Made by a program: the position numbers and the translations under genes | NCBI GenBank assembly: GCA_001950395.1 | Contig: BDLO01000001.1 | Span: 967,979-1,031,978 of the forward strand | From: Coriobacteriaceae bacterium EMTCatB1 | Lineage (GTDB): Bacteria; Actinomycetota; Coriobacteriia; Anaerosomatales; Anaerosomataceae | Direction: 5' to 3' | DNA length: 64,000 bases | Shown: positions 1 to 64,000 of the stretch, one piece after another | How the letters are laid out: the number at the start of each line of letters is the position of its first letter | Numbering within the stretch: position 1 is the stretch's first letter | The notes under the pieces: model-generated | Seen by the model: only the letters and a program-made list of their open reading frames with translations | Databases searched by the model: none | Told to the model about the DNA's origin: nothing

Positions 1-1137
1 CACACCGAGGTCCGCGACGACTTCCACCTCGGGCGCTTGCAGCGCGCGAGCCGCCTCCTCCTCGCTGAACGGCACAGCCGTGCCGTTCTCGCACGTGAGG
101 ATGCCTGCGAACACGATCCGCACGCGAGCGGGGTCGAGCGCTGCGCCCGACTTGCCGAGGGCCATGGCGACGCGCCCCCAGTTGGCGTCGCCTCCAAAAA
201 CCGCCGTCTTGACGAGCGGGGACTCGGCGATCGCGAACGCGGCACGCTCGGCGTCGCGCTCGTCTCGCGCGCCCGTGACCGTGACGGTGATGAGCTTCGT
301 GGCTCCTTCGCCGTCCCGGGCGATCATCCGCGCGAGCTCGCCGCACACGTGCTCAACGGCGGTGGCGACCGGCTCGAAGCGCTCGTCTGACGGGGTGATG
401 GGTTCGCCTCCGGCCGCTCCGCTCGCCAAAAGCGCGCACATGTCGTTGGTGGAGGTGTCCGAGTCCACCGTCACGCGGTTGAACGTGCGCGCGACCGCCT
501 GCCGAAGGGCGGCATCGCATGCCTCAGGATCCAGCGGGGCGTCCGTCGTGAGGAACGCCAGCATGGTGGCCATGTCCGGCTTGATCATCCCGCTGCCCTT
601 GGCGACCCCGCCGACCGTGTACGTCCGGCCGTCGACCTCGAACCGCACCGCGACCTGCTTCGGGAAGGTGTCCGTCGTCATGATCGCTTCAGCGACGGCA
701 TCTCCTGTGACGAGGTCGAGCTGCTCGACGGCCTCCTCGATGCCGGCGACGACGAGGTCCACCGGGAGCGGAACCCCGATGACGCCAGTCGAGGCGACGA
801 GCACGTCGCGCGCATCGCAGCCGAGCGCGGCGGCCGCCGCCTCAGCCATCGCGCGGGCGTCTGCGACGCCTTGGTCGCCCGTGCACGCGTTCGCGTTCCC
901 TGCATTGACGACGATCGCCCGTGCGTACCCGTCAGCAGCGTGCTCTCTCGAAACGATGACCGGCGCGGCGGCCATCGCGTTGCGCGTGAAGACCGCAGCC
1001 GCCGCGCACCGCTCCTGCCCCGCGATCACAGCGACGTCGCGCTTGCCCGAGCGCTTGAGACCCGCACTCACGCCAGCGCCGAGGAATCCGCGAGCAGCCA
1101 GCACGCCGCCCTCCACGTATGCGAACCCTTCGAGCAC
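1..1137 (-). CDS. argJ: Glutamate N-acetyltransferase / amino-acid N-acetyltransferase ArgJ (3' end cut by window)
   Basis: ArgJ moves the acetyl group from N-acetylornithine to glutamate (and, in bifunctional forms, can acetylate glutamate from acetyl-CoA), which recycles acetyl groups in cytoplasmic arginine synthesis. The translation shows the family self-cleavage motif KGSGMIKPDMATML, where the Thr after Ala becomes the N-terminal nucleophile of the beta chain. The C-terminal GDANWGRVAMALGKSG block is also present. About 379 codons lie in the window, so only the last 20 or so residues are missing. The start is a GTG at 1137, preceded by GAGGAGG at the right distance. That ribosome binding site overlaps the end of argC, which implies co-translation. 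Whether it is mono- or bifunctional cannot be told from sequence alone. Confidence 0.95.
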   Translation of the reverse strand, partial: MLEGFAYVEGGVLAARGFLGAGVSAGLKRSGKRDVAVIAGQERCAAAAVFTRNAMAAAPVIVSREHAADGYARAIVVNAGNANACTGDQGVADARAMAEAAAAALGCDARDVLVASTGVIGVPLPVDLVVAGIEEAVEQLDLVTGDAVAEAIMTTDTFPKQVAVRFEVDGRTYTVGGVAKGSGMIKPDMATMLAFLTTDAPLDPEACDAALRQAVARTFNRVTVDSDTSTNDMCALLASGAAGGEPITPSDERFEPVATAVEHVCGELARMIARDGEGATKLITVTVTGARDERDAERAAFAIAESPLVKTAVFGGDANWGRVAMALGKSGAALDPARVRIVFAGILTCENGTAVPFSEEEAARALQAPEVEVVADLGV

Positions 1138-1148
1138 GTGAAGCCTCC

Positions 1149-2186
1149 TCACACCACCGGGGCCGGCACGTCCAGTCCCGCAGTCTCTGGCAAGCCGAGC
1201 ACGATGTTCGCGCACTGGACCGCCTGGCTGGCGGCTCCTTTTCCGAGGTTGTCTATCGCGCACGTGGCGATGAGCATCCCGGCGCGCTCGTCGAGAGCTA
1301 TCCCGACGTGGGCCCTGTTGCTGCCGGAGACCTCCCGTGTCGCCGGCATGCGGCCAGACGCGTGCACCGTCACGAAGGGCTCGCCGGCATACGCTGCTTC
1401 GTACACCTGCTGCACCTCCTCGAGCGAGATGCCATCTTCACAGCGCAGGTAGACCGTCGACAGCAACCCGCGCGACATCGGCACCAGGTGCGGGACGAAC
1501 GTGACGGTGGCTCCCGCAAGCCCGCACCGCTCGAGCCCTTGCTCGATCTCGGGCGTGTGACGGTGCGCTGCTGCCTTGTAGGCCGCCACGCTCTCGTTCG
1601 CTGACACGAAGTGCGTGGCGGCGCTCGGCGTGCGGCCTGCGCCCGATACGCCTGACTTCGCATCGACCACCACGTGCGACGCCGCCACGAGCCCGGCACG
1701 CACCGCAGGCGCCGCAGCCAACAGGGTGGCTGTTGGATAGCAGCCCGGGCACGCCACGAGACGCGCTCCAGCGATGCGGTCCCGCCACAGCTCGGGAAGG
1801 CCGTACGCAGCATCGTCGAGCAGGTGCGGCGCCTCGTGCGCCACGCCGTACCAGCGCTCGAACACCGCAGCGTCTGCCATGCGGAAGTCTGCCGAGAGGT
1901 CGATCACGGTGAGCCCTGCCTCGAGCAGCCCTGGGGCCAACGCCATCGCCGCGGTGTGCGGGACCGCCAGGAACGCCACGTCAGCCGACGAAGCAAGCGC
2001 CTCGACAGAGGGCTCGACGAACGCGAGCTCGCACGACGCCAGAGCAGGGTACAGGTCGGCGACCCGTCTGCCTGCATCCGCAGACGAAGTCACAAGGGCG
2101 AGCTCCATTCCGGGATGCCCGAGCACGAGCCGCATGAGCTCGGCCCCGGTATACCCAGCAGCTCCGACGATGGCTGCGCGCACCAT
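1149..2186 (-). CDS. argC: N-acetyl-gamma-glutamyl-phosphate reductase
   Basis: ArgC reduces N-acetylglutamyl phosphate to the semialdehyde with NADPH, the third step of arginine synthesis. The 345-residue protein begins with a Rossmann nucleotide-binding motif (GAAGYTGAEL, residues about 8-17). It carries the active-site cysteine in PGCYPTA near residue 147, and the length is normal for the family. The ATG at 2186 follows an AAGGGG ribosome binding site. It is the first gene of an argC-argJ unit and is preceded by an AT-rich region that stands out from the GC-rich surroundings and probably holds the promoter and an arginine-responsive operator. Confidence 0.96.
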   Translation of the reverse strand: MVRAAIVGAAGYTGAELMRLVLGHPGMELALVTSSADAGRRVADLYPALASCELAFVEPSVEALASSADVAFLAVPHTAAMALAPGLLEAGLTVIDLSADFRMADAAVFERWYGVAHEAPHLLDDAAYGLPELWRDRIAGARLVACPGCYPTATLLAAAPAVRAGLVAASHVVVDAKSGVSGAGRTPSAATHFVSANESVAAYKAAAHRHTPEIEQGLERCGLAGATVTFVPHLVPMSRGLLSTVYLRCEDGISLEEVQQVYEAAYAGEPFVTVHASGRMPATREVSGSNRAHVGIALDERAGMLIATCAIDNLGKGAASQAVQCANIVLGLPETAGLDVPAPVV

Positions 2187-2224
2187 GGAAGACCCCTTCG
2201 CCGCGACGCAAGTGCAGGACGAAG

Positions 2225-2300
2225 GGTACCCTCAAAACGCATACGCGTCAATGGTTATGCAATTATGACGCAATCTTTACGCATCAAAGCACAATATGTG
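2225..2300 (-). promoter_or_regulatory. Candidate argC promoter and ArgR-type operator region
   Basis: This stretch is much more AT-rich than its surroundings. It holds an inverted repeat GCGTCA (2245-2250) / TGACGC (2266-2271). On the minus strand there are several related words (TTGATGCGT, ATTGCGTCA, ATTGCATAA, ATTGACGCG) spaced about 11-13 bases apart. A CATAAT hexamer could be a -10 box. ArgR operators are tandem imperfect palindromes of about 18 bases near the argC promoter, so the placement fits, but the match to a published ARG box is only partial. Confidence 0.4.
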
Positions 2301-2326
2301 TGCAGAAGCACACCATCCACACGCAC

Positions 2327-4759
2327 TCACGCCCGAAGCGTCGCCCCTACCTTCGCGCACACGCGTTCGACCAACCGCTCGTGGACCGAGCGGACCTCGT
2401 CCTCGGACAGCGTCCGATCCTGGGCCCTGTACTCGAGCGCGAACGCGAGACTCTTGGCACCCTCCGGCAGCCTGCGCTCGCGAGCATCGCGCGGATCCTC
2501 GTACACGTCGAACAGCCGGACGTCTGCCAAGAGCGGCTTGCCGTACGAGCGGATGGCGAACGCGACTGTCTCGGCTTCCACCTCTCGGGGAACGACGAAC
2601 GCCACGTCGAACTTCACTGCCGGGAACCGCGGGATCTCCTCGTACCGCACGACGGCGGCAGATGCGCGCGCAAGCGCACGGACGTCCAGCTCCAACGCAG
2701 CGACTGCGCCGTCGATCTCGAACGCCTGCAGCACGCGAGGCGCGACCTCGCCGATCCACCCGACGACCTCGCCTCGGACCACCACGTCGGCGGACCGGCC
2801 TGGCTGAAGCCAGGCGTGCTCAGAAGCGTCGAGCCGCCAGCGGTCGATCCGCAGCCCTTCGAGCAACACCTCCAGCACGCCCTTCGCGTCGAAGAAGTCG
2901 AGCGGGCGCGGGCGCTCGTACCACCGCTGCCGGTCCCACGCACCGCACAGGACGGCGCTCACGACGGTCCGCTCTTTCGGGAGCTTGCGCCCCGGCGAAG
3001 TCCGGAAGACCCTGCCTACCTCGTAGAGGTGGACTTCGCCCACTCCCCTCCGCTGGTTGCGCGAAACGGCCTCCAGCAGGCCCGTGAGCGTGCTCACGCG
3101 GAGGTGCGACTGCTCGCTCGTCATCGGGTTCAGCAGCTCCACGAGCTGCTCGTCGGGCCCGAGCTCGAATCCGCACAGCTCGACGCGGCGCGGATCCTCG
3201 AATGCAAGCCCGATGTGCTCGTTCAGGCCGCAGGCGCGCATCAGCGCCCCGATGCGCCGCTCGACCTTCTGGGAGGCATCCAGACCCCCGACTCGCTCTC
3301 TGCCGTCAGGCAGGGTCGAGGGCACGCGCTCCATGCCCCAGATGCGCACGACCTCCTCGTACAGGTCGACTTCGCGCTCGAGGTCCGGGCGGAAGGTCGG
3401 GACCACGCAGGCCAGGTCGTCTCCGGAGGGTTCGGCCGCTATGCCGAGCCGCGTCAGGATGGCGGCGGCTTCCTCGCGCGCGATCGAGGTGCCGAGGAAC
3501 GCGTTCATCCGCGCGCAGCGGAGCGTGATCGGCCTCGGCTCGACGCGACGCGTGTACACGTCGACGATCCCAGGCGCGACCTCGCCGCCGCCGAGCTCGG
3601 CGATGAGCGCCGCGGCTCGTTCCGAAGCGACTGCGGCAAGCTCGGGGTCGACTCCTCGCTCGAACCGCAACGAAGATTCTGAAATGAGCCCGAGCGCGCG
3701 GCTCGTCTTCGAGACGCTCGCGCGGTCGAACGACGCGGCCTCGAGGAGCACGTCGACCGTGCTCTCCGAGACTTCGGTCGCCTCGCCGCCCATGACGCCC
3801 GCAAGCGCGATCGGGCCGCGCTCATCGGCGATGACGAGCATGCCTGCGTCGAGCGCCCGGTCCTGACCGTCGAGCGTCTTCAGGCGCTCGCCTGGCCGCG
3901 CGCGCCGCACGACGATGCGGGCGACGCCGCCCGAGGGGGCGATGGTCGCGAGATCGAACGCGTGGAGCGGCTGACCGAGCTCGAACAGCACGTAGTTTGT
4001 GACGTCCACCACGTTGTTGATCGGCCGCGCTCCCGCCGCGACGATCCGCTCGACGAGCCAGTCCGGCGAAGGGCCGATCTTCACGCCGCGGATGAGCCGG
4101 GCGGTGTACCGCGGACACAGCTCAGGGTCCTCCACGCTGACGGAAACGGCTTGGTCGACCGGCTCGCCGCTCGTGGCCAGATCCCACTCGGGGAAGCGGA
4201 CGTCGGCGCCCAGCACCGCGCCGACCTCCCGTGCGACGCCCACCATGGAGAGGCAGTCCGGACGGTTCGGCGTCACCTCGAGCTCGAGCACCGTGTCGGC
4301 AAGGCCGGCGTACTCCGCGTAGCTCGCGCCGACTGGCGCGTCTTCCGGGAGTATGAGCAGCCCTGAGGCGTCGCTCCCCGCTCCCAGCTCGCGGGCAGAG
4401 CACATCATGCCCTCGGACTCCAGTCCGCGGAGCTTCGCGCGCTTGATCGTGACACCGCCAGGAAGCGTGGCTCCGACGAGCGCCACGGGCACCTTGTCCC
4501 CCTCGGCGAAGTTCGTCGCGCCGCACACGATGCGCAGGGGCTCTCCAGCGCCCACGTCCACCCGGCAGTACGAGAGCTTGTCAGCGTTCGGATGCTGCTC
4601 TTTGACGAGCACCTGTCCGACCACCACGCGTTCCAGCGCCTGGCCGGTCCTGACAACGCGTTCGACCTTGGTGCCGGTCATGTCCAGCTGGTCGACCAGC
4701 TGCTCGACGGGCAGGTCGACGTCGACCAGCTCTTTCAACCACTTCAGCGAGACGCGCAT
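2327..4759 (-). CDS. pheT: Phenylalanine--tRNA ligase beta subunit
   Basis: PheT is the beta chain of the alpha2beta2 phenylalanyl-tRNA synthetase. It holds the tRNA-binding and editing parts of the enzyme. The 810-residue protein starts with the typical MRVSLKWLKELVDVDLP, followed by an EMAP/OB-type tRNA-binding domain (about 40-150), the B3/B4 editing domain, B5 and a C-terminal FDX-ACB domain. The ATG at 4759 is chosen over the longer open frame because it follows GGAGATC and gives the conserved N-terminus. pheS lies 29 bases upstream on the same strand, so both are controlled by the T-box leader in front of pheS. Confidence 0.97.
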   Translation of the reverse strand: MRVSLKWLKELVDVDLPVEQLVDQLDMTGTKVERVVRTGQALERVVVGQVLVKEQHPNADKLSYCRVDVGAGEPLRIVCGATNFAEGDKVPVALVGATLPGGVTIKRAKLRGLESEGMMCSARELGAGSDASGLLILPEDAPVGASYAEYAGLADTVLELEVTPNRPDCLSMVGVAREVGAVLGADVRFPEWDLATSGEPVDQAVSVSVEDPELCPRYTARLIRGVKIGPSPDWLVERIVAAGARPINNVVDVTNYVLFELGQPLHAFDLATIAPSGGVARIVVRRARPGERLKTLDGQDRALDAGMLVIADERGPIALAGVMGGEATEVSESTVDVLLEAASFDRASVSKTSRALGLISESSLRFERGVDPELAAVASERAAALIAELGGGEVAPGIVDVYTRRVEPRPITLRCARMNAFLGTSIAREEAAAILTRLGIAAEPSGDDLACVVPTFRPDLEREVDLYEEVVRIWGMERVPSTLPDGRERVGGLDASQKVERRIGALMRACGLNEHIGLAFEDPRRVELCGFELGPDEQLVELLNPMTSEQSHLRVSTLTGLLEAVSRNQRRGVGEVHLYEVGRVFRTSPGRKLPKERTVVSAVLCGAWDRQRWYERPRPLDFFDAKGVLEVLLEGLRIDRWRLDASEHAWLQPGRSADVVVRGEVVGWIGEVAPRVLQAFEIDGAVAALELDVRALARASAAVVRYEEIPRFPAVKFDVAFVVPREVEAETVAFAIRSYGKPLLADVRLFDVYEDPRDARERRLPEGAKSLAFALEYRAQDRTLSEDEVRSVHERLVERVCAKVGATLRA

Positions 4760-4788
4760 GCTTCGATCTCCTCGACTCGTGGGATCCG

Positions 4789-5850
4789 TCAGAACTGCCG
4801 CAAGAACCGCATGTCGCCTTCGATGAGCAGGCGCAGGTCGGGGATGCCGTGCTTGAGCGCGGCGATCCTCTCCGCCCCCATGCCGAACGCGAAGCCGCTG
4901 TAGCGCTCCGGGTCGATGCCGACGTAGCGGAACACGTTCGGGTCGACCATGCCGCAGCCGAGCACTTCCAGCCAGCCCTCGCCGCCGCACGAACGGCAGC
5001 CCTCGCCGTTGCACATCGCACACGACACGTCCACCTCAGCGGACGGCTCGGTGAACGGGAAGAAGTGCGGACGCAACCGAACGTGGCGCTCAGGCCCGAA
5101 GATCTCGCGCACGAAGTGCTCAAGGGTGCCCTTGAGGTCGCCGAAGGTGATGCCTTCGTCGACGACGAGACCCTCGATCTGCGTGAACTGCGGCAGATGG
5201 CTCGGATCGGCGACGTCACGGCGGAAGACCTTGCCGGGCGCAAGCACGTAGATCGGCGGGCGCTGCCTCTCCATGACCCGTACCTGGACGGGCGAGGTGT
5301 GCGTGCGGAGCAGCACGTCGGATTCCAGGCGCCCGCTCTGTTCGTCCGTCGAAAGGTCTCTCACGTAGAAGGTGTCCGTCGCGGCGCGGGCCGGATGCTC
5401 CGGCGGATGATTGAGCGCCGTGAAGTTGTAGTAGTCGAGCTCGACTTCTGGACCTTCGGCTATGCGGTATCCCAGCCCGACGAACACGTCGACGATCTCG
5501 TCGACTATCTGGTGGATGATGTGCTGGTGCCCGAGCGGACGCCGCCTGCCCGGAAGCGTCACGTCGACCGCTTCGGCGGCGATGCGCTGCTCGAGGGCCT
5601 CGCGCTCCAGCACGGCGCGGCGCTCGGCCAGCGCCTGCTCGATCGCATCACGCACCTCGTTCGAGACCCTGCCGACGGCAGGCCGCTCTTCCGGCGAGAG
5701 CTCCCCGAGCCCCCGCAAGACCGCCGTGAGCTCGCCTTTCTTGCCCAGGTAGGCGACGCGGACAGACTCCAAGGACTCCAGGTCGGCCGCCGCCGCGATC
5801 CGCCCCAGAGCCTCGTCTCGCAGCTGGACGATCTTCTCGACGATGCCCAT
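4789..5850 (-). CDS. pheS: Phenylalanine--tRNA ligase alpha subunit
   Basis: PheS is the catalytic alpha chain that forms Phe-AMP and charges tRNA-Phe. The protein of 353 residues has an N-terminal coiled-coil tRNA-binding part and a class II aminoacyl-tRNA synthetase core. Motif-region sequences include LNHPPEHPARAATDTFYV, FRRDVADPSHLPQF and the C-terminal FGMGAERIAALKHGI. The start at ATG 5850 (after GAGGGAGCG) gives the family N-terminus MGIVEKIVQL, and the longer open frame upstream runs into the leader RNA. The first gene of the pheST operon, it follows a T-box leader at 5889-6190. Confidence 0.97.
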   Translation of the reverse strand: MGIVEKIVQLRDEALGRIAAAADLESLESVRVAYLGKKGELTAVLRGLGELSPEERPAVGRVSNEVRDAIEQALAERRAVLEREALEQRIAAEAVDVTLPGRRRPLGHQHIIHQIVDEIVDVFVGLGYRIAEGPEVELDYYNFTALNHPPEHPARAATDTFYVRDLSTDEQSGRLESDVLLRTHTSPVQVRVMERQRPPIYVLAPGKVFRRDVADPSHLPQFTQIEGLVVDEGITFGDLKGTLEHFVREIFGPERHVRLRPHFFPFTEPSAEVDVSCAMCNGEGCRSCGGEGWLEVLGCGMVDPNVFRYVGIDPERYSGFAFGMGAERIAALKHGIPDLRLLIEGDMRFLRQF

Positions 5851-5888
5851 GTACGCTCCCTCTCGTCGGTCTTGCGTGTGCCGCTGAT

Positions 5889-6190
5889 GCAAGGGAGCCG
5901 CTCCCGCCTCAGGAAATCCCAAGGACGGGAGCGGCTCCCGCGGTACCACCCTGGTTGGCGCCTGCTGCGCCCGCTCAGTGCGCGACCTCGCGCTGCTGGC
6001 CTCGCGCCAGCCGCCCCGTATCGGCGGGATCCGGCTCGCCTACTTGAGCCGTGCGGCCCGTTCAGCTCGCTGCTGGTGGAGTGAACCGCGTGCGCCCGCT
6101 CGTGGGACCCTTCCAGTCGCCGAGGTCCCTCCCTGGCCGAGCGTCCACGCGCACGCGCCTCTCCGTCATCGCGTTGCGGTGTTCGATTGG
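5889..6190 (-). ncRNA. T-box leader (probable tRNA-Phe sensor) upstream of pheST
   Basis: On the minus strand the leader contains the hallmark T-box sequence AGGGTGGTACCGCG (5952 down to 5939) preceded by AACC. A perfect GC-rich hairpin follows at once. The 5' part holds GATGACGGAGAG, like the GA-rich base of T-box stem I. A TTC triplet at 6085-6083, in the context GGTTCACTCC, is a good candidate specifier codon for Phe, matching the downstream gene. By family knowledge, uncharged tRNA binds the specifier and the UGGN bulge and favours the antiterminator. The exact 5' end and the stem I fold are inferred. Confidence 0.85.
5893..5939 (-). terminator. Attenuator hairpin of the pheST T-box leader
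   Basis: A 14-base perfect inverted repeat (5893-5906 with 5926-5939) forms a strong GC stem. It directly follows the T-box sequence, in the place of the terminator that competes with the antiterminator. Unlike a textbook terminator it is followed by TTGCATCAG and not by a run of U, so termination may be weak, or control may involve another mechanism. Confidence 0.7.
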
Positions 6191-6609
6191 CGGTTGAGTA
6201 TAGCACACGACCCGAACCGCTCTCCTACGCATCTCCCCCAGCGCCCGATCGGCACGATCCCGCATACGACGCCACGCACCCGCGTCCGCGGGACGAGCTC
6301 GCGGTCTGGCGCGGGATTGGCGTCGCCTTGCGTCTGAAGCAGCCCGCCCGGCTCGAGCGCACGAACGCGGTGCAGCACGCCTCCTGGCCATCCCTCGTGG
6401 TCGAACAGCACGATGTCGCCCTGAGCGATGGCGCTCCCGCCCCGCCGGTAGATCACGACGTCGTTCGGCGCCAACGCAGGTTCCATCGAACCGCCTCGCA
6501 CCACCGTGACCCCGTAGCGGGCGAAGACGAGCCCCCATACGAGCAGTGCCACCGCACCGAGGACCCGCCGCGCGATCAGCCACGCTGGCCGCTCACCCGC
6601 ATCACCCAT
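6166..6609 (-). CDS. SipW-type (ER/archaeal-like) signal peptidase I
   Basis: A membrane-bound type I signal peptidase of 147 residues. After a hydrophobic segment (about 12-33) comes GGSMEP, with the nucleophilic Ser around residue 41. Further on, HRVRAL places a His where bacterial LepB enzymes have the catalytic Lys. That Ser/His arrangement marks the SipW/ER subfamily. The QGDAN motif follows. Its ATG at 6609 overlaps the TGA of the upstream camelysin-like gene by one base (TGATG), so the enzyme is translationally coupled to its probable substrate. The C-terminal tail is encoded by DNA that also carries the pheST promoter. Confidence 0.88.
   Translation of the reverse strand: MGDAGERPAWLIARRVLGAVALLVWGLVFARYGVTVVRGGSMEPALAPNDVVIYRRGGSAIAQGDIVLFDHEGWPGGVLHRVRALEPGGLLQTQGDANPAPDRELVPRTRVRGVVCGIVPIGRWGRCVGERFGSCAILNRQSNTATR
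6197..6202 (-). promoter_or_regulatory. Candidate -10 box (TATACT) for the pheST leader
   Basis: TATACT on the minus strand lies about 10 bases upstream of the inferred 5' end of the T-box leader. No good -35 hexamer is visible at 16-18 bases. The box sits inside the 3' end of the signal peptidase gene (stop at 6166), so the promoter is embedded in coding sequence. Confidence 0.5.
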
Positions 6610-7097
6610 CAGTGGACCTGCTCCGCGTCGAAGTACACCGAGAGCTTGACGTAGTCGCCTGCGAGGTCGTTCCCAGCAGAGGCAGGCAGTCCGATGGTGA
6701 ACGTCATCCGGGCGCGCGCTCCCGGCGCGATCTCGAACGGCGTCGTCCTCAGCTCAGCGAGCGGTCCGCTGTAGACCGGCACGCCGTCAGCCGCAACATC
6801 GCAGGTGAGCGCGTTGTAGAAGTCGGTGATGCCCGCCTTCTTGGCTCCCGTCACGACGACCGTGCTCGGAAGCGTGCCTGAGTTGACGACCGAGATCGAG
6901 CGCTCGCACGTGCTCCCCGGAGCCAACGCGTCGATCGACAGCGCCGCCGACGTCGGTTCCGTCGAGACCGCGACTGCGCCGGCACGGATCACGTTGTCTG
7001 GGACCTCGGCCCTGCTCGTGAAGAACGCCCCCGCTCCTCCTAGACAGGTGAGACCCGCTGCCAGCGCACACACCGCCACCACGATCTTCCGCTTCAT
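6609..7097 (-). CDS. Camelysin/TasA-like secreted protein with SipW-type signal peptide
   Basis: A 162-residue exported protein. The N-terminus MKRKIVVAVCALAAG...GAGAFFTS resembles SipW-dependent signal peptides, with a hydrophobic segment at residues 5-25 and an early-mature AFFTS element. The rest is a beta-rich domain with repeated polar strands (LAPGSTCERSISVVNSGTLP, PGARARMTFTIGLP) like the camelysin/TasA fold. Two cysteines (in STCERS and ALTCDV) could form a disulfide. By analogy with TasA it may form fibres or be a cell-surface protein. Coupling to the next gene, the SipW-type peptidase, strongly supports the family call. The exact function is unknown. Confidence 0.75.
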   Translation of the reverse strand: MKRKIVVAVCALAAGLTCLGGAGAFFTSRAEVPDNVIRAGAVAVSTEPTSAALSIDALAPGSTCERSISVVNSGTLPSTVVVTGAKKAGITDFYNALTCDVAADGVPVYSGPLAELRTTPFEIAPGARARMTFTIGLPASAGNDLAGDYVKLSVYFDAEQVH

Positions 7098-7233
7098 GCT
7101 CCTCCCCTTTCACTCGTGCCGTCCGAGGGGAGGACGACAGTGGATGCTGCAACCGCGCGGTCGCGGCCAGTGTCGCGCGCGACGCTTACCGCGCCCTTGC
7201 CGAGAGCTGAACCCGCCGGGACCGCGAAGCACG

Positions 7234-7263
7234 AAGGGGCCCCGCATCACTGCGGGGCCCCTT
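7234..7263. terminator. Strong bidirectional terminator hairpin after rplT
   Basis: A 13-base perfect stem (AAGGGGCCCCGCA / TGCGGGGCCCCTT) with loop TCAC lies 27 bases past the rplT stop on the minus strand. It probably ends the infC-rpmI-rplT transcript. The symmetric A/T ends allow function in both directions. The rest of the 7098-7289 interval holds the presumed promoter of the camelysin-like gene, for which I see no clear -10/-35 pair. Confidence 0.8.
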
Positions 7264-7289
7264 TCTCGTCGAATCGCATCGCGTGCGCG

Positions 7290-7649
7290 TTACGCGCTCA
7301 GCTTCTCCTTGGCGAGCTCCACCAGCTTCGCGAAGGCGGCCGGATCGTTCACCGCCAGGTCGGAAAGCACCTTGCGGTCGAGGTCGACCTCGGCGCGCTT
7401 CAGCCCGTTGATGAACGCCGAATACGACAGCCCGTTTTGGCGAGCGCCGGCGTTGATGCGGGCGATCCACAGCCGACGGATCTCACGCTTCTTGTTCCTG
7501 CGGTCGCGGTACTGGTACTGGAGCGAGTGCTGGACCTGCTCCTTCGCGGCCCGGTACGACCGGCTCTTGGCACCGTAGTAGCCCTTCGCGCGCTCGAGGA
7601 CCGTGCGACGCTTCTTCTTGGCGGTGACTCCACGCTTGACTCTAGGCAT
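7290..7649 (-). CDS. rplT: 50S ribosomal protein L20
   Basis: L20 binds 23S rRNA early in large-subunit assembly and in many bacteria represses its own operon. The 119-residue product is very basic and matches the family along its length ([45 protein letters not shown]). It is the last gene of infC-rpmI-rplT and is followed by a strong terminator. It may feed back on the hairpin in the infC leader. Confidence 0.98.
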
Positions 7650-7680
7650 TGCTCATCACTCCTCAGGTGCGCGGCTCGGG

Positions 7681-7878
7681 TCACCCGATGCCGAGGTTCT
7701 TCTTGATGACGTCCGTGTCCGCCTGGCTCACGAACGAGGGCTGACGGAACGCGCGCTTGCGCTTGGGGCTCTTCTTCTCGAGTATGTGGCTCGAGTACGC
7801 GTTGCCGCGGCGGATCTTACCGCGGCCGGTCAGCCGGAACCGCTTCGCGGTGCCCTTGTGCGTCTTCATCTTCGGCAT
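7681..7878 (-). CDS. rpmI: 50S ribosomal protein L35
   Basis: A 65-residue basic protein with the canonical start [18 protein letters not shown]. The middle contains [20 protein letters not shown]. It is a structural protein of the large ribosomal subunit. It lies between infC and rplT in the universal infC-rpmI-rplT order, 24 bases after infC and 31 before rplT. Confidence 0.98.
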
Positions 7879-7902
7879 GGCTTGCTCCTTCGTCCTGTCA
7901 TC

Positions 7903-8481
7903 TCACTCGGCGGCGTCGGCGGCGCCTTCGCCGTCCTCGACCGCCTGCTTGGTCGTGCTCTTCGCGTCGCGCTTGACCGGTGCGAGCACCATCAGCATGT
8001 TGCGCCCTTCAAGCTTGGGCTCGCTCTCGACGGTCCCGAGCTCCTTCACGTCCTCCGCGAGCCGCTCGAGTATTGCGAGCCCTCGCTCGGCATGCGCCAT
8101 CTCACGTCCGCGGAACATGATCGTCACCTTCACGCGCGCCCCGCTCTCCAAGAACCGCACGACGTGCCGTTTCTTCGTCTCGTAGTCGTGCGTGTCGATC
8201 TTGGGGCGGAACTTGATCTCCTTGACCTGCACCGTGGCCTGGTGCTTGCGCGCCTTCTTCGCCTTGATCGCCTGCTCGTACTTGTACTTGCCGTAGTCCA
8301 TGATCTTGCACACAGGCGGGTCGGCGTTCGGCGCGATCTCGACGAGGTCCAGACCCTGCTCGTCTGCGATCCGCAGCGCGTCGAAGGTGTTGAAGATGCC
8401 GAGCTGCTCTCCTTCGGTAGAGATAAGCCGGCATCGCGGCGCCCGGATCCTGTCGTTGATCCTCGGCTCGGTCGTGCTGAT
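7903..8481 (-). CDS. infC: Translation initiation factor IF-3 (probable ATC start)
   Basis: IF-3 keeps the ribosomal subunits apart and checks start codon and initiator tRNA pairing. The two-domain protein ([16 protein letters not shown]..., linker, [18 protein letters not shown]...) is typical. An ATG exists at 8565, but the codon just after GGAGGTGGAACGCCT is ATC at 8481. Starting there gives [13 protein letters not shown], matching the normal family N-terminus and a length of 192 residues. Non-AUG starts in infC are known and support autoregulation, since IF-3 discriminates against them. I therefore prefer ATC, and the upstream ATG would add 28 unlikely residues. Confidence 0.93.
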
Positions 8482-8527
8482 AGGCGTTCCACCTCCATCG
8501 TCAGCGGCCTTCGTCTGACCGCCCCTG

Positions 8528-8563
8528 CAACAAGAAGTCCCTGTGCGACGCATGCACAGGGAC
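8528..8563 (-). terminator. Attenuator-like hairpin in the infC leader
   Basis: On the minus strand GTCCCTGTGC / GCACAGGGAC (8537-8563) forms a 10-base perfect stem with a 7-base loop. It is followed by TTCTTGTT, a T-rich tail. It lies between the promoter and the infC start, about 47 bases before the infC start. This is the expected layout for attenuation of an infC-rpmI-rplT operon by an L20-type leader, though no specific leader family match was made. Confidence 0.65.
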
Positions 8564-8671
8564 AAGGCGCCCTCGGATCCGGGCGTTCACCTCGACCGTA
8601 CAGCTGCACCATGCGCCGTAGGGTGGGGACGCTCGAGCGTCCCGCTTGACCTCTATTCGGTTGGCTGCGCG

Positions 8672-8701
8672 AGTATACGCGCTCTGCGTGCCGCCTGTCT
8701 A
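8672..8701 (-). promoter_or_regulatory. Promoter of infC-rpmI-rplT
   Basis: On the minus strand TAGACA (8701-8696), an 18-base spacer and TATACT (8677-8672) form a good sigma-70-type promoter. The first three bases of the -35 box are the TAG stop codon of the upstream histidine kinase gene. The transcript would have a leader of roughly 180 bases containing the attenuator hairpin. Confidence 0.7.
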
Positions 8702-10849
8702 GCGGTCAGAACCGCTCCCACCGGCGTGGGTACAGGGCAGTTCGAGCGTGAAGGTCGAGCCCTCGCCCAGCGCGCTTTGCACGGTCACGCGACCGCCGAG
8801 GAGCTCCGCCAGACGCTTGGAGATCGCCAGCCCAAGGCCGGTGCCAGGCGAGTCCCCCGGCGGCCTGAACCGAGTGAACGCCTCGAACGCGCGCTCGATC
8901 TGCTCCGGCGTCATGCCGGGGCCGGTGTCTGCCACGGCCAGCCACGCTGTGCGCCCATCGCTTCCGACCTGCACGCGCACGAAGCCCTGCTCGGTGTACT
9001 TGATCGCGTTGCCGAGCAGGTTCCAGACGATCTGCCGCACGAGCTGCGGGTCCGTACGGCACGAGACCTCGGCATCGCCTGCGACCTCGAGCGCAAGACC
9101 CTTCTCCTCCGCAAGCGGCCGCACCGCAGCGACTGCCTGGCGAGCGAGCTCTCCCAGATCGATGTCCGTCACGTTCACGGAAACCCGTCCGTCCTCGATC
9201 CTGGACAAGTCGAGGACGTCGTCCACGAGCGAGAGCAGGTGCATGCCCGCGTCGCGGATCATGCGCACTTGGATTTTCTGCTCGTCGTTCAAGGGTCCCG
9301 GAAGCTCCTGCTCGAGCAGGCGAGAGAATCCGATGACTGAGTTCAGAGGAGTGCGAAGCTCGTGGCTCATGCTGCGCAGGAAGTCGTCCTTCGCCTCGTT
9401 TGCGCGCGCGAGCTGCTGGTACGCCTCCTCGAGCTGCGCCGTGCGCTCCTCCACTTCGTCCTCAAGGCTGGCGCGGTACCAATCGAGCTCACGCTCTGCG
9501 CGCTTGCGATCGGTCACGTCGACCACGATGGTGAACAAGAACTGCTTGCCTTCGAACGTGATCGGCGTCGCGTAGACCTCCACGTCCAAGACGTCGCCAG
9601 ACGCCGTCCTGTGCCGATACGAGCCGACGTATTGGTCTTCCTCCAGCGTCTTGCGCACCTCTTCGAGCACTGCGTCCAGAGGTTCTTCGGCGCTCAGGTC
9701 AGCGATCGTCATCGATCGCAAGTCCTCCACCGAGCGGCCGTACAACCTCGCCGCCGCTCGGTTGGCGTCCACGACGCGAGCGCCGTCTGGGTCGACGAGC
9801 AGCATCGGCTGCTCGCTCTCCTGGAAGATGGCGCGGTACCGTCGCTCGCTCTCCTCGAGCGCGCGCTGGGCCCGTACCCGGTCGCTGACGTCGTGGACGA
9901 TCGAGTACAACCACTGCTCGCCGCTGGGCCCGGGGACTGGGCCTGAGTAGACTTCGACGTCTCGCACTTCGCCTGACGCGAGACGGTGCCTGAACTCGAA
10001 GTGGTTCTTCTGAAGGGCGCGGGCGCGCTCCATCTCCGCTTGCACTTCTTCAGGCGTGAGCGTGTTGATCTGGCTGATCCGCATGCACGTCAACTCTTCG
10101 CGCGACCAGCCGTAGAAGCGCTCCGCAGCTGCATTCGCATCCTTGATGCTGCCGTCAGACGGATCGATGAGCAGCATCACCGAGGCGCTGTCTTGGAAGA
10201 GCGACCGGTAGCGGGTTTCGCTCTCGGCGAGCTGGCCGCGCACCTGCTGCAGGTAGCCGATCACGAGCCCGAACGCCACGACCGTCGCGAGGACCGAGCT
10301 GAGAATGTACCCCGCGTAGCCGAACCATTCCGGGAACACCCACCGCAGCGGGTAGTCGAAGGCGTGGATGCCCCATGCGATGAGACCGATCCCCGGGAGC
10401 GCACGACCCACGCCGCTGCCCCGGGCGGTCTTCAGCCAGTACAGGCCAGCGACGATGCGGGCGACGCCTTGCAGCAGGAACGCTGGCGCCACGACCACGG
10501 CCTGGTGCAGCCCCGACCGGTCGAACAGCACGAGCAGCGCCGTCGCGACGACTCCCGAGACGAGGAACGCCCGCCACGGAGCTCGACCGCCGGCAAGCCG
10601 CATCGCCCCCGCGAGCAGTAAGAGCGCAGAGGCGATCGAGGCGGCGTGCACGCCGTAGCGAAGCCCCGCAGCGGCCGGCCAAGCAACGAGAGCGGCCTCG
10701 GCGCCGAGACGCACGGCGTACGCTGCCCAACCGAGGCCGATGAGCAGCAACGCTGACTTGCGCTCGACCCGCGCGAACGCCATGAACAGCACCGCTGCGA
10801 CGACGGCCGCCGTCAGCGGCGCAGAGATCGCTGCTATCGTCCACTCCAC
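8699..10849 (-). CDS. Membrane PAS-PAS sensor histidine kinase (orphan)
   Basis: A 716-residue sensor kinase. The N-terminal 200 residues form about six to seven membrane helices. Two PAS domains follow (about 210-325 and 335-450), then a coiled coil. The HisKA domain has the phospho-acceptor His496 in SMSHELRTPLN. The HATPase_c domain shows the N box (NLLGNAIKYT), G1 (DTGPGM) and G2 (GTGLGLA). It should autophosphorylate and pass phosphate to a response regulator, but no regulator or receiver domain is nearby. The GTG start at 10849 lies 12 bases after thrS, after GGGGGA, so it may be co-transcribed with thrS. The sensed signal cannot be inferred. Confidence 0.9.
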   Translation of the reverse strand: MEWTIAAISAPLTAAVVAAVLFMAFARVERKSALLLIGLGWAAYAVRLGAEAALVAWPAAAGLRYGVHAASIASALLLLAGAMRLAGGRAPWRAFLVSGVVATALLVLFDRSGLHQAVVVAPAFLLQGVARIVAGLYWLKTARGSGVGRALPGIGLIAWGIHAFDYPLRWVFPEWFGYAGYILSSVLATVVAFGLVIGYLQQVRGQLAESETRYRSLFQDSASVMLLIDPSDGSIKDANAAAERFYGWSREELTCMRISQINTLTPEEVQAEMERARALQKNHFEFRHRLASGEVRDVEVYSGPVPGPSGEQWLYSIVHDVSDRVRAQRALEESERRYRAIFQESEQPMLLVDPDGARVVDANRAAARLYGRSVEDLRSMTIADLSAEEPLDAVLEEVRKTLEEDQYVGSYRHRTASGDVLDVEVYATPITFEGKQFLFTIVVDVTDRKRAERELDWYRASLEDEVEERTAQLEEAYQQLARANEAKDDFLRSMSHELRTPLNSVIGFSRLLEQELPGPLNDEQKIQVRMIRDAGMHLLSLVDDVLDLSRIEDGRVSVNVTDIDLGELARQAVAAVRPLAEEKGLALEVAGDAEVSCRTDPQLVRQIVWNLLGNAIKYTEQGFVRVQVGSDGRTAWLAVADTGPGMTPEQIERAFEAFTRFRPPGDSPGTGLGLAISKRLAELLGGRVTVQSALGEGSTFTLELPCTHAGGSGSDR

Positions 10850-10861
10850 ACGTTCGTCCCC

Positions 10862-12778
10862 CTACGGGTGCTCGGCAGCCACCCTCTCCACGAACGCGTC
10901 CACGCTCATCGCGCCGAGATCGCCCGCGCTGCGCTCACGAACCCCGACGGTGTTCGACTCGACCTCTCGGTCGCCCACGACAAGCATGTACGGCACCTTC
11001 TGCTGCTGCGCCTTGGCGATCTTGATGCGCATGGGCTCGTTCTCAGCATACACCTCTGCCCTGACGCCCGAACGCCTGAGCGTCGCTGCGACCTCGTCGC
11101 AGTACGGCAGATGGCGGTCTGCGATGGGGACGAGCACCGCCTGGACCGGGGCGAGCCACACCGGGAACGCGCCGGCGTAGTGCTCGATGAGGATGCCGAG
11201 GAACCGCTCCATGCTGCCCAGGATCGTGCGGTGCAACATGAACGGGACCGCCTCGGTGTTCTCGGCGGTGCGATACGTCAGCCCGAACCGCGAGGGGAAG
11301 TTGAAGTCCACCTGTATCGTGGAGCACTGCCACGTGCGTCCGATGGCGTCTTTGAGCTTGATGTCGATCTTGGGCCCGTAGAACGCACCGTCGCCTTCGT
11401 TGATCTGATACTCCAGCCCGTGCGCCTCGCACGCGGACATGAGCGAGTGCGTGGCGTGCTCCCACATCTCGTCGTCGCCGATGGACTTCTCCGGCCGCGT
11501 CGAGATCTCCGCGCTGTACTCGAACCCGAACACGCCCTTGAGCACGTAGTCGACGAGGTCGAGCATCGCCACGACCTCGTCGTGCACCTGCTCGGGCATG
11601 CAGAAGATGTGCGCGTCGTCCTGGGTGAACCCTCGAGCGCGCATGAGACCATGCACGACGCCGGACATCTCGTGGCGGTACACGGTGCCGAACTCGAAGA
11701 TCCGCATCGGAAGGTCGCGGTACGAGCGCACGTCGTTCGCGTAGATGAGCACGTGGCCGGGGCAGTTCATCGGCTTGACGCCGTACTCGTTGACGCGCCC
11801 GTCGCCCTCGTCCACCTCGAAGAAGTACATGTTCTCGCGGTAGAAGTCGTAGTGCCCGGAGATCTTCCACACGTCCGCCTTGTAGATGTGCGGCGTGATC
11901 GCCTCGGCGTACCCGCGCTCGTACAGCACGCCGCGCAGCCACTCCTGGAGGATGCGCAAGATGCGGGCCCCTCTCGGGTGGTACACGGGCAGCCCAGCTC
12001 CCGCGACCTCGTGGAAGCTGAACAGGTCGAGCTCGCGACCGAGCTTCCGATGGTCGCGACGCTCGGCCTCCTCGATCCGCTCAAGGTACGCCTTCAAGTC
12101 CTTCTCAGAGAACCACGCTGTGCCGTAGATGCGTTGGAGCATCGGACGCGACGAGTCACCGCGCCAGTAGGCGCCCGCGACCTTCGTCAGCTTGAAGGCC
12201 CTGATCCAGCCCGTGTGCGGGACGTGGGGCCCGCGGCAGAGGTCGCTGAACGAGCCCTGCATGTACACGGAGATGGGCTCGCCTTCCGGCAGCTCAGCGA
12301 TGAGCTCCTGCTTGTACGGCTGGCCCTCGAACGCGTCTTCGGCCTCGAGCCGGTCGAGGACCGCGCGCGCAAACGGCTTCTCCTCCGCGACGATGTCGCG
12401 CATCCGGTCTTCGATGGCCGCGAGGTCCTCGGGCGTGAAGGGCCGGTCGACGTCGAAGTCGTAGTAGAAGCCGTCTTCGATCGCAGGCCCGATGCCGAAC
12501 TTCGCCGTGGGAAACAGGTCCTTGACCGCTTCGGCCATCACGTGCGCCGCCGAGTGGCGCAGCACGTGCAACGCCTCTGGATCCCGATCGGTGACGATTG
12601 CGACCTCGTCGCCCTCGTGGACGGACGCCGTGACGTCGACGAGCGCGCCGTTCACCCGGCCGGCGACCGCTGCGTTCGCCAAGCGCGGACCGATCGCGCG
12701 AGCGACGTCGGCGACCGTCGCGCCTTCCTCGACCTCGATGCTGCTGCCGTCCGGGAGCCGGACGCTGATCCGAGACAT
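10862..12778 (-). CDS. thrS: Threonine--tRNA ligase
   Basis: Charges tRNA-Thr. The 638-residue protein has an N-terminal TGS domain (1-60), an editing domain with RHSAAHVMAEAV and HxxxH-type zinc residues, and a class II catalytic core (PVYHPRGARILRILQEW, PMNCPGH with a zinc-ligand Cys, EFGTVYRHEMSG). A C-terminal anticodon-binding domain ends the protein. The ATG at 12778 after GGAGGTTGTTTG gives the standard MSRISVRLPDGS start, and the longer open frame upstream overlaps the next gene. No T-box is visible in the 41-base gap before it. Confidence 0.97.
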   Translation of the reverse strand: MSRISVRLPDGSSIEVEEGATVADVARAIGPRLANAAVAGRVNGALVDVTASVHEGDEVAIVTDRDPEALHVLRHSAAHVMAEAVKDLFPTAKFGIGPAIEDGFYYDFDVDRPFTPEDLAAIEDRMRDIVAEEKPFARAVLDRLEAEDAFEGQPYKQELIAELPEGEPISVYMQGSFSDLCRGPHVPHTGWIRAFKLTKVAGAYWRGDSSRPMLQRIYGTAWFSEKDLKAYLERIEEAERRDHRKLGRELDLFSFHEVAGAGLPVYHPRGARILRILQEWLRGVLYERGYAEAITPHIYKADVWKISGHYDFYRENMYFFEVDEGDGRVNEYGVKPMNCPGHVLIYANDVRSYRDLPMRIFEFGTVYRHEMSGVVHGLMRARGFTQDDAHIFCMPEQVHDEVVAMLDLVDYVLKGVFGFEYSAEISTRPEKSIGDDEMWEHATHSLMSACEAHGLEYQINEGDGAFYGPKIDIKLKDAIGRTWQCSTIQVDFNFPSRFGLTYRTAENTEAVPFMLHRTILGSMERFLGILIEHYAGAFPVWLAPVQAVLVPIADRHLPYCDEVAATLRRSGVRAEVYAENEPMRIKIAKAQQQKVPYMLVVGDREVESNTVGVRERSAGDLGAMSVDAFVERVAAEHP

Positions 12779-12819
12779 CAAACAACCTCCATCGGGATAG
12801 AGCCAGCGCCCGGCGGCGC

Positions 12820-13257
12820 CTACTGCTTGGTCTTGCAGTACGGGCAGACCGTCCAGTCGAGCTTCAGGGCCCGCCCGCAGCTGATGCACTCCTTCTTGAG
12901 CTTCTTCATGCACGAGGGGCAGATCAAGTAGTCGTCTTCCACCGGCTTCGTGCAGGCAGGGCACACGGGGAACCTGCGCTGCAGCTCGGCCTCGCGAGCA
13001 CGGATCTCGAGCTCGCGCTCCCGCGCGTCCGCAAGCGACTCCGGCGGCCGGACGACCATGTAGACGATCCACCCGGGCACGTTGAACAGAAGCACGACGA
13101 GTGCCCAGAACCACGACATCGCGCCTCTGCGCTCTGCATCGCGCCACGTCCAGAACACGAGCGCGAGCGAGAAGATGACGAAGAACAGCCAGCACAGACG
13201 CTGAGAGAGCTGTACCAGCGGATTGTCGAGCACCGGTTGAAGCAGCTCGTTCACCAT
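12820..13257 (-). CDS. Small membrane protein with PLDc_N-like segment and double zinc ribbon
   Basis: A 145-residue protein of unknown function. Two membrane segments (about 18-36 and 46-68) are separated by WRDAERRG. The second, FWALVVLLFNVPGWIVYMVV, resembles the phospholipase D N-terminal membrane segment. A charged helical linker (PESLADARERELEIRAREAE) follows, then two C-terminal zinc-ribbon pairs with CPAC/CPSC and CISC/CPYC knuckles. The ATG at 13257 (after AGGAAG) gives a sensible N-terminus, and the much longer frame upstream is spurious. It is the first gene before thrS and is divergent from the glycosyltransferase. Confidence 0.7.
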   Translation of the reverse strand: MVNELLQPVLDNPLVQLSQRLCWLFFVIFSLALVFWTWRDAERRGAMSWFWALVVLLFNVPGWIVYMVVRPPESLADARERELEIRAREAELQRRFPVCPACTKPVEDDYLICPSCMKKLKKECISCGRALKLDWTVCPYCKTKQ

Positions 13258-13316
13258 GGTCTTCCTGCGCTCCCCTCCCGCGGCGGCGGCGCGGATCTTC
13301 GGCACGGTCATGCGCG

Positions 13317-13322
13317 ATTCTA
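13317..13322 (-). promoter_or_regulatory. Candidate -10 box (TAGAAT) for the zinc-ribbon protein / thrS unit
   Basis: TAGAAT on the minus strand lies 60 bases before the start at 13257. The -35 position holds only a weak GTGTGT match. On the other strand TATCAT at 13372-13377 is a possible -10 for the divergent glycosyltransferase. The same TAGAAT word precedes several other genes in this window. Confidence 0.4.
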
Positions 13323-13417
13323 GCGCATCCGGCGTGGCGACACACGCTGAGACGCGCGGCCCGGCAACCGCTATCATTGCCAGGGCGCGGATCGCGCTTG
13401 TCACGAGGGGACACGGG

Positions 13418-14467
13418 ATGGACGACGCACCTGCACGGCGCATCAGCGTGGACCTGGTCTCGGAGACCGTCGGCGGCGCCACCGGCCACGGCGTCCACAC
13501 GGCGTTCACGCAGACGTTGGCGGCGCTCGAGCGAGCCGGCATCGACGTGCGAGTGAACACTGCCGAGCCGTGCGACGTCACCCACGTCGAGACGATCGGG
13601 CCAGCCGGGCTCAGGGCTCTGCGCGCCTCACGCGGCCACGCGGTGGTGACGGCGCACATCGTGCCCGAGTCTTTGGTGGGGAGCTTCGCGTTCGCGCGCG
13701 CGTGGCTGCCGATCGCTTCCGCGTACATCCGATTCTTCTACTCGCGAGCCGACCTCGTGCTCGCCGTGTCGCCGGCCGTCGCCGAGGGGCTCGCACGCAT
13801 GGGGATCTCGACGCCTGTGCGCGTCGTGCCGAATGCGATCGATCTCGAGCGCTTCCGCCCGCAGCCGAGATGGCGGACGGAGGTGCGCGCCTCGCTCGGC
13901 ATACCCGACGACGCCTTCGTCGTGATCTCCACGGGGCAGGTGCAGCCGCGCAAAGGCGTCGACACGTTCATCAAGACGGCTCGGCAGTGCCCCGAAGCGA
14001 CGTTCCTGTGGCTGGGCGGCATGCCGTTCAAGATGCTGACCGCGGGGTTCCGCCGCATGGCGCGCGCGACTCGGCATGTCCCGGAGAACTGCAGGTTTCT
14101 CGGGGAAGTGGCCCACGAAGAAGTCCCGAAGTTCCTCGCGGCTGCTGACTGCCTGCTCTTCCCCTCTCGGCAGGAGACCTTCGGCTTCACCATCGTCGAG
14201 GCGGCCGCGGCGGGTCTCCCACTCGTGCTGCGCGACCTCGAGGTCTACCGACCGCTCTTCGACGACGCGTACATCGCGTGCCAGGAGGACGGCTTTCCGG
14301 ACGCCGTGCGTCGGCTGATGACGGATGCGGGGCTTCGCGCCGAGTACGCGAGCCGTGCCCGGACGATGGTGGAGCGGTACGGCCTCGAGCCGCACGCGAA
14401 AGCGCTCGTGGAGGCCTACCTGTGGCTTCTGGAGCGGAACGAGGCGATAGCCTCACCGGCGACGTAG
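13418..14467 (+). CDS. Family 4 glycosyltransferase
   Basis: A retaining GT-B glycosyltransferase of 349 residues that would transfer a sugar from an activated donor to a lipid or sugar acceptor. The C-terminal half shows the GT4 donor-site signature. VVPNAIDLERFRP is followed by STGQVQPRKGVDTFI, then by RQETFGFTIVEAAAAGLP, which carries the E-x7-E motif. The start ATG at 13418 follows GAGGGGACACGGG. The open frame extends back to 13256 but would overlap the divergent gene. It is one of only three plus-strand genes. Its 3' end overlaps folC by 52 bases tail to tail. It could act in glycolipid or envelope glycan synthesis. Confidence 0.85.
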   Translation: MDDAPARRISVDLVSETVGGATGHGVHTAFTQTLAALERAGIDVRVNTAEPCDVTHVETIGPAGLRALRASRGHAVVTAHIVPESLVGSFAFARAWLPIASAYIRFFYSRADLVLAVSPAVAEGLARMGISTPVRVVPNAIDLERFRPQPRWRTEVRASLGIPDDAFVVISTGQVQPRKGVDTFIKTARQCPEATFLWLGGMPFKMLTAGFRRMARATRHVPENCRFLGEVAHEEVPKFLAAADCLLFPSRQETFGFTIVEAAAAGLPLVLRDLEVYRPLFDDAYIACQEDGFPDAVRRLMTDAGLRAEYASRARTMVERYGLEPHAKALVEAYLWLLERNEAIASPAT

Positions 14468-15756
14468 AGACTGCCGGTGCACAGCACGCCTGAAGCGGAG
14501 CGCCGCACGGCGGTCTCGACGGCGGCGGGCACGGAGCCCTCGACCGCCAGCACGCTGCCGCCTGCCTCACGCACGACCTCGGCCAGCGCGTCCGGGTCCA
14601 TCGCGCGCGGCGAGGCGCTTCTCGTGCACACGAACCCGCTCGCGACCGGCGCCAGCGCCTCGGCGATGCCGAGGGCGTCCTTGTCCGCCATCACCCCCAG
14701 CACCACCACAGGGCGGCCGGGCAGCATCTCTCGCACGGCGGCGGCGAGCACGCCTGCAGCGTCAGGGTTGTGCGCCCCGTCCACGACGAGTGGGACGCTC
14801 TTGTCGAGCACATCGAAGCGCCCCGGCAGTCGCAACGCACCGAACGCTGCCCTCACCGCGCTCTCGTCCAACGGCCCGAGAGCGGCTTCTGCTGTCGCCA
14901 CGGCGGTAGCGACGTTGGGCGCTTGGTAGGACGGCGCCACGAGCTCCACCGCTCGGTAGGTCCGCTCCGCGCCGAAGACGTCGAGCGTAAGCGGCTCAGA
15001 CAGAGCGTGCGGCCGTGCTCGCACGAGCCACGCGACGTCGTCCTCTCCCTGCCCGACGCGGACCGTCGGGACGCCGCAGGACAGCGCCCGTTCGATCAGC
15101 ACGTGCTCCACGCCTGCGCATCCCGGGCCGAGAACCGCGACGCTTCCGGGCTTGATGACGTGTGCCTTGTCGGCAGCGATCTCCTCGCGCGTCTCGCCGA
15201 GCCGGTCGGTGTGGTCGAGCGCCACGCCGGTGACGACGGCCACCGCCGGGCTCACGACGCTGGTGGCGTCCCACCTGCCGCCCATGCCGACCTCGAGGAC
15301 CGCCCACTCTGCGCCTGCGGCTCGGAAGGTCTCGAGCGCGCCCGCGGTGAGCAGCTCGAACTCCGTGAGCTGCGCGGCCGCGTCTGCGTCGTCGAGCCCG
15401 AGCGCCTCGGCAGCGCTCGCCCCCAGACGCTCCGCGGCGTCAAGCGCAGCCGAGAGCCCGTCGGCGAACACCGTCGGCTCGACCGGCTGCCCATCGAGCT
15501 CGACGCGCTCCTCGTACCGGACGAGGTGCGGGCTCGTGTAGGCGCCGGTGCGTGCCCCGTGAGCGGACAGCAGCGCCGCCGTCATCCTCGTCACGGACGT
15601 CTTGCCGTTCGTGCCGGTCACTTGCACCGACCGGAACGCCCGCTCCGGATGCCCGAGCACGTCGACGAGCGCGCGGATGCCGTCCAGGGACGGGTTGATG
15701 CCGAACTTCAGCGCCCGCCCGAGCTCGCCGATCACCTGCTCGTAGGTGCGCGCCAC
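14416..15756 (-). CDS. folC: Folylpolyglutamate synthase / dihydrofolate synthase
   Basis: A Mur-ligase-family enzyme that adds glutamate to dihydropteroate or folates using ATP. The 446-residue protein has the ATP loop TGTNGKTS (about 47-54), YTSPHLVRYEERVELDG, GGRWDATSV and the C-terminal domain motif VDGAHNPDA, all diagnostic. The GTG start at 15756 lies 8 bases after the valS stop and has only a weak ribosome binding site, so it is probably translated from the valS transcript. Its last 52 bases overlap the convergent glycosyltransferase gene. Confidence 0.95.
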   Translation of the reverse strand: MARTYEQVIGELGRALKFGINPSLDGIRALVDVLGHPERAFRSVQVTGTNGKTSVTRMTAALLSAHGARTGAYTSPHLVRYEERVELDGQPVEPTVFADGLSAALDAAERLGASAAEALGLDDADAAAQLTEFELLTAGALETFRAAGAEWAVLEVGMGGRWDATSVVSPAVAVVTGVALDHTDRLGETREEIAADKAHVIKPGSVAVLGPGCAGVEHVLIERALSCGVPTVRVGQGEDDVAWLVRARPHALSEPLTLDVFGAERTYRAVELVAPSYQAPNVATAVATAEAALGPLDESAVRAAFGALRLPGRFDVLDKSVPLVVDGAHNPDAAGVLAAAVREMLPGRPVVVLGVMADKDALGIAEALAPVASGFVCTRSASPRAMDPDALAEVVREAGGSVLAVEGSVPAAVETAVRRSASGVLCTGSLYVAGEAIASFRSRSHR

Positions 15757-15764
15757 GGCGAATC

Positions 15765-18440
15765 TCAGTCCGCGAGCGCCGCAAGCTGCTCAGCGAGCCG
15801 CCCGACGCTGTGCGCGAGCTCCGCGGCGCGTGCGCGATCCTTCTCGACGACCTGCGGGTCGGCCTTCGCGAGGAAGTTCTCGTTCGTGAGCTTCTTCGTC
15901 AGCCGGTCGAGCTCGGCTTCGGCCTTCGCCAGCTCCCGAGCCACACGGTCGCGTTCAGCAGCGAGGTCGACGACGCCTTCCAGCGGGACGAAGACCTCCA
16001 TGCCCGCGGCCACGGCGACTGCGGCGTGCGGAGGCCGCGCGGCGCCGGCGTCCACGGTGAGCCTTTCGACGCCAGCCAGGTCGTGCAGGTAGTGCCGCTG
16101 CGACTCGACGAGCATCGCGTCCGCGCCGGACGCCCGCACGATGGCCTCGATGCGCGCCTTCGGAGGGATAGCGTACCGCGCACGGATCGCGCGCACCTCG
16201 GTCACGAGCTCTTGCAGAATCCGCATCGACGTCTCTGCCTCCTCGTCGCGGAAGCGGTCCAGCCCCGTGGGCCACGCCGCGACCATGAGCGCCGGCGCAG
16301 CGTCCGCTTCCGGAAGAGGCAGCCGGCTCCAGATGTCCTCGGTGATGAACGGCATCATCGGATGCAGGAGCCGCAGCGCCTTGTCGAGCACGAACACGAG
16401 GTTCCGCTGAGCGGCACGGGCCGCCTCGCCGCCGGCTGCCAGACGCGGCTTGGAAAGCTCGATGTACCAGTCGCAGAACTCGCTCCAGAAGAAGTCGTAC
16501 AGAGCCCGCGCGACCTCGCCGAACTGGAACGGCTCCTCGCCCGCCTCGCGCGCGGCATCAGCGTCGAGCCCGCGGTCGACCGCTTCCTGGAGCGCGGCCA
16601 GACGCGAGAGGATCCAGCGGTCCGCGACCGTCTCGGCTGCCGGCGGACCGGGCTCGTAGCCCTCGCCCAGGTTCATCAGCACGAAGCGGCTCGCGTTCCA
16701 GATCTTGTTGGCGAAGTTGCGGCTGGCCAGCAGCTTCTCTTCTGAGAACCGGATGTCCTGGTTGCCGGTGGTCTGCAACATGAGCCCGAAACGCATCCCG
16801 TCGGCACCGTAGGAGTCCATGAGGTCGAGCGGATCGACGCCCGTGCCGAGAGACTTGCTCATGCGCTTGCCCTCTGCGTTGAACACCGTCGGGTGGATGA
16901 TGACCTCGGAAAACGGGATGTCGCCAACGAACTTCAGACCCTGCATGATCATCCGCGCCACCCACAGGAACAGGATGTCCCGGGCGGTGGAAAGCACGGT
17001 GGTCGGATAGAAGTACGCGAGCTCTGGCGTGTCCTCGGGCCACCCGAGCGTCGCGAACGGCCACAGCGCGGAGGAGAACCATGTGTCGAGCACGTCCGGG
17101 TCTTGCCGCACCGGGCCGCCGCACTTCGGGCACTCGATGAGGTCTTCCACGCTCGCGGTCATCTCGCCGCACGCGTCGCAGTAAAACACGGGGATCTGGT
17201 GGCCCCACCACAGCTGCCGCGAGATGCACCAGTCGCGGATGTTCTCCATCCAGTGGTAGTAGACGTTCGCCCAGCGCTCCGGGCTGAAACGCACCCGTCC
17301 CTCACGGACCACGGCGATCGCCGGCTCGGCGAGCGGCTTCATGTCCACGAACCACTGGTCCGAAAGCCACGGCTCCACCACCGTGTGGCAGCGGTAGCAG
17401 TGACCGACGGAGTGCACGTGATCGTCCACGCGCACGAGCAACCCCTGCGGCTCGAGGTCCGCCACCACGCGCCTGCGAGCCTCGAAGCGATCGAGCCCCG
17501 CATACGGACCGCCAGCCTCGGTGATGCGCGCGTCCGCGGTGAGCACGTTGATCTTCTCGCAGCCGTGGCGCTCCGCGATCTCGAAGTCGTTGGGGTCGTG
17601 GGCAGGCGTCACCTTCACCGCGCCGGTGCCGAACGACGGGTCGACGTAGGAGTCCGCGACGATCGGGATCTCTCGGCCAAGCAGCGGCAGCACGACCGTC
17701 GCGCCGACCAGGTCGCGGTAGCGGTCGTCGTCGGGATGCACTGCCACGCAGGTGTCGCCAAGCATCGTCTCAGGACGCGTGGTGGCCACGACCACGTGAT
17801 CGCGGCCTGCGACGGGCTCCTTGAGCGGATACTTGATGTGCCACAGGTGGCTGTCGAGCTCCTCGTGCTCGACCTCGATGTCAGACAGGGCGGTCGCGCA
17901 CCGCGGGCACCAGTTGATGATGCGCTTGCCACGGTAGATGAGCCCTTCGTTGAACAGGTCGACGAAGACCCTCCGCACCGCCCGCTGGTAGTCCGGATCC
18001 ATCGTGAAGTGCTCGTCCGAGTAGTCGCAGGAGCACCCCATGGCCTTCAGCTGGCTGATGATGGTCGACCCGTGCTCAGCGCGCCACTCCCAGCACAGCT
18101 CGACGAACCGCTCTCGCCCGACGTCGTAGCGCGACAGACCCTCCTTCGCAAGCTTCTGCTCCACCTTGTTCTGCGTCGCGATGCCGGCGTGGTCGGTGCC
18201 GAGGATCCAGCGCGTCGGCTTGCCCGTCATGCGGGAACGGCGGATCAGCACGTCTTGGATGGTGTTGTTGAGCGCGTGACCCATGTGAAGCGAGCCAGTC
18301 ACGTTGGGCGGCGGGATGGCGATCGTGAACGGCCGCTTCCCCTCCACGATCGGTTGCTTGAAGTACTCGCCCTCAAACCAGCGCTCGAGCACTCGCGGCT
18401 CGACCGCTTTCGGATCGTACGCCTTCGGCATCTCGCTCAT
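15765..18440 (-). CDS. valS: Valine--tRNA ligase
   Basis: Class I aminoacyl-tRNA synthetase charging tRNA-Val. The 891-residue protein has the HIGH-type motif in PNVTGSLHMGHALN, the KMSKS-type motif in RMSKSLGTG, a CP1 editing domain (TTRPETMLGDT) and a zinc-ribbon CxxC pair (CDACGEM, CPKCGG). The C-terminal coiled-coil arm (RDRVARELAKAEAELDRLTK) is present. The ATG at 18440 follows GAAGGGAACG. A TAGAAT at 18475-18470 could be its -10 box. No T-box is seen in the 170-base divergent region. Confidence 0.97.
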   Translation of the reverse strand: MSEMPKAYDPKAVEPRVLERWFEGEYFKQPIVEGKRPFTIAIPPPNVTGSLHMGHALNNTIQDVLIRRSRMTGKPTRWILGTDHAGIATQNKVEQKLAKEGLSRYDVGRERFVELCWEWRAEHGSTIISQLKAMGCSCDYSDEHFTMDPDYQRAVRRVFVDLFNEGLIYRGKRIINWCPRCATALSDIEVEHEELDSHLWHIKYPLKEPVAGRDHVVVATTRPETMLGDTCVAVHPDDDRYRDLVGATVVLPLLGREIPIVADSYVDPSFGTGAVKVTPAHDPNDFEIAERHGCEKINVLTADARITEAGGPYAGLDRFEARRRVVADLEPQGLLVRVDDHVHSVGHCYRCHTVVEPWLSDQWFVDMKPLAEPAIAVVREGRVRFSPERWANVYYHWMENIRDWCISRQLWWGHQIPVFYCDACGEMTASVEDLIECPKCGGPVRQDPDVLDTWFSSALWPFATLGWPEDTPELAYFYPTTVLSTARDILFLWVARMIMQGLKFVGDIPFSEVIIHPTVFNAEGKRMSKSLGTGVDPLDLMDSYGADGMRFGLMLQTTGNQDIRFSEEKLLASRNFANKIWNASRFVLMNLGEGYEPGPPAAETVADRWILSRLAALQEAVDRGLDADAAREAGEEPFQFGEVARALYDFFWSEFCDWYIELSKPRLAAGGEAARAAQRNLVFVLDKALRLLHPMMPFITEDIWSRLPLPEADAAPALMVAAWPTGLDRFRDEEAETSMRILQELVTEVRAIRARYAIPPKARIEAIVRASGADAMLVESQRHYLHDLAGVERLTVDAGAARPPHAAVAVAAGMEVFVPLEGVVDLAAERDRVARELAKAEAELDRLTKKLTNENFLAKADPQVVEKDRARAAELAHSVGRLAEQLAALAD

Positions 18441-18545
18441 GTGCGTTCCCTTCCGTTCTCGTGCTGCAGATTCTACGCGATGCGAGCGAGCGCCGCAGCC
18501 GCGAGCTGCGATGGGCGTATCGGGAAGCTCGTTCATGTGAACAAT

Positions 18546-18574
18546 TGCGCAAACGCTCCCGCACGGCTATGCTC
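18546..18574 (+). promoter_or_regulatory. Promoter of the small four-cysteine gene
   Basis: TTGCGC (18546-18551), an exact 17-base spacer and TATGCT (18569-18574) form a good sigma-70-type promoter. It lies 36 bases before the start codon at 18610. This same TTGCGC-N17 arrangement occurs at the nuo promoter. Confidence 0.65.
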
Positions 18575-18609
18575 AAGGAGCAAAGGATCGCCTACCGAGG
18601 AGGTGCAGG

Positions 18610-18831
18610 ATGGCGGACTGCAAGCGCTTGGCCAAGTGCCCGTTCTTCAACGACCAGATGGCAGAGATGCCGTCGATGGCCAACATCATCAAGCAGCGGT
18701 ACTGCCGCACCGACAGCTCGCAGTGTGCACGCTTCATGGTCGCCGAAGTCCTCGGGCCTGAAGGCGTGCCCGCCGACCTCTACCCCAGCCAGGTCGACCG
18801 CGCCAAGGCCATCCTCGAAGGCCGCGCTTAG
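18610..18831 (+). CDS. Small conserved-looking four-cysteine protein, function unknown
   Basis: A 73-residue protein with a very good ribosome binding site (GAGGAGGTGCAGG before the ATG) and its own promoter. Four cysteines at residues 4, 10, 32 and 39 (C-x5-C-x21-C-x6-C) could bind a metal or an iron-sulfur cluster. The C-terminal half ends in VPADLYPSQVDRAKAIL, which looks like a folded amphipathic helix. There is no signal peptide or membrane segment. It stands alone on the plus strand between divergent valS and convergent clpX. I do not recognise a named family. Confidence 0.8.
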   Translation: MADCKRLAKCPFFNDQMAEMPSMANIIKQRYCRTDSSQCARFMVAEVLGPEGVPADLYPSQVDRAKAILEGRA

Positions 18832-18849
18832 GCCGCTGCGCGCTCGACG

Positions 18850-20109
<1,260 letters not shown>

Positions 20110-20115
20110 CAGAGC

Positions 20116-20730
20116 TTACGCCTCGACCTTCTTCTCGCGCGTCTCCATGACGGCGTCGACGAGGCCGTACTCCTTGGCCTCGCTGGCGATCATGATGTTG
20201 TCGCGCTCGGTGTCCACGTGGATCTTCTCCACCGGCTGGCCGGTGTGCCTTGCGAGGATCTCGTCGAGCTGCGCCCGCATGCGCAACAGCTCCTTGGCCT
20301 GGATCTCGATGTCGGTGACCTGGCCTTGCGCCCCACCCCACGGCTGATGGATGAGGATGCGGCTGTGCGGCAGCGCGTAGCGCTTGCCTGGAGCGCCCGC
20401 AGCCAGCAGCACGGCCGCCATGGAGGCGCACTGACCGATGCAGATGGTGGACACGTCGCACCGGATGTACTGCATCGTGTCGTAGATCGCCAGCCCCGCC
20501 GTCACCGAGCCGCCTGGCGAGTTGATGTACAGACTGATGTCCTTCTCCGGACCCTCGCTCTCGAGGTGCAGGAGCTGCGCGATGACGAGATTCGCGACCG
20601 TGTCGTCGATCTCGTGGCCGAGGAACACGACGCGGTCGTTCAGAAGGCGCGAGAAGATGTCGAACGAGCGCTCGCCCCGCGCGGTCTGCTCGACGACGAT
20701 GGGCACGAGCCCTGTGGCCTCAGGCATCAT
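20116..20730 (-). CDS. clpP: ATP-dependent Clp protease proteolytic subunit
   Basis: Serine peptidase that forms the tetradecameric proteolytic chamber of ClpXP. The 204-residue protein shows the nucleophile in [11 protein letters not shown], the histidine in [14 protein letters not shown] and the aspartate region [10 protein letters not shown]. The start ATG at 20730 overlaps the tig stop (ATGATG over TGA), so it is coupled to trigger factor. A second in-frame ATG follows at 20727 and could also serve. Confidence 0.97.
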
Positions 20731-22118
20731 CCCTCGGATCCCTCCTCTGCGGTCGCCTTCTTCGTGCGCCGCTTCTTCGGCCGATCCTCCGCTTTCTTCT
20801 CTGCCGGCTGCTCGGCTGGCGGCTCCTCGTCTCGCACCTCGACGTTCGCCATGAGCCATTCGAAGGCCTTGTTCTGCGCGATGCTCTCCTTGAGCAGCGG
20901 CAGCGTCCCAGCAGACTCGAGCTGGGCGCGCAGGCGCTTGGCCTGTTCGGCATCGCCCTCTGCCATCCCCAACAGCGCCTGCTCCACGTCCTCGTCCGAG
21001 ACCTCGAGCCCGACCGCGCGGAACAGCGCTTCGAGCGCGAGCTCCTCGCGCACGCGGGACTCAGCGTGCGTGCGGATGTCGGCCTGGATCTGCTCCACCG
21101 TCACGCCGGTCGCTTCGACGTAGTCGCGCAGCGTGATCCCGCGCTGCTCGAGGTTCTCGAAGAACTCGCGCGTCATGGTGTTGATGCGGCCTTCGATCAT
21201 CTGCTCGGGAATCTCGCCTTCCAGTCGCGACGACACCAAGTCCAGCGCGAGCACCTCGATGCGCTTGGCGCGGCCCGTGGCCTTCGTGGCGTCGAACTTC
21301 TGCCGGATGTCATCGCGGAGCTCTTCAAGCGTGTCGAAGCCGCCGACCGAGGCGGCGAACTCGTCGTTCAGCTCGGGCAGGACCTTGGCCTTCACCTCGT
21401 GCACGTCGATCTCGAATCGGGCAGTCTTCCCGACGAACTCCGGCACTGACGAGGTCTCCGGGATCTCGAACTCCGCGACGACCTTGTCCCCGGCCTTGGC
21501 GCCGATGAGCGCGCGCTCGAACTCCTCCGGCATCAAGTCGCGACCGGTCTCGTACAGGTACCGGTCCACCGTGTTGCCCTCGTATGGCTCGCCGTCGACC
21601 GTCCCGACGAACGACAGGTCGACGAAGTCGCCGGTCTGGACGCCGCGGTCCACCGGCTCGAGGGTCGCGAACCGCTCGCGATAGTGCTCGATTTGCGCGT
21701 CGATCTCCCGCTCGCTCGTCGTCGCAGGACCGGCGTACACCACCAGGTCGTCCGGCGTCGAGAGCGTGAGCTCCGGCCTGACTGCGACCTCGGCGGTGTA
21801 GGTGTACGGCTGCCCCGGGACGAGCGCCTCGAGCTCGCCGGTGTCCGGCGCCTCGATCGTCCGCAGGTCCTCGCGAGACAGCGCCTGCGGGTACGTCTCG
21901 TCGACGAGCCGCTCCAGCGCGTCGGCGAGCACCGCCTCGCGCCCGACGTGCGTGTCGATGATCGGCTTCGGGATGCGCCCCTTGCGGAAGCCGGGGATCC
22001 GCAGCTTCTGCGAGATCTCCTTGTACGCCGCATCGATGGCCGCATCCACCGTCTCCGCTGGGACGGTCACAGTGAGCCGGACGCGGTCGCCTTCCAAACG
22101 CTCTACGCTGGTCTCCAA
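20727..22118 (-). CDS. tig: Trigger factor (TTG start)
   Basis: Ribosome-associated chaperone and peptidyl-prolyl isomerase that meets nascent chains. The 463-residue protein has the ribosome-binding domain with GFRKGRIP in [14 protein letters not shown], a FKBP-type PPIase domain ([19 protein letters not shown]) and the C-terminal chaperone arms. It ends in a Lys/Glu/Ala-rich tail ([15 protein letters not shown]). The start is assigned to TTG at 22118, right after GGAGGACCA, giving [17 protein letters not shown] longer frame to 22244 would run through the tRNA-Leu gene and is rejected. It lies only 35 bases after tRNA-Leu with no terminator between. Confidence 0.96.
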
Positions 22119-22153
22119 TGGTCCTCCTGTCGTGCAGGGATCGAACGTGATTG

Positions 22154-22238
22154 TGGTGCGGGCGAGAGGGGTCGAACCTCCACGAGTCGCCTCACCGGGA
22201 CCTAAACCCGGCGCGTCTGCCAGTTCCGCCACGCCCGC
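22154..22238 (-). tRNA. tRNA-Leu (UAG)
   Basis: A class II tRNA with acceptor stem GCGGGCG / CGCCCGC, a variable arm, the T loop GTTCGACCC and an encoded CCA end. The anticodon loop TTTAGGT is closed by a CCGGG/CCCGG stem, giving anticodon TAG. It lies directly in front of tig on the same strand. A TATAGT at 22270-22265 is a candidate -10 box for it. Confidence 0.95.
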
Positions 22239-22272
22239 ACGCACCGGCGCAAGGCCGAGGAATCACTATAGC

Positions 22273-22301
22273 AAAAAGGCCGGGCGGTTTCCGCGCCGAC
22301 C
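22273..22301 (-). terminator. Rho-independent terminator after tRNA-Lys
   Basis: On the minus strand a stem of about 10 base pairs with one bulged C (GGTCGGCGCGG / CCGCCCGGCC) and an AAA loop is followed by TTTTT. It starts 11 bases after the tRNA-Lys CCA end and separates the two tRNA transcripts. Confidence 0.8.
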
Positions 22302-22311
22302 TTGTTCGCGA

Positions 22312-22387
<76 letters not shown>

Positions 22388-22399
22388 GAACGCGTGCAT

Positions 22400-22427
22400 A
22401 TTCTAACGCCTGCCACCAGGATTGCAA
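22400..22427 (-). promoter_or_regulatory. Promoter of tRNA-Lys
   Basis: TTGCAA (22427-22422), a 16-base spacer and TAGAAT (22405-22400) on the minus strand, ending 12 bases before the mature tRNA 5' end. It sits in the short gap after the rho stop codon. Confidence 0.65.
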
Positions 22428-22454
22428 GCAGCAAGCGGGTGGCGCGCCGGCGCC

Positions 22455-23801
22455 CTACAGGTCGATGCCGTTCGTGACGCGCTTGTCCTCGGCTCGCTTC
22501 GCCATCTTGGTGAGGAACTCCATGTTCGAGCTGGTCTGCTTGAGGCCCTTGATGAGCATCTCGAGCGCGCGCTCCGGAGAGTCGACGCCGTGCAGGATCC
22601 GGCGCAGGCCCCACACGAACGGGGCCTCCATCTGGTCGAGCAGCAACTCCTCCTTGCGCGTGCCGGACGCGACCACGTCGATCGCAGGGAAGATGCGCCG
22701 GTCGGCCATGTTGCGGTCGAGCCGAAGCTCCATGTTGCCGGTGCCCTTGAACTCCTCGAAGATGACCTCGTCCATCTTCGATCCGGTGTCGACGAGGGCC
22801 GTCGCAAGGATGGTGAGCGACCCGCCGTTCTCGATGTTGCGCGCCGCGCCGAAGAACCGCTTCGGCGGGTAGAGGGCCGTCGAGTCCACGCCACCCGAGA
22901 GGATCCGGCCGGATGCCGGAGTGGCGAGGTTGTACGCGCGAGCGAGGCGCGTGATCGAGTCCAGCAGGATGACGACGTCGTACCCGCTCTCGACGAGGCG
23001 CTTGGCCCGCTCGAGCACGAGCTCCGCCACGGCGATGTGGTTCTCGCTCGGCATGTCGAAGGTCGAGGAGACGACCTCGCCACGGATGGAGCGCTCCATG
23101 TCGGTGACTTCCTCTGGACGCTCGTCCACGAGGAGGCACATCAGGTAGACCTCGGGATTGTTCGCCGTGATCGCCGCGGCGATGTCCTTCAGCACGGTGG
23201 TCTTGCCCGCCTTCGGCGGCGAGACGATGAGTCCCCGCTGGCCCTTGCCGATGGGCGCCACCAAGTCGATGACGCGCGCGGTGATGAACTGCGGGCCGTG
23301 CTCCAGGCGCAGGCGCTCGTCAGGGTAGACCGGCGTGAGGTCGCGGAAGTCCCTGCGCTGACGCGCTTCCTCCGGGTCCTGCCCGTTGATGCGGTCGACC
23401 TTGATGAGCGCTGGGTACTTCTCCGACTCCCGAGGAGGCCTGACCTGGCCGTGGACCATGTCGCCCCGCCGCAAGTCGTGCTTGCGGATGAGCGACATGG
23501 AGCAGTACACGTCCTTGTCGCCCGGCAGGTAGCCGCTCGTGCGCAAGAAGCCGTACCCCTCGGGCAAGATGTCGAGGATGCCGTGGACCTCCACGAACCC
23601 TTCAGCGCGCACCTTGGCTTCGTAGACCGCCTCGACGAGCTCGTCTTTCTTCTTGAGGGCTTTCGTGTCGAGCTCCAGCTCCGAGGCCATCTGACGGAGC
23701 TCGGCGACGGTCTTGGACGCGAGCTCCTCCCGCGTGATGGACGGTGCGACTTCCTGCGGCGCGCCGCTGCGGCGCCCGCGCTTGCGAGGACGTGCGCTCA
23801 T
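22455..23801 (-). CDS. rho: Transcription termination factor Rho
   Basis: RNA-dependent hexameric ATPase that ends transcription. The 448-residue protein has an N-terminal helical domain (EELASKTVAELRQMASELEL), a cold-shock-like RNA-binding domain (GFLRTSGYLPGDKDVYCS) and the RecA-like core. The core shows Walker A PPKAGKTT, Walker B VVILLDSITRLARAYN, and the Q/R loops. It starts at ATG 23801 and overlaps the stop of the aldolase gene by 4 bases. Unlike many actinobacterial Rho proteins, the N-terminal insertion is short. It is the last gene of a five-gene coupled operon. Confidence 0.97.
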   Translation of the reverse strand: MSARPRKRGRRSGAPQEVAPSITREELASKTVAELRQMASELELDTKALKKKDELVEAVYEAKVRAEGFVEVHGILDILPEGYGFLRTSGYLPGDKDVYCSMSLIRKHDLRRGDMVHGQVRPPRESEKYPALIKVDRINGQDPEEARQRRDFRDLTPVYPDERLRLEHGPQFITARVIDLVAPIGKGQRGLIVSPPKAGKTTVLKDIAAAITANNPEVYLMCLLVDERPEEVTDMERSIRGEVVSSTFDMPSENHIAVAELVLERAKRLVESGYDVVILLDSITRLARAYNLATPASGRILSGGVDSTALYPPKRFFGAARNIENGGSLTILATALVDTGSKMDEVIFEEFKGTGNMELRLDRNMADRRIFPAIDVVASGTRKEELLLDQMEAPFVWGLRRILHGVDSPERALEMLIKGLKQTSSNMEFLTKMAKRAEDKRVTNGIDL

Positions 23802-24460
23802 GCGTTCTTCACTCTCTCCCAGTCGGCAAGGAAGGCCTCGAGCCCTCGGTCGGTCAACGGATGCTTCACGAGCTTCTGCAGCACTGCGAAGGGCACCGTC
23901 GCGATGTCGGCGCCCATCAACGCTGCAGCGACGACGTGCTGGTTGTGACGGATCGAGGCGGCGATGACCTCGACCTGGTGCCCGAAATCGTAGTTGTTCA
24001 GGGCAGCGACTATGTTGCCCAGGTGCTCCAGACCGTCTTCTGAGATGTCGTCGAAGCGGCCGACGAACGGAGACACGTACCGCGCGCCTGCTCGTGCGGC
24101 CATGAGCGCCTGAGGCACCGTGAAGCACAGCGTCATGTTCACCGCGATGCCTCGCTCAGCAAGCGTCTTGGTGGCAGCGAGCCCCTCTGGCATCACGGGC
24201 ACTTTCACCACGACGTTCGGCGCGATGGCCGCGAGCTCCTCGCCCTCCCGCACGATGCCGTCACGGTCGAGCGAGACCGTCTCGGCAGACACGGGGCCGT
24301 CGCAGATCTCGCAGATGCGCTTGATGTGCGCGTGGAAGTCCGACAGCCGTCCGCCGATCTTCGCGTACAGCGTGGGGTTGGTCGTGACGCCGGCGAGCAC
24401 GCCCCACGACGCCGCCTCTTCGATCTCGCCGATGTCTGCCGTGTCCAGGAAGAACTTCAT
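23798..24460 (-). CDS. fsa: Fructose-6-phosphate aldolase / TalC-type transaldolase
   Basis: A small transaldolase-family TIM-barrel enzyme of 220 residues. It has MKFFLDTADIGEIEEA and GVTTNPTL, and the Schiff-base Lys in NVVVKVPVMPEG. Later motifs are NMTLCFTVPQAL and SPFVGRFDD. Members act as transaldolases in the pentose phosphate pathway or as fructose-6-phosphate aldolases, and sequence alone does not separate these. It overlaps both neighbours by 4 bases (ATGA), tying it to the 2-phosphoglycerate kinase gene upstream and rho downstream. Confidence 0.93.
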   Translation of the reverse strand: MKFFLDTADIGEIEEAASWGVLAGVTTNPTLYAKIGGRLSDFHAHIKRICEICDGPVSAETVSLDRDGIVREGEELAAIAPNVVVKVPVMPEGLAATKTLAERGIAVNMTLCFTVPQALMAARAGARYVSPFVGRFDDISEDGLEHLGNIVAALNNYDFGHQVEVIAASIRHNQHVVAAALMGADIATVPFAVLQKLVKHPLTDRGLEAFLADWERVKNA

Positions 24461-25425
24461 GCTGTGTCCGCTCCTTCGCGCTTCTGTCCCGCCTCGCGGG
24501 GCTTGCCCTCCTCGTCGTGCCTGATCGCGGCGTTGACGACCAGCTCCAGCACTTCGGCCACCGTCTTGTCGAGCTGGTGGCTGTGCACGATGGGGATCCC
24601 GTGCTCTATCGCAAGGTCCTCGATGTACCTCCCGAGCAGCCGGATGTTCCCGAAGTTCGCCCGGTACTTCTCGAACGGCCTCGTGCCGTCTGTCTGGATC
24701 TCTCGTATGTAGAATCGGCTCCTGTGCGCCTCTTCGTCGTCGACCGTTATCAGGATCTGCACGACGACCGCGTTCGAGAACTGCGAAGGTTCGATGTACC
24801 CGGGGACGATGTGCACGCCCTCGACCACGACGCTCTCGCCTTCGATGGTGGCCCGCTCTACGAGCGAGCGCACGCCGGTCGCGACGACTGCAGTCTGCTC
24901 CCGGAAGCCGACGATGACCGGATTCGCCCCGTGGGGCACTGGGACCCGGAGCCCTCGCCAGGCGTTGAACGAGGATTCGTAGATCGCCGGCATGAGCTCC
25001 CGTGCAAAGATACCACGCATCACCTCTCTGATGGAATCCGTCGACACGATCCGCGTGATACCCAAGCGGTGCGCGATCTCCGTGGCGATCGTAGACTTGC
25101 CCACACCGGTGGTGCCACCGATCATGATGACGAGCGGCCGCTCGAGCTTCGAGAGCTCGATGAGCTTCACGTACCGGTCGGCGTACTCGTCTCCTACATG
25201 CTCTCGCAGGACGCGCTCGGCCATCTGTTGGAGCTCGCGTAGTGTGATCTGCCTGATGCCCCGCTCGACGAGCTCGTCTTGGAGCCGCTGCGCTGCCACG
25301 TACGCGCGAGCAGGCGAAAGCCCTGTTGCGGTGAAAGACTGCGTCATCAGCCCGCGGCTGTACGGCAGCCCGTGCTTCTCGTCCTTGATGAGTATCGGTG
25401 GGACCGAGGGAGCCACGTCACGCAC
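24457..25425 (-). CDS. 2-phosphoglycerate kinase with ATP-cone domain
   Basis: Phosphorylates 2-phosphoglycerate to 2,3-diphosphoglycerate with ATP, the first step to cyclic 2,3-diphosphoglycerate as known from Methanothermus. The 322-residue protein has an N-terminal ATP-cone-like region (about 10-90, LIKDEKHGLPYSRGLMTQS) and a P-loop kinase domain starting IMIGGTTGVGKSTIA near residue 99. The segment STDSIREVMRG and the pattern VEGVHIVPG follow. The GTG at 25425 overlaps the stop of the synthetase gene by 8 bases, and a GTG at 25416 is an alternative. Its place right after the cyclic 2,3-diphosphoglycerate synthetase gene strongly supports the call. Confidence 0.88.
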   Translation of the reverse strand: MRDVAPSVPPILIKDEKHGLPYSRGLMTQSFTATGLSPARAYVAAQRLQDELVERGIRQITLRELQQMAERVLREHVGDEYADRYVKLIELSKLERPLVIMIGGTTGVGKSTIATEIAHRLGITRIVSTDSIREVMRGIFARELMPAIYESSFNAWRGLRVPVPHGANPVIVGFREQTAVVATGVRSLVERATIEGESVVVEGVHIVPGYIEPSQFSNAVVVQILITVDDEEAHRSRFYIREIQTDGTRPFEKYRANFGNIRLLGRYIEDLAIEHGIPIVHSHQLDKTVAEVLELVVNAAIRHDEEGKPREAGQKREGADTA

Positions 25426-26758
25426 CGCCCTTGCCGCCGCGCTCCGTAGCCAGCGCGTGAAGCGCGCCGATCAGGCCGTCCAGATCGTCGTCACCCACTG
25501 GCTCAGGGACGTTGTCCGCGAGCACGGTCCTCACGCCCATTTCCTCGCCGAGCGCAGCCACCACGTCGATGGCTGCGGCCTTGAGCTCGGTCACGTACAC
25601 GTCGACCTTCCCCGCCACCGCGGCGATGGCGTCACGGAGCTTCGCTCGGTTGGAGAGGTCCGGACTCGTCGCGACCACCTCGCATCCGTATGCTGCCTCG
25701 AGGTGCCGCCCGAGGCGCTCGAGGAGCGCTTCGGGCGCGGTGGACGCGAAGAACACCCGCGCGCCTTCGATCGGCTCGAGCGGCCGGGGCCGGAAGACCG
25801 TGCGGACGACGGGCACACCCGGGCGGATCCGCTCGATCGCGGCGACGAGCGCCTCGACCTGAGCGGCCGACGCGACGGGTTCTTCGGCTCCCGCGACGAC
25901 GACGCCGTCAGCTCGGGCGAGGCGGAACGGCCCGAAGTAGCCTTCGACATAGCGCACGCCCTGGCCCGCCCCGACCACCAGGAGCGTCGCATCGGCTGCC
26001 ACCGGCGGGATCGCGGCGCCCGATCCCTCGAGCACGACGAGGTCCTTGCCGAGCGTGTCAGCGAGCCGAGCGCCTTCTGCGACGTTGCTGAAAAACGTCT
26101 CGCCCGCGAGCCCGCCGCCGCACCGGCGGCAGCCGACCGTCGTCACGCGGCTCATCATCGCGTCCTCGTAGTTGTCTGACGCCGCGTGCTTGCCTTGCTT
26201 CGCCAGTTGCAGGAGATCGGCCGTGGTGAGCTCGACCTCGTCGCCCCGGATGAGCTCGGGGGCCGCTGGACCCCCTCTCCCCATCGCGACCACGACGACG
26301 TCGACACCGCGCTCCTTCAACCATCGGGCGACGTGCGCCGACACCGCGGTCTTGCCCACGCGCTTGCCCGTCCCGATGATGGCCAGAGCGGGCGTGCGCA
26401 AGTCGAGCTTCGCGCGCGGCGGCGAGAAGGTGAAGTCTGCGCCCCGGTACTCGACGCCATGAGCGAGCGCGATCGACGCGAGCCGGAAACGGTCGTCTGC
26501 GGATAGGACCGGCTCGTCGGACAGGTCGACGACAGCGTGCGGACGATAGCGCGCGATCGCCTCAGACAACGCCTCCGCCGCGGTCGCACCGCGGATGACC
26601 GGCACCCCGTAGACCTCATCGTTGCCTGAGTCCACCTTCTCGGTGCCTCCGACGAACGCTGCAGTCACGACGTCGAACTCGGACGAGAGCGCTGCGAGCG
26701 CGGAACGGACCACAGGCGGGTAGTGCTCGCCGTCTATGAGAGCCACGACGGTGCTCAC
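25418..26758 (-). CDS. Cyclic 2,3-diphosphoglycerate synthetase
   Basis: Closes 2,3-diphosphoglycerate to cyclic 2,3-diphosphoglycerate using ATP, forming an intramolecular phosphoanhydride. The 446-residue protein begins STVVALIDGEHYPPVV, typical of the family, and has a P-loop IGTGKRVGKTAVSAHVARW near residue 128. A cysteine pair VGCRRCGGGLAGETF and the C-terminal nucleotide-handling domain also match. The family is best known from hyperthermophilic methanogens, where the product acts as a thermoprotectant and phosphate store. GTG start at 26758, one base after the stop of the metallophosphoesterase gene. Confidence 0.9.
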   Translation of the reverse strand: MSTVVALIDGEHYPPVVRSALAALSSEFDVVTAAFVGGTEKVDSGNDEVYGVPVIRGATAAEALSEAIARYRPHAVVDLSDEPVLSADDRFRLASIALAHGVEYRGADFTFSPPRAKLDLRTPALAIIGTGKRVGKTAVSAHVARWLKERGVDVVVVAMGRGGPAAPELIRGDEVELTTADLLQLAKQGKHAASDNYEDAMMSRVTTVGCRRCGGGLAGETFFSNVAEGARLADTLGKDLVVLEGSGAAIPPVAADATLLVVGAGQGVRYVEGYFGPFRLARADGVVVAGAEEPVASAAQVEALVAAIERIRPGVPVVRTVFRPRPLEPIEGARVFFASTAPEALLERLGRHLEAAYGCEVVATSPDLSNRAKLRDAIAAVAGKVDVYVTELKAAAIDVVAALGEEMGVRTVLADNVPEPVGDDDLDGLIGALHALATERGGKGGA

Positions 26759-26759
26759 G

Positions 26760-27557
26760 TCACGCCTCCTCGCTCGTCATCGCCAGCGACGATCGCGGCA
26801 CCTGCACCGTGCGGCTCGCGCGTGGGAAGTCGGCTACGATCTCAGGCGGGTCGAACGGGCGCTTCAGAACAATCTTCACGCGGTCTTCGTGTATCTCGAC
26901 GATGTTGTAGCAGGCCTTTGCCTTTCCGCGCAGCCGGTACGTGCAGGCCGTGCCGGCGTTCACGACCACCATCTGCTCCAAGCGCCACACGTTCGGGACG
27001 TGCTTGTGGCCGCACAGCACCATGTCGCAGCCGCAGTTGGTGAGCACCCGGAGCAGGTCGCCCGCATCGTGCACGATGTTGCGCTCCCGGCCAGTGCCTG
27101 GTACCGGCAGCAGGTGGTGGTGCAACGCGGCGATCTTGAAGTCGTCCGGCTCCGAGAACCGCTCTTCGATCCAGCGGTACCGCTCACGGCCCACCCGTCC
27201 GGTGTCCAGGTCCGGCTCAGACGAGTCGAGTCCCACGATCCGCACGCCGTCGAAGGCGATCTCGTTGGAGCGAGCACCGAACAGCTCCTCGAAGTGCATG
27301 TCGCCCACGTTGCGTGCGTCGTGGTTGCCGGGCAAGACCATCATCCGCGACACGCGGATCCGGGACAGCAGCCGCTTGGCGGCCCTGAATTCTTGCCGGA
27401 ATCCCATGTCCGTCAGGTCGCCTGTGACGACCACCGCATCAGGGGACAGCTCGTTGATCTCGTCCACGACGCGTGTCGCCAGGCTCGGGATGTGGTACTG
27501 CGACCCGAGGTGCAAGTCGGAAATCTGGACGACGACGATGGGGAAGCGGTCGCTCAC
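26760..27557 (-). CDS. Calcineurin-like metallophosphoesterase
   Basis: A two-metal phosphoesterase of 265 residues. All family motifs are present: DLH (QISDLHLGS), GD (VTGDLTD), GNH (LPGNHDARN), the metal-binding HH (ALHHHLLPV) and GHxH (LCGHKHVP). It resembles class III cyclic-nucleotide phosphodiesterases and related enzymes that cut phosphodiesters. The GTG at 27557 after GGGAGGTCCCC is preferred over a start at 27665, which would add 36 residues of low family likeness. First gene of a coupled operon whose next two genes make cyclic 2,3-diphosphoglycerate, so hydrolysis of that product is a reasonable but untested role. Confidence 0.88.
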   Translation of the reverse strand: MSDRFPIVVVQISDLHLGSQYHIPSLATRVVDEINELSPDAVVVTGDLTDMGFRQEFRAAKRLLSRIRVSRMMVLPGNHDARNVGDMHFEELFGARSNEIAFDGVRIVGLDSSEPDLDTGRVGRERYRWIEERFSEPDDFKIAALHHHLLPVPGTGRERNIVHDAGDLLRVLTNCGCDMVLCGHKHVPNVWRLEQMVVVNAGTACTYRLRGKAKACYNIVEIHEDRVKIVLKRPFDPPEIVADFPRASRTVQVPRSSLAMTSEEA

Positions 27558-27615
27558 GGGGACCTCCCGTAGAGATGCGAGGTTCGGACGACGATCGAAC
27601 CCGGGATGTGGCTCT

Positions 27616-27646
27616 ATTGTTCCCAGAACCGGCGGGCTGCCGTCAA
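27616..27646 (-). promoter_or_regulatory. Candidate promoter for the metallophosphoesterase-cDPG-rho operon
   Basis: TTGACG (27646-27641), a 19-base spacer and AACAAT (27621-27616) on the minus strand, about 60 bases before the start at 27557. The -35 is good but the spacing is long. It overlaps the stop of the Wzz-like gene. The remainder of the 85-base gap shows no terminator. Confidence 0.35.
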
Positions 27647-28437
27647 GAGCGCTGCTCGGCGTCATCGCTTGGCGCGCGCGTCGGACTCGCCGACAGGACC
27701 TCCCGCAATGCCGCCAGCACCAGACCGAGCACGAGTCCCAGCACCGCAGCGGTCGCCACAGACGAGCCTCGCCGCCGCGCAGGAGCCACGTCTTCGGTGG
27801 CCACGTTGCCGTTGTAGTAGTAGGTGGAGCGCATCTGCCGCAAGGCCAGCTTGTCCTCGTAGAGCTTCATGCGCATCTGCCACTGCGTCGCCACGATGTC
27901 GAGCGACAGCTCGGCAGAGCGCCGACCGGACGTCTGGTTGTCGATCTTACGGACGGCCGTCAGGCTCTTCTCCGTGTCCTCGATGCGCCCCTCGAGCGCG
28001 CGTATCTCCGCTCCGCCCATCTCGATGGCGCGCTCCGCAAGGACTTTCGCGGCGACCGCCGCCACCCCCGCTGCCTCGCTCTCGTCCCGAGAACGGAACC
28101 TCACCACCAGCCGGCTTTGCGGGTCATCAAGCGTGTACGTGGACAAACCTGCCGACAACGTCTCCGTCGACACGCCCGATTCCTCGGCGATCCGCGCAAG
28201 CACGCCGTCTTTCTGGACCTCCTGCATCACGTGGTCTGGTCTCGGCAGGTCGGGATACTTCTGCAGGAAGCTCGAATCGATCGCGATGACTGCGCGGGCC
28301 TCGTACAGCGGCTCGCCTGGCCTGCTCGAAAGCGCCAGCGCCAAAGTCGCGGCCAGCGCAACGACCAGAAGCGGGATCCACCACTCCCGTCTCACGACCG
28401 CGTCCCAAGAGCGCGGCTCAGGCTGTCTCGGTGCCAT
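27643..28437 (-). CDS. Wzz-like polysaccharide chain-length/copolymerase protein
   Basis: A 264-residue inner-membrane protein with a hydrophobic helix near the start (REWWIPLLVVALAATLALAL, about 16-35) and one near the end (VATAAVLGLVLGLVLAALRE). Between them is an extracytoplasmic region with coiled-coil parts (AEIRALEGRIEDTEKSLTAV). This layout is that of Wzz/co-polymerase proteins that set glycan chain length. No Walker kinase domain is attached. The ATG at 28437 overlaps the end of the O-antigen-ligase-like gene by 20 bases. Family match is by architecture more than by strong motifs. Confidence 0.7.
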   Translation of the reverse strand: MAPRQPEPRSWDAVVRREWWIPLLVVALAATLALALSSRPGEPLYEARAVIAIDSSFLQKYPDLPRPDHVMQEVQKDGVLARIAEESGVSTETLSAGLSTYTLDDPQSRLVVRFRSRDESEAAGVAAVAAKVLAERAIEMGGAEIRALEGRIEDTEKSLTAVRKIDNQTSGRRSAELSLDIVATQWQMRMKLYEDKLALRQMRSTYYYNGNVATEDVAPARRRGSSVATAAVLGLVLGLVLAALREVLSASPTRAPSDDAEQRS

Positions 28438-29806
28438 CGGACGCTCGCTTCCGGTAGCTCGCGGCTGCAGCGAACAAGCCGAGGTAGATCCAGAGGTACT
28501 CGAAGTACAGATAGTACTGGAACAACGACTCAGCGACCAGGACGAGCGCGGCGCCGGCGGCAGCGGCCGCAAGCGGATCCCATCCCCCGTGCGCCATGCG
28601 CCGCCACAGGAGAATCGCCACCCCCAGACTGGCCACGAGCGCGAGCAGCCCCGCCACGCCGGTCTCTGCGATGAAGGACAGGGGGACCTGATGCGGGTGA
28701 GTGATGCGCGGCAAAGCGCCAGGCAACCGGTACTCGGGGTACACGGCATCGTGCTGCCCGAGGCCCACGCCCGCCGGCGCGTGCTCGATGAACATGCGCA
28801 CGTCCGAGATCGCCATGAGGTACCTGGTGGAAAGCGACGTCGCACGCTGCGGCTGGAGGAGCTGCGCCACGCGGCCGTAGACGCTCTGCGGGACGACAGG
28901 CAGCGCGGCGAGCACGACGACGACCAGGGCCGTCGCGAGCGCAGTTCGCCGCTGGCGGGGCGCCGTCGCGACCACGAACAGCGCACCGAGCGCGAGCCCG
29001 ACGAGCGCCGAACGGGAGGCCGTGACCAGCACGCCTCCCACGCAGACGACCGCGCAGGCAAGCCACGGGGCAGCCTCGCCGAGCCGGCGCGCGTGCGTGG
29101 CAAGCACGCCTGCCGAGACTGCGCACGCCGACAGCCACCCGCCGAGGAAGTTCGGGTCGCGGAAGAAGGCCGCGGGACGGACGATCTCGCGAAACGCGCT
29201 CAGCCCCTGCACCGCAGCACGGCCTATCTCGGCCTGAGGGAACAGCAGCTGGACGACGGCTACGCCCGTCATCACGCACCCAGTCCCGACGAGCACGGCG
29301 TGGATCGCACGCGCCCTGTGCGGCGCCGAAGCGACGTCTGCGACCATCATCGCGATCGCCCACATCAGCACCAGCCGCACGCTCGCTGCCACCGTCGCTG
29401 CTGGATCAGGCGAGCCCGCAGCCGAGATGAGCCCAGCGAGAGGCAGCGCTCCGAGCGCGGTCATGAGCGGGGCAGCTCCTGGCGGCAGCGCGACGCCTCG
29501 GCGAAGACCGCGGATCGCCCAGCCAGCAAGCGTGCCGGCAAGCGCCGCGTGCCCCGCGGTGAGCGCGACGCCCACGGGACCGATCGTCGCGGCATCGAAC
29601 AGCGGCAGCACGCAGAGCCACGCGAGCAGCCCCGCGACGGGCGACGCGATGCCGATGGCGAACAGCGCGACTCCAGCGATCCCTGCGGTCGCCGCTGCGT
29701 CAGCCGACCACTGAGGACCGTACACCGCCGCCACGGACGCGGCGCACGCGCACAGCAGCGCGAGCACGAAGAAGCCGAGCCGGCCTTGCAGCAGACGTTC
29801 GGCCAC
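28418..29806 (-). CDS. O-antigen ligase / polymerase-like membrane protein (Wzy_C family)
   Basis: A 462-residue protein with about eleven to twelve membrane helices. A large loop near residue 370 carries the family pattern ITHPHQVPLSFIAETGVAGLL. This is like the H...E-G-GLLG motif of O-antigen ligase and polymerase proteins, which join lipid-linked glycans. The start is GTG at 29806, after GAGGAGGTCGAG, and the open frame upstream of it is the shadow of thrB. It follows thrB by 10 bases and precedes the Wzz-like gene, so a pair of envelope glycan genes rides behind the threonine operon. Confidence 0.8.
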   Translation of the reverse strand: MAERLLQGRLGFFVLALLCACAASVAAVYGPQWSADAAATAGIAGVALFAIGIASPVAGLLAWLCVLPLFDAATIGPVGVALTAGHAALAGTLAGWAIRGLRRGVALPPGAAPLMTALGALPLAGLISAAGSPDPAATVAASVRLVLMWAIAMMVADVASAPHRARAIHAVLVGTGCVMTGVAVVQLLFPQAEIGRAAVQGLSAFREIVRPAAFFRDPNFLGGWLSACAVSAGVLATHARRLGEAAPWLACAVVCVGGVLVTASRSALVGLALGALFVVATAPRQRRTALATALVVVVLAALPVVPQSVYGRVAQLLQPQRATSLSTRYLMAISDVRMFIEHAPAGVGLGQHDAVYPEYRLPGALPRITHPHQVPLSFIAETGVAGLLALVASLGVAILLWRRMAHGGWDPLAAAAAGAALVLVAESLFQYYLYFEYLWIYLGLFAAAASYRKRASDGTETA

Positions 29807-29816
29807 CTCGACCTCC

Positions 29817-30737
29817 TCAGCTCGTGACGTCGAGGTACGCCCCTCGGCAGTCGACGCCGACCACGAGCGCCTTGCGACCGACCGGCAGCCGAAGGCGCGC
29901 CGATGCGTCGTGCGCTCGCTCGAGCGCCTCGAGATCAGATACTCCGACGAAGATGCCGAGCATCGTTGGGCCCGCGCCGGACAGCACAGCGGCGTCTGCG
30001 CCGGCTTCGAGCAGAGCTTGACGCGTGTCCTCCGCGTCGGGGATGAGCTCCGCACGGTACCGTTCGTGCAAGAAGTCCGAAGCGCCGGCCCGCACCAGGT
30101 CTCTCCGGCAGCCCGCGATGCCCAGCGCGAAGAGCGCGGCACGACCCGCGTTGGCCGCGGCGTCGGCGTGTGGGACCGTCTCCGGCAGCGCGCGACGGGC
30201 GTCAGCAGTGGCAAGCTCGCGATCGCTGAGCGCCGCCACAACGGCGATCCCGCCACCTGGCTCGAAGCGCTCCGCCTCGATGCCGTCGTCCTCACGGCGC
30301 ACGATCACGAAGCCGCCGAGCAACGCTGCGGCGACGTTGTCCGCGTGGCCTTCGATCCCCGCGGCGAGATCGAGCAGCTCTCTCCGAGACATCCCAGCAC
30401 CTGATAGCGCGCTCGCAAGAAGCAGCCCTCCGACGATGGCGGCCGCCGACGAGCCGAGCCCCCTGCCGACCGGGATGCGGTTCTCACAGCGGATGCGAGC
30501 GGCGCTCTTGACGCCCGCGGCTTCGAACGCCCGCTTCGCCGCGACGACGACGAGGTTGCCCTCGTCGCGCGCAAGCGTGTCCTCGCCCTCGCCGACGACC
30601 TCCACCGACCACTCGTCCGCCGCCTCGGCCTCGAAACGATCGCGCGCGTCGAGCGCGAGACCGAACGCGTCGAAGCCCGGCCCGAGGTTCGCAGAGGTCG
30701 CAGGGACGCTGACCGTCGCTTTCGCTGGTGCGCTCAC
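29817..30737 (-). CDS. thrB: Homoserine kinase
   Basis: GHMP-family kinase that phosphorylates homoserine on the way to threonine. The 306-residue protein begins with VPATSANLGPGFDAFGLAL, has the ATP-binding P-loop-like motif IPVGRGLGSSAAA near residue 90, and the third motif SGAGPTMLGIF near residue 260. The GTG start overlaps the hom stop by 4 bases (GTGA). thrC is not in the window. Confidence 0.96.
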   Translation of the reverse strand: MSAPAKATVSVPATSANLGPGFDAFGLALDARDRFEAEAADEWSVEVVGEGEDTLARDEGNLVVVAAKRAFEAAGVKSAARIRCENRIPVGRGLGSSAAAIVGGLLLASALSGAGMSRRELLDLAAGIEGHADNVAAALLGGFVIVRREDDGIEAERFEPGGGIAVVAALSDRELATADARRALPETVPHADAAANAGRAALFALGIAGCRRDLVRAGASDFLHERYRAELIPDAEDTRQALLEAGADAAVLSGAGPTMLGIFVGVSDLEALERAHDASARLRLPVGRKALVVGVDCRGAYLDVTS

Positions 30738-32023
30738 AACCGCTCCACGCGGATGACGCTTGCGATCTCGGCCACCTTCTCCAGATCCGCTATCTCGTCG
30801 AGCGCAGCACGCAGGGCGCGCTCGGAAGCCTCATGCGTGAGCCAGACGATCTCCGCCAGCGCATCGCCCACGGAACGCTTCTGGATCACCGATGCGAGCG
30901 ACGCGCCGTGAGCGCCGAACACGGCAGCGACCGACGCCAGCACGCCGGGCTCGTCGTACACGTGCAGCCGCACGTAGTAGCCCGTGACCAAATCGCCGAT
31001 GTCGCGCACCGGCAGGTCCTCGGAGCACGTGCAGCCGACGAGCGCCACGCAGCCGGTCTGCATGTGCCGAGCCACCTCGATCACGTCGCCGACGACTGCG
31101 GAGGCTGCGGGAAGCGATCCAGCGCCCTCGCCGAAGAACATCGTCTCGCCGACCGCGTCGCCGACGACGTAGATCGCGTTGTAGACGCCGGAGACCTTCG
31201 CGAGCGGATGGTCGGCGCGGATCATCGCGGGGTGCACGCGCACGTCGATGCCCGTGGGCGTCCGCCGCGCCACCGCGAGCAGCTTGATCGCGTAGCCCAT
31301 CTCCGCCGCGTACTCGATGTCCACCGGCTCGATGGCACGGATGCCTTCCGCGGGAACCTGATCGAAGGTCACGCGCGAGTTGAACGCGATGGAGGCGAGT
31401 ATCGCGATCTTGGCAGCCGCGTCCAAGCCATCGACGTCCGCCGTGGGGTCGGCTTCGGCGTAGCCGCGCTCCTGCGCTTCGGCCAGGGCGTGCGCGTAGT
31501 CGAGCCCGTCTTCGGCCATGCGGGTGAGGATGAAGTTGGTGGTGCCGTTCACGATGCCGTACACGGCCTCGACCTCATTGCTCACGAGCGAGCGTTTGAG
31601 CGGCAAGATGATGGGGATCCCGCCGCCGACGGCCGCCTCGAACATGATGTCGACGCCGGCCTGCTCGGCGGCCTCCATGACCTCCTGTCCGTGCGCGGCC
31701 ATGAGCGCTTTGTTGGCGGTGACGACGCTCTTGCCGGCTTTGAGCGCCGAGAGCACGACTTCGCGCGCCGCACCCGTGCCGCCGATGAGCTCGATGACGA
31801 TGTCGAGCGTCGGGTCGGCCACGAGATCGGCGGCTTCCGTGGTGCACGCTTCCGGCGGAAGCCCGAGCTCTGCGAAGCGTTCGGGGTTGCGGTCCGCGAA
31901 GCGTGCGAGCTCGACGTCCACGCCAGCGCGCTTCACGAAGTCGGCGCGGTGGCGTCGGAAGATCTCGACGACGCCGCTGCCGACTGTGCCCAGACCGACG
32001 AGTCCCACGCGGATGGTGCGCAT
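30734..32023 (-). CDS. hom: Homoserine dehydrogenase with ACT domain
   Basis: Reduces aspartate semialdehyde to homoserine. The 429-residue protein has a Rossmann motif GLGTVGSGVVEIF, the catalytic region GVNGTTN-like YGIVNGTTNFILTRM, and a C-terminal ACT domain (about 345-425, RLHVYDEPGVLASVAAVFG) for feedback by threonine. The ATG at 32023 follows GGAGGGACGC. It leads a hom-thrB unit, 69 bases after lysA. Confidence 0.96.
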   Translation of the reverse strand: MRTIRVGLVGLGTVGSGVVEIFRRHRADFVKRAGVDVELARFADRNPERFAELGLPPEACTTEAADLVADPTLDIVIELIGGTGAAREVVLSALKAGKSVVTANKALMAAHGQEVMEAAEQAGVDIMFEAAVGGGIPIILPLKRSLVSNEVEAVYGIVNGTTNFILTRMAEDGLDYAHALAEAQERGYAEADPTADVDGLDAAAKIAILASIAFNSRVTFDQVPAEGIRAIEPVDIEYAAEMGYAIKLLAVARRTPTGIDVRVHPAMIRADHPLAKVSGVYNAIYVVGDAVGETMFFGEGAGSLPAASAVVGDVIEVARHMQTGCVALVGCTCSEDLPVRDIGDLVTGYYVRLHVYDEPGVLASVAAVFGAHGASLASVIQKRSVGDALAEIVWLTHEASERALRAALDEIADLEKVAEIASVIRVERL

Positions 32024-32057
32024 GCGTCCCTCCAGACGACGAAGCTTCCTCGCGGGT

Positions 32058-32063
32058 ATTGTA
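32058..32063 (-). promoter_or_regulatory. Candidate -10 box (TACAAT) for hom-thrB
   Basis: TACAAT on the minus strand lies about 35 bases before the hom start codon in the lysA-hom gap. The -35 position (ACGGCT) is poor, so this is a weak call. Confidence 0.35.
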
Positions 32064-32092
32064 GCGGAGCAAAGCGCCGCAGCCGTCGACGC

Positions 32093-33457
32093 TCAGCCCA
32101 AGTCTGTCGCCATGAGGTCGTCGTACGTTTCGCGCCGCACCGACCAGCGCCAGGAGCCATCCTTCACGAAGACGATGCCGGGACGGACCTGCTTGTTGTA
32201 GTTGCTCGACATCGAGTAGCAGTACGCGCCGGTGGCGCACACGCACACGACGTCGCCGACCTCAGGCTCCTGCAGCGGCGCATCGCGCACGACCACGTCT
32301 CCGCTCTCGCAGTGCTTGCCGGCGATCGTCACCACCACGGAGCGCGGCTCGTCGGCTTTGTTGGCGATGAGCGCCTCGTAGTGCGCGTCGTAGAGCGAGG
32401 TCCGGATGTTGTCGCTCATGCCGCCGTCGACGGCGACGTAGGTGCGGATGCCGGGGATCTCCTTGATGGCCCCGACGGTATACAGCGTCACGCCCGCGTT
32501 CGCGACGATGCTCCTGCCCGGCTCCACCGCCATGCGCGGGACAGGAAGCCCGTGCTTCTCGCACTCTTCCTTGATGCCGTCGACGACGACTTTCCCGAAG
32601 TCCTTGATAGACGAGGGCTCGTCCGGGACGCCGTACTTCACGCCGAGCCCGCCGCCCACGTCCAGCATGCGCACCTCGGCGCCAGTGCGGTCGCGGATCT
32701 CGCGCATGAACGCGACCATCACCTCGATCGCCTTCGCGAAGCTCTTGAGCGCGAAGATCTGGCTGCCGATGTGCATGTGCAGCCCCTCGAACTCGACGCC
32801 TGGAAGCGCGATCGCACGCTCGACGGCCTCCATCGCGAGCCCCTGGTTCAGACCGAAGCCGAACTTCGAGTCCTCAGCGCCCGTGATGATGAAGTCGTGC
32901 GTGTCCGCAGCGATGCCGGGCGTCACGCGGATGAGCACCCGCTGCTCGACGCCGCGCTCGACCGCCATGCGCGAGATGCGCTCGAGCTCGACGAAGTTAT
33001 CGACCACGATGCGGCCGACGCCGGCGTCCAGGCACTCCGCGAGCTCCTGGGGGGTCTTGTTGTTGCCGTGCACCTGCACGCGCTCCATCGGGAAGCCGGC
33101 GCGAAGCGCGTACGCGAGCTCGCCGCCCGACGCGCACAGAAGGCAGCAGCCCTCCTCCTCGATGATGCGCACCATGTGGAGCGTGAGGAACGCCTTGCCT
33201 GCGTACACCACGTCCACCTCGGGCCAGTGGTAGCGGGTCCAGCGCACGTACTCCCGAAGCTGGTGCCGGATCGTCGCCTCGTCCATCACGTACAGCGCGG
33301 TCCCTGCCTCTCGCGCGAGCTCGACGACGTCCACCCCGCCGATCCACAGGTGGCCATCACGCACCTCGGCGGTCATCGGCAGGACTTGAGCGAGATCGGC
33401 CGCGGTCCGCTGATCGGGCTCAGCAGGCGGCCTGGGTGATGCGGGTCGAGCTGACAT
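32093..33457 (-). CDS. lysA: Diaminopimelate decarboxylase
   Basis: PLP enzyme that makes lysine from meso-diaminopimelate. The 454-residue protein has the PLP lysine in VVYAGKAFLTLHM, the HIGSQI motif in LHMHIGSQIFALK, the glycine loop LDVGGGLGVKYG and the dimer-contributed active-site segment GKHCESGDVV. The ATG at 33457 follows AGGAGCCGCG, 10 bases after the argS stop. The protein has a slightly longer N-terminus than usual (about 25 residues). Confidence 0.96.
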   Translation of the reverse strand: MSARPASPRPPAEPDQRTAADLAQVLPMTAEVRDGHLWIGGVDVVELAREAGTALYVMDEATIRHQLREYVRWTRYHWPEVDVVYAGKAFLTLHMVRIIEEEGCCLLCASGGELAYALRAGFPMERVQVHGNNKTPQELAECLDAGVGRIVVDNFVELERISRMAVERGVEQRVLIRVTPGIAADTHDFIITGAEDSKFGFGLNQGLAMEAVERAIALPGVEFEGLHMHIGSQIFALKSFAKAIEVMVAFMREIRDRTGAEVRMLDVGGGLGVKYGVPDEPSSIKDFGKVVVDGIKEECEKHGLPVPRMAVEPGRSIVANAGVTLYTVGAIKEIPGIRTYVAVDGGMSDNIRTSLYDAHYEALIANKADEPRSVVVTIAGKHCESGDVVVRDAPLQEPEVGDVVCVCATGAYCYSMSSNYNKQVRPGIVFVKDGSWRWSVRRETYDDLMATDLG

Positions 33458-33467
33458 CGCGGCTCCT

Positions 33468-35171
33468 TCACATCCTGACGGGCGCGCCCACGCCGAGCAG
33501 GCCGAGCGCTGCGGCTATGGCGAGCCGCGTCGCGTCGCACAGCGCCAGCCGCGCAGCGCTGAGCGCAGGCGCCTCGGGGTCGACGACGCGGCAGACCGTG
33601 TAGAACTGATGGAACGCGGTGGCGAGGTCCTCTGCGTAGCGCGTGATGCGATGCGGAGCCCGCTGCTCGGCCGCACCCGCCGCGACTTCCGGGAACTCCG
33701 CGATCTTGCGCAGCAGCGCGAGCTCGGCGTCCTCTGAGAGCAGCGCCAGGTCGACGTCTGCGGGCACGAGACGCGCCGCGAGCGCGTCGACGTCGGACGC
33801 CCCTTCCTCGCCGGCCGCCTTCCGCAAGATCGAGCAGATGCGAGCGTGGGCGTATTGCACGTAGAACACCGGGTTCTCGTTGGTCTGCTGCTTCGCAAGC
33901 CCGATGTCGAAGTCGAGCGATTGGTCGGTCGAACGACGGAGGAAGAAGTAGCGGGCCGCGTCAGCGCCGACTTCGTCGAGCAGCTCCTCGAAGGTGACCA
34001 TCTCGCCCGTCCGCTTGCTCATGCGCACGACTTCGCCGTTGCGGAACAGGTTGACCATCTGCCCGATGATGACCTCGAGCTGTCCAGGGAAGCCGAGGGC
34101 AGAGCACGCCGCTTCCATGCGCTTGACGTACCCGTGGTGGTCGGCGCCCCACAGGTCGATGACGCGGTCGAAGCCGCGCACGCCGAACTTGTCCCAGTGG
34201 TACGCGACGTCTGCCGCGAAGTACGTGTACGAGCCGTCGGCCTTCACCAGCACGCGGTCCTTGTCGTCTCCGAACGACGTCGAGCGGAACCACACCGCGC
34301 CTTCGTGCTCGTAGACGTGGCCGGCCTCGCGAAGCCGCCCGATCGCGCGCTCGATCTCGCTCGGGCCTCCGTCTGGCGCTGGAGCGTGCAGCGCGCGCTC
34401 CGAGAACCACACGTCGAAGTCGACGCCGAACGCGTGCAGCACGCGCTTGAGGTGCTCGAGCACCTGGGTGTACGCGCGCTCCTTGAAGTGCGCCTCGCGC
34501 TCCGCGGCCGGCCGATCGGCCCACGCCTCGCCTTCGTCCTCGAAGATCTCTCGGGCGATGTCGGTGATGTAGGCGCCGCGATAGCCGTCCTCTGGGAACT
34601 GCACCTCGCGGCCGCAGAGCTCCATGTAGCGGGCAGAGACGCTCGCAGCGAAGATGTCCATCTGCACGCCGGCGTCGTTCACGTAGAACTCGCGCTCGAC
34701 GTCGTAGCCGGCGTGCTCGAGCAAGCGGGCGATGCTGTCCCCGAGCGCGGCCCAGCGGCCGTGCCCGACGTGCATCGGACCGACCGGGTTCGCCGACACG
34801 AACTCCACCTGCACACGCTCGCCCCGGGGCGGCTGCGCGCCGTACCGCTCGCGCTCGCGGCGGACCCGCTCGACCTCGCGCTGGAACACTGCAGGAGCGA
34901 GACGGACGTTGATGAAGCCGGGACCCGCGACTTCGACCGACGCGATGTCCGGGTGATCGGCGATGCGCTGCGCGATGAGCGCCGCCAGGTCGCGCGGCGC
35001 CATCCCTGCGGCCCGGGCGGACTTCAGAGCGACGTTCGTCGCCCAGTCGCCGTGCCCCGGATCGCGCGGGCGCTCGACCTCGACCGCGGGCGGCTCTGCG
35101 AACGACACCTCCCCGGCTTCCACGGCGTCTTGCAACGCTTGCGCGAGCATGCGCTCGACGACCTCACGCAC
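33468..35171 (-). CDS. argS: Arginine--tRNA ligase
   Basis: Class I synthetase that charges tRNA-Arg. The protein of about 567 residues has the N-terminal additional domain (ERPRDPGHGDWATNVALK), the HIGH-type motif in ANPVGPMHVGHGRW, the KMSKS region as RMSKRTGEMVTFEEL and the C-terminal anticodon-binding DALR domain. The chosen GTG at 35171 gives the usual distance to the ERPR motif, and an ATG at 35150 is an alternative. A much longer frame upstream overlaps rlmH and is spurious. Followed by lysA. Confidence 0.95.
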   Translation of the reverse strand: MREVVERMLAQALQDAVEAGEVSFAEPPAVEVERPRDPGHGDWATNVALKSARAAGMAPRDLAALIAQRIADHPDIASVEVAGPGFINVRLAPAVFQREVERVRRERERYGAQPPRGERVQVEFVSANPVGPMHVGHGRWAALGDSIARLLEHAGYDVEREFYVNDAGVQMDIFAASVSARYMELCGREVQFPEDGYRGAYITDIAREIFEDEGEAWADRPAAEREAHFKERAYTQVLEHLKRVLHAFGVDFDVWFSERALHAPAPDGGPSEIERAIGRLREAGHVYEHEGAVWFRSTSFGDDKDRVLVKADGSYTYFAADVAYHWDKFGVRGFDRVIDLWGADHHGYVKRMEAACSALGFPGQLEVIIGQMVNLFRNGEVVRMSKRTGEMVTFEELLDEVGADAARYFFLRRSTDQSLDFDIGLAKQQTNENPVFYVQYAHARICSILRKAAGEEGASDVDALAARLVPADVDLALLSEDAELALLRKIAEFPEVAAGAAEQRAPHRITRYAEDLATAFHQFYTVCRVVDPEAPALSAARLALCDATRLAIAAALGLLGVGAPVRM

Positions 35172-35210
35172 GTGCGGCTCCACTTCTTCCTGGATTCTGT
35201 GTGGCTGTCC

Positions 35211-35239
35211 AGGATACCGCAGCCGGGAAGCGAGACCAA
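35211..35239 (-). promoter_or_regulatory. Promoter of argS-lysA
   Basis: TTGGTC (35239-35234), an exact 17-base spacer and TATCCT (35216-35211) on the minus strand, 40 bases before the argS start. It lies in the 100-base gap after rlmH, which otherwise shows nothing else. Confidence 0.55.
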
Positions 35240-35272
35240 ACCACCCGGAACGCCGGTCGGCCGCGGCCCGCC

Positions 35273-35737
35273 CTACCGGTGGTACGGCTCGCCGCGGGCG
35301 ATGCGGAAGGCGCGGTAGATCTGCTCGAGCAGCACGACCCTCGCGAGCTGGTGCGGCAGCGTCATCTTCCCGAGCGAGAGCGTCTCGTCGGCGCGCTCGA
35401 GCACCACCGGATCCAGCCCCGCGCTGCCTCCGACGACGAACGCGATGCTCGAGCGGCCGTCCAGTGCGAGCGCCGACAGCCGCTCGGCGAACTCTTCCGA
35501 CGAGCGCTGCACGCCGCGAGCGTCGAGCGCCACGACGTGAGCGCCTTCGGGAAGCGCGCGCAGCACAGCTTCGGCCTCCGTGCGCCGCGCGCGCTCCTCG
35601 CCCCGCGCGAGGTCTTGGTCGGGGACTTCCACGACGCGGACCTCCGCGTACGGGCGCAGCCGCTTCAGGTACTCCTCGGCCGCCGCCTGGAAGTACGGCT
35701 CTTTGAGCTTCCCGACCGCGACGACGGCGATCCTCAT
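35273..35737 (-). CDS. rlmH: 23S rRNA pseudouridine-1915 N3-methyltransferase RlmH
   Basis: SPOUT-family methyltransferase that acts on Psi1915 in helix 69 of 23S rRNA. The 154-residue protein is full length. It shows MRIAVVAVGKLKEPYF, VALDARG, the SAM-binding knot FVVGGSAGLDP and the C-terminal LPHQLARVVLLEQIYRAF...YHR. The ATG at 35737 overlaps the htrA stop by 4 bases. Confidence 0.97.
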   Translation of the reverse strand: MRIAVVAVGKLKEPYFQAAAEEYLKRLRPYAEVRVVEVPDQDLARGEERARRTEAEAVLRALPEGAHVVALDARGVQRSSEEFAERLSALALDGRSSIAFVVGGSAGLDPVVLERADETLSLGKMTLPHQLARVVLLEQIYRAFRIARGEPYHR

Positions 35738-36960
35738 CGCCTGCCCGTGTCCGCCGCAAGCGTCGCTTTGAGCGTCAGCCGCTTGCGTCCGCGCACGACC
35801 TCAACCTCGACCTGCTCGCCGACCTTGTGCGATCGGACCGCCGCGAAGACGTCTTCGACGCTTTCGATCTTTGCGTTCCCGATGCGAACGATGATGTCGC
35901 CGGGCTGGATGCCCGCCGTAGCAGCCGGCGAGCCCGACACCACGCTTTGCACGTAAGCGCCCGCTGTCACCGGAAGCTCGAACCGCTGCGCCGTCGATTC
36001 GTCGATGGTTGCGGTCGCCACGCCCATGAACGGATGCGTCGCGCGGCCCGTGGCGATGATCTCGTCAGCCACGCCCATCGCGAAATCGATGGGGATCGCG
36101 AAGCCGATGCCGGCGAACGCGCCCGAGGTCGACTGGATGAGCGTGTTGATGCCGATGACGCGGCCCTTGGCGTCGCACAGCGCGCCGCCGGAGTTGCCTG
36201 GGTTTATGGCAGCGTCGGTCTGGATGAGCGAGGTGTACGCCGTCAGCCCGCTCGCGCTCTCGGCCACGCTCGAGCGGCCGAGCGCGGAGATGATGCCGGC
36301 CGTGACGGTCTTCTCGAGCCCCCACGGGGCGCCGATGGCAACCACCGGCTGGCCGACCCGCAGCTCGGCGGAGGAGCCGATCTCCGCGGCCGGAAGCCCG
36401 GTGCGATCGACTTTCACGACCGCGAGGTCGGTCGAGGGATCGGTGCCGACGACCGTCGCAGTGACGTCCTCGGCCCCGATGCTCACCACGAGGCGATCAG
36501 CGCCGGCCACCACGTGGTTGTTGGTGAGGATGTAGCCGTCTGGCCTGATGATGACGCCGCTGCCATTGCCGACCGCGCGCGCCACGGTCCGGCCTGTGAA
36601 CGGGTCGAACCGGAGCTGCTCGATCTGCACGAACACCACCGAGGGCGTCGCCTTCGCGGCCACCGCCTCGGCGAACGTCACGTCGCCAGTGACCTCGATG
36701 CTCGCAGGAGCCGTCTGGGTCGCTGTCTGCTGCAACGATGAGCTCGGCGACTCGGTGCGCTCACCGGGGACGACGAGCGCGAGCATCACCGCGACGGCGA
36801 GCGCAGCTCCCACCAGCACGCCTGCGAGCCCGAAGAGGAACGCGCGGCCACCGCCCTGGCTGCGCGGCGGCTCCGGAGCAGACGGGGCAGGCGGGACCCA
36901 CGCGGGCGGGGGCACGACGGCGGGAACCGGCTCTCGAGGAACGGTGCTGTCGTCAGACAT
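35734..36960 (-). CDS. HtrA/DegP-type serine protease with PDZ domain
   Basis: A membrane-anchored protein-quality-control protease. The 408-residue protein has a Pro-rich cytoplasmic start, one membrane helix (about 44-66, FLFGLAGVLVGAALAVAVML), then a trypsin-like domain with His in LTNNHVVAG, Asp in STDLAVVKV and Ser in NPGNSGGAL. A single PDZ domain (about 305-400, GSPAATAGIQPGDIIVRIG) follows. The ATG at 36960 sits after GGAGGTTGCAG, and a TTG six bases upstream is less likely. A TATCAT at 37021-37016 may be its -10 box. Confidence 0.94.
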   Translation of the reverse strand: MSDDSTVPREPVPAVVPPPAWVPPAPSAPEPPRSQGGGRAFLFGLAGVLVGAALAVAVMLALVVPGERTESPSSSLQQTATQTAPASIEVTGDVTFAEAVAAKATPSVVFVQIEQLRFDPFTGRTVARAVGNGSGVIIRPDGYILTNNHVVAGADRLVVSIGAEDVTATVVGTDPSTDLAVVKVDRTGLPAAEIGSSAELRVGQPVVAIGAPWGLEKTVTAGIISALGRSSVAESASGLTAYTSLIQTDAAINPGNSGGALCDAKGRVIGINTLIQSTSGAFAGIGFAIPIDFAMGVADEIIATGRATHPFMGVATATIDESTAQRFELPVTAGAYVQSVVSGSPAATAGIQPGDIIVRIGNAKIESVEDVFAAVRSHKVGEQVEVEVVRGRKRLTLKATLAADTGRR

Positions 36961-37103
36961 CTGCAACCTCCGAGAAGACCAAGCGCTTCACTCGTGCGCG
37001 TGCGATCACGCGAGCGATGATACCCCTCGCACGAGCATGACGAGGCGGCCTTCCCCGGCTCTTCACAGAATCTTCGCGGCTCGCGCAGACCAGCGCTGCG
37101 TGG

Positions 37104-38465
37104 CTAGCCCCTGATACCAGGCAGCGACAGCAGCTCGGCCACAGCGAAGGTCACGAGAAGCGTCGCCGCGGTCGCGATCGCGATGGCGACGCCGGAGGCC
37201 AGGCTCGGGCGTGCGCGCTCCTCCGACGGCGCCGGAACCGCTTCGGCGAAGAACGCTGTGCGGATGAGCTTGAAGTAGTAGCCCGCGGACACGACGCTCA
37301 TGACTATCGCCACCACCACGAGCGCCGTGCGTCCCGCGTCGAGCGCCGCCCCGAATATCGCGAGCTTGCCGAAGAAGCCGGCCATCGGCGGCACGCCGAC
37401 GAGCGACAGGAGCAGCACGACGAGGGCCCACGCCACCGCCGGGCGCCTTTGGAATAGCCCCGCCCAGTCGTCGACGGCGGTCCCCTCCTCCGAGGCCACC
37501 AGCATCACCGCGAGCGACGGGATCGCGTAGATGACCGCGTACCCGAGCGCGCTCGCGCTGCCAGCGCCCACCGCGAGCAGCACGTAGCCGCTGTGAGCGA
37601 TGCCCGAGTACGCCATCAGACGACGGACGTCGCGCTGCGGGTAGGCGCCGAGGTTGCCGAGGAGCATGGATGCGAGCGCGGCCGCGCCGAAGTACAGCGG
37701 CAAGAGCTCGCCGGCCGAAAGCGCTCCCGTCAAGCGCAGGAGAGCTGCGACACCCGCCACCTTCGGCACCGTCGAGACGAACGCCACCGCGGAGGCGGGA
37801 GCGCCCGCGTAGGCATCGGGCGTCCAGAAGTGGAACGGCGCCGCCGAGAGCTTGGCGAACAGCCCCGTGAGCGCGAAGACGACAGCGAAGGACCCCAGCA
37901 GCCCCTCCGGCGACATGGCTCCGGCGTGGTCGAATCGCGTTGTGCCGGCAAGCCCGAACAGCAGCGAGAAGCCGTACAGCATCACCAGGCTCGTCGTCAT
38001 CGAGAGCAGGTAGTACTTCAGCGAGCCCTCGAGCGTGCGCGCATCCGAGCGCTCGTACCCCATCATCACGTACGCGGGCATCGTGCCGAGCTCGATGGCG
38101 ATGAAGAGCGTCGCCAGGTCCTGCGCAGAGGCCATCAGCATGCCGCCGAGCGCTGCGAACTGCGCGAACGCCGCCATCTCCCGCACGCGCCCGAGATCCG
38201 ACCCGGACAGCCACAGCAGGTAGAGCGCAGCGAGGGCCGCCACCGCCACGCGCGCGTCGCGCGCGAGCGCGTCGAAGGCGAGCGTCCCGCCAGCGATGGG
38301 CTCTCGCACGCCGATCGCGGCAGCAGAAAGCGCCGCGGCTGCCGCGAGCACCCAGCCCAGCCGCGCGGCGGTGCGGTCCCCGCCGGGCAGCCGCTCGGCG
38401 AACAGCGCCGCAAGCGCGCCTACGAGCACGAGCGCCTCTGGCAGCAAGACGGCGAGCTCGCTCAC
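37104..38465 (-). CDS. nuoN: Complex I membrane subunit NuoN
   Basis: An antiporter-like proton-pumping subunit of the quinone-reducing complex I. The 453-residue, about 14-helix protein has the Mrp-type core with a conserved Glu/Lys pattern (LFIAIELGTMPAYVMMGYER, GLFAKLSAAPFHFWTPDAY). GTG start at 38465, overlapping the nuoM stop by 4 bases. Last gene of the operon. The 143-base gap to htrA shows no obvious terminator. Confidence 0.96.
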   Translation of the reverse strand: MSELAVLLPEALVLVGALAALFAERLPGGDRTAARLGWVLAAAAALSAAAIGVREPIAGGTLAFDALARDARVAVAALAALYLLWLSGSDLGRVREMAAFAQFAALGGMLMASAQDLATLFIAIELGTMPAYVMMGYERSDARTLEGSLKYYLLSMTTSLVMLYGFSLLFGLAGTTRFDHAGAMSPEGLLGSFAVVFALTGLFAKLSAAPFHFWTPDAYAGAPASAVAFVSTVPKVAGVAALLRLTGALSAGELLPLYFGAAALASMLLGNLGAYPQRDVRRLMAYSGIAHSGYVLLAVGAGSASALGYAVIYAIPSLAVMLVASEEGTAVDDWAGLFQRRPAVAWALVVLLLSLVGVPPMAGFFGKLAIFGAALDAGRTALVVVAIVMSVVSAGYYFKLIRTAFFAEAVPAPSEERARPSLASGVAIAIATAATLLVTFAVAELLSLPGIRG

Positions 38466-39928
38466 GACCCCATCACCCTCTGGGCGAGCTCAGCGGCCAC
38501 CGGCGCGACGTAGCGCAAGAGCGAGTCCCACCACACGCCGACGACGAGCGTGAGCGTTGCGAGCGGGACAAGCACGCCGATCTCGCGGAGCGTGAGGTCG
38601 GTCATGCCAGCGACCGCCTTCGACGGCTCGCCGAGCACCACGCGCTGCACCATCGTCAGCATGTACGCGGCCGCCAGCAAGACGCCCACGGCAGACACCA
38701 CGACCCAACCACCCGAGAACAGCGTCGACTTCCACGCTCCGAGCAGGCTCAAGAACTCGCCGACGAAGCCCGAGAGCCCCGGCAGCCCGAGCGAGGCGAA
38801 CGACGCGAACGCCAGCAGCCCGCCGGCAACGGGGACTTGCGACGAGAGCCCGGACACGTCCTCGATCATGCGCGTGTGCGTGCGCTCGTACACCATGCCC
38901 ACGAGCAGGAAGAGCATGCCCGTGACCACGCCGTGCGAGAACATCACCGCGACCGCTCCCGACAGTCCCTCTGGTGTGCCAGCGGCGATGCCGAGCATCA
39001 CGAAGCCCATGTGCGACACGCTCGAGTACGCGACGAGCTTCTTCAAGTCCTTCTGCGCGAACGCGAGCGCCGCTCCGTACACGATGGAGATCGCAGCGAG
39101 CGCGGCAATCGCTGGCGCCCACGCCCGGGACGCGTCCGGCAGGATCGGCAGCGCCACGCGGATGAAGCCGTAGGTGCCCATCTTGAGCAAGATGCCGGCG
39201 AGGAGCACAGACGCCGCTGTGGGCGCCTCGACGTGCGCGTCAGGCAGCCAGGTGTGCAGCGGGAAGACCGGCACCTTCACTGCGAACCCCACGAAGAACG
39301 CGGCGAACACCCACATCTGGAACTGCTTTGGGAAGGTGCGCCCCGCGAGCGCCACCATGTCGAGCGTGCCGCCCTCGGGATGCAGGTACAGCGCGATGAT
39401 GCCGACGAGCATGAACACGGATCCGAACAGCGTGTACAGGAAGAACTTGAGCGATGCGTACTGGCGCCGTGGGCCGCCCCACCACGCGATGAGGAAGTAC
39501 ATAGGCACCAGCACGAGCTCCCAGAACACGTAGAACAGCACGAAGTCGAGCGCCACGAACACGCCGTTCATGCCCACCTCGAGCAGCATGAGCAGCGCGA
39601 AGTAGGTCTTGGGCCGCTCGGTCACGTTCCACGAAGCCACGACGGCGAGCACCGAAAGCAGCGCCGAGAGCGCCAGCATCGGCAGCGAGATCCCGTCCAC
39701 ACCGAGGTGGTAGTCGCTGCCGATCTGCGGGATCCACCGCGCACGCTCGACCAACTGCATACCGGCGCCCGTGTCGAACCCGGCGACGAGCCACACCGTG
39801 AACGCGAGCACCGCACCCGACGTGACGAGCGCGAGCGCTCGCGCGACGCGCGGGTTCGGCGCCAGCGCACACGCTACCGCGCCCACGAGCGGCAAGAAGA
39901 CGATCGCAGTCAGCAGATGGGAGGTCAC
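38462..39928 (-). CDS. nuoM: Complex I membrane subunit NuoM
   Basis: Second antiporter-like proton-pumping subunit, 488 residues and about 14 helices. Key segments are FVLFYVFWELVLVPMYFLI (conserved Glu in helix 5), VKVPVFPLHTWLPDAHVEAPTAASVLLAG and KKLVAYSSVSHMGFVMLG. The GTG start at 39928 lies 3 bases after the nuoL stop. Confidence 0.97.
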   Translation of the reverse strand: MTSHLLTAIVFLPLVGAVACALAPNPRVARALALVTSGAVLAFTVWLVAGFDTGAGMQLVERARWIPQIGSDYHLGVDGISLPMLALSALLSVLAVVASWNVTERPKTYFALLMLLEVGMNGVFVALDFVLFYVFWELVLVPMYFLIAWWGGPRRQYASLKFFLYTLFGSVFMLVGIIALYLHPEGGTLDMVALAGRTFPKQFQMWVFAAFFVGFAVKVPVFPLHTWLPDAHVEAPTAASVLLAGILLKMGTYGFIRVALPILPDASRAWAPAIAALAAISIVYGAALAFAQKDLKKLVAYSSVSHMGFVMLGIAAGTPEGLSGAVAVMFSHGVVTGMLFLLVGMVYERTHTRMIEDVSGLSSQVPVAGGLLAFASFASLGLPGLSGFVGEFLSLLGAWKSTLFSGGWVVVSAVGVLLAAAYMLTMVQRVVLGEPSKAVAGMTDLTLREIGVLVPLATLTLVVGVWWDSLLRYVAPVAAELAQRVMGS

Positions 39929-39931
39929 AGC

Positions 39932-41836
39932 TCAGACCCCTTTCACGACGAGCAGCACCATGACCAGCACGATCGCGCCGAACATCAGCGCCTGATACGC
40001 CTGCACGCGCCCGACCTGTATCGCCCGCGCGCGTTCGCCCCCGGCGACAACCGCCGCAGCCGCGCCGTTCACGGCGCCGTCCACGACGTTGACGTCGAGC
40101 CACGACCCCAGGCCGGACAGCACGTTCCAGAGCCGCCCTGCTCCGTTCACGACGCCGTCGATGACGCCGAGGTCGAATGCGGCGAGCCGCTCCGCGAGCC
40201 GAGCGTAGGGCTTGACGATGAAGTGGTCGTACGTGAGGTCGAAGTACAGCTTGAGCGCAAGCGCCGTGTACAGCACGCCGGCCCGCTCCTTGAGCGGCCG
40301 CGTGTTCACGACCATCGTCCGACGGCCGTACACCCACCAGCCCGCGGCAAGACCAGCCGCGGCCACGCCGACCGACGTAGCGGCCACTCCCGGCTCGGGC
40401 CACGGGATCTCGTGCCCGAGGAACTCGCCGATCGCCGGCCCAGCGAATCCGAGCACGAGCGTGATCGCGGCCAGCGCCACCATCGGCGCGAGCATCTCGA
40501 CGTGGGCCTCGCGCAGCCCCTCGGTCTGAGGCGGTCCCGTGAAGACGCGGAAGAACAGCCGCGTGACGTAGAACGCCGTCACGAACGCCGCTGCAAGCGC
40601 CACTGCGAGAGCGAGGTACTGGTGCTCGTGCAGGAGCACCGTCAGGATCTCGTCCTTGCTGAAGAAGCCCGCAAGCGGCGGCACGCCCGCGAGCGCGAGC
40701 GCGCCCGCGCCGAACGCCGCAGTCGTCACGGGCATGTGCTTCGCCAAGCCGCCCATCTCGCGCATGTCTTGCGTGTGGGCGGCGTGGATGATGACGCCGG
40801 CGCCCAAGAACAGCAGCGACTTGAAGAACGCGTGCGTCACCAGGTGGTACATGCCCGCAGCGAACCCGCCAGCGCCCAGGGCGACGAACATGTACCCCAG
40901 CTGGCTTATCGTCGAGTACGCCAGGACCTTCTTGATGTCGTGCTGCACCGTGGCGAGCAGCCCCCCGACGAGCGCCGTCAGCGCGCCCACCACGAGCGTG
41001 ACCGTGAGCGCCACGCCGCTCGCCTCGAAGATGGGCAGCGCTCGGCCGACGAGGTACACGCCGGCTGCGACCATCGTCGCAGCGTGGATGAGCGCGGAGG
41101 CCGGCGTGGGACCCGCCATCGCGTCAGGAAGCCACACGTGCAACGGCAGCTGCGCGGACTTCCCCATCGCCCCGAACAGCAGCAGCAGCGCCACGAGCGT
41201 CGCGGCCTTCGGCTCCCATGCGTGCCCGTGCAGCACCGTCGCGAAGTCGAACGAGCCCACCGTCGCGTACATCACGAGCAGACCCAGCAAGAAGCCGACG
41301 TCGCCCACCCGGGTGGTGAGGAACGCCTTGATCGACGCCGCCCTCGGCCCCTCCTGCTGATGCCAGAACCCGATAAGCAGGTATGAGCACAGCCCCATGA
41401 CCTCCCACGCCATGAAGAGCTGCAGGAAGCTGTCGGCGAGCACCAGCGTGAGCATGGCGGCCGTGAACAGCGACAGGACCGCGAAGTACCAGCCGATCCG
41501 GTCCTCGCGGTGCATGTAGCCGATCGAGTACACCTGCACCGCCGATCCGACGATCGTCACGACGAGCGCCATGAGCGCGCCCGTGGGGTCCACGACGATG
41601 CGGAACGGCAAGGCGGCGCTCCCGACGTGCGCGAACGCCGTCGAGAACGCCACGAGCGGCTCGGCTTCGTGCCCGCCAGGCCACACGCGTGCGAACACTG
41701 AGATCGACAGCGCAAGCGAGCCCAGCACCGCCGCCACCGACAGCGGCACCAGCCGGTTGCGCCACGCGCGCGGCAGCGGCGCCAGCACGGCGAACGCCAA
41801 CGCAGGCAGAAGCGGTATCAGCGCCGCGTGACCCAT
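39932..41836 (-). CDS. nuoL: Complex I membrane subunit NuoL
   Basis: The largest antiporter-like subunit (634 residues), carrying the long lateral helix at its C-terminus. It shows LFMAWEVMGLCSYLLIGFW, KSAQLPLHVWLPDAMAGPTPASALIHAATMVAAG and KKVLAYSTISQLGYMFVALG, all typical. The ATG at 41836 lies 3 bases after nuoK. The C-terminal part from about 480 on is the lateral helix and an extra transmembrane segment. Confidence 0.97.
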   Translation of the reverse strand: MGHAALIPLLPALAFAVLAPLPRAWRNRLVPLSVAAVLGSLALSISVFARVWPGGHEAEPLVAFSTAFAHVGSAALPFRIVVDPTGALMALVVTIVGSAVQVYSIGYMHREDRIGWYFAVLSLFTAAMLTLVLADSFLQLFMAWEVMGLCSYLLIGFWHQQEGPRAASIKAFLTTRVGDVGFLLGLLVMYATVGSFDFATVLHGHAWEPKAATLVALLLLFGAMGKSAQLPLHVWLPDAMAGPTPASALIHAATMVAAGVYLVGRALPIFEASGVALTVTLVVGALTALVGGLLATVQHDIKKVLAYSTISQLGYMFVALGAGGFAAGMYHLVTHAFFKSLLFLGAGVIIHAAHTQDMREMGGLAKHMPVTTAAFGAGALALAGVPPLAGFFSKDEILTVLLHEHQYLALAVALAAAFVTAFYVTRLFFRVFTGPPQTEGLREAHVEMLAPMVALAAITLVLGFAGPAIGEFLGHEIPWPEPGVAATSVGVAAAGLAAGWWVYGRRTMVVNTRPLKERAGVLYTALALKLYFDLTYDHFIVKPYARLAERLAAFDLGVIDGVVNGAGRLWNVLSGLGSWLDVNVVDGAVNGAAAAVVAGGERARAIQVGRVQAYQALMFGAIVLVMVLLVVKGV

Positions 41837-41839
41837 GCC

Positions 41840-42163
41840 TTACCCCTTCAGCTCTTCCATCGCCTCGAGCTCGATAGTCTTCTTCTGCCGGTAGATCGCC
41901 AGCACGAGCGCAAGCCCGAGCCCGATCTCGGCAGCGGACACCACCATCGAGAAGACCGCGAAGTACTGCCCCGTCATGGCCGCCGGATCGGTGAAGCGCG
42001 AGAGCGCGACGAGGTTCAGGTTCACCGCGTTCGCCATGAGCTCGAGCGACATGAGCACCATCACCGCGTTCTTGCGAGAGAGCGCGCCGTACAGCCCGAG
42101 CGAGAACAGCACGGCCGACAGCGCCATGAACTGGGTCGCTCCCGCGGGCGCCCCGAACGTCAT
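41840..42163 (-). CDS. nuoK: Complex I membrane subunit NuoK
   Basis: A 107-residue, three-helix subunit near the quinone-linked end of the membrane arm. It has the conserved glutamates in VMLMSLELMANAVNLN and MVVSAAEIGLGLALV that belong to the proton path. The ATG at 42163 overlaps the nuoJ stop by 4 bases. Confidence 0.95.
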   Translation of the reverse strand: MTFGAPAGATQFMALSAVLFSLGLYGALSRKNAVMVLMSLELMANAVNLNLVALSRFTDPAAMTGQYFAVFSMVVSAAEIGLGLALVLAIYRQKKTIELEAMEELKG

Positions 42164-42672
42164 CGCCGGTCACCTCCCGACCACCACACCGCGCCCACGA
42201 GCGCGACGAGCAGCACCAGCGAGGCGATCTCGAACGGGACGGCCCACTGCGTGAACAGCACGCGGCCGAAGTCGGCCGTCGTCGGCACAGACGCGGGCAT
42301 CGCGCCGATCGGCAGCTGCGCGCGGGAGATCGCGAGCAGCATGGCTCCGCCGAACAGCGCGGCGAGCGCCAATGCGCCCCAGCCGGGCTCGAACGGCCTC
42401 ACCGCGTCCTCCCGGCGCCGCAGGGTGAGCATGATCGTGAACAGCACGAGCACGGACACCGCGCCTGCGTACACGAGCGCCTGCACGAGCGCGAGGAACT
42501 CGGCGTCAAGCAGCAGGTAAAGCCCTGCCGTGGCGAGCATGACTTCGAGCAGCCAGAACGCCGCGTGCACGACGTTTCGGGTCGACAGCATCATCACGGC
42601 GCCGCCGATGCTCGCGAACGCGAGCAGGAAGAACGCGATCCCGTCGACGGTCTCAGCCATCGGCTCGCTCAC
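42160..42672 (-). CDS. nuoJ: Complex I membrane subunit NuoJ
   Basis: A five-helix subunit of 170 residues with AFASIGGAVMMLSTRNVVHAA and ALVQALVYAGAVSVLVLF, the conserved pi-bulge helix region. The start is either GTG at 42672, overlapping nuoI by 20 bases, or ATG at 42660, overlapping by 8. The ribosome binding site does not decide. I give the longer form. Confidence 0.93.
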   Translation of the reverse strand: MSEPMAETVDGIAFFLLAFASIGGAVMMLSTRNVVHAAFWLLEVMLATAGLYLLLDAEFLALVQALVYAGAVSVLVLFTIMLTLRRREDAVRPFEPGWGALALAALFGGAMLLAISRAQLPIGAMPASVPTTADFGRVLFTQWAVPFEIASLVLLVALVGAVWWSGGDRR

Positions 42673-43132
42673 CCGCCTCCCCCGCCGCGCCTTCGGCCTT
42701 CGGCTTCTCCTCGCGGTGCTTCGCCGCGCTCGCAGCGTCGACGTCTGCGAGCAGCGTCCGGCGCAGACCCTTCGGGTCGGTCACCGCGAGCTCGTATTCG
42801 TGGCTCATCTCGATCGCGTCGAACGGGCACGCCTCGACGCACAGACCGCACATCATGCAGGCGCCGATCTCGTAGTCGAACCTCACGATGTGCTTCGATT
42901 TGTCCTCCCGCGTCTCGACCTCGAGCGACAAGATGTGGTCAGGGCAGACGCGGACGCAGGTCATGCACGCCGTGCAGCGCGGCGAGCCGTCCTCAAAGCG
43001 TTTCGGGGCCACCGCCCACCGCGCGCGCTCCGGCAAGTCCAGCTTCTCGTGCGGGTACTTCACCGTGATCGGCCCGCGCAGCAGATTGCGCATCGTGATC
43101 CAAAGCCCGTTCAGAAGCCCTGCGCCCCACAT
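42653..43132 (-). CDS. nuoI: Complex I iron-sulfur subunit NuoI
   Basis: The subunit that carries two 4Fe-4S clusters (N6a, N6b) next to the quinone site. The 159-residue protein shows CTACMTCVRVCP and CMMCGLCVEACP, the two ferredoxin-type motifs. The C-terminal tail is Ala/Glu/Lys rich. ATG at 43132, one base after nuoH. Confidence 0.97.
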   Translation of the reverse strand: MWGAGLLNGLWITMRNLLRGPITVKYPHEKLDLPERARWAVAPKRFEDGSPRCTACMTCVRVCPDHILSLEVETREDKSKHIVRFDYEIGACMMCGLCVEACPFDAIEMSHEYELAVTDPKGLRRTLLADVDAASAAKHREEKPKAEGAAGEAGERADG

Positions 43133-43133
43133 C

Positions 43134-44156
43134 TCAGCCCACCACCCTTGCGAGAGCAGGCATCGCCTTGATCACGATGCCCATCACGACGACGAGCGCG
43201 AGCGAGATCGGGATCAGCCGCTTCCACCCGAGCTCCATGAGGGTGTCGATGCGGACACGCGGGAAGGTGCCGCGGATCCACATCATCACGAAGATCCCGA
43301 CGTAGGTCTTGAGAATGAAGGTCACCGGGGCGAGCGACGCGCTGACGCCCTCAGGAACCCACGGCAGCAGCCAGCCGCCGAAGAAGAGCGTGACCGCGAG
43401 CGCCGAGATGATGAAGTGGTTGCTGAACTCCGAGAGGAACAGCAGGCCGAACTTCATCGCCGAGTACTCCGTGGCGAAGCCCGCGACGAGCTCCGATTCG
43501 GCCTCGGACATGTCGAACGGCGTCTGGTTCGACTCGATGAGCGCCGCGACGACGAACACAAGGAACGTCGGCCACAAGAGCGGGTCGAAGATGAACCACC
43601 GCGGCAAGAAGCCCGCCCATACGCCGCTCTGTGCCTCGACCAACCGGCCGAGGTCCGTAGTCCCGGTGAGCATCACAATCGGGAGCACCGACAGCAGGAG
43701 CGGCACTTCGTACGCGATCTGCTGGCCCGCCGCGCGCATCCCGCCGAGGAGCGACCACTTGTTGCCCGACGCCCAGCCTGCCATCAGGATGCCGAGCGGC
43801 ACGAAAGACAGCGCCGCGAAGGTGTAGAGCAGCCCCGTGTCGAGGCTCGTGGCCCGAAGCGTCGACGAGAACGGAAGCGCGGCATACGCCGCCAGCGACG
43901 GCACGAAGACCGCAAGCGGTGCGAGCCAGAACAGCGCCTTGTCCGCCGCGCCCGGCATGACGTCTTCCTTCGTCAGAAGCTTGAGCACGTCCATCGTGGT
44001 CTGCAGGATGCCGGAAGGCCCCATCTCGAGCGGCCCGTACCGTAGGTGCAGGTGGCCAAGCACCTTGCGCAGCATCCAGATCATCACCACGCCGTTGGCG
44101 AGCATGAGACCCAGGCACGCCAGCACTTTCAAGACCGACACGGCAAGCGGGCTCAT
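43134..44156 (-). CDS. nuoH: Complex I membrane subunit NuoH
   Basis: The quinone-chamber membrane subunit, 340 residues with about eight helices. It includes LRYGPLEMGPSGILQ, the acidic loop DMSEAESELVAGFATEYSAMKF and the C-terminal RIDTLMELGWKRLIP. ATG at 44156, overlapping the nuoD stop by 4 bases. Confidence 0.97.
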   Translation of the reverse strand: MSPLAVSVLKVLACLGLMLANGVVMIWMLRKVLGHLHLRYGPLEMGPSGILQTTMDVLKLLTKEDVMPGAADKALFWLAPLAVFVPSLAAYAALPFSSTLRATSLDTGLLYTFAALSFVPLGILMAGWASGNKWSLLGGMRAAGQQIAYEVPLLLSVLPIVMLTGTTDLGRLVEAQSGVWAGFLPRWFIFDPLLWPTFLVFVVAALIESNQTPFDMSEAESELVAGFATEYSAMKFGLLFLSEFSNHFIISALAVTLFFGGWLLPWVPEGVSASLAPVTFILKTYVGIFVMMWIRGTFPRVRIDTLMELGWKRLIPISLALVVVMGIVIKAMPALARVVG

Positions 44157-45361
44157 CGGTCGATCTCTCCCATCATAACGTCGGTCGAACCGATGATCAT
44201 GACCACGTCAGCGATGAGGTGGCCCGGCACGATCTCCTCGAGCGCCTGCAGCGCGAAGAGCGACGGCGCCCGGTAGTGGAAGCGGTACGGATGCTCGCTC
44301 CCGTCCGAGACGAGGTGCACTCCCGTCTCGCCACGCGACGACTCCACCGCAGCGTACACTTCGCCCGCCGGCGGGCGGAGGACCTTCGGCACCTTGGCCG
44401 CGTGCGGCCCCTCGGGCATGCCGTCGATGAGCTGGCGGATCAACCGCGCCGCCTGCCGCATCTCCTCCATGCGGACGAGGTAGCGATCCCACGCGTCGCC
44501 GGTCTCGCCGACGGGCACCTCGAACTCGAGCTCCGGGTACGCGGCATACGGGCGGTTCGCGCGTACGTCGTACCGCACGCCGCTCGCGCGCAGGTTCGGA
44601 CCCGTGAGGCCGAACGCCAGCGCCTGCTCACGCGTGATGACGCCGATCCCCTTGACGCGGGACTGGAAGATCTCGTTGCCGCCCAGAAGCGCGTCGTGCT
44701 CCGGCAAGTACACGTTCTCGAAGCCGTCTACGAATGCCCGGATCTTCGCGTCGATGCCGGGCGGCAAGTCACGGACGACGCCGCCAGGTCGGACGTAGTT
44801 GAACATCATGCGCTGGCCGCTGATGGCCTCGAGGATGTCGAGGATGGCCTCGCGGTCGCGCATGGCGTACAAGAACTGCCCCATCGCGCCCGTGTCGAGA
44901 CCGAACGTGCCGTACCACACGAGATGGCTCGCGATGCGGTTGAGCTCGCTCGTGAGCGAGCGCAGCCAGTGAGCCTTGCGCGGCACCTCCACCTCGAGCA
45001 GCTGCTCGACGGCGAGGGCGGCGGCGAGCTCGCCCATGATGCCGCTCACGTAGTCGCCGCGGTCCATGAGCGTGCCGAGGGCGTCGTACCGGCGGTGCTC
45101 GGCGAGCTTCTCGATGCCGCGGTGGAGGTAGCCGATGGAGGCTTCCGCGTTGACGACCTCCTCGCCGTCGACCTCCACGAGCATCCGCAAGACGCCGTGG
45201 GTCGACGGGTGCTGCGGGCCCATGTTCACGACCAGGTGCTCGGTCCGAAGCCCATCGACCCCGCTCGGCGAACGGCGCAAGCCGGCCGGCAGCACCGGCG
45301 GCTCGTGCATGCCCTCGCCGATCAGGCCGGCTTCGTAGACTTCGTACCGTGGGTCGCTCAT
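44153..45361 (-). CDS. nuoD: Complex I subunit NuoD (49-kDa type)
   Basis: The peripheral-arm subunit that forms the quinone site with NuoB. The 402-residue protein has NMGPQHPSTHGVLRM with the quinone-site His, GYLHRGIEKLAEHRRYD, RGETGVHLVSDGSEHPYR and the C-terminal GSTDVMMGEIDR. It is separate from NuoC (no CD fusion). It lacks the cysteines of the related NiFe hydrogenase large subunits. ATG at 45361. Confidence 0.97.
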   Translation of the reverse strand: MSDPRYEVYEAGLIGEGMHEPPVLPAGLRRSPSGVDGLRTEHLVVNMGPQHPSTHGVLRMLVEVDGEEVVNAEASIGYLHRGIEKLAEHRRYDALGTLMDRGDYVSGIMGELAAALAVEQLLEVEVPRKAHWLRSLTSELNRIASHLVWYGTFGLDTGAMGQFLYAMRDREAILDILEAISGQRMMFNYVRPGGVVRDLPPGIDAKIRAFVDGFENVYLPEHDALLGGNEIFQSRVKGIGVITREQALAFGLTGPNLRASGVRYDVRANRPYAAYPELEFEVPVGETGDAWDRYLVRMEEMRQAARLIRQLIDGMPEGPHAAKVPKVLRPPAGEVYAAVESSRGETGVHLVSDGSEHPYRFHYRAPSLFALQALEEIVPGHLIADVVMIIGSTDVMMGEIDR

Positions 45362-45801
45362 CGCCTGAACTCCTCCGGCGTGCGAACCGCGACGTCTTTG
45401 CGCAACAGCGGCTCGACGCCGTCTGTCGTGAGCAGACGCTTCGGGTTCGGGTGCCCTGAGAGCCTCAGACCGAACAGCTCCGCCGTCTCTCGCTCAGGCA
45501 TGAGAGCCGCCGGGCAGATCTGCCACACGCTCGCCAGCTCGCCGTCGTACGGGACAGCGGTCTTCACGAACACGTCCTGCCCCGCCTCGTACGAACGCAG
45601 GTGGTAGGTGATTTCGACGTGCTCGCCCGTGTCGGTGCCCAGCAGATCCACGAGCCAGTTGAAGCCCGCGACTTTGAGCTGCGCGAGCGTCTCTTCGACT
45701 GAGCCGCGCCCGACGCGAACGACGATGCCGAGCCGCTCCTCAGAAGCAGCGGCGCCTTCGATGCCGGCCACAAGCCGCTCGACGTCAGCCACGCGCAGCA
45801 T
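45358..45801 (-). CDS. nuoC: Complex I subunit NuoC (30-kDa type)
   Basis: A 147-residue peripheral-arm subunit with the family signature in [16 protein letters not shown] and [26 protein letters not shown] at 45801, overlapping the nuoB end by 17 bases. Slightly shorter than typical 160-200 residue forms. The longer open frame to 45978 lies inside nuoB and is rejected. Confidence 0.95.
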
Positions 45802-46282
45802 CGACGCGCTCCTTCGCACGCTCGGCGATCTTCTTCTGCAGCTGGATGAAGGCGTACTGCACAGACTCCGGCCGCGGCGGACAGCCCGGGACGTACACGT
45901 CCACGGGCACGATCTGGTCGACGCCCAGCACCACGTTGGGATATTCGCGGAACGGACCGCCCGTCGACGCGCACGCACCCATCGCGACGACCCACTTCGG
46001 CTCCGGCATCTGGTCGTACAGCCGGCGCACGGTCTCCGCCATCTTCCGGTTGACGGTGCCGGCGACGATCATCACGTCCGCTTGCCGCGGGCTGGCGCGG
46101 AAGAACACTCCCATGCGGTCGAAGTCGAAGCGAGGGCCGCTCGCGCTCATCAAACCCTCGATCGCGCAGCAGGCGATGCCGAACGCGAGGTACCATAGCG
46201 ACTTGCTTCTCGCGTAGTCGAACAGCTGCTCGCTTCGCGCAAAGAGGATGGAGTTCTCGCCAGTGAGCCGGTCTAGCGCCAC
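45785..46282 (-). CDS. nuoB: Complex I iron-sulfur subunit NuoB
   Basis: The subunit that holds cluster N2, the last electron carrier before quinone. The 165-residue protein has the tandem cysteines in [11 protein letters not shown], then [10 protein letters not shown] and [10 protein letters not shown], the four cluster ligands. The start is GTG at 46282 after GGAGGGAGCGCTCAC, giving [16 protein letters not shown]. It overlaps the nuoA end by 10 bases. Confidence 0.97.
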
Positions 46283-46638
46283 GTGAGCGCTCCCTCCTTC
46301 CAGGCGTAGGCGAGGCCGAGCGCGAGGATCGCGATGAACAGCAGCATCTCGACGAGCACGAAGACGCCCATCGCGTTGAACGCGACCGCCCACGGATACA
46401 GGAACACCGTCTCGATGTCGAAGACGACGAAGAGCAGCGCGTACACGTAGTAGCCGATGCGGAACTGCACCCAGGGAGGGCCGACCGGCTCGACGCCGCA
46501 CTCGTAGCTCGCGGCTTTCTTGGCGCTCGGCTTCGAGGGGGCGAGCAGATTCGACGCGAGGACGGCGACGGGCACGAACAGCGCCCCCACGACGATGAAC
46601 GCCGCGAGCGTCAGATGGTCTAGAGCGGCAGTGTGCAC
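46273..46638 (-). CDS. nuoA: Complex I membrane subunit NuoA
   Basis: A three-helix membrane subunit of 121 residues. It has the conserved cysteine loop [30 protein letters not shown] and the acidic [12 protein letters not shown]. The GTG at 46638 is the likely start, with GGAG in the leader. First gene of the operon, 116 bases after the -10 box. Confidence 0.95.
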
Positions 46639-46753
46639 GGCACTCCGCACCTCCTCCCCGGACACAGCCAGCTGCCGAACCAAGCATACCCAGGTACGGC
46701 AACGCCCACGCGGCGGGCACCGGGGGAGGCCCGTCCGGGGGCGAGGTTGGCGT

Positions 46754-46782
46754 ACTATAACACGAGTTACAACCTCGCGCAA
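46754..46782 (-). promoter_or_regulatory. Promoter of the nuo operon
   Basis: TTGCGC (46782-46777), an exact 17-base spacer and TATAGT (46759-46754) on the minus strand. It leaves a leader of about 110 bases before nuoA. A local drop in GC marks the region. No second operator-like repeat is seen. Confidence 0.7.
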
Positions 46783-46880
46783 CACCCCGGAAGCGCGTCG
46801 CTCGGGCGCACGCACCTCATGCGTGTCCGAGGCAACGGAGTTCGCTGACGGTGCCTGACGATCGCCGCCCGCTGCACGCG

Positions 46881-46909
46881 AAAGGCCCGCTCGTCGCGAG
46901 CGGGCCTTT
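46881..46909. terminator. Bidirectional terminator after tRNA-Thr
   Basis: AAAGGCCCGCTCG / CGAGCGGGCCTTT forms a long stem with a very short loop. It lies 8 bases after the tRNA-Thr CCA end on the minus strand, and it insulates the ricT operon from the nuo promoter. A/T ends on both sides allow function both ways. Confidence 0.8.
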
Positions 46910-46917
46910 GAACCTCG

Positions 46918-46983
<66 letters not shown>

Positions 46984-46993
<10 letters not shown>

Positions 46994-48087
46994 GTATTCC
47001 CTTTGTCCCCGTTCGGCTGGCCCTTCGGCTTGCGCCGCCTGCGCTTGCGCGGCGCCGGACGCTGCGTCTCGGCCTGCGGGGGCTCTGGAGCGGGCGCCGC
47101 GGCCTCTGGCTTCGTCGCGGTCCTGCGCCGTCGCTTCCGCCGCGCGGGCGGCTGCTCGGCTTCGCTCGCTGCGTCCTCGGCCTGTCCGGCTGTGCTCGGA
47201 ACCGCCGCCAATGCCTCGAGCACCGGGGCCACAGAGGGCGTCGGCGCTTGCAGCGCTTCGGCACGCACCCTGCACGGCCTTCCGCCGCTCGCCTCGCACT
47301 CCATCGCTGAAAGCGGGACCTTCAGCTCGGAGCCGTCCTCCAGCTTGATGGCGACGATCTCCTTCGGCGTGTTCAGCGCCGTGACCTTGCCAGGCCCTTT
47401 CGGGGTTTCAACGATCGATCCGCACTTCGGGGCACGCTGCTTGAAGTCTTTGTAGGCATCGTACTCGTAGCGCAGACAGCACATTAGTCTGCCACACAGA
47501 CCGCTGATTTTCAACGGATTGAGCGGCAGGTCCTGCTCCTTCGCCATACGGATCGACACGGGCTCGAAGTCCCCGCGCATCCGCGCGCAGCACAGCTGCT
47601 GCCCGCAGTGCCCGACGCCCCCGACGATCCTCGCCTCGTCTCTGACGCCGATCTGCCGCATGTCGACCCGCGTCTTGAAAGTCGACGCGAGCTCGCGCAC
47701 GAGCGCCCGGAAATCCACGCGCTCTTCAGCGACGAAGTAGAAGACCTTCTTCGAGCCGTCGAAGAGCGTCTCGACGGCTACCGGCTTCATGTCGAGCCCG
47801 TGCTGCTCGACCATCTGCTTGAAGATCTCGAGCGCTTCCGCATCAGCAGCGGCAAGCTCCTGGGCTCGACGCACATCCACCTCGTCGGCGATGCGCACGA
47901 CGGGTTTGAGAGGAGCGACGATCTCTTCGTCGGGAACCTCGCGGCATCCGAACACGACCGTGCCGAACTCCTCGCCGCGCTCCGTCGAGACGACGACGGG
48001 ATCTCCTGGCTGTGGGTCGGTTCCGGCCGGATCGAAGTACAAGACCTTCCCGGCATATCCGAGCTTCACTCCCACTACCGTGGGCAC
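46984..48087 (-). CDS. ricT: PSP1/RicT (YaaT) family protein
   Basis: RicT is known in Bacillus as part of the RicA-RicF-RicT iron-sulfur complex that aids mRNA maturation and development. The 367-residue protein has the PSP1 domain with two cysteine clusters, GHCGQQLCCARMRG and SGLCGRLMCCLRYEYDAY, which bind the cluster in homologs. A long basic, Pro/Ala-rich tail follows (RKRRRRTATKP, PRKRRRRKPKG). GTG start at 48087, overlapping holB by 13 bases. The TAG stop lies inside the tRNA-Thr gene. The tmk-holB-ricT order matches other Gram-positive lineages. Confidence 0.9.
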
Positions 48088-49205
48088 TTGAGGACCTCCT
48101 GCAGTTCGAACAGCATGACCTCGATGGCCAGCTGGGGGTTCACATTATACGAGACGCGCTCGCGCGCCGCCTCCACGGCTCTCAATGCGCGCACGGCTGC
48201 CGCTGGCGACATCACGGCCGCCACCTCTTCGATCGCGTCGGCCTCGTCTGCGTTCGCGGCCAAGTCCTCTCGGCCAGACCCCACCACCAGCGCGTCCCGG
48301 ATCCAGCTCGCTGCCGCACCCAGAAGGAGATCAATCGCCTCGCGCTCGCGCGCGGTGAGCTCCCGCTTGTGCCGCTCTTCGAGGGGCTTGACGGACGCGT
48401 CTGTGCCGAAGAGCTCGCGGCGCTCGGCGAGCTCAGCTGCCTGCGTGGCCTTCACGTCCTCGAGCGGAGCTCGAACGGCAGCGAGCAGGTCTCGCGCCGC
48501 CATCAGCACGTCGTGCCCGTCGAGGAACGGCAGCCGCTTGAGCGTGTCGAACACGAGCGTCCTGACGACCAGAGACGACGGCGAACGCAGCAGCGCTTCG
48601 GCTCGAGCCAGGGTTCCGCCTGCCGTCGACAGAGCCGCCTTCGCCTGTTCGGGCGAAGCGCCGGTCCTTTCCACGAGCAGCGCGACCGCCGTCGGCTCTG
48701 GCACCGGCGCGAACCGCACGACCTGGCAGCGAGAGGCGACCGTCGGCAGCACAGCGTCGTACGAGCGCGCCAACAGCACCATGACCACGCTCGACGGCGG
48801 CTCCTCGATCGTCTTGAGAAGCGCGTTGGCGGCAGCAGGACCAAGCCGGTCGGCGTCTTCGATGACGTAGACCTTCCGCCGTCCGAAGACGGGTCTGAGG
48901 GCGGCGTCGTGCGTGAGCTCCCGCGCCTGGTCGACTGTGTAGCCCACCGCGCCTTCCGGCTGCAACCTCATGAGGTCAGGGTGGCTCCAGGACCACACGC
49001 GGACGCACGCAGGGCACGCGCCGCACCCGCCGTCCTCGCACAGCACCGCGCACGCCAGCGCCTGCGCCATAGCGAGCGTTCCGGAGCCTGGCTGCCCGAC
49101 GAACAGGTACGCGTGCGCGACCTTGTCCGACTCGACCGCAGCTTTCAGCCGTTCCGCGATCGGCCGCTGCAAGGCGACGCGGTCCCACACGCACCCGCGC
49201 GTCAT
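48075..49205 (-). CDS. holB: DNA polymerase III delta' subunit
   Basis: Clamp-loader subunit that helps load the sliding clamp. The 376-residue AAA+ protein has a degenerate Walker A region (GQPGSGTLAMAQ), a four-cysteine zinc module (CEDGGCGACPAC), DADRLGPAAANALLKTIEEPP and the SRC motif in ASRCQVVRF. ATG at 49205, overlapping the tmk stop by 4 bases. The lack of a full P-loop is usual for delta'. Confidence 0.92.
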   Translation of the reverse strand: MTRGCVWDRVALQRPIAERLKAAVESDKVAHAYLFVGQPGSGTLAMAQALACAVLCEDGGCGACPACVRVWSWSHPDLMRLQPEGAVGYTVDQARELTHDAALRPVFGRRKVYVIEDADRLGPAAANALLKTIEEPPSSVVMVLLARSYDAVLPTVASRCQVVRFAPVPEPTAVALLVERTGASPEQAKAALSTAGGTLARAEALLRSPSSLVVRTLVFDTLKRLPFLDGHDVLMAARDLLAAVRAPLEDVKATQAAELAERRELFGTDASVKPLEERHKRELTAREREAIDLLLGAAASWIRDALVVGSGREDLAANADEADAIEEVAAVMSPAAAVRALRAVEAARERVSYNVNPQLAIEVMLFELQEVLKCPR

Positions 49206-49849
49206 CGTTCTCCCTCGTCGATCCTGACGCCAGCTCCCGCAAGCACCGGCGCCGCCACGCACGAGACCTCACGCCACACCGCGTCGACCGGCCCGCGCTC
49301 GATGACCTTCACGCGCTTCGGCTCGGCCGCCGCGATAGCGGCGTAGCCCGCCCGGACCCGCTCGTGGAACGCGATCGCCTGCCGCTCCATGCGGTCCGCG
49401 CCTCCAGCGCTCGCCGCCGCGACGCCTTGGCGAGGATCGACGTCGAGCACGATCGTGAGGTCGGGCACGAGACCGCCCGTCGCGGCCTCGTTGACGCGCC
49501 GCACAAGGTCGAGGTCCAATCCGCGCCCGTATCCCTGGTACGCGGTGGTGGAGTCCGCGTACCGGTCGCAGAGCACGACGCGGCCCGACTCGAGCGCCGG
49601 CACGATCACCTCAGCGGTGAGCTGCGCGCGGCTCGCGGCGAACAAGAAGAGCTCCGCGACCGCCGTGAGGTCGTCGTGCGCCGGACCGAGCAGGATCTCG
49701 CGAACGCTCTCTCCCGTCCGAGTGCCGCCCGGCTCGCGCACGACCACCGGCTCGACGCCTCCGCGACGCACCACCTCGGCGAGCAACCGCATCTGCGTGG
49801 TCTTGCCAGCGCCGTCGCCGCCTTCGAAGGTGATGAACACGCCTCTCAC
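49202..49849 (-). CDS. tmk: Thymidylate kinase
   Basis: Phosphorylates dTMP to dTDP. The 215-residue protein has the P-loop FEGGDGAGKTTQM, the dTMP-binding DRYADSTTAYQGYGRGLD and VPDLTIVLDVDP. The GTG at 49849 overlaps the fumarase beta stop by 4 bases. It continues the long coupled operon from mdh to ricT. Confidence 0.96.
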   Translation of the reverse strand: MRGVFITFEGGDGAGKTTQMRLLAEVVRRGGVEPVVVREPGGTRTGESVREILLGPAHDDLTAVAELFLFAASRAQLTAEVIVPALESGRVVLCDRYADSTTAYQGYGRGLDLDLVRRVNEAATGGLVPDLTIVLDVDPRQGVAAASAGGADRMERQAIAFHERVRAGYAAIAAAEPKRVKVIERGPVDAVWREVSCVAAPVLAGAGVRIDEGER

Positions 49850-50409
49850 GATGACTCCTGCGTTGACTGTGCAGCGACGGAAGCATACAGATCGCCGCCC
49901 GTGGCGTCGATGCCGACGAACACCGGCAGGTCCCGAAGCTCGAGACGCACGAGCGCCTCGGGGCCAAGCTCGGGGAAGGCGACGACCTCAGCGCGCACGA
50001 CCCGCTCGCCGAGGAGCGCAGCAGCCCCGCCGACCGCCACGAGGTAGACGGCCCCCGTCTCGGCGCACGCGCGTCGCACCTCCTCGCTGCGCGGCCCCTT
50101 CCCGATCGTGGCGACGACGCCGGCGCGCAGGAGCTGCGGGGTCCACGCGTCCATGCGGCTCGCCGTCGTGGGTCCCACCGAGCCGGCCGGACGGCCGGGA
50201 CGCGGAGGGGTCGGGCCGGCGTAGAACAGCGCCTGCCCGACCAGCCCGTACGGCAGGGCTCCCAGTCGCTCAAAGTCAGCCACAAGCCGCACGTGAGTGG
50301 CGTCGCGCGCCGTGAAGACCACGCCTGACAGCGCGACCTCGGCGCCCGCCGCGAGCCCGCGCAGCAGGTGCGCCTCGTTGGGAAGCGTGATACGCACCGG
50401 CTCACGCAT
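49846..50409 (-). CDS. Class I fumarate hydratase, beta subunit
   Basis: C-terminal half of an oxygen-sensitive, iron-sulfur fumarase. The 187-residue protein shows the family motifs GPTTASRMDAWTPQLL, TIGKGPRSEEV and VAVGGAAALLGERVV. ATG at 50409, overlapping the MFS gene by 8 bases. Together with the alpha subunit (51838-52683) it should interconvert malate and fumarate. The two subunit genes are normally adjacent, but here a transporter lies between them. Confidence 0.93.
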   Translation of the reverse strand: MREPVRITLPNEAHLLRGLAAGAEVALSGVVFTARDATHVRLVADFERLGALPYGLVGQALFYAGPTPPRPGRPAGSVGPTTASRMDAWTPQLLRAGVVATIGKGPRSEEVRRACAETGAVYLVAVGGAAALLGERVVRAEVVAFPELGPEALVRLELRDLPVFVGIDATGGDLYASVAAQSTQESS

Positions 50410-51841
50410 CTGCCGCCTCCTCTGCGCTCGCAGGACGTCGCCATTCGAGACGACGATACCCGTTCCACGCAGCCGCCAGAACGAGCGTCGACGCCAAGAG
50501 CAGCGTGAGACGCGGACCCGACAGCCACACGCGTGCAGGATCCACGCCTTGGGCCTTCACGAGGGCTGCGATCGCAGCGTTGACGAGGTCGCCGATCGGC
50601 GCCACGACTGCCATCGAGAGCAGAAGCGACACGCGGATGACGGCATCGAGCGCGGTGAAGACCCTGCCGCGGAGCTCGTCTGAGACGGTGATGACCACGT
50701 AGGTGTTGCCCGTCACGCTCAGCGTCGCGATGCAGAATCCCGCCACCAGCGCGAAGACGGCCGCGATCCAGTATGCGCTCGACAGAGCGAAGACCACCAT
50801 GCCCGCGCCGAACACGCTCACCGCACCCAAGAAGAGCGCCTGCAGCGGGAGACGCCCGGTGAGCCGAGGGACGATGAGGGCCCCCGCGACCATGCCGAAC
50901 GCGATGAACACGAGCATGAACGTCTGGGGCGCAGCGATGAGCCGACGGAAGAGCTCAATCCTGTCCAGGAACGGGACGCCTCCTACGAGGTTGCGCTGCA
51001 CGTGCACGAGGCCGACGGAGATGAGAGAGCCCCCTCCCATCAACGCGAGAGCCACCGTGACGAGCAGCCCCCGGAGCTCGACGCGCTCCTTCAAGAAGCT
51101 GAAGGACTCGCGAAGGTCGCGGCCGATGAGCGTGAGATCGAATCGACGCGCTTCGCCCGCGCGCGCTCTGACGCGGATGCTCAGCACGAACGCCGCGGAG
51201 ATCACGAAGCTGAGCGAGTTCAGCACGACACCGGCACGCGGCCCGAGCAGCGCCGGCGCGAGCGGGCCGGCCAGCGCGTCCACCACCGGCAGCTTCGCCC
51301 GCAGGACCGTGCGGACGATCGCCTCGAACGCCGCCAGGATCGCGCCTGACGCCGTGAGGCCGATGAGCATGCTCGCCTGCTGCGTCGTGTAGGACAGCCC
51401 GTTGGCAGCGGCGATGTCCTCCTCGTCCACGAGGTACGGCACGAGCGCGCTCTTCGCGGGATTGAAGAACAGCGACGCCATCTCCATGAGGAACACGATC
51501 GCGTAGATGACGGCGAGCGAGTTCGTGAAGAGCAGCCCGAGCGTGAGCAATGCCCGCGCGACGTCGCACGCGATCATGAGCACGCGGCGGTCGAACCAGT
51601 CGACGAACACCCCTACGAACGAGCTTAGGAGCAGCGACGGCAGGATCTTCACGATCATGATGCCGGCAACGGCAGAGGCCGAGCCGCCGGAGAGCGTCGT
51701 CACCAGCGGGATGAGCAGACCGATGACGAGCCAGTCGCCGATGCCGCTCACGAACTGGCTCAGCCACAACCGCCGGAAGCGGCTGTTCCTCAGCAGCGGG
51801 CCGTAGCGCGCGTTGGAGAGGTCGACGACGGCCGCCGTCAC
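50402..51841 (-). CDS. MFS transporter, about 12 helices
   Basis: A 479-residue major facilitator protein. The N-terminal half begins RRLWLSQFVSGIGDWL and has DWFDRRVLMIACDVARAL, like the loop 2-3 signature of drug-exporter-type MFS proteins. A long insert (about 170-200, AIVRTVLRAKLPVVDALAG) lies mid-protein. GTG at 51841 overlaps fumarase alpha by 4 bases. The substrate is unknown. Its place inside the fumarase operon suggests, but does not show, a role with dicarboxylates. Confidence 0.85.
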   Translation of the reverse strand: MTAAVVDLSNARYGPLLRNSRFRRLWLSQFVSGIGDWLVIGLLIPLVTTLSGGSASAVAGIMIVKILPSLLLSSFVGVFVDWFDRRVLMIACDVARALLTLGLLFTNSLAVIYAIVFLMEMASLFFNPAKSALVPYLVDEEDIAAANGLSYTTQQASMLIGLTASGAILAAFEAIVRTVLRAKLPVVDALAGPLAPALLGPRAGVVLNSLSFVISAAFVLSIRVRARAGEARRFDLTLIGRDLRESFSFLKERVELRGLLVTVALALMGGGSLISVGLVHVQRNLVGGVPFLDRIELFRRLIAAPQTFMLVFIAFGMVAGALIVPRLTGRLPLQALFLGAVSVFGAGMVVFALSSAYWIAAVFALVAGFCIATLSVTGNTYVVITVSDELRGRVFTALDAVIRVSLLLSMAVVAPIGDLVNAAIAALVKAQGVDPARVWLSGPRLTLLLASTLVLAAAWNGYRRLEWRRPASAEEAADA

Positions 51842-52683
51842 GCGCCGCTCACCTCGATCGAAGCCGAGCGCATCGCGCAGCACCCGAGGTTGACGGCCAC
51901 GGGCAGCGCAGCGATGTGCGACGGCGCGGTGAGCACCCGCACCCCGAGCGCGGTCGTGTCGCCCCCAAGACCTGCCGGCCCGATGCCCGTCGCGTTCACT
52001 GCCGCGAGGATGCGCTCTTCGAGAGCGCGCGTGCGCGGGTCAGTCGCGGGCGCGTCGAGCGAGCGCAGGAGAGCGCGCTTCGAGAGCTTGGCGACGGTGT
52101 CGAACGTGCCACCGATGCCGACCCCGATCACGAGCGGCGGGCACGCCGAGGCGCCTTTCTCGGTCACCGCGCCAAGCACCGCCTCGACGACGCCGTCCTC
52201 GCCTGCGCTCGGCGGCAGCATGCGCACGCACGACGCGTTGTCAGAGCCGCCGCCCTTGAGCATGACGTGCACCGTTGCGCCGCTTCCCGGGCGCCACGAA
52301 ACGTCGAGGAACGCAGGGGTGTTATCGCCCGTGTTGGAGCGGTCGAGCAGCGCGTCTCTCACCACGCTCATGCGAAGGCCGCTCGTCTGATACGCGTCGC
52401 GCACGGCGGCGTCGAGCGCCTGCGCCAGCCCCGGCGGCACGCACTCGTACTGCCCCGCCTCGACCCACACCCACACCGTGCCCGTGTCCTGGCACAGCGG
52501 CGAGCCGTCGCGCTCGGCGATCGCGGCGTTGTCGAGCAGCATCTCGATGACGCGTCGGCCGCGCTCGGAGCGCTCGGCCGTGAGCGCCCGTTCGAGGGCT
52601 TCGCGGACGTCGGCACGAAGAGAGCACGCGAGCCGCGGGATCGCTTCCCGCACGACGTCGCCGATAGCGCTCGCGTCCAGCAC
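51838..52683 (-). CDS. Class I fumarate hydratase, alpha subunit
   Basis: N-terminal half of an iron-sulfur fumarase, 281 residues. The three cluster cysteines are visible in PLCQDTGTVWV, NASCVRMLPPSAG and ASACPPLVIGVGIGG. The start is GTG at 52683, one base after the mdh stop, after GAGGAGTGAC. The frame continues to 52752 but that overlaps mdh. It works with the beta subunit encoded two genes downstream. Confidence 0.94.
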   Translation of the reverse strand: MLDASAIGDVVREAIPRLACSLRADVREALERALTAERSERGRRVIEMLLDNAAIAERDGSPLCQDTGTVWVWVEAGQYECVPPGLAQALDAAVRDAYQTSGLRMSVVRDALLDRSNTGDNTPAFLDVSWRPGSGATVHVMLKGGGSDNASCVRMLPPSAGEDGVVEAVLGAVTEKGASACPPLVIGVGIGGTFDTVAKLSKRALLRSLDAPATDPRTRALEERILAAVNATGIGPAGLGGDTTALGVRVLTAPSHIAALPVAVNLGCCAMRSASIEVSGA

Positions 52684-52684
52684 G

Positions 52685-53620
52685 TCACTCCTCGAGGCCG
52701 AGAGCGGCGATCCCCTGCGAGACGCCAGCCGCCGATCCGCGGAGCGCCGCAAGCTCGTCCTCGGTCAGATCGAGCTCCTGCACCTCGAGGACACCGCCCG
52801 CCCCAATCACGCACGGAACCCCGACGCTCACGCCACGCAGGCCGTACTCGCCGTCGAGCACGGCGCAGGCCGGCATCACGCGCCGAGCATCTGACAGCAC
52901 GGCCTCCACCATCGCAGCGACCGAAGCGCCGGGGGCGAAAAACGCGCTCCCGGACTTCAGGAGCGCGACGACGTCGGCCCCGCCGTTCACGGTGCGCCGC
53001 ACGACCTCTTCGATCTGCTCAGCAGCAAGCACGTCGGGAAGCGGCCTGCCGCCGATTGTCGCCAAGCGCACCAGCGGCACCATCGTGTCGCCGTGGGCGC
53101 CGATCACCATCGCGTCGACGTCCGCAACCGGCACGGAGGCCGCCTCCGCGATCGCGTGCGCGAACCGCGCCGAGTCGAGCACGCCGCCCATGCCGAACAC
53201 GCGACCGCGCGGCATCCCAGACGCCTTCCACGCGAGGTACGTCATGACGTCCAGCGGATTGGTCACGCAGATCACGACGGCCGTGGGCGCGACGCGAGAC
53301 ACCTCGGATATCACCGATCGCACGATGTCCCCGTTGACCTTGAGCAGGTCCTCGCGGGTCATGCCGGGCTTTCGCGGCAGACCAGCGGTGATCACCACCA
53401 CGTCGGAGCCCTCGCACGGCTCGTAGGAGTTCGTTCCGACGATCCGCACGTCGAATCCTGCCACGCGGCGAGCGTGCATCATGTCGAGCGCCTTGCCCTG
53501 AGGGATCCCCTCCGCGACATCCACGAGAACGACGTCCGCCGCCTCCCGCAGCGCCAACGAGTACGCGGCGGTCGCGCCTACCTGCCCTGCTCCGACGATG
53601 GTGACCTTGCGACGCGGCAC
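52685..53620 (-). CDS. mdh: Malate dehydrogenase (LDH/MDH family)
   Basis: NAD-dependent oxidation of malate to oxaloacetate. The 311-residue protein has the Rossmann motif GAGQVGATAAYSLA, ITAGLPRKPGMTREDLL with the arginines typical of malate (not lactate) enzymes, TNPLDVMTYLAWK and the catalytic His in IGAHGDTMVP. GTG at 53620 after GAAGGAGAGCCC. It heads an operon with fumarase, consistent with an incomplete or reductive TCA branch. Confidence 0.95.
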   Translation of the reverse strand: MPRRKVTIVGAGQVGATAAYSLALREAADVVLVDVAEGIPQGKALDMMHARRVAGFDVRIVGTNSYEPCEGSDVVVITAGLPRKPGMTREDLLKVNGDIVRSVISEVSRVAPTAVVICVTNPLDVMTYLAWKASGMPRGRVFGMGGVLDSARFAHAIAEAASVPVADVDAMVIGAHGDTMVPLVRLATIGGRPLPDVLAAEQIEEVVRRTVNGGADVVALLKSGSAFFAPGASVAAMVEAVLSDARRVMPACAVLDGEYGLRGVSVGVPCVIGAGGVLEVQELDLTEDELAALRGSAAGVSQGIAALGLEE

Positions 53621-53675
53621 GGGCTCTCCTTCCGTTGTTGCTGCGCGCGGAATCGAGCCGGCTGGCTCAGGGAGG

Positions 53676-53681
53676 ATTCTA
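53676..53681 (-). promoter_or_regulatory. Candidate -10 box (TAGAAT) for the mdh operon
   Basis: TAGAAT on the minus strand, 56 bases before the mdh start. No convincing -35 box is visible at 16-18 bases upstream. The remainder of the 96-base gap to the nitrilase-like gene shows nothing else. Confidence 0.4.
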
Positions 53682-53716
53682 CCATTGCAGCGCGCGCGAC
53701 CGTGCCGCGAGGCGCG

Positions 53717-54301
53717 TTAGGAGAGGTCTGCGAGGTAGTCGACCTCGGGCTTCTCGCCGCGATGACGAGCGAGGCGCTGCCGCAAGATGAGCGGCGGCTC
53801 GGGATCCGGCGCGCTGGCGTCGATAGGTGGCGGCGGGACCGGCACGTCTGCGAGCACCAGGTCTTCCGTGCCAAGCGCCTCGGCGACCACCTCGCCCGCG
53901 ACCACGATCGCGCTGCCTCCGTGGCCGGGAGCCCCGATGTCACCACCTCCGTGCTCCGCGACGACGACGACGCTCGCGACCGACACCGACGCGGCGATGG
54001 CAAGCTCAAGCACGCCTTCCGCCTGAAGCTCCGACTCAGCGCCCGGCATGAGCACCAGAGCGGTCGGATGCGCGCGTCGAGCTTTCGCGAGCTCTGCGGG
54101 GTCGATGGCCGCGTCCCCCTGCAGCACCACGACGTCTCCCATGGAATCCACGCCGTCGAGAAGCGCCTCCTCGCCTCCCACCGGCGCAGCGATGAGCACC
54201 TCGGCGCCCTGCGCAACGGCCCGTGCCCTGAGCTCGGCGAGCGCACGGGCCTGGGCTTCCCGGTCTTGTCGGATAGCAGCCTGCAGCACGGCGACTCTCA
54301 T
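53717..54301 (-). CDS. Nitrilase-superfamily-like protein without the catalytic triad
   Basis: A 194-residue protein whose start MRVAVLQAAIRQDREAQARALAELRARAVAQGAEVLI and end GGSAIVVAGEVVAEALGTEDLVLADVP look like the first and last strands of carbon-nitrogen hydrolases. There is no Cys at all in the protein, so the nucleophile is missing, and the middle of the domain is shortened (family members are about 250-300 residues). It is probably a non-enzymatic paralogue or a diverged protein. The ATG at 54301 follows GAGGAGGTCGTC, a strong ribosome binding site, so it looks expressed. It follows topA by 78 bases. Confidence 0.65.
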   Translation of the reverse strand: MRVAVLQAAIRQDREAQARALAELRARAVAQGAEVLIAAPVGGEEALLDGVDSMGDVVVLQGDAAIDPAELAKARRAHPTALVLMPGAESELQAEGVLELAIAASVSVASVVVVAEHGGGDIGAPGHGGSAIVVAGEVVAEALGTEDLVLADVPVPPPPIDASAPDPEPPLILRQRLARHRGEKPEVDYLADLS

Positions 54302-54379
54302 GACGACCTCCTCGTGAAGCTCTGCGCGCCTGCACTCAAGAGCATGCCCGAAACGGGCGCGCGCTTCACGCTCGGCGCG

Positions 54380-56839
54380 CTACGAGCGCTTCTTCCGCCT
54401 CGACGCCGGCTTGCGCACGGCACGCTCCTGCTTCTGGGGGCACGCCGGGTCCACGCACACGCGCCACGGACCGCGCCTCGTCTGCACGACCACGATGGGC
54501 GCACCGCACTCGCACGTCTCGCCCGTCGCGGAAAGCTCGCCGCTTTGCGGAAGCGGATAGCTCACGCCGCACTCCTCGTAGCGCGTGCACCGTGCGAAGC
54601 GCTTGAGCGTGCGGGACGAGCGCTGCGCGATGATCCGTCCGTCCCGCCCTGCTGCGGCGCACACCGGGCACGCGCCGATGTCGAGCGGCTGCTCTGCGTT
54701 GCTCGGACACGCGGGGTCGATGCAGCGCACCTCCGGCTTGCGCCTCGCCTGTATCACCTTGACCTTGGGAGCGCCGCATACCTCGCACGGCTCTTCGACC
54801 GGCTCGATCTTGCCTGCCGGGAGCGGGTACGTGACGTCGCACTCGGGGTAGCCCGTGCAGCCGGCGAACTGCCCTTTCGTCTTCGGCGACGACCGGACCA
54901 CGAGGTCCTTGCCGCACTTCGGGCACGAGCCGACCCGAGCGTCTTGCAGCGACGCCTCTTTCAGCATGTCGCCCACCTCGGAAGCGTGCTCGAGCAGGTC
55001 CCGCAGCGCCTCGTCGAGCATCTGACGCGAGTGCGCCACGACCGCGTCCTTCTTCCCTTCGCCGTTGGCGATGGCGTCCATCTCGGCTTCGAGCTCTGCC
55101 GTCATGTCCGGCGTGGTGATGCGCTGCGCGAACGCCCCGAGCGCGTGCACGACCGCCCGCCCGAGGGACGTCGGCTCCACGGGATCGCCCGTGACGTACC
55201 CGCGGTCGTACAGCGTCTGGATGATCTCGTGCCGCGTGGCTTTCGTCCCGAGCCCGCGCTTCTCCATCTCCTGGATCAGTGCGCCTTGCGTGAACCGCTT
55301 GGGCGGCTGCGTCTGCTTGCTCTCCGAAGAAGCGCCCTTGAAGCGTACCCTCTCGCCTTCCTCGACGCCGGGCAGGCGCTCGTCCTTCTTCGCTCCGTAC
55401 GGGTAGATCTCCCGGAACCCGGGCTGCACCACGACGTCGCCCTTGGCGAGGAAGCGCTCGCCGCCGACTTCGACGACGAGCTTTGTCGCCTCGATGACAG
55501 CCGGGTCCGAAAGCGTCGCCAAGAAGCGGCGGGCGACCAGGTTGTAGAGCTTCCACTCCTCTGGCGACAGCTTGTCCGGGTCGGCGGGGCCCGTCGGGTG
55601 GATCGGCGGGTGGTCGGTGGCCTCCTTGTTGCCGCGCGTCACCGTGAGCGTGCGCTTCTGAAGAAGCCGCGCGGCGTAGTCCCGGTACACGGGCACCTCG
55701 CGGAGCGCTTTGAGCGTCGCCCTCAGATCGAGGCTTGGCGGGTAGACGGTGTTGTCCACGCGCGGGTACGAGATCAGCCCGTTCATGTACAGCGTCTCGG
55801 CGATGCGCATGGTGCGCGCGGGCGAAAGCCCTTCTGCGGCAGCGGCGGCCTGAAGCGCAGTGGTGTTGAAGGGAGCAGGCGGATTGACGGTTCGGCGCGA
55901 CTTCTCGACGGCAGCGACGACGCCCGAGTCGTGCCCCGCGACCGCCGCGAGCACGCGCGAAGCGTCCTCTTCGGACGAGAAGCGCTCGGTCTCGTGCGTG
56001 GCGCTGAACTCCTCGCCTCGAGCCTCGAACAGCGCCTTGACCACCCAGTAGGTCTCCGGGACGAACGCCTCGCGCTCCATCTCGCGCTCGACCACGAGTC
56101 GAAGCGTCGGGGTCTGCACGCGGCCCACGCTCCGCGGGCGCCCGACGCCCGAGAACTTGACCTTGGTGAGGTAGCGAGTGAGCACCGCGCCCCAGATGAG
56201 GTCGATGTCCTGCCGGGTCTCCCCCGCTGCCGCGAGCGCCTCTGAGATCTCGCCGGGCGCCGAGAATGCGCGCTCGATCTCGTCTTTCGTGATAGCAGAG
56301 AACCGGGCGCGCACCACCGGCACGCGCGGGTTCACGGACTGGACGATCGAACGGGCGTCCGAACCGATGAGCTCGCCTTCGCGATCGTAGTCGGTCGCGA
56401 TGACGACGAGGTCCGCCTGCTTCGCAAGGGACTTCAGCGCCTCCACGATGTCACGCTCGGCGACGCGCTTGCCGACCGGCGACCACACCAGGTACGGAAG
56501 CGACTGCAGCTTCCACACGGATAGGTCGACGCCGTCAGGAAGGTACGGCTTGGTGCGCTTCTGCCACGGCGGCGCAGGAAGCCCGCTCGGCAGGTCGGCT
56601 GGCGTCGCCTTCCCGTCCGGCCACTCTGCGATCCAGCCGCCGTCCCGATGCCGAAGGGCCTGCGGGAAGTCCAGGCCGAGGATGTGGCCCTTGAGCCCGA
56701 TGGCCGCCCACTCCTCGCCGTCGCGTCTGAAGCGGTAGACCGGCACGGCGTGGACCTGCTCAATCTTCGGCTTGCCGGTGGCGAGGATCTCAGCGATGCG
56801 CCGGGCGGCTATGTTCTTCTCTGAGACTATCAGGCGCAT
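54380..56839 (-). CDS. topA: Archaeal-type DNA topoisomerase I (type IA)
   Basis: Relaxes negative supercoils by passing strands through a transient nick. The 819-residue protein has a Toprim domain (MRLIVSEKNIAARRIAEIL, acidic TDYDREGELIG at 149-159) and the catalytic Tyr358 in NGLISYPRVDNT. Both motifs and the unusual long N-terminal insertion are of the archaeal type, unlike the bacterial TopA start. The C-terminus holds four zinc ribbons in two repeated pairs (CPKC/CTGYPEC, CEVC/CIDPAC, CPVC/CTRYEEC, CEC/CVDPAC), ending in a basic tail. A TATACT at 56879-56874 is a likely -10 box. Confidence 0.93.
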   Translation of the reverse strand: MRLIVSEKNIAARRIAEILATGKPKIEQVHAVPVYRFRRDGEEWAAIGLKGHILGLDFPQALRHRDGGWIAEWPDGKATPADLPSGLPAPPWQKRTKPYLPDGVDLSVWKLQSLPYLVWSPVGKRVAERDIVEALKSLAKQADLVVIATDYDREGELIGSDARSIVQSVNPRVPVVRARFSAITKDEIERAFSAPGEISEALAAAGETRQDIDLIWGAVLTRYLTKVKFSGVGRPRSVGRVQTPTLRLVVEREMEREAFVPETYWVVKALFEARGEEFSATHETERFSSEEDASRVLAAVAGHDSGVVAAVEKSRRTVNPPAPFNTTALQAAAAAEGLSPARTMRIAETLYMNGLISYPRVDNTVYPPSLDLRATLKALREVPVYRDYAARLLQKRTLTVTRGNKEATDHPPIHPTGPADPDKLSPEEWKLYNLVARRFLATLSDPAVIEATKLVVEVGGERFLAKGDVVVQPGFREIYPYGAKKDERLPGVEEGERVRFKGASSESKQTQPPKRFTQGALIQEMEKRGLGTKATRHEIIQTLYDRGYVTGDPVEPTSLGRAVVHALGAFAQRITTPDMTAELEAEMDAIANGEGKKDAVVAHSRQMLDEALRDLLEHASEVGDMLKEASLQDARVGSCPKCGKDLVVRSSPKTKGQFAGCTGYPECDVTYPLPAGKIEPVEEPCEVCGAPKVKVIQARRKPEVRCIDPACPSNAEQPLDIGACPVCAAAGRDGRIIAQRSSRTLKRFARCTRYEECGVSYPLPQSGELSATGETCECGAPIVVVQTRRGPWRVCVDPACPQKQERAVRKPASRRKKRS

Positions 56840-56873
56840 GAGCGCGGCTCCCGTGTCGGTGGCGGCTCATGCG

Positions 56874-56879
56874 AGTATA
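56874..56879 (-). promoter_or_regulatory. Candidate -10 box (TATACT) for topA
   Basis: TATACT on the minus strand, about 35 bases before the topA start and within the 65-base gap after the HD protein gene. A TTGACG is present only 7 bases upstream, too near to be its -35 box. Confidence 0.5.
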
Positions 56880-56904
56880 AACGCCGCGTCAAGCGCCGCG
56901 GTGG

Positions 56905-57456
56905 CTACAGGCCGAGCTCCTCAGCGTGTGTTTGCATCGCCGCGAGCGAAAGCGCAAGGAACTCGTCTCGCTCGAGCCCGAGCTCTGCGCACGACGCCAT
57001 CTGCTCGCGATCAGCACCGCGCGCGAACGCCTTCTCCTTCCAGCGCTTCTTCAGGCTCGAGACTTCGACGGCGCGAAGCGACTTGTCTGGGCGCACGAGC
57101 GCCGCAGCGACGATGAAGCCGGTCACAGGATCCGCAGCGTACAACGCCTTGTCCATCAGCGACTCGCGCGGCGCCTTCGCGGCGTGAGCGAGGATCGCAT
57201 GCGCCATCTCGGGATCGATGCGCGCGCCGAGCATCTCGACCGTCACGCGGCCGTGACGCTCGAAGTCCTCGGCAGTCGTCGCGTAGTCAAGGTCGTGCAG
57301 GACGCCCACGACTTCCCACCGGTCCGCGTCGGCGGATGGAATGGCCAGCCGCTCAGCGAGCGCCCGCATGATCCAGCCGACGGCAAGGCAATGGTTCTTG
57401 AGGTTGGCCGCTGGAACGTGTTGCTCGAGCAGCGCAATCGCTTCGTCACGCGTCAC
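56905..57456 (-). CDS. HD-domain phosphohydrolase
   Basis: A 183-residue single HD domain. It has a metal-binding His in NHCLAVGWIMRAL, the HD pair in VLHDLDYATT, a further His in HAILAHAAK and a final Asp in YAADPVTGFIV. Related small proteins hydrolyse nucleotides or phosphate esters, and the substrate is unknown. GTG at 57456, overlapping the hypB end by 11 bases, so it is part of the tat-hyp operon. Three helices of the C-terminal third resemble those in uncharacterised HDIG proteins. Confidence 0.85.
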   Translation of the reverse strand: MTRDEAIALLEQHVPAANLKNHCLAVGWIMRALAERLAIPSADADRWEVVGVLHDLDYATTAEDFERHGRVTVEMLGARIDPEMAHAILAHAAKAPRESLMDKALYAADPVTGFIVAAALVRPDKSLRAVEVSSLKKRWKEKAFARGADREQMASCAELGLERDEFLALSLAAMQTHAEELGL

Positions 57457-58120
57457 GTGAACCGCCCTCCTTCGCCGCCTCGATGCGCTCGGTCAGCCAC
57501 GCGACCCACGCGTCCACGCCCTCCCCGGTCTTCGCCGACATCGGGAAGATCGGAGCCCTGGGATTCAGGCGTCCCACTACCGAGCGGAACTCCTCTTCGT
57601 CGAAGTCGAACACGGAGCGCGTGTCGTACTTGTTGAGGATGACGGCCTGGGAGATCTCGAAGATGCCTGGGTACTTGTACGGCTTGTCGTGGCCCTCGGG
57701 CACCGAGAGGATCATCACTTTCGCGTGCTCGCCCAAGTCGAACTCCGTCGGGCACACGAGGTTGCCGACGTTCTCGACGATCACGAGGTCGAGCTCGTCC
57801 AAGTCGAGCTGGTCGATGGCGCGGCGGATCATCGCAGACTCCAGGTGGCACGCGCCGCCCGTGTTGATCTGCACTGCTGGGATGCCGTGCTCCGCGATCT
57901 TCTCGGCGTCCACCCGCGAAGCGATGTCGCCCTCGATCACCGCGATGCGATACCGGTCGCGGAGCGCTTCGATCGTCGCGAGGATGGTGGTGGTCTTGCC
58001 GGCGCCCGGGCTCGCCATCAAATCGACGACGAAGACGCCCGCCTCCGCAAAGCGCCGGCGGTTCTCCTGCGCGAGCGCGTCGTTGTGCTCGAGGACGTCC
58101 TTGGCGATGTCGATGCGCAC
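57446..58120 (-). CDS. hypB: Hydrogenase nickel-insertion GTPase HypB
   Basis: GTPase that helps load nickel into NiFe hydrogenases (and in some bacteria urease). The 224-residue protein has the P-loop MASPGAGKTTTI, Switch II-type EGDIASRVDAEKI, the nickel-site region INTGGACHLES, ENVGNLVCP and the G4 NKYD motif. It lacks a His-rich N-terminal nickel-store stretch. GTG at 58120, 9 bases after hypA. No hydrogenase structural gene lies in this window. Confidence 0.95.
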   Translation of the reverse strand: MRIDIAKDVLEHNDALAQENRRRFAEAGVFVVDLMASPGAGKTTTILATIEALRDRYRIAVIEGDIASRVDAEKIAEHGIPAVQINTGGACHLESAMIRRAIDQLDLDELDLVIVENVGNLVCPTEFDLGEHAKVMILSVPEGHDKPYKYPGIFEISQAVILNKYDTRSVFDFDEEEFRSVVGRLNPRAPIFPMSAKTGEGVDAWVAWLTERIEAAKEGGSRDA

Positions 58121-58129
58121 GCGGCCTCC

Positions 58130-58471
58130 CTAGTCCACGTCGATGGCGTCGATCCGCAGCTCGCGCCCCTGCACGAGCGTGCTCACGTACGAGCCGCATT
58201 CGGGGCACTTCGGGTCGAAGCGGTCGTGTCGGAACACCGCGCCGCAGTCCGTGCACTGCGAGCGCGCTTCGACGTAGTTGACCACGAGTTCGGCGCCTTC
58301 CGCCATCGTCCCGGTCTTCAGCGCCTCGAACGCGAAGCGCAAGGCATCATCCATCACTTCGGTGAGCTCTCCGATGCTCACCTCTATGCGGTTGATGCGC
58401 GTCGCACCGCTATCGCTCGCCGCGCGGACGGCAGACGAAAGGATCCCGTCGCAGATGCCCATCTCGTGCAC
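58130..58471 (-). CDS. hypA: Hydrogenase nickel-incorporation protein HypA
   Basis: Nickel metallochaperone that passes nickel to HypB/hydrogenase. The 113-residue protein begins MHEMG, where His2 is the nickel ligand, and has a zinc site with SQCTDCGAVF and PKCPECGSY. GTG at 58471, 6 bases after tatC. Works with HypB next to it. Confidence 0.95.
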   Translation of the reverse strand: MHEMGICDGILSSAVRAASDSGATRINRIEVSIGELTEVMDDALRFAFEALKTGTMAEGAELVVNYVEARSQCTDCGAVFRHDRFDPKCPECGSYVSTLVQGRELRIDAIDVD

Positions 58472-58477
58472 GGGCCG

Positions 58478-59242
58478 CTACTCCTCGTCAAGCGCGAATG
58501 CGGCGCGCTGGTTGCGGATCTTCTTGGCGAGCAGCACGCGCAGCAGGAGCATCGTGCCCTCGAACAGCCCGATCATCGCGATGGCGAGCAGCCCCATCGT
58601 CACCGGCGACCAGTCCGGCGTGATCATCGCCGCGATCGTCGCCAGGACGACCCACACCACCCGCCAGTTCTTGCGCAGCTTGTCGTACGGGATGACCCCG
58701 AAGTACACGAGATAGAACACGAGGACGGGGACCTCGAACGCGAGGCCGAATCCCAAGATGAAGTACATGGCGAGCGTCACGAGATCAGCTCCCGTGGGCA
58801 GGTAGCTCAAGATCTCGCCGTTCTGCTGCGCGAGCCACTGGGCGCTCGGCTCCAGCACCACGAGGTAGCAGAAGGCCGCGCCGGCCAAGAACAGCACCGC
58901 CGCGGCTGCGAACGTCCACAGGAACCACACGCGCTCTCTCGGCTTGAGAGCCGGCAGGAAGAAAGCCAGGAGCTCGTAGATGATGACCGGGCTCGACACC
59001 ACGAGCGCACCCCACAACCCGAGCTTGAAGCGGATGCCCATGGCCTCGAGAAGCTTGAGCGTCACCGCAGGCTTGCCTTGCAGCACCGGTTGGAGCGGCG
59101 CGACGAGGAGCTTGTAGATCGGCGTCGCGAAGAAGTACCCCGCCAGGCCGGTGACGGCGAGCACGACCACGATCACCGTGAGCCGGCTGCGCAGCTCGGC
59201 TAGGTGGCTCATGAACGGCATGCGCTTCGGGGAGATCGGCAT
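58478..59242 (-). CDS. tatC: Sec-independent translocase subunit TatC
   Basis: Receptor and core of the Tat system, which exports folded, often cofactor-bearing proteins with twin-arginine signals. The 254-residue, six-helix protein has MSHLAELRSRL at the start, the conserved PALKPRERVW loop and FGLAFEVPVLVFYLV. ATG at 59242, with the longer frame rejected. Preceded by tatB, 19 bases away. Confidence 0.96.
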   Translation of the reverse strand: MPISPKRMPFMSHLAELRSRLTVIVVVLAVTGLAGYFFATPIYKLLVAPLQPVLQGKPAVTLKLLEAMGIRFKLGLWGALVVSSPVIIYELLAFFLPALKPRERVWFLWTFAAAAVLFLAGAAFCYLVVLEPSAQWLAQQNGEILSYLPTGADLVTLAMYFILGFGLAFEVPVLVFYLVYFGVIPYDKLRKNWRVVWVVLATIAAMITPDWSPVTMGLLAIAMIGLFEGTMLLLRVLLAKKIRNQRAAFALDEE

Positions 59243-59261
59243 CGCGCGCGAGACGTCGCTC

Positions 59262-59723
59262 TCAGGCGTCCGCCTCGACCTCCTCTCTGCTTCCGTCGTC
59301 CTCCGTCGGCGCACCTGGAGCGGGAGCCCCGGCCGTACCTGGGACCCACACGGTGTCAGCGAGCTCAGGCGCAACGAGCTCCGGGTCGACCTCTTCGTCT
59401 TCGACCGCTGGCTCCGGCTCGCTCACGCCTTCGGTGGACGCCTCGGTCGTCTGCGGCTCCTGCCCCGGGATCGTCGTGCCCGCTTTCTCCCGATACTCGC
59501 GCGCCGCCTTGAACGGGTCCTCTTTGGACTCCTTGGTCGCCGCCTCCGACTGAGCCGCGTAGACCTCCGCACGGATGACCGATTCCATCATGGCCTGATA
59601 ACGCTTGAAGTCTGCGGTGAAGCGACCGATCGTGCGGGCGATCTCAGGCAGCTTGTCGGGCCCGAACAGAAGCAGCGCGAGAGCCGCTATCAGAAGGAAC
59701 TCGGTGCCGCTCAAACCGAACAC
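59262..59723 (-). CDS. tatB: Tat translocase subunit TatB (TatA/B family)
   Basis: A 153-residue protein with a short helix and amphipathic segment (MFGLSGTEFLLIAALALLLFGPDKLPEIARTIGRF), then a long acidic, Pro-rich tail. Length and the FGPDKLPE motif point to TatB rather than TatA, but the two families are close. GTG at 59723, after AAGGAGC. It heads the tatB-tatC-hypA-hypB-HD operon. Confidence 0.85.
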   Translation of the reverse strand: MFGLSGTEFLLIAALALLLFGPDKLPEIARTIGRFTADFKRYQAMMESVIRAEVYAAQSEAATKESKEDPFKAAREYREKAGTTIPGQEPQTTEASTEGVSEPEPAVEDEEVDPELVAPELADTVWVPGTAGAPAPGAPTEDDGSREEVEADA

Positions 59724-59764
59724 GAAGCGTCGCTCCTTGGACGAAAGGGTGTGGTGCTCGCACG

Positions 59765-59793
59765 AGTCTACGGGTGCAGCGGCCCCCGAGCAA
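59765..59793 (-). promoter_or_regulatory. Promoter of the tatB-tatC-hypA-hypB operon
   Basis: TTGCTC (59793-59788), an exact 17-base spacer and TAGACT (59770-59765) on the minus strand, 42 bases before the tatB start. It lies in the 73-base gap after the STAS gene stop. Confidence 0.6.
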
Positions 59794-59796
59794 GCA

Positions 59797-60132
59797 CTAG
59801 AAACCCGCGGCCTCTTCCGCGCTCGACACGATGGGGAACACCTTGTCCAGCCCCGTGATCCGGAACACCTTGAGGATGTTGTCCTTGGTGCAGACCACGC
59901 GTAGGCTGCCGGAGCGCTCCTTGACGCGCCGCAAGCCGCTCACGAGGGCCCCGAGGCCAGAGCTGTCGATGAAGCTGACGCCCTCGAGGTCGACGATCAA
60001 GTCAAGGCACCCGTCGTCCACGGCCTCGCCCAGGCGTGACTTGAGGAGCGGCGACGTGTACACGTCGACCTCCCCGCGGACTGCCAGCAGGCAGGTGGTG
60101 CCGTCCTTCTTCACGTCGATGTCGAGCTGCAT
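59797..60132 (-). CDS. STAS-domain anti-sigma factor antagonist
   Basis: A 111-residue single STAS domain. It has DVYTSPLL and the phosphorylatable serine region VSFIDSSGLGALV, as in SpoIIAA and RsbV. Such proteins bind anti-sigma kinases when unphosphorylated and free a sigma factor. ATG at 60132 (with AAGGGG just before) is preferred over GTG at 60138. No anti-sigma kinase or sigma gene is nearby. Divergent from another STAS gene. Confidence 0.9.
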   Translation of the reverse strand: MQLDIDVKKDGTTCLLAVRGEVDVYTSPLLKSRLGEAVDDGCLDLIVDLEGVSFIDSSGLGALVSGLRRVKERSGSLRVVCTKDNILKVFRITGLDKVFPIVSSAEEAAGF

Positions 60133-60166
60133 CGCCACCCCTTGCGTCGCGCGTACCAGCCTCTTG

Positions 60167-60195
60167 ATTGTAGCCGTCCACCGTCTCGGTGAGAA
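60167..60195 (-). promoter_or_regulatory. Candidate promoter of the minus-strand STAS gene
   Basis: TACAAT (60172-60167) as -10 box with a weak TTCTCA (60195-60190) 17 bases upstream, 35 bases before the start codon. Confidence 0.45.
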
Positions 60196-60249
60196 GCCGC
60201 CCCCTTTGGGGTAGTAAACAGTAGATGTTCGGATTGCAGGAGGTCAGAC

Positions 60250-60603
60250 GTGTCGCTCTCCATCCACATCGATCCGCTTGAAGACCATTGGGTGCTGAAG
60301 CTCGATGGCGGCCTCGACTACAGCGAGTGCGCGAGCTTCCGCATGACAGTCGATCGGGTGCTGCGCGACGCCCCTCCCAGCACCATCATCGATCTTACGG
60401 GCGTCGACTACCTGGACAGCTCCGGGCTCGGTCTGCTGCTTTCGCTTTCGAAGGAGTACGGAGCCACCGGCGGCCGGCTCGTGCTGGTCACGAACGAGGT
60501 CGTCGACAACATCCTGGAGCTCACGCGGTTGTCGAGCATCTTCTCCACCGCTCCCGGCGTCGAAGAGGCGCGCCAGATGCTGGCGGACACCGCTCGCCTG
60601 TAG
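60250..60603 (+). CDS. STAS-domain protein, divergent partner
   Basis: A 117-residue STAS domain on the plus strand. The phosphorylation-loop sequence is VDYLDSSGLGLLLSL, and the domain is otherwise similar in size to the neighbour at 59797. GTG at 60250 after GGAGGTCAGAC. The leader contains GGGGTAGTAAAC, loosely like a sigma-B-type -10, but this is not secure. One of three plus-strand genes here. Probably an anti-sigma factor antagonist or a sensory STAS protein. Confidence 0.88.
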   Translation: MSLSIHIDPLEDHWVLKLDGGLDYSECASFRMTVDRVLRDAPPSTIIDLTGVDYLDSSGLGLLLSLSKEYGATGGRLVLVTNEVVDNILELTRLSSIFSTAPGVEEARQMLADTARL

Positions 60604-60618
60604 CGGGGGCTTCGATCG

Positions 60619-61185
60619 CTACGGAGACGTCGTCGAGCCAGACGACTGCGTGGCAGGCACGCTCCCGCCGATCTGCGACAGGTACTGCTTTGCGGCCTCG
60701 ATCTGCTGCGTGAGCGTGGGGTCGTTGGTGGCGATGAACCGCTTGAGCGACTCGGCTGCATCCGGAGCGCCCGAGTAGTACGCGGCGAACGCACGATCCC
60801 CGAGCACCTGCGCGTTATCGGGCTGCTTCGCAAGCACCCTATCGTAGTACGTGATCGCCACACTCCAGAGCGGCTGTGCGGCGTCCGCCAGACCCGCGTT
60901 CGTCAACTCCGCAGCGTAGTCGTAGTATGCATGACCAAGCTGCATGAGGATGCCCACATTCTCGGGATCCGCCTTCTGCGCCGCCAGAAGCGCGTCGATC
61001 GCCGGCTGGTGCTTGGCCGCGATCGACGACTGCGACGCGGCCGTCCCGCCGTTGCTCCCAGAGGAGCTCCGCGAGCCACCAGCTCCGATAGCCGCCAGTC
61101 CTGCGACGGACGCCACGAACGACAGCGCCACCGCGATGATGACGATCTTCACCCAGGTCGGGGACGAAGTCTTGTCGATGGCCAT
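60619..61185 (-). CDS. Membrane-anchored TPR protein
   Basis: A 188-residue protein with one N-terminal membrane helix (about 13-34, IVIIAVALSFVASVAGLAAI), a Ser/Gly/Thr-rich stretch and then TPR-like repeats (AIDALLAAQKADPENVGILMQLGHAYYDYA, TYYDRVLAKQPDN). It likely acts as a scaffold on the outer face of the membrane. It ends close to the STAS gene on the other strand (convergent, 15 bases). Specific partners are unknown. Confidence 0.75.
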   Translation of the reverse strand: MAIDKTSSPTWVKIVIIAVALSFVASVAGLAAIGAGGSRSSSGSNGGTAASQSSIAAKHQPAIDALLAAQKADPENVGILMQLGHAYYDYAAELTNAGLADAAQPLWSVAITYYDRVLAKQPDNAQVLGDRAFAAYYSGAPDAAESLKRFIATNDPTLTQQIEAAKQYLSQIGGSVPATQSSGSTTSP

Positions 61186-61246
61186 GAGCCACCCTCGCTT
61201 TCTTGTCCTGTGGAGACCGACGCTGAGCCGGTCACGTGCGCAGGCG

Positions 61247-61642
61247 TCAGTTGCCGGTGCCGGTCGTCTCGGTGCCGGTGGCGGACCCGCCCGTGGCGGT
61301 CGCGGTCTGACCGCCCGTCATGCCGCTGATGTCGGGGTGGCCTGGCGGCAGCTGGCCGGACTGCAGCTGCTCCGGCGTCAGCTGCGGGGCGATGGCGCCT
61401 GTACCGGTGTCGGTCGCCGTCGAGCCGCCGGTCGGTATCAGGATGCCGATGATGACGCCGATCAGGAGCGCGATGACGGCCATCAGCGCAGCGACCGTCA
61501 TGCTGACGCTCTGCTGGAAGACTTGCTGCTTGGCCGCAGGAGCCGCGACCTTCTGGGCCGACCGTGCGCTCGGCGCTTTCTTCTCTGTCTTCTTTGGGGT
61601 CACGCTCTCTTCTTCGTCGAAGAAGAAGTCCTGGTCGCTCAC
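61247..61642 (-). CDS. Small single-pass membrane protein of unknown function
   Basis: A 131-residue protein. The N-terminus is acidic then Lys/Ala rich (DQDFFFDEEESVTPKKTEKK), followed by a hydrophobic helix (about 46-69, VSMTVAALMAVIALLIGVIIGIL) and a low-complexity Thr/Gly/Ala/Gln tail. No known domain. GTG at 61642 overlaps the RseC-family gene stop by 4 bases, so it is coupled to it. Confidence 0.7.
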   Translation of the reverse strand: MSDQDFFFDEEESVTPKKTEKKAPSARSAQKVAAPAAKQQVFQQSVSMTVAALMAVIALLIGVIIGILIPTGGSTATDTGTGAIAPQLTPEQLQSGQLPPGHPDISGMTGGQTATATGGSATGTETTGTGN

Positions 61643-62124
61643 TCGTACCTCCTGTCAGCGGCGGCGTCGTCGTGACGGTCGCCTGAATCCGTGTGAACGC
61701 GCGTGATTATACCACGCACGAATGGGGCGAACTCCTCTTTGCGAGCCAGCTCGCGCTCGCGGAAGAATACCGCGGCGAGGACTGCTGTAGCGCTCCCGAT
61801 GCCGGTGAACGCCCCGACGGTATCCGGGCTCCCGTCACCACGTGATGCAAGCAAGAACCCGGCCAAGTATCCGGCGAAGAGCGCGATGAGCGGAGCGACG
61901 TAGATGGCGAGCGCGGCCTGCACGCGAAGACGCTCAGGGATCTCGATCTCCACCTCGTCACCGACGCTCGCTCCGGCACGGTCGATGACGTCCGCGAGCA
62001 GCATCTCGCCCGAGGCCGAGCTGAGCGAAGCGCACGCCTTGCACCCCGCGCACGCCGCCGTCTGACCGAGGGCCACGTCCACGCGGCTTCCGCGCACCGC
62101 AACTACCGTCCCACGCTCTCTCAC
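61639..62124 (-). CDS. RseC/MucC-family membrane protein
   Basis: A 161-residue protein with a small N-terminal domain, the cysteine motif ACAGCKACASL (CxxCxxC), and two membrane helices (about 70-90 and 105-118). RseC/MucC proteins act with SoxR reduction or sigma-E regulation in proteobacteria, and in anaerobes they sit with Rnf-type complexes. GTG at 62124 overlaps the amidohydrolase stop by 4 bases. Confidence 0.8.
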   Translation of the reverse strand: MRERGTVVAVRGSRVDVALGQTAACAGCKACASLSSASGEMLLADVIDRAGASVGDEVEIEIPERLRVQAALAIYVAPLIALFAGYLAGFLLASRGDGSPDTVGAFTGIGSATAVLAAVFFRERELARKEEFAPFVRGIITRVHTDSGDRHDDAAADRRYE

Positions 62125-63479
62125 GCGGAGCCCCCGTCGCGCAGCTTCGCCTGGACGCGGTCCGCGCGCTCGACGAGATCGGCGAAACTCGCCGCGTCGA
62201 CGGAGCCGCGGTCGAAGACTACCTCCCCGTCGATCATCGTCAGAAGCACGTCATCCTGATTCGTGGTGTGCACCACCGCACCGTACGGATCGCGCGTCGG
62301 GACCTGGTGGCTGCGGGATAGGTCGACCGCCACGACGTCGGCACGCTTGCCGGGCTCGAGGCTTCCCACGAGGTGGTCGATGCCGAGCGCTCGCGCGCCG
62401 TCGAGGGTCGCCATGCGTACGAAGCGCTCCGCTGGATAGAATCGCGCCTCGCCGGCTAAACCGCGCTGGACGAGGAGGCCGATGCGCATCTCGTCGAAGA
62501 AGTCCATGGTGCTGTTCGAGGCCGGGGAATCGGTGCCGATGCCCACCACGACGCCGGCGTCCACGAGCTCGCGCAGCGGAGCGATCCCCATGCCGAGCTT
62601 CAGATTGCATCGTGGGCAGTACGCAACTGCCGTCCGCGTCTTGGCCAGGATGTCGACGTCTCCCTCGTCGAGGTGGACACAGTGGACCGCGAGCATCCGG
62701 GGCACCTCGAGGATGCCCCACTGATACACGTAACGCACCGGGCTCACGCCCGTCGGCAACCACCCGATGCTCGACCAGCCCGAAGCGTCACGGTAGTCCT
62801 GGCCGAGAAGCGACGACCCGTACTTCACGAAGTCGTGCTCGTCCTTGGAGCCCGCGAGGTGCATCGCCACGGGCAGATCCTCCTCGACAGCGGCGTGCGC
62901 GACGGCTTCGAAGAGCTTCGGATGGCACGAGTACGGCGAGTGCGGAGCGACGCCTATCTCGATGCGAGCAGAGGCCGCGTCCTTCCACCGAGCCACGTCT
63001 CCAAGCGCCTCGTCGAGCGCTTGCTCCACTCGGGCGCGGTCCATCGTCGAGACTTCTCGGTAGATCACCCCTCGCAACCCGGCGGCAGACGCTGCGCCCA
63101 CCGAAGCGCCGGAGTCAGTGATGTCCGCGATCGTGGTGATGCCCGACCGCACGGCTTCCGTAGCGCCGAGCTCGGCAGAGACGGCCCAGTCCTCGGGCTC
63201 GAGCGCGGCCTCCTTGCGCATCACCTGGAGCTTCCACTGCGAGTACGGCGCATCGTCCACCATCCCGCGGAAGACGGCGTACTCGAGGTGCGTGTGCAGA
63301 TCCACGAACCCGGGCATGAGCGCTGCCTGCCCGAAATCGCGCACCTCTTCTTCGGGATACCGCGCGACGAGATCGTCACGAGCGCCGACCTCAACGATGA
63401 CGCCGTCGCGGACCAGCACGGCCCCGTGCTCGACGAACGGCGCGCTCACGGGAAGGACGTAGCGGGCTGCAAGCAGCAT
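62121..63479 (-). CDS. Amidohydrolase, possible aminofutalosine deaminase (MqnX-like)
   Basis: A metal-dependent deaminase of the MTA/SAH deaminase group, 452 residues. It has the metal site motif DLHTHLE, then MHLAGS, VHCVHL and GTDSPASN, giving the HxH, H, H and D ligands. Members remove the 6-amino group of adenine nucleosides. The adjacent gene is menG/ubiE, so a role in the futalosine menaquinone route (deaminating aminofutalosine) is likely, but SAH or methylthioadenosine deaminase cannot be excluded. ATG at 63479 after GGAGGTCGCCC. Confidence 0.85.
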   Translation of the reverse strand: MLLAARYVLPVSAPFVEHGAVLVRDGVIVEVGARDDLVARYPEEEVRDFGQAALMPGFVDLHTHLEYAVFRGMVDDAPYSQWKLQVMRKEAALEPEDWAVSAELGATEAVRSGITTIADITDSGASVGAASAAGLRGVIYREVSTMDRARVEQALDEALGDVARWKDAASARIEIGVAPHSPYSCHPKLFEAVAHAAVEEDLPVAMHLAGSKDEHDFVKYGSSLLGQDYRDASGWSSIGWLPTGVSPVRYVYQWGILEVPRMLAVHCVHLDEGDVDILAKTRTAVAYCPRCNLKLGMGIAPLRELVDAGVVVGIGTDSPASNSTMDFFDEMRIGLLVQRGLAGEARFYPAERFVRMATLDGARALGIDHLVGSLEPGKRADVVAVDLSRSHQVPTRDPYGAVVHTTNQDDVLLTMIDGEVVFDRGSVDAASFADLVERADRVQAKLRDGGSA

Positions 63480-63550
63480 GGGCGACCTCCGAGACGACCA
63501 GATACGCAAGACATCCTAGCACGCGCGCGGCGCCGACTGCGCGGGACGGC

Positions 63551-64000
63551 TCAGACCTCCGCGACGTGCACCGCCACGATGCCGCCAGTGAGGTTCCGCC
63601 ACCGCACGCGCGAGAATCCGGCCGCCTCGAGCTCGCGTGCAAGCTCTGCTTGCTTGGGGAACGCGCGTATCGAAGCATTGAGGTACTCGAACGACGCGCG
63701 GTCCCCCGCGATGAGCGCTCCAAGCGCAGGAATGACCCGCCCGAGGTACGCGTGGTACACCGCACGGAACAGAGCGCACTGCGGCGTGCTGAACTCGAGG
63801 ATCACGTACCGCCCGCCGGGGCGCAGCACCCGCCTCACCTCACGGAAGTTCGCCGCACGGTCGGGCAGGTTGCGCACGCCGAATGCTATCGTGACGACGT
63901 CGAACGACGCATCCGGGAAGGGCAACGCTTGCGCGTCCGCGTGCGCGAACGAGATGCGCGTGGGGCCGTCGTATCGCGCTGCCTTGCGCTTGCCGACCTC
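63551..64000 (-). CDS. menG: Demethylmenaquinone methyltransferase MenG/UbiE (5' end outside window)
   Basis: SAM-dependent methyltransferase that makes the last step to menaquinone. The 150 codons in the window show FPDASFDVVTIAFGVRNLPDRAANFREVRRVLRPGGRYVILEFSTP, the classic UbiE core, and a C-terminal GIVAVHVAEV end. The frame is open to the right edge, so the N-terminus with the SAM-binding GxG is outside. A 71-base gap separates it from the amidohydrolase gene. Confidence 0.92.
   Translation of the reverse strand, partial: EVGKRKAARYDGPTRISFAHADAQALPFPDASFDVVTIAFGVRNLPDRAANFREVRRVLRPGGRYVILEFSTPQCALFRAVYHAYLGRVIPALGALIAGDRASFEYLNASIRAFPKQAELARELEAAGFSRVRWRNLTGGIVAVHVAEV

Follow-up and report, generated by a model that had tools for sequence, protein, structure and literature searches.

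An archaeal-type Topo III of old descent and wide distribution, with its zinc-ribbon cassette doubled in Coriobacteriia

The window (the whole stretch of 64,000 nucleotides of Coriobacteriaceae bacterium EMTCatB1 that was analysed) holds a gene for a type IA DNA topoisomerase which, judged by its sequence, is of the archaeal (Topo III) type. Comparison over the class Coriobacteriia and its phylum indicates that the replacement of Topo I by this archaeal-type Topo III is real, old and broadly distributed, and that a doubled zinc-ribbon cassette is specific to the class. It is likely that the enzyme has taken the post that Topo I (TopA) holds in other bacteria. One bacterial member of the archaeal subfamily (Rubrobacter) was already known. 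A search of the open literature, excluding subscription papers, found no paper on a replacement of Topo I at the scale of a class or phylum.

Domains, motifs and class of the enzyme

The features of the gene and its surroundings are presented in Table 1. The limits, strand and reading frame given by the sequence-only reading were all correct; the ORF starts with ATG and encodes 819 amino acid residues. In the Pfam search of the protein, the Toprim domain (PF01751), the Topoisom_bac core (PF01131) and the zinc ribbon (PF01396) are all above cut-off, the last (Zn_ribbon_Top1) as a single stretch of residues 637-674, and no helicase family was found among the matches at E <= 0.001. The protein scores 825.5 bits with NF005555/PRK07220 (cut-off 635) and 479 bits with TIGR01057, topA_arch (cut-off 458), while it stays below the cut-offs of TIGR01051, topA_bact (295.6 against 456.4), TIGR01056, topB (283.6 against 515.75), and TIGR01054, reverse gyrase (180.3 against 471.7). 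An assignment to TopA, TopB or reverse gyrase is ruled out by these NCBIfam cut-offs, and for TopA and TopB also by the tree described below.

Table 1. Features of the topoisomerase gene and its neighbourhood, in positions of the window
Feature	Position	Strand	Basis
Archaeal-type (Topo III-type) type IA DNA topoisomerase gene	54380..56839	-	ORF, ATG start, 819 aa; Pfam; NCBIfam
Toprim domain, residues 3-182	56294..56833	-	Pfam PF01751; E7-K8 and D150/D152/E154 inside
Insertion specific to Coriobacteriia, about 44 aa, roughly residues 61-104	56528..56659	-	Alignment; borders approximate
Topoisom_bac core, residues 198-601	55037..56248	-	Pfam PF01131, 426.9 bits
Y358, the inferred catalytic tyrosine, preceding P359	55766..55768	-	ISYPRVDN aligned with homologues
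First two-ribbon cassette U1 (ribbons 1, 2), residues 636-718	54686..54934	-	Cys pattern; U1 clade
Second two-ribbon cassette U2 (ribbons 3, 4), residues 720-804	54428..54682	-	Cys pattern; U2 clade
Short basic C-terminal tail, 19 aa past the last Cys, and stop codon	54380..54439	-	Sequence
HypB-like GTPase gene, upstream	57446..58120	-	Pfam CobW/HypB/UreG
Gene for an HD-domain protein, lying between topA and hypB	56905..57456	-	Pfam PF01966
194-aa ORF adjoining topA, downstream	53717-54301	-	Without Pfam match; kept in nearest relatives
Lactate/malate dehydrogenase-like gene, downstream	52685..53620	-	Pfam

The motifs SEKN, TDYDREGE and ISYPRVDN of the window enzyme are of the archaeal or Topo III kind in the motif table, as had been proposed for its Toprim and tyrosine motifs. 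Topo III is described as differing from bacterial Topo I in two marks, a Lys that follows the first Glu of Toprim and a Pro that follows the catalytic Tyr (PMC10969213). Both are present as E7-K8 and Y358-P359, and residues E7-K8 and D150/D152/E154 occupy invariant columns of the 27-row alignment. The E-K and Y-P pairs were found in 18/18 Coriobacteriia (the window enzyme counted), 25/25 other Actinomycetota, 11/11 archaea and 5/5 TopB rows. Bacterial TopB thus shares the EK and YPR hallmarks, while all seven TopA rows have E-S and Y-M/I and lack both marks; the ES...Y(M/I)R motifs of TopA are absent from the window enzyme.

The AlphaFold2 model of the enzyme, built with the 27-row alignment, has a pLDDT of 89.2 and a pTM of 0.80. 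With Z values of 39.3-39.6 (571-586 residues), human TOP3B, S. solfataricus Topo III and TOP3A are its nearest solved folds; E. coli Topo III comes next at Z 35.2, ahead of E. coli TopA at Z 33.7 (532 residues). In a tree of 81 rows (683 columns, quick method), the window enzyme lies within Coriobacteriia (support 100), and bacterial TopA (14 rows, support 100) and TopB (8 rows, support 99) form clades of their own. A position of the core within ordinary TopA or TopB, named beforehand as the outcome that would speak against an archaeal-type core, was not found. The family scores, tree, motif table and structural matches agree with the earlier claim that the core is archaeal-type and lies outside both bacterial groups. 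The loci used in the 81-row tree, the tree with Sulfolobus described below, the motif table, the Cys count and the ribbon-unit tree were a selection from all loci, made for family spread.

The closest comparison is with archaeal Topo III subfamily II, which includes M. acetivorans Topo III-alpha and in which Rubrobacter xylanophilus TopoI is listed (PMC3202574). The core, the EK and YPR hallmarks, the two-ribbon cassette and a score above the NF005555 cut-off are common to both, and NF005555 and subfamily II presumably describe the same group. Unlike subfamily II, the Coriobacteriia enzymes carry the cassette twice, and most of them have an N-terminal insertion of 44 residues. The sequence-only reading had taken this insertion to be of archaeal type as well. 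An archaeal origin is ruled out, since the insertion is missing in 11/11 archaeal homologues; it is a feature of Coriobacteriia. It is also absent from 25/25 other Actinomycetota and from 5/18 Coriobacteriia in the alignment, and one more of these 18 (L198) has a shorter insertion unlike the others. Within family f1, that of the window, enzymes with and without the typical insertion occur (G000 versus G007, G025 and G013); it is missing from L064 and L058, and L198 with its unlike insertion also belongs here.

The genome of the organism is complete, in one contig of 1,838,614 bases (1.84 Mb). A search of it with PF01131, which was positive in 14/14 control genomes, gave a single type IA match, the window gene. 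The presence of a bacterial topA elsewhere had been left as a point to check, and none was found by this search of the complete genome. The GyrA model gave one match, without a second, so far as these searches reach making GyrA and the window enzyme the only members of their two families found in the genome. Second, weaker GyrA-model matches appear in some TopA-bearing genomes (G185 and G331). In G149, G180 and G287 (L280-L282), the GyrA match consists of two blocks within one open frame of 1241-1276 residues, a pattern as an intein would give.

Duplication of the zinc-ribbon cassette

Downstream of the core, the window enzyme has 16 Cys residues in four ribbons. Ribbons 1 and 2 align with ribbons 3 and 4 at 47% identity with a score of 185, while 2000 shuffles with the Cys residues held fixed gave a mean score of 33 (SD 7.5, maximum 94). 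The resemblance of the two pairs is therefore far beyond chance. The Cys residues were counted in the 40 of 55 proteins whose C-terminus could be anchored, the other 15 being left out. The C-termini of Coriobacteriia contain 13-17 Cys, some having been lost in a subclade (for example, L057, L058 and L064). In 13/14 other Actinomycetota there are 8 Cys in two ribbons, and in 8/8 archaea there are 7. A count of 16 was also found in L175, from family f44.

The ribbon pairs were also compared as separate units in a tree (83 units, 84 columns). The 23 first units form one clade in it (100/99), and its sister group (93/84) is the clade of the 23 second units (100/98). Together they stand against the single units of other Actinomycetota and of archaea. 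The sister position of U1 and U2 points to one duplication of the cassette before the radiation of the class. By this comparison of units, the four ribbons are the tandem duplication of one two-ribbon cassette, which took place once, on the Coriobacteriia stem. The likeness of ribbons 1+2 to ribbons 3+4, and the internal duplication suggested to account for it, are thus borne out by the Cys count, the shuffle test and the unit tree. The second unit of L175 falls outside the Coriobacteriia units, and its cassette was probably duplicated independently.

Many of the related proteins continue beyond the last ribbon. A tail of at least 30 residues with at least 25% K/R occurs in 46/64 Coriobacteriia relatives, 8/43 other Actinomycetota and 3/38 archaea, counted without duplicates, rows shorter than 600 residues and partial loci. 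In this respect the Coriobacteriia relatives resemble the actinobacterial TopA with a lysine-repeat tail (PMC7398561). However, the C-terminal domain of that TopA is described there as having no zinc fingers, while the core and ribbons of the Coriobacteriia enzymes are archaeal-type; the tail of the window enzyme itself, unlike that of the lysine-tailed TopA, is short. Several C-terminal zinc ribbons, as in the window enzyme, are reported for E. coli TopA (PMC10969213); with bacterial Topo I in general the enzyme also shares the type IA fold and, presumably, the post in the cell.

Distribution, inheritance and gene order

NF005555 is above cut-off in 138/149 genomes of the class. TIGR01051 is above cut-off in 5/149, all of family f20, and in the remaining 6/149 neither cut-off is reached. 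Among the 138 genomes with the archaeal type, none has a bacterial TopA above cut-off. In the phylum sample the archaeal type is above cut-off in 135/296 genomes, bacterial TopA in 135/296 and neither in 26/296; since these numbers add up to 296, no genome of the sample is above both cut-offs. Beyond the class, the archaeal type is above cut-off in 25 families. The suggestion that the topoisomerase is part of an archaeal flavour of this one genome is weak in view of a type found in 138/149 class genomes and 25 further families. A review describes Topo I as present in all bacteria (PMC7140829). This statement is contradicted by the lack of bacterial Topo I here and by the archaeal type in nearly all sampled members of the class.

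The bacteria surveyed were Actinomycetota, Bacillota and the control genomes, and the archaea were of one phylum. The archaeal type is above cut-off in 0/199 genomes of Bacillota and in 79/80 genomes of the phylum to which Archaeoglobus belongs, which we take to be Halobacteriota in GTDB. The scan of genome contigs for homologues used short peptide patterns and was not exhaustive. A contig of 242,596 bases filed as viral in IMG/VR carries an archaeal-type topoisomerase gene (L284:3001-5043) with 37% identity to the window protein. In four archaea (G461, G476, G489 and G495), the topoisomerase match is divided into several blocks within open frames of 899-1468 residues, possibly inteins or fusions.

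The exceptions are of several kinds. In family f20, five genomes have TopA (L066-L070), which groups with actinobacterial TopA in the 81-row quick tree (support 97), while G008 and G020, of another genus, have the archaeal type (L194, L195). The TopA of this family is a probable second, later replacement, and the five genomes indicate that the archaeal type is replaceable. The genomes below both cut-offs (6/149 in the class, 26/296 in the phylum sample) have fragments, a TopB type or nothing. Families f35, f58 and f75 account for 14 of these 26; each of 12 genomes searched again (L208-L219) gave one type IA match, and the five placed in the tree all fall with TopB, as do the motifs of the two in the motif table. 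Neither model had a match in G129, G143, G011 and G041 of the class or in G160, G236, G262 and G400 of the phylum sample, and these assemblies, some 95-98% complete, we read as having gaps. A second type IA match beside the archaeal type occurs in most f33 genomes of the phylum sample and in eight class genomes (G008, G034, G036, G070, G076, G100, G102 and G119); some of these second matches may be one gene in pieces on two contigs.

The topoisomerase tree was compared with a species tree of rpoB+gyrA from the same genomes, rooted on one Bacillota genome. Eight of 16 splits are common to the two trees, while 2000 label shuffles gave a mean of 0.25 common splits and a maximum of 4. This supports an old and largely vertical inheritance. 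The other 8/16 splits are not common, and supported conflicts are found on either side. The splits with bootstrap of 90 or more in the gene tree only are G000+G001+G008 (96/86), the same group with G004 (90/83) and G153+G167 (91/61); those with SH-aLRT of 95 or more in the species tree only are G000+G013 (99), G166+G180 (98) and G189+G211+G300 (98). Genomes G000 and G013 both belong to the family of the window (f1) and are yet split, which suggests an exchange or two subtypes inside the class. In the rpoB+gyrA tree (quick method), six TopA-bearing genomes from outside the class are nested among archaeal-type ones (support 96), and the AU test does not reject a single archaeal-type side (p 0.139; 23 rows versus 7). 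We claim one old origin for the archaeal-type enzyme in Actinomycetota, at a node which these sequences leave inexact.

The gene order is also conserved. In 32/39 class loci whose sequence extends far enough, a hypB gene precedes the topoisomerase gene by at most 1.5 kb and has the same strand, as it does in 10/10 further loci, one of which, L056, duplicates the contig of L029. The dehydrogenase gene is found at most 1.5 kb downstream on the same strand in 23/36 class loci. The HD-domain gene is also present in the nearest relatives. Neither hypB nor the dehydrogenase is near the topoisomerase in family f33 (0/19 each), and at the archaeal topoisomerase loci hypB is a neighbour in 0/37 and the dehydrogenase in 0/34. 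The order hypB, (HD), topA, dehydrogenase extends over much of the class (positions 52685-58471 in the window; loci L002-L044). The topoisomerase gene thereby adjoins hydrogenase-maturation genes, and the ORF at 58130-58471 is perhaps hypA.

A recent import from archaea into this lineage, together with other archaeal-flavoured genes of the genome, had been suggested by the sequence-only reading and would fit the identity of about 39-45% to archaeal enzymes. It is very improbable and was rejected because of the presence throughout the class and in 25 further families, the agreement of the gene tree with the species tree and the class-wide gene order, which again counts against it.

The direction of an old transfer is a separate matter. 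In the 81-row tree, Coriobacteriia lie inside an Actinomycetota clade of 43 rows (SH-aLRT 94), which adjoins the archaea, 16 rows in one group with a support of 57; the joint clade of 59 rows has an SH-aLRT of 99 in this quick tree. Each side is again one group in a second tree with outgroups (96 for Actinomycetota and 90 for archaea), and a careful tree built from 19 Actinomycetota genomes and 5 archaea has a single branch (100/100) that divides the two sides. Donor and recipient cannot be read off from the two sides of one branch. The archaea might have taken the gene from an actinobacterial lineage, or both might have kept an ancient Topo III line, and we regard this as somewhat unlikely. 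The opposite is suggested by the second of the trees with outgroups, in which Sulfolobus Topo III was added together with TopA and TopB: it stands apart from the clade that archaea and Actinomycetota form together (support 98), while the second Topo III of Methanosarcina falls inside, as if the line were archaeal. However, this placement is weakened by the very long Sulfolobus branch (3.03), by a row misplaced with respect to the rooting branch and by the sampling of one archaeal phylum apart from Sulfolobus.

Proposed role and its meaning

Type IA topoisomerases of this family nick one strand through a Tyr residue and pass another strand through the gate. In the mechanism proposed here, Y358 would cut one strand of underwound DNA with the assistance of the Toprim acids and Mg2+, and the second strand would go through the gate of the cut strand. 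This would relax the negative supercoils that come from gyrase and transcription, and would unlink the intermediates of replication and recombination. The doubled ribbon cassette, with the lysine-rich tails of many relatives, would hold single-stranded DNA and raise the efficiency of relaxation, the second cassette presumably strengthening the capture of the strand. A Topo III core with a doubled cassette could in this way give a Topo I-like output. With its tail of 19 residues, the window enzyme itself is not covered by the argument from lysine tails. In one study of Sulfolobus Topo III, the C-terminal zinc finger was reportedly essential for decatenation.

The Topo I-like role is inferred from the sole type IA match: as the only such match beside one gyrase, the window enzyme should both relax and decatenate DNA. 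M. acetivorans is reported to have a second Topo III beside Topo III-alpha (PMC3202574), unlike the genome studied here. The same report describes relaxation of negatively supercoiled DNA by the M. acetivorans relative, best near 30 C, and no relaxation by its N-terminal or C-terminal part alone. For S. solfataricus Topo III, poor relaxation and mainly decatenation are reported (PMC8185306), and a Topo I-like output of the window enzyme is therefore not assured.

The window enzyme might accordingly be a plain Topo III, which decatenates DNA and resolves recombination intermediates with a RecQ-type helicase, the supercoils being balanced without a type IA relaxase through the control of gyrase and through nucleoid proteins. 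This is unlikely. It would agree with the E-K and Y-P hallmarks, with TOP3B, Sso Topo III and TOP3A as best structural matches and with the character of the Sulfolobus enzyme as a decatenase. However, the M. acetivorans relative does relax negative supercoils, the additional ribbons have a counterpart in those of E. coli Topo I, and the genome has one GyrA match without a second, while Topo I is described as apparently essential in the absence of Topo IV (PMC7140829).

It is possible, and put forward tentatively, that Topo I was lost at or near the base of Actinomycetota and that archaeal-type Topo III has served since. With the same reserve, the actinomycete-like clade and some members of family f20 would later have changed over to bacterial TopA, and families f35, f58 and f75 to a TopB type alone. 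Coriobacteriia might for their part have restored a Topo I-like apparatus through duplication of the zinc-ribbon cassette, an equally tentative step.

The interest of these results lies in the extent of the archaeal-type replacement and in its consequence. The distribution makes it possible to test whether a Topo III can be the sole type IA enzyme beside gyrase, and what the doubled ribbons add. Inhibitors directed at bacterial TopA may be ineffective against Coriobacteriia of the gut, for example Eggerthellaceae. If the loss at or near the base of Actinomycetota is true, the enzyme that serves a bacterial phylum as core relaxase would be exchangeable between the domains of life.
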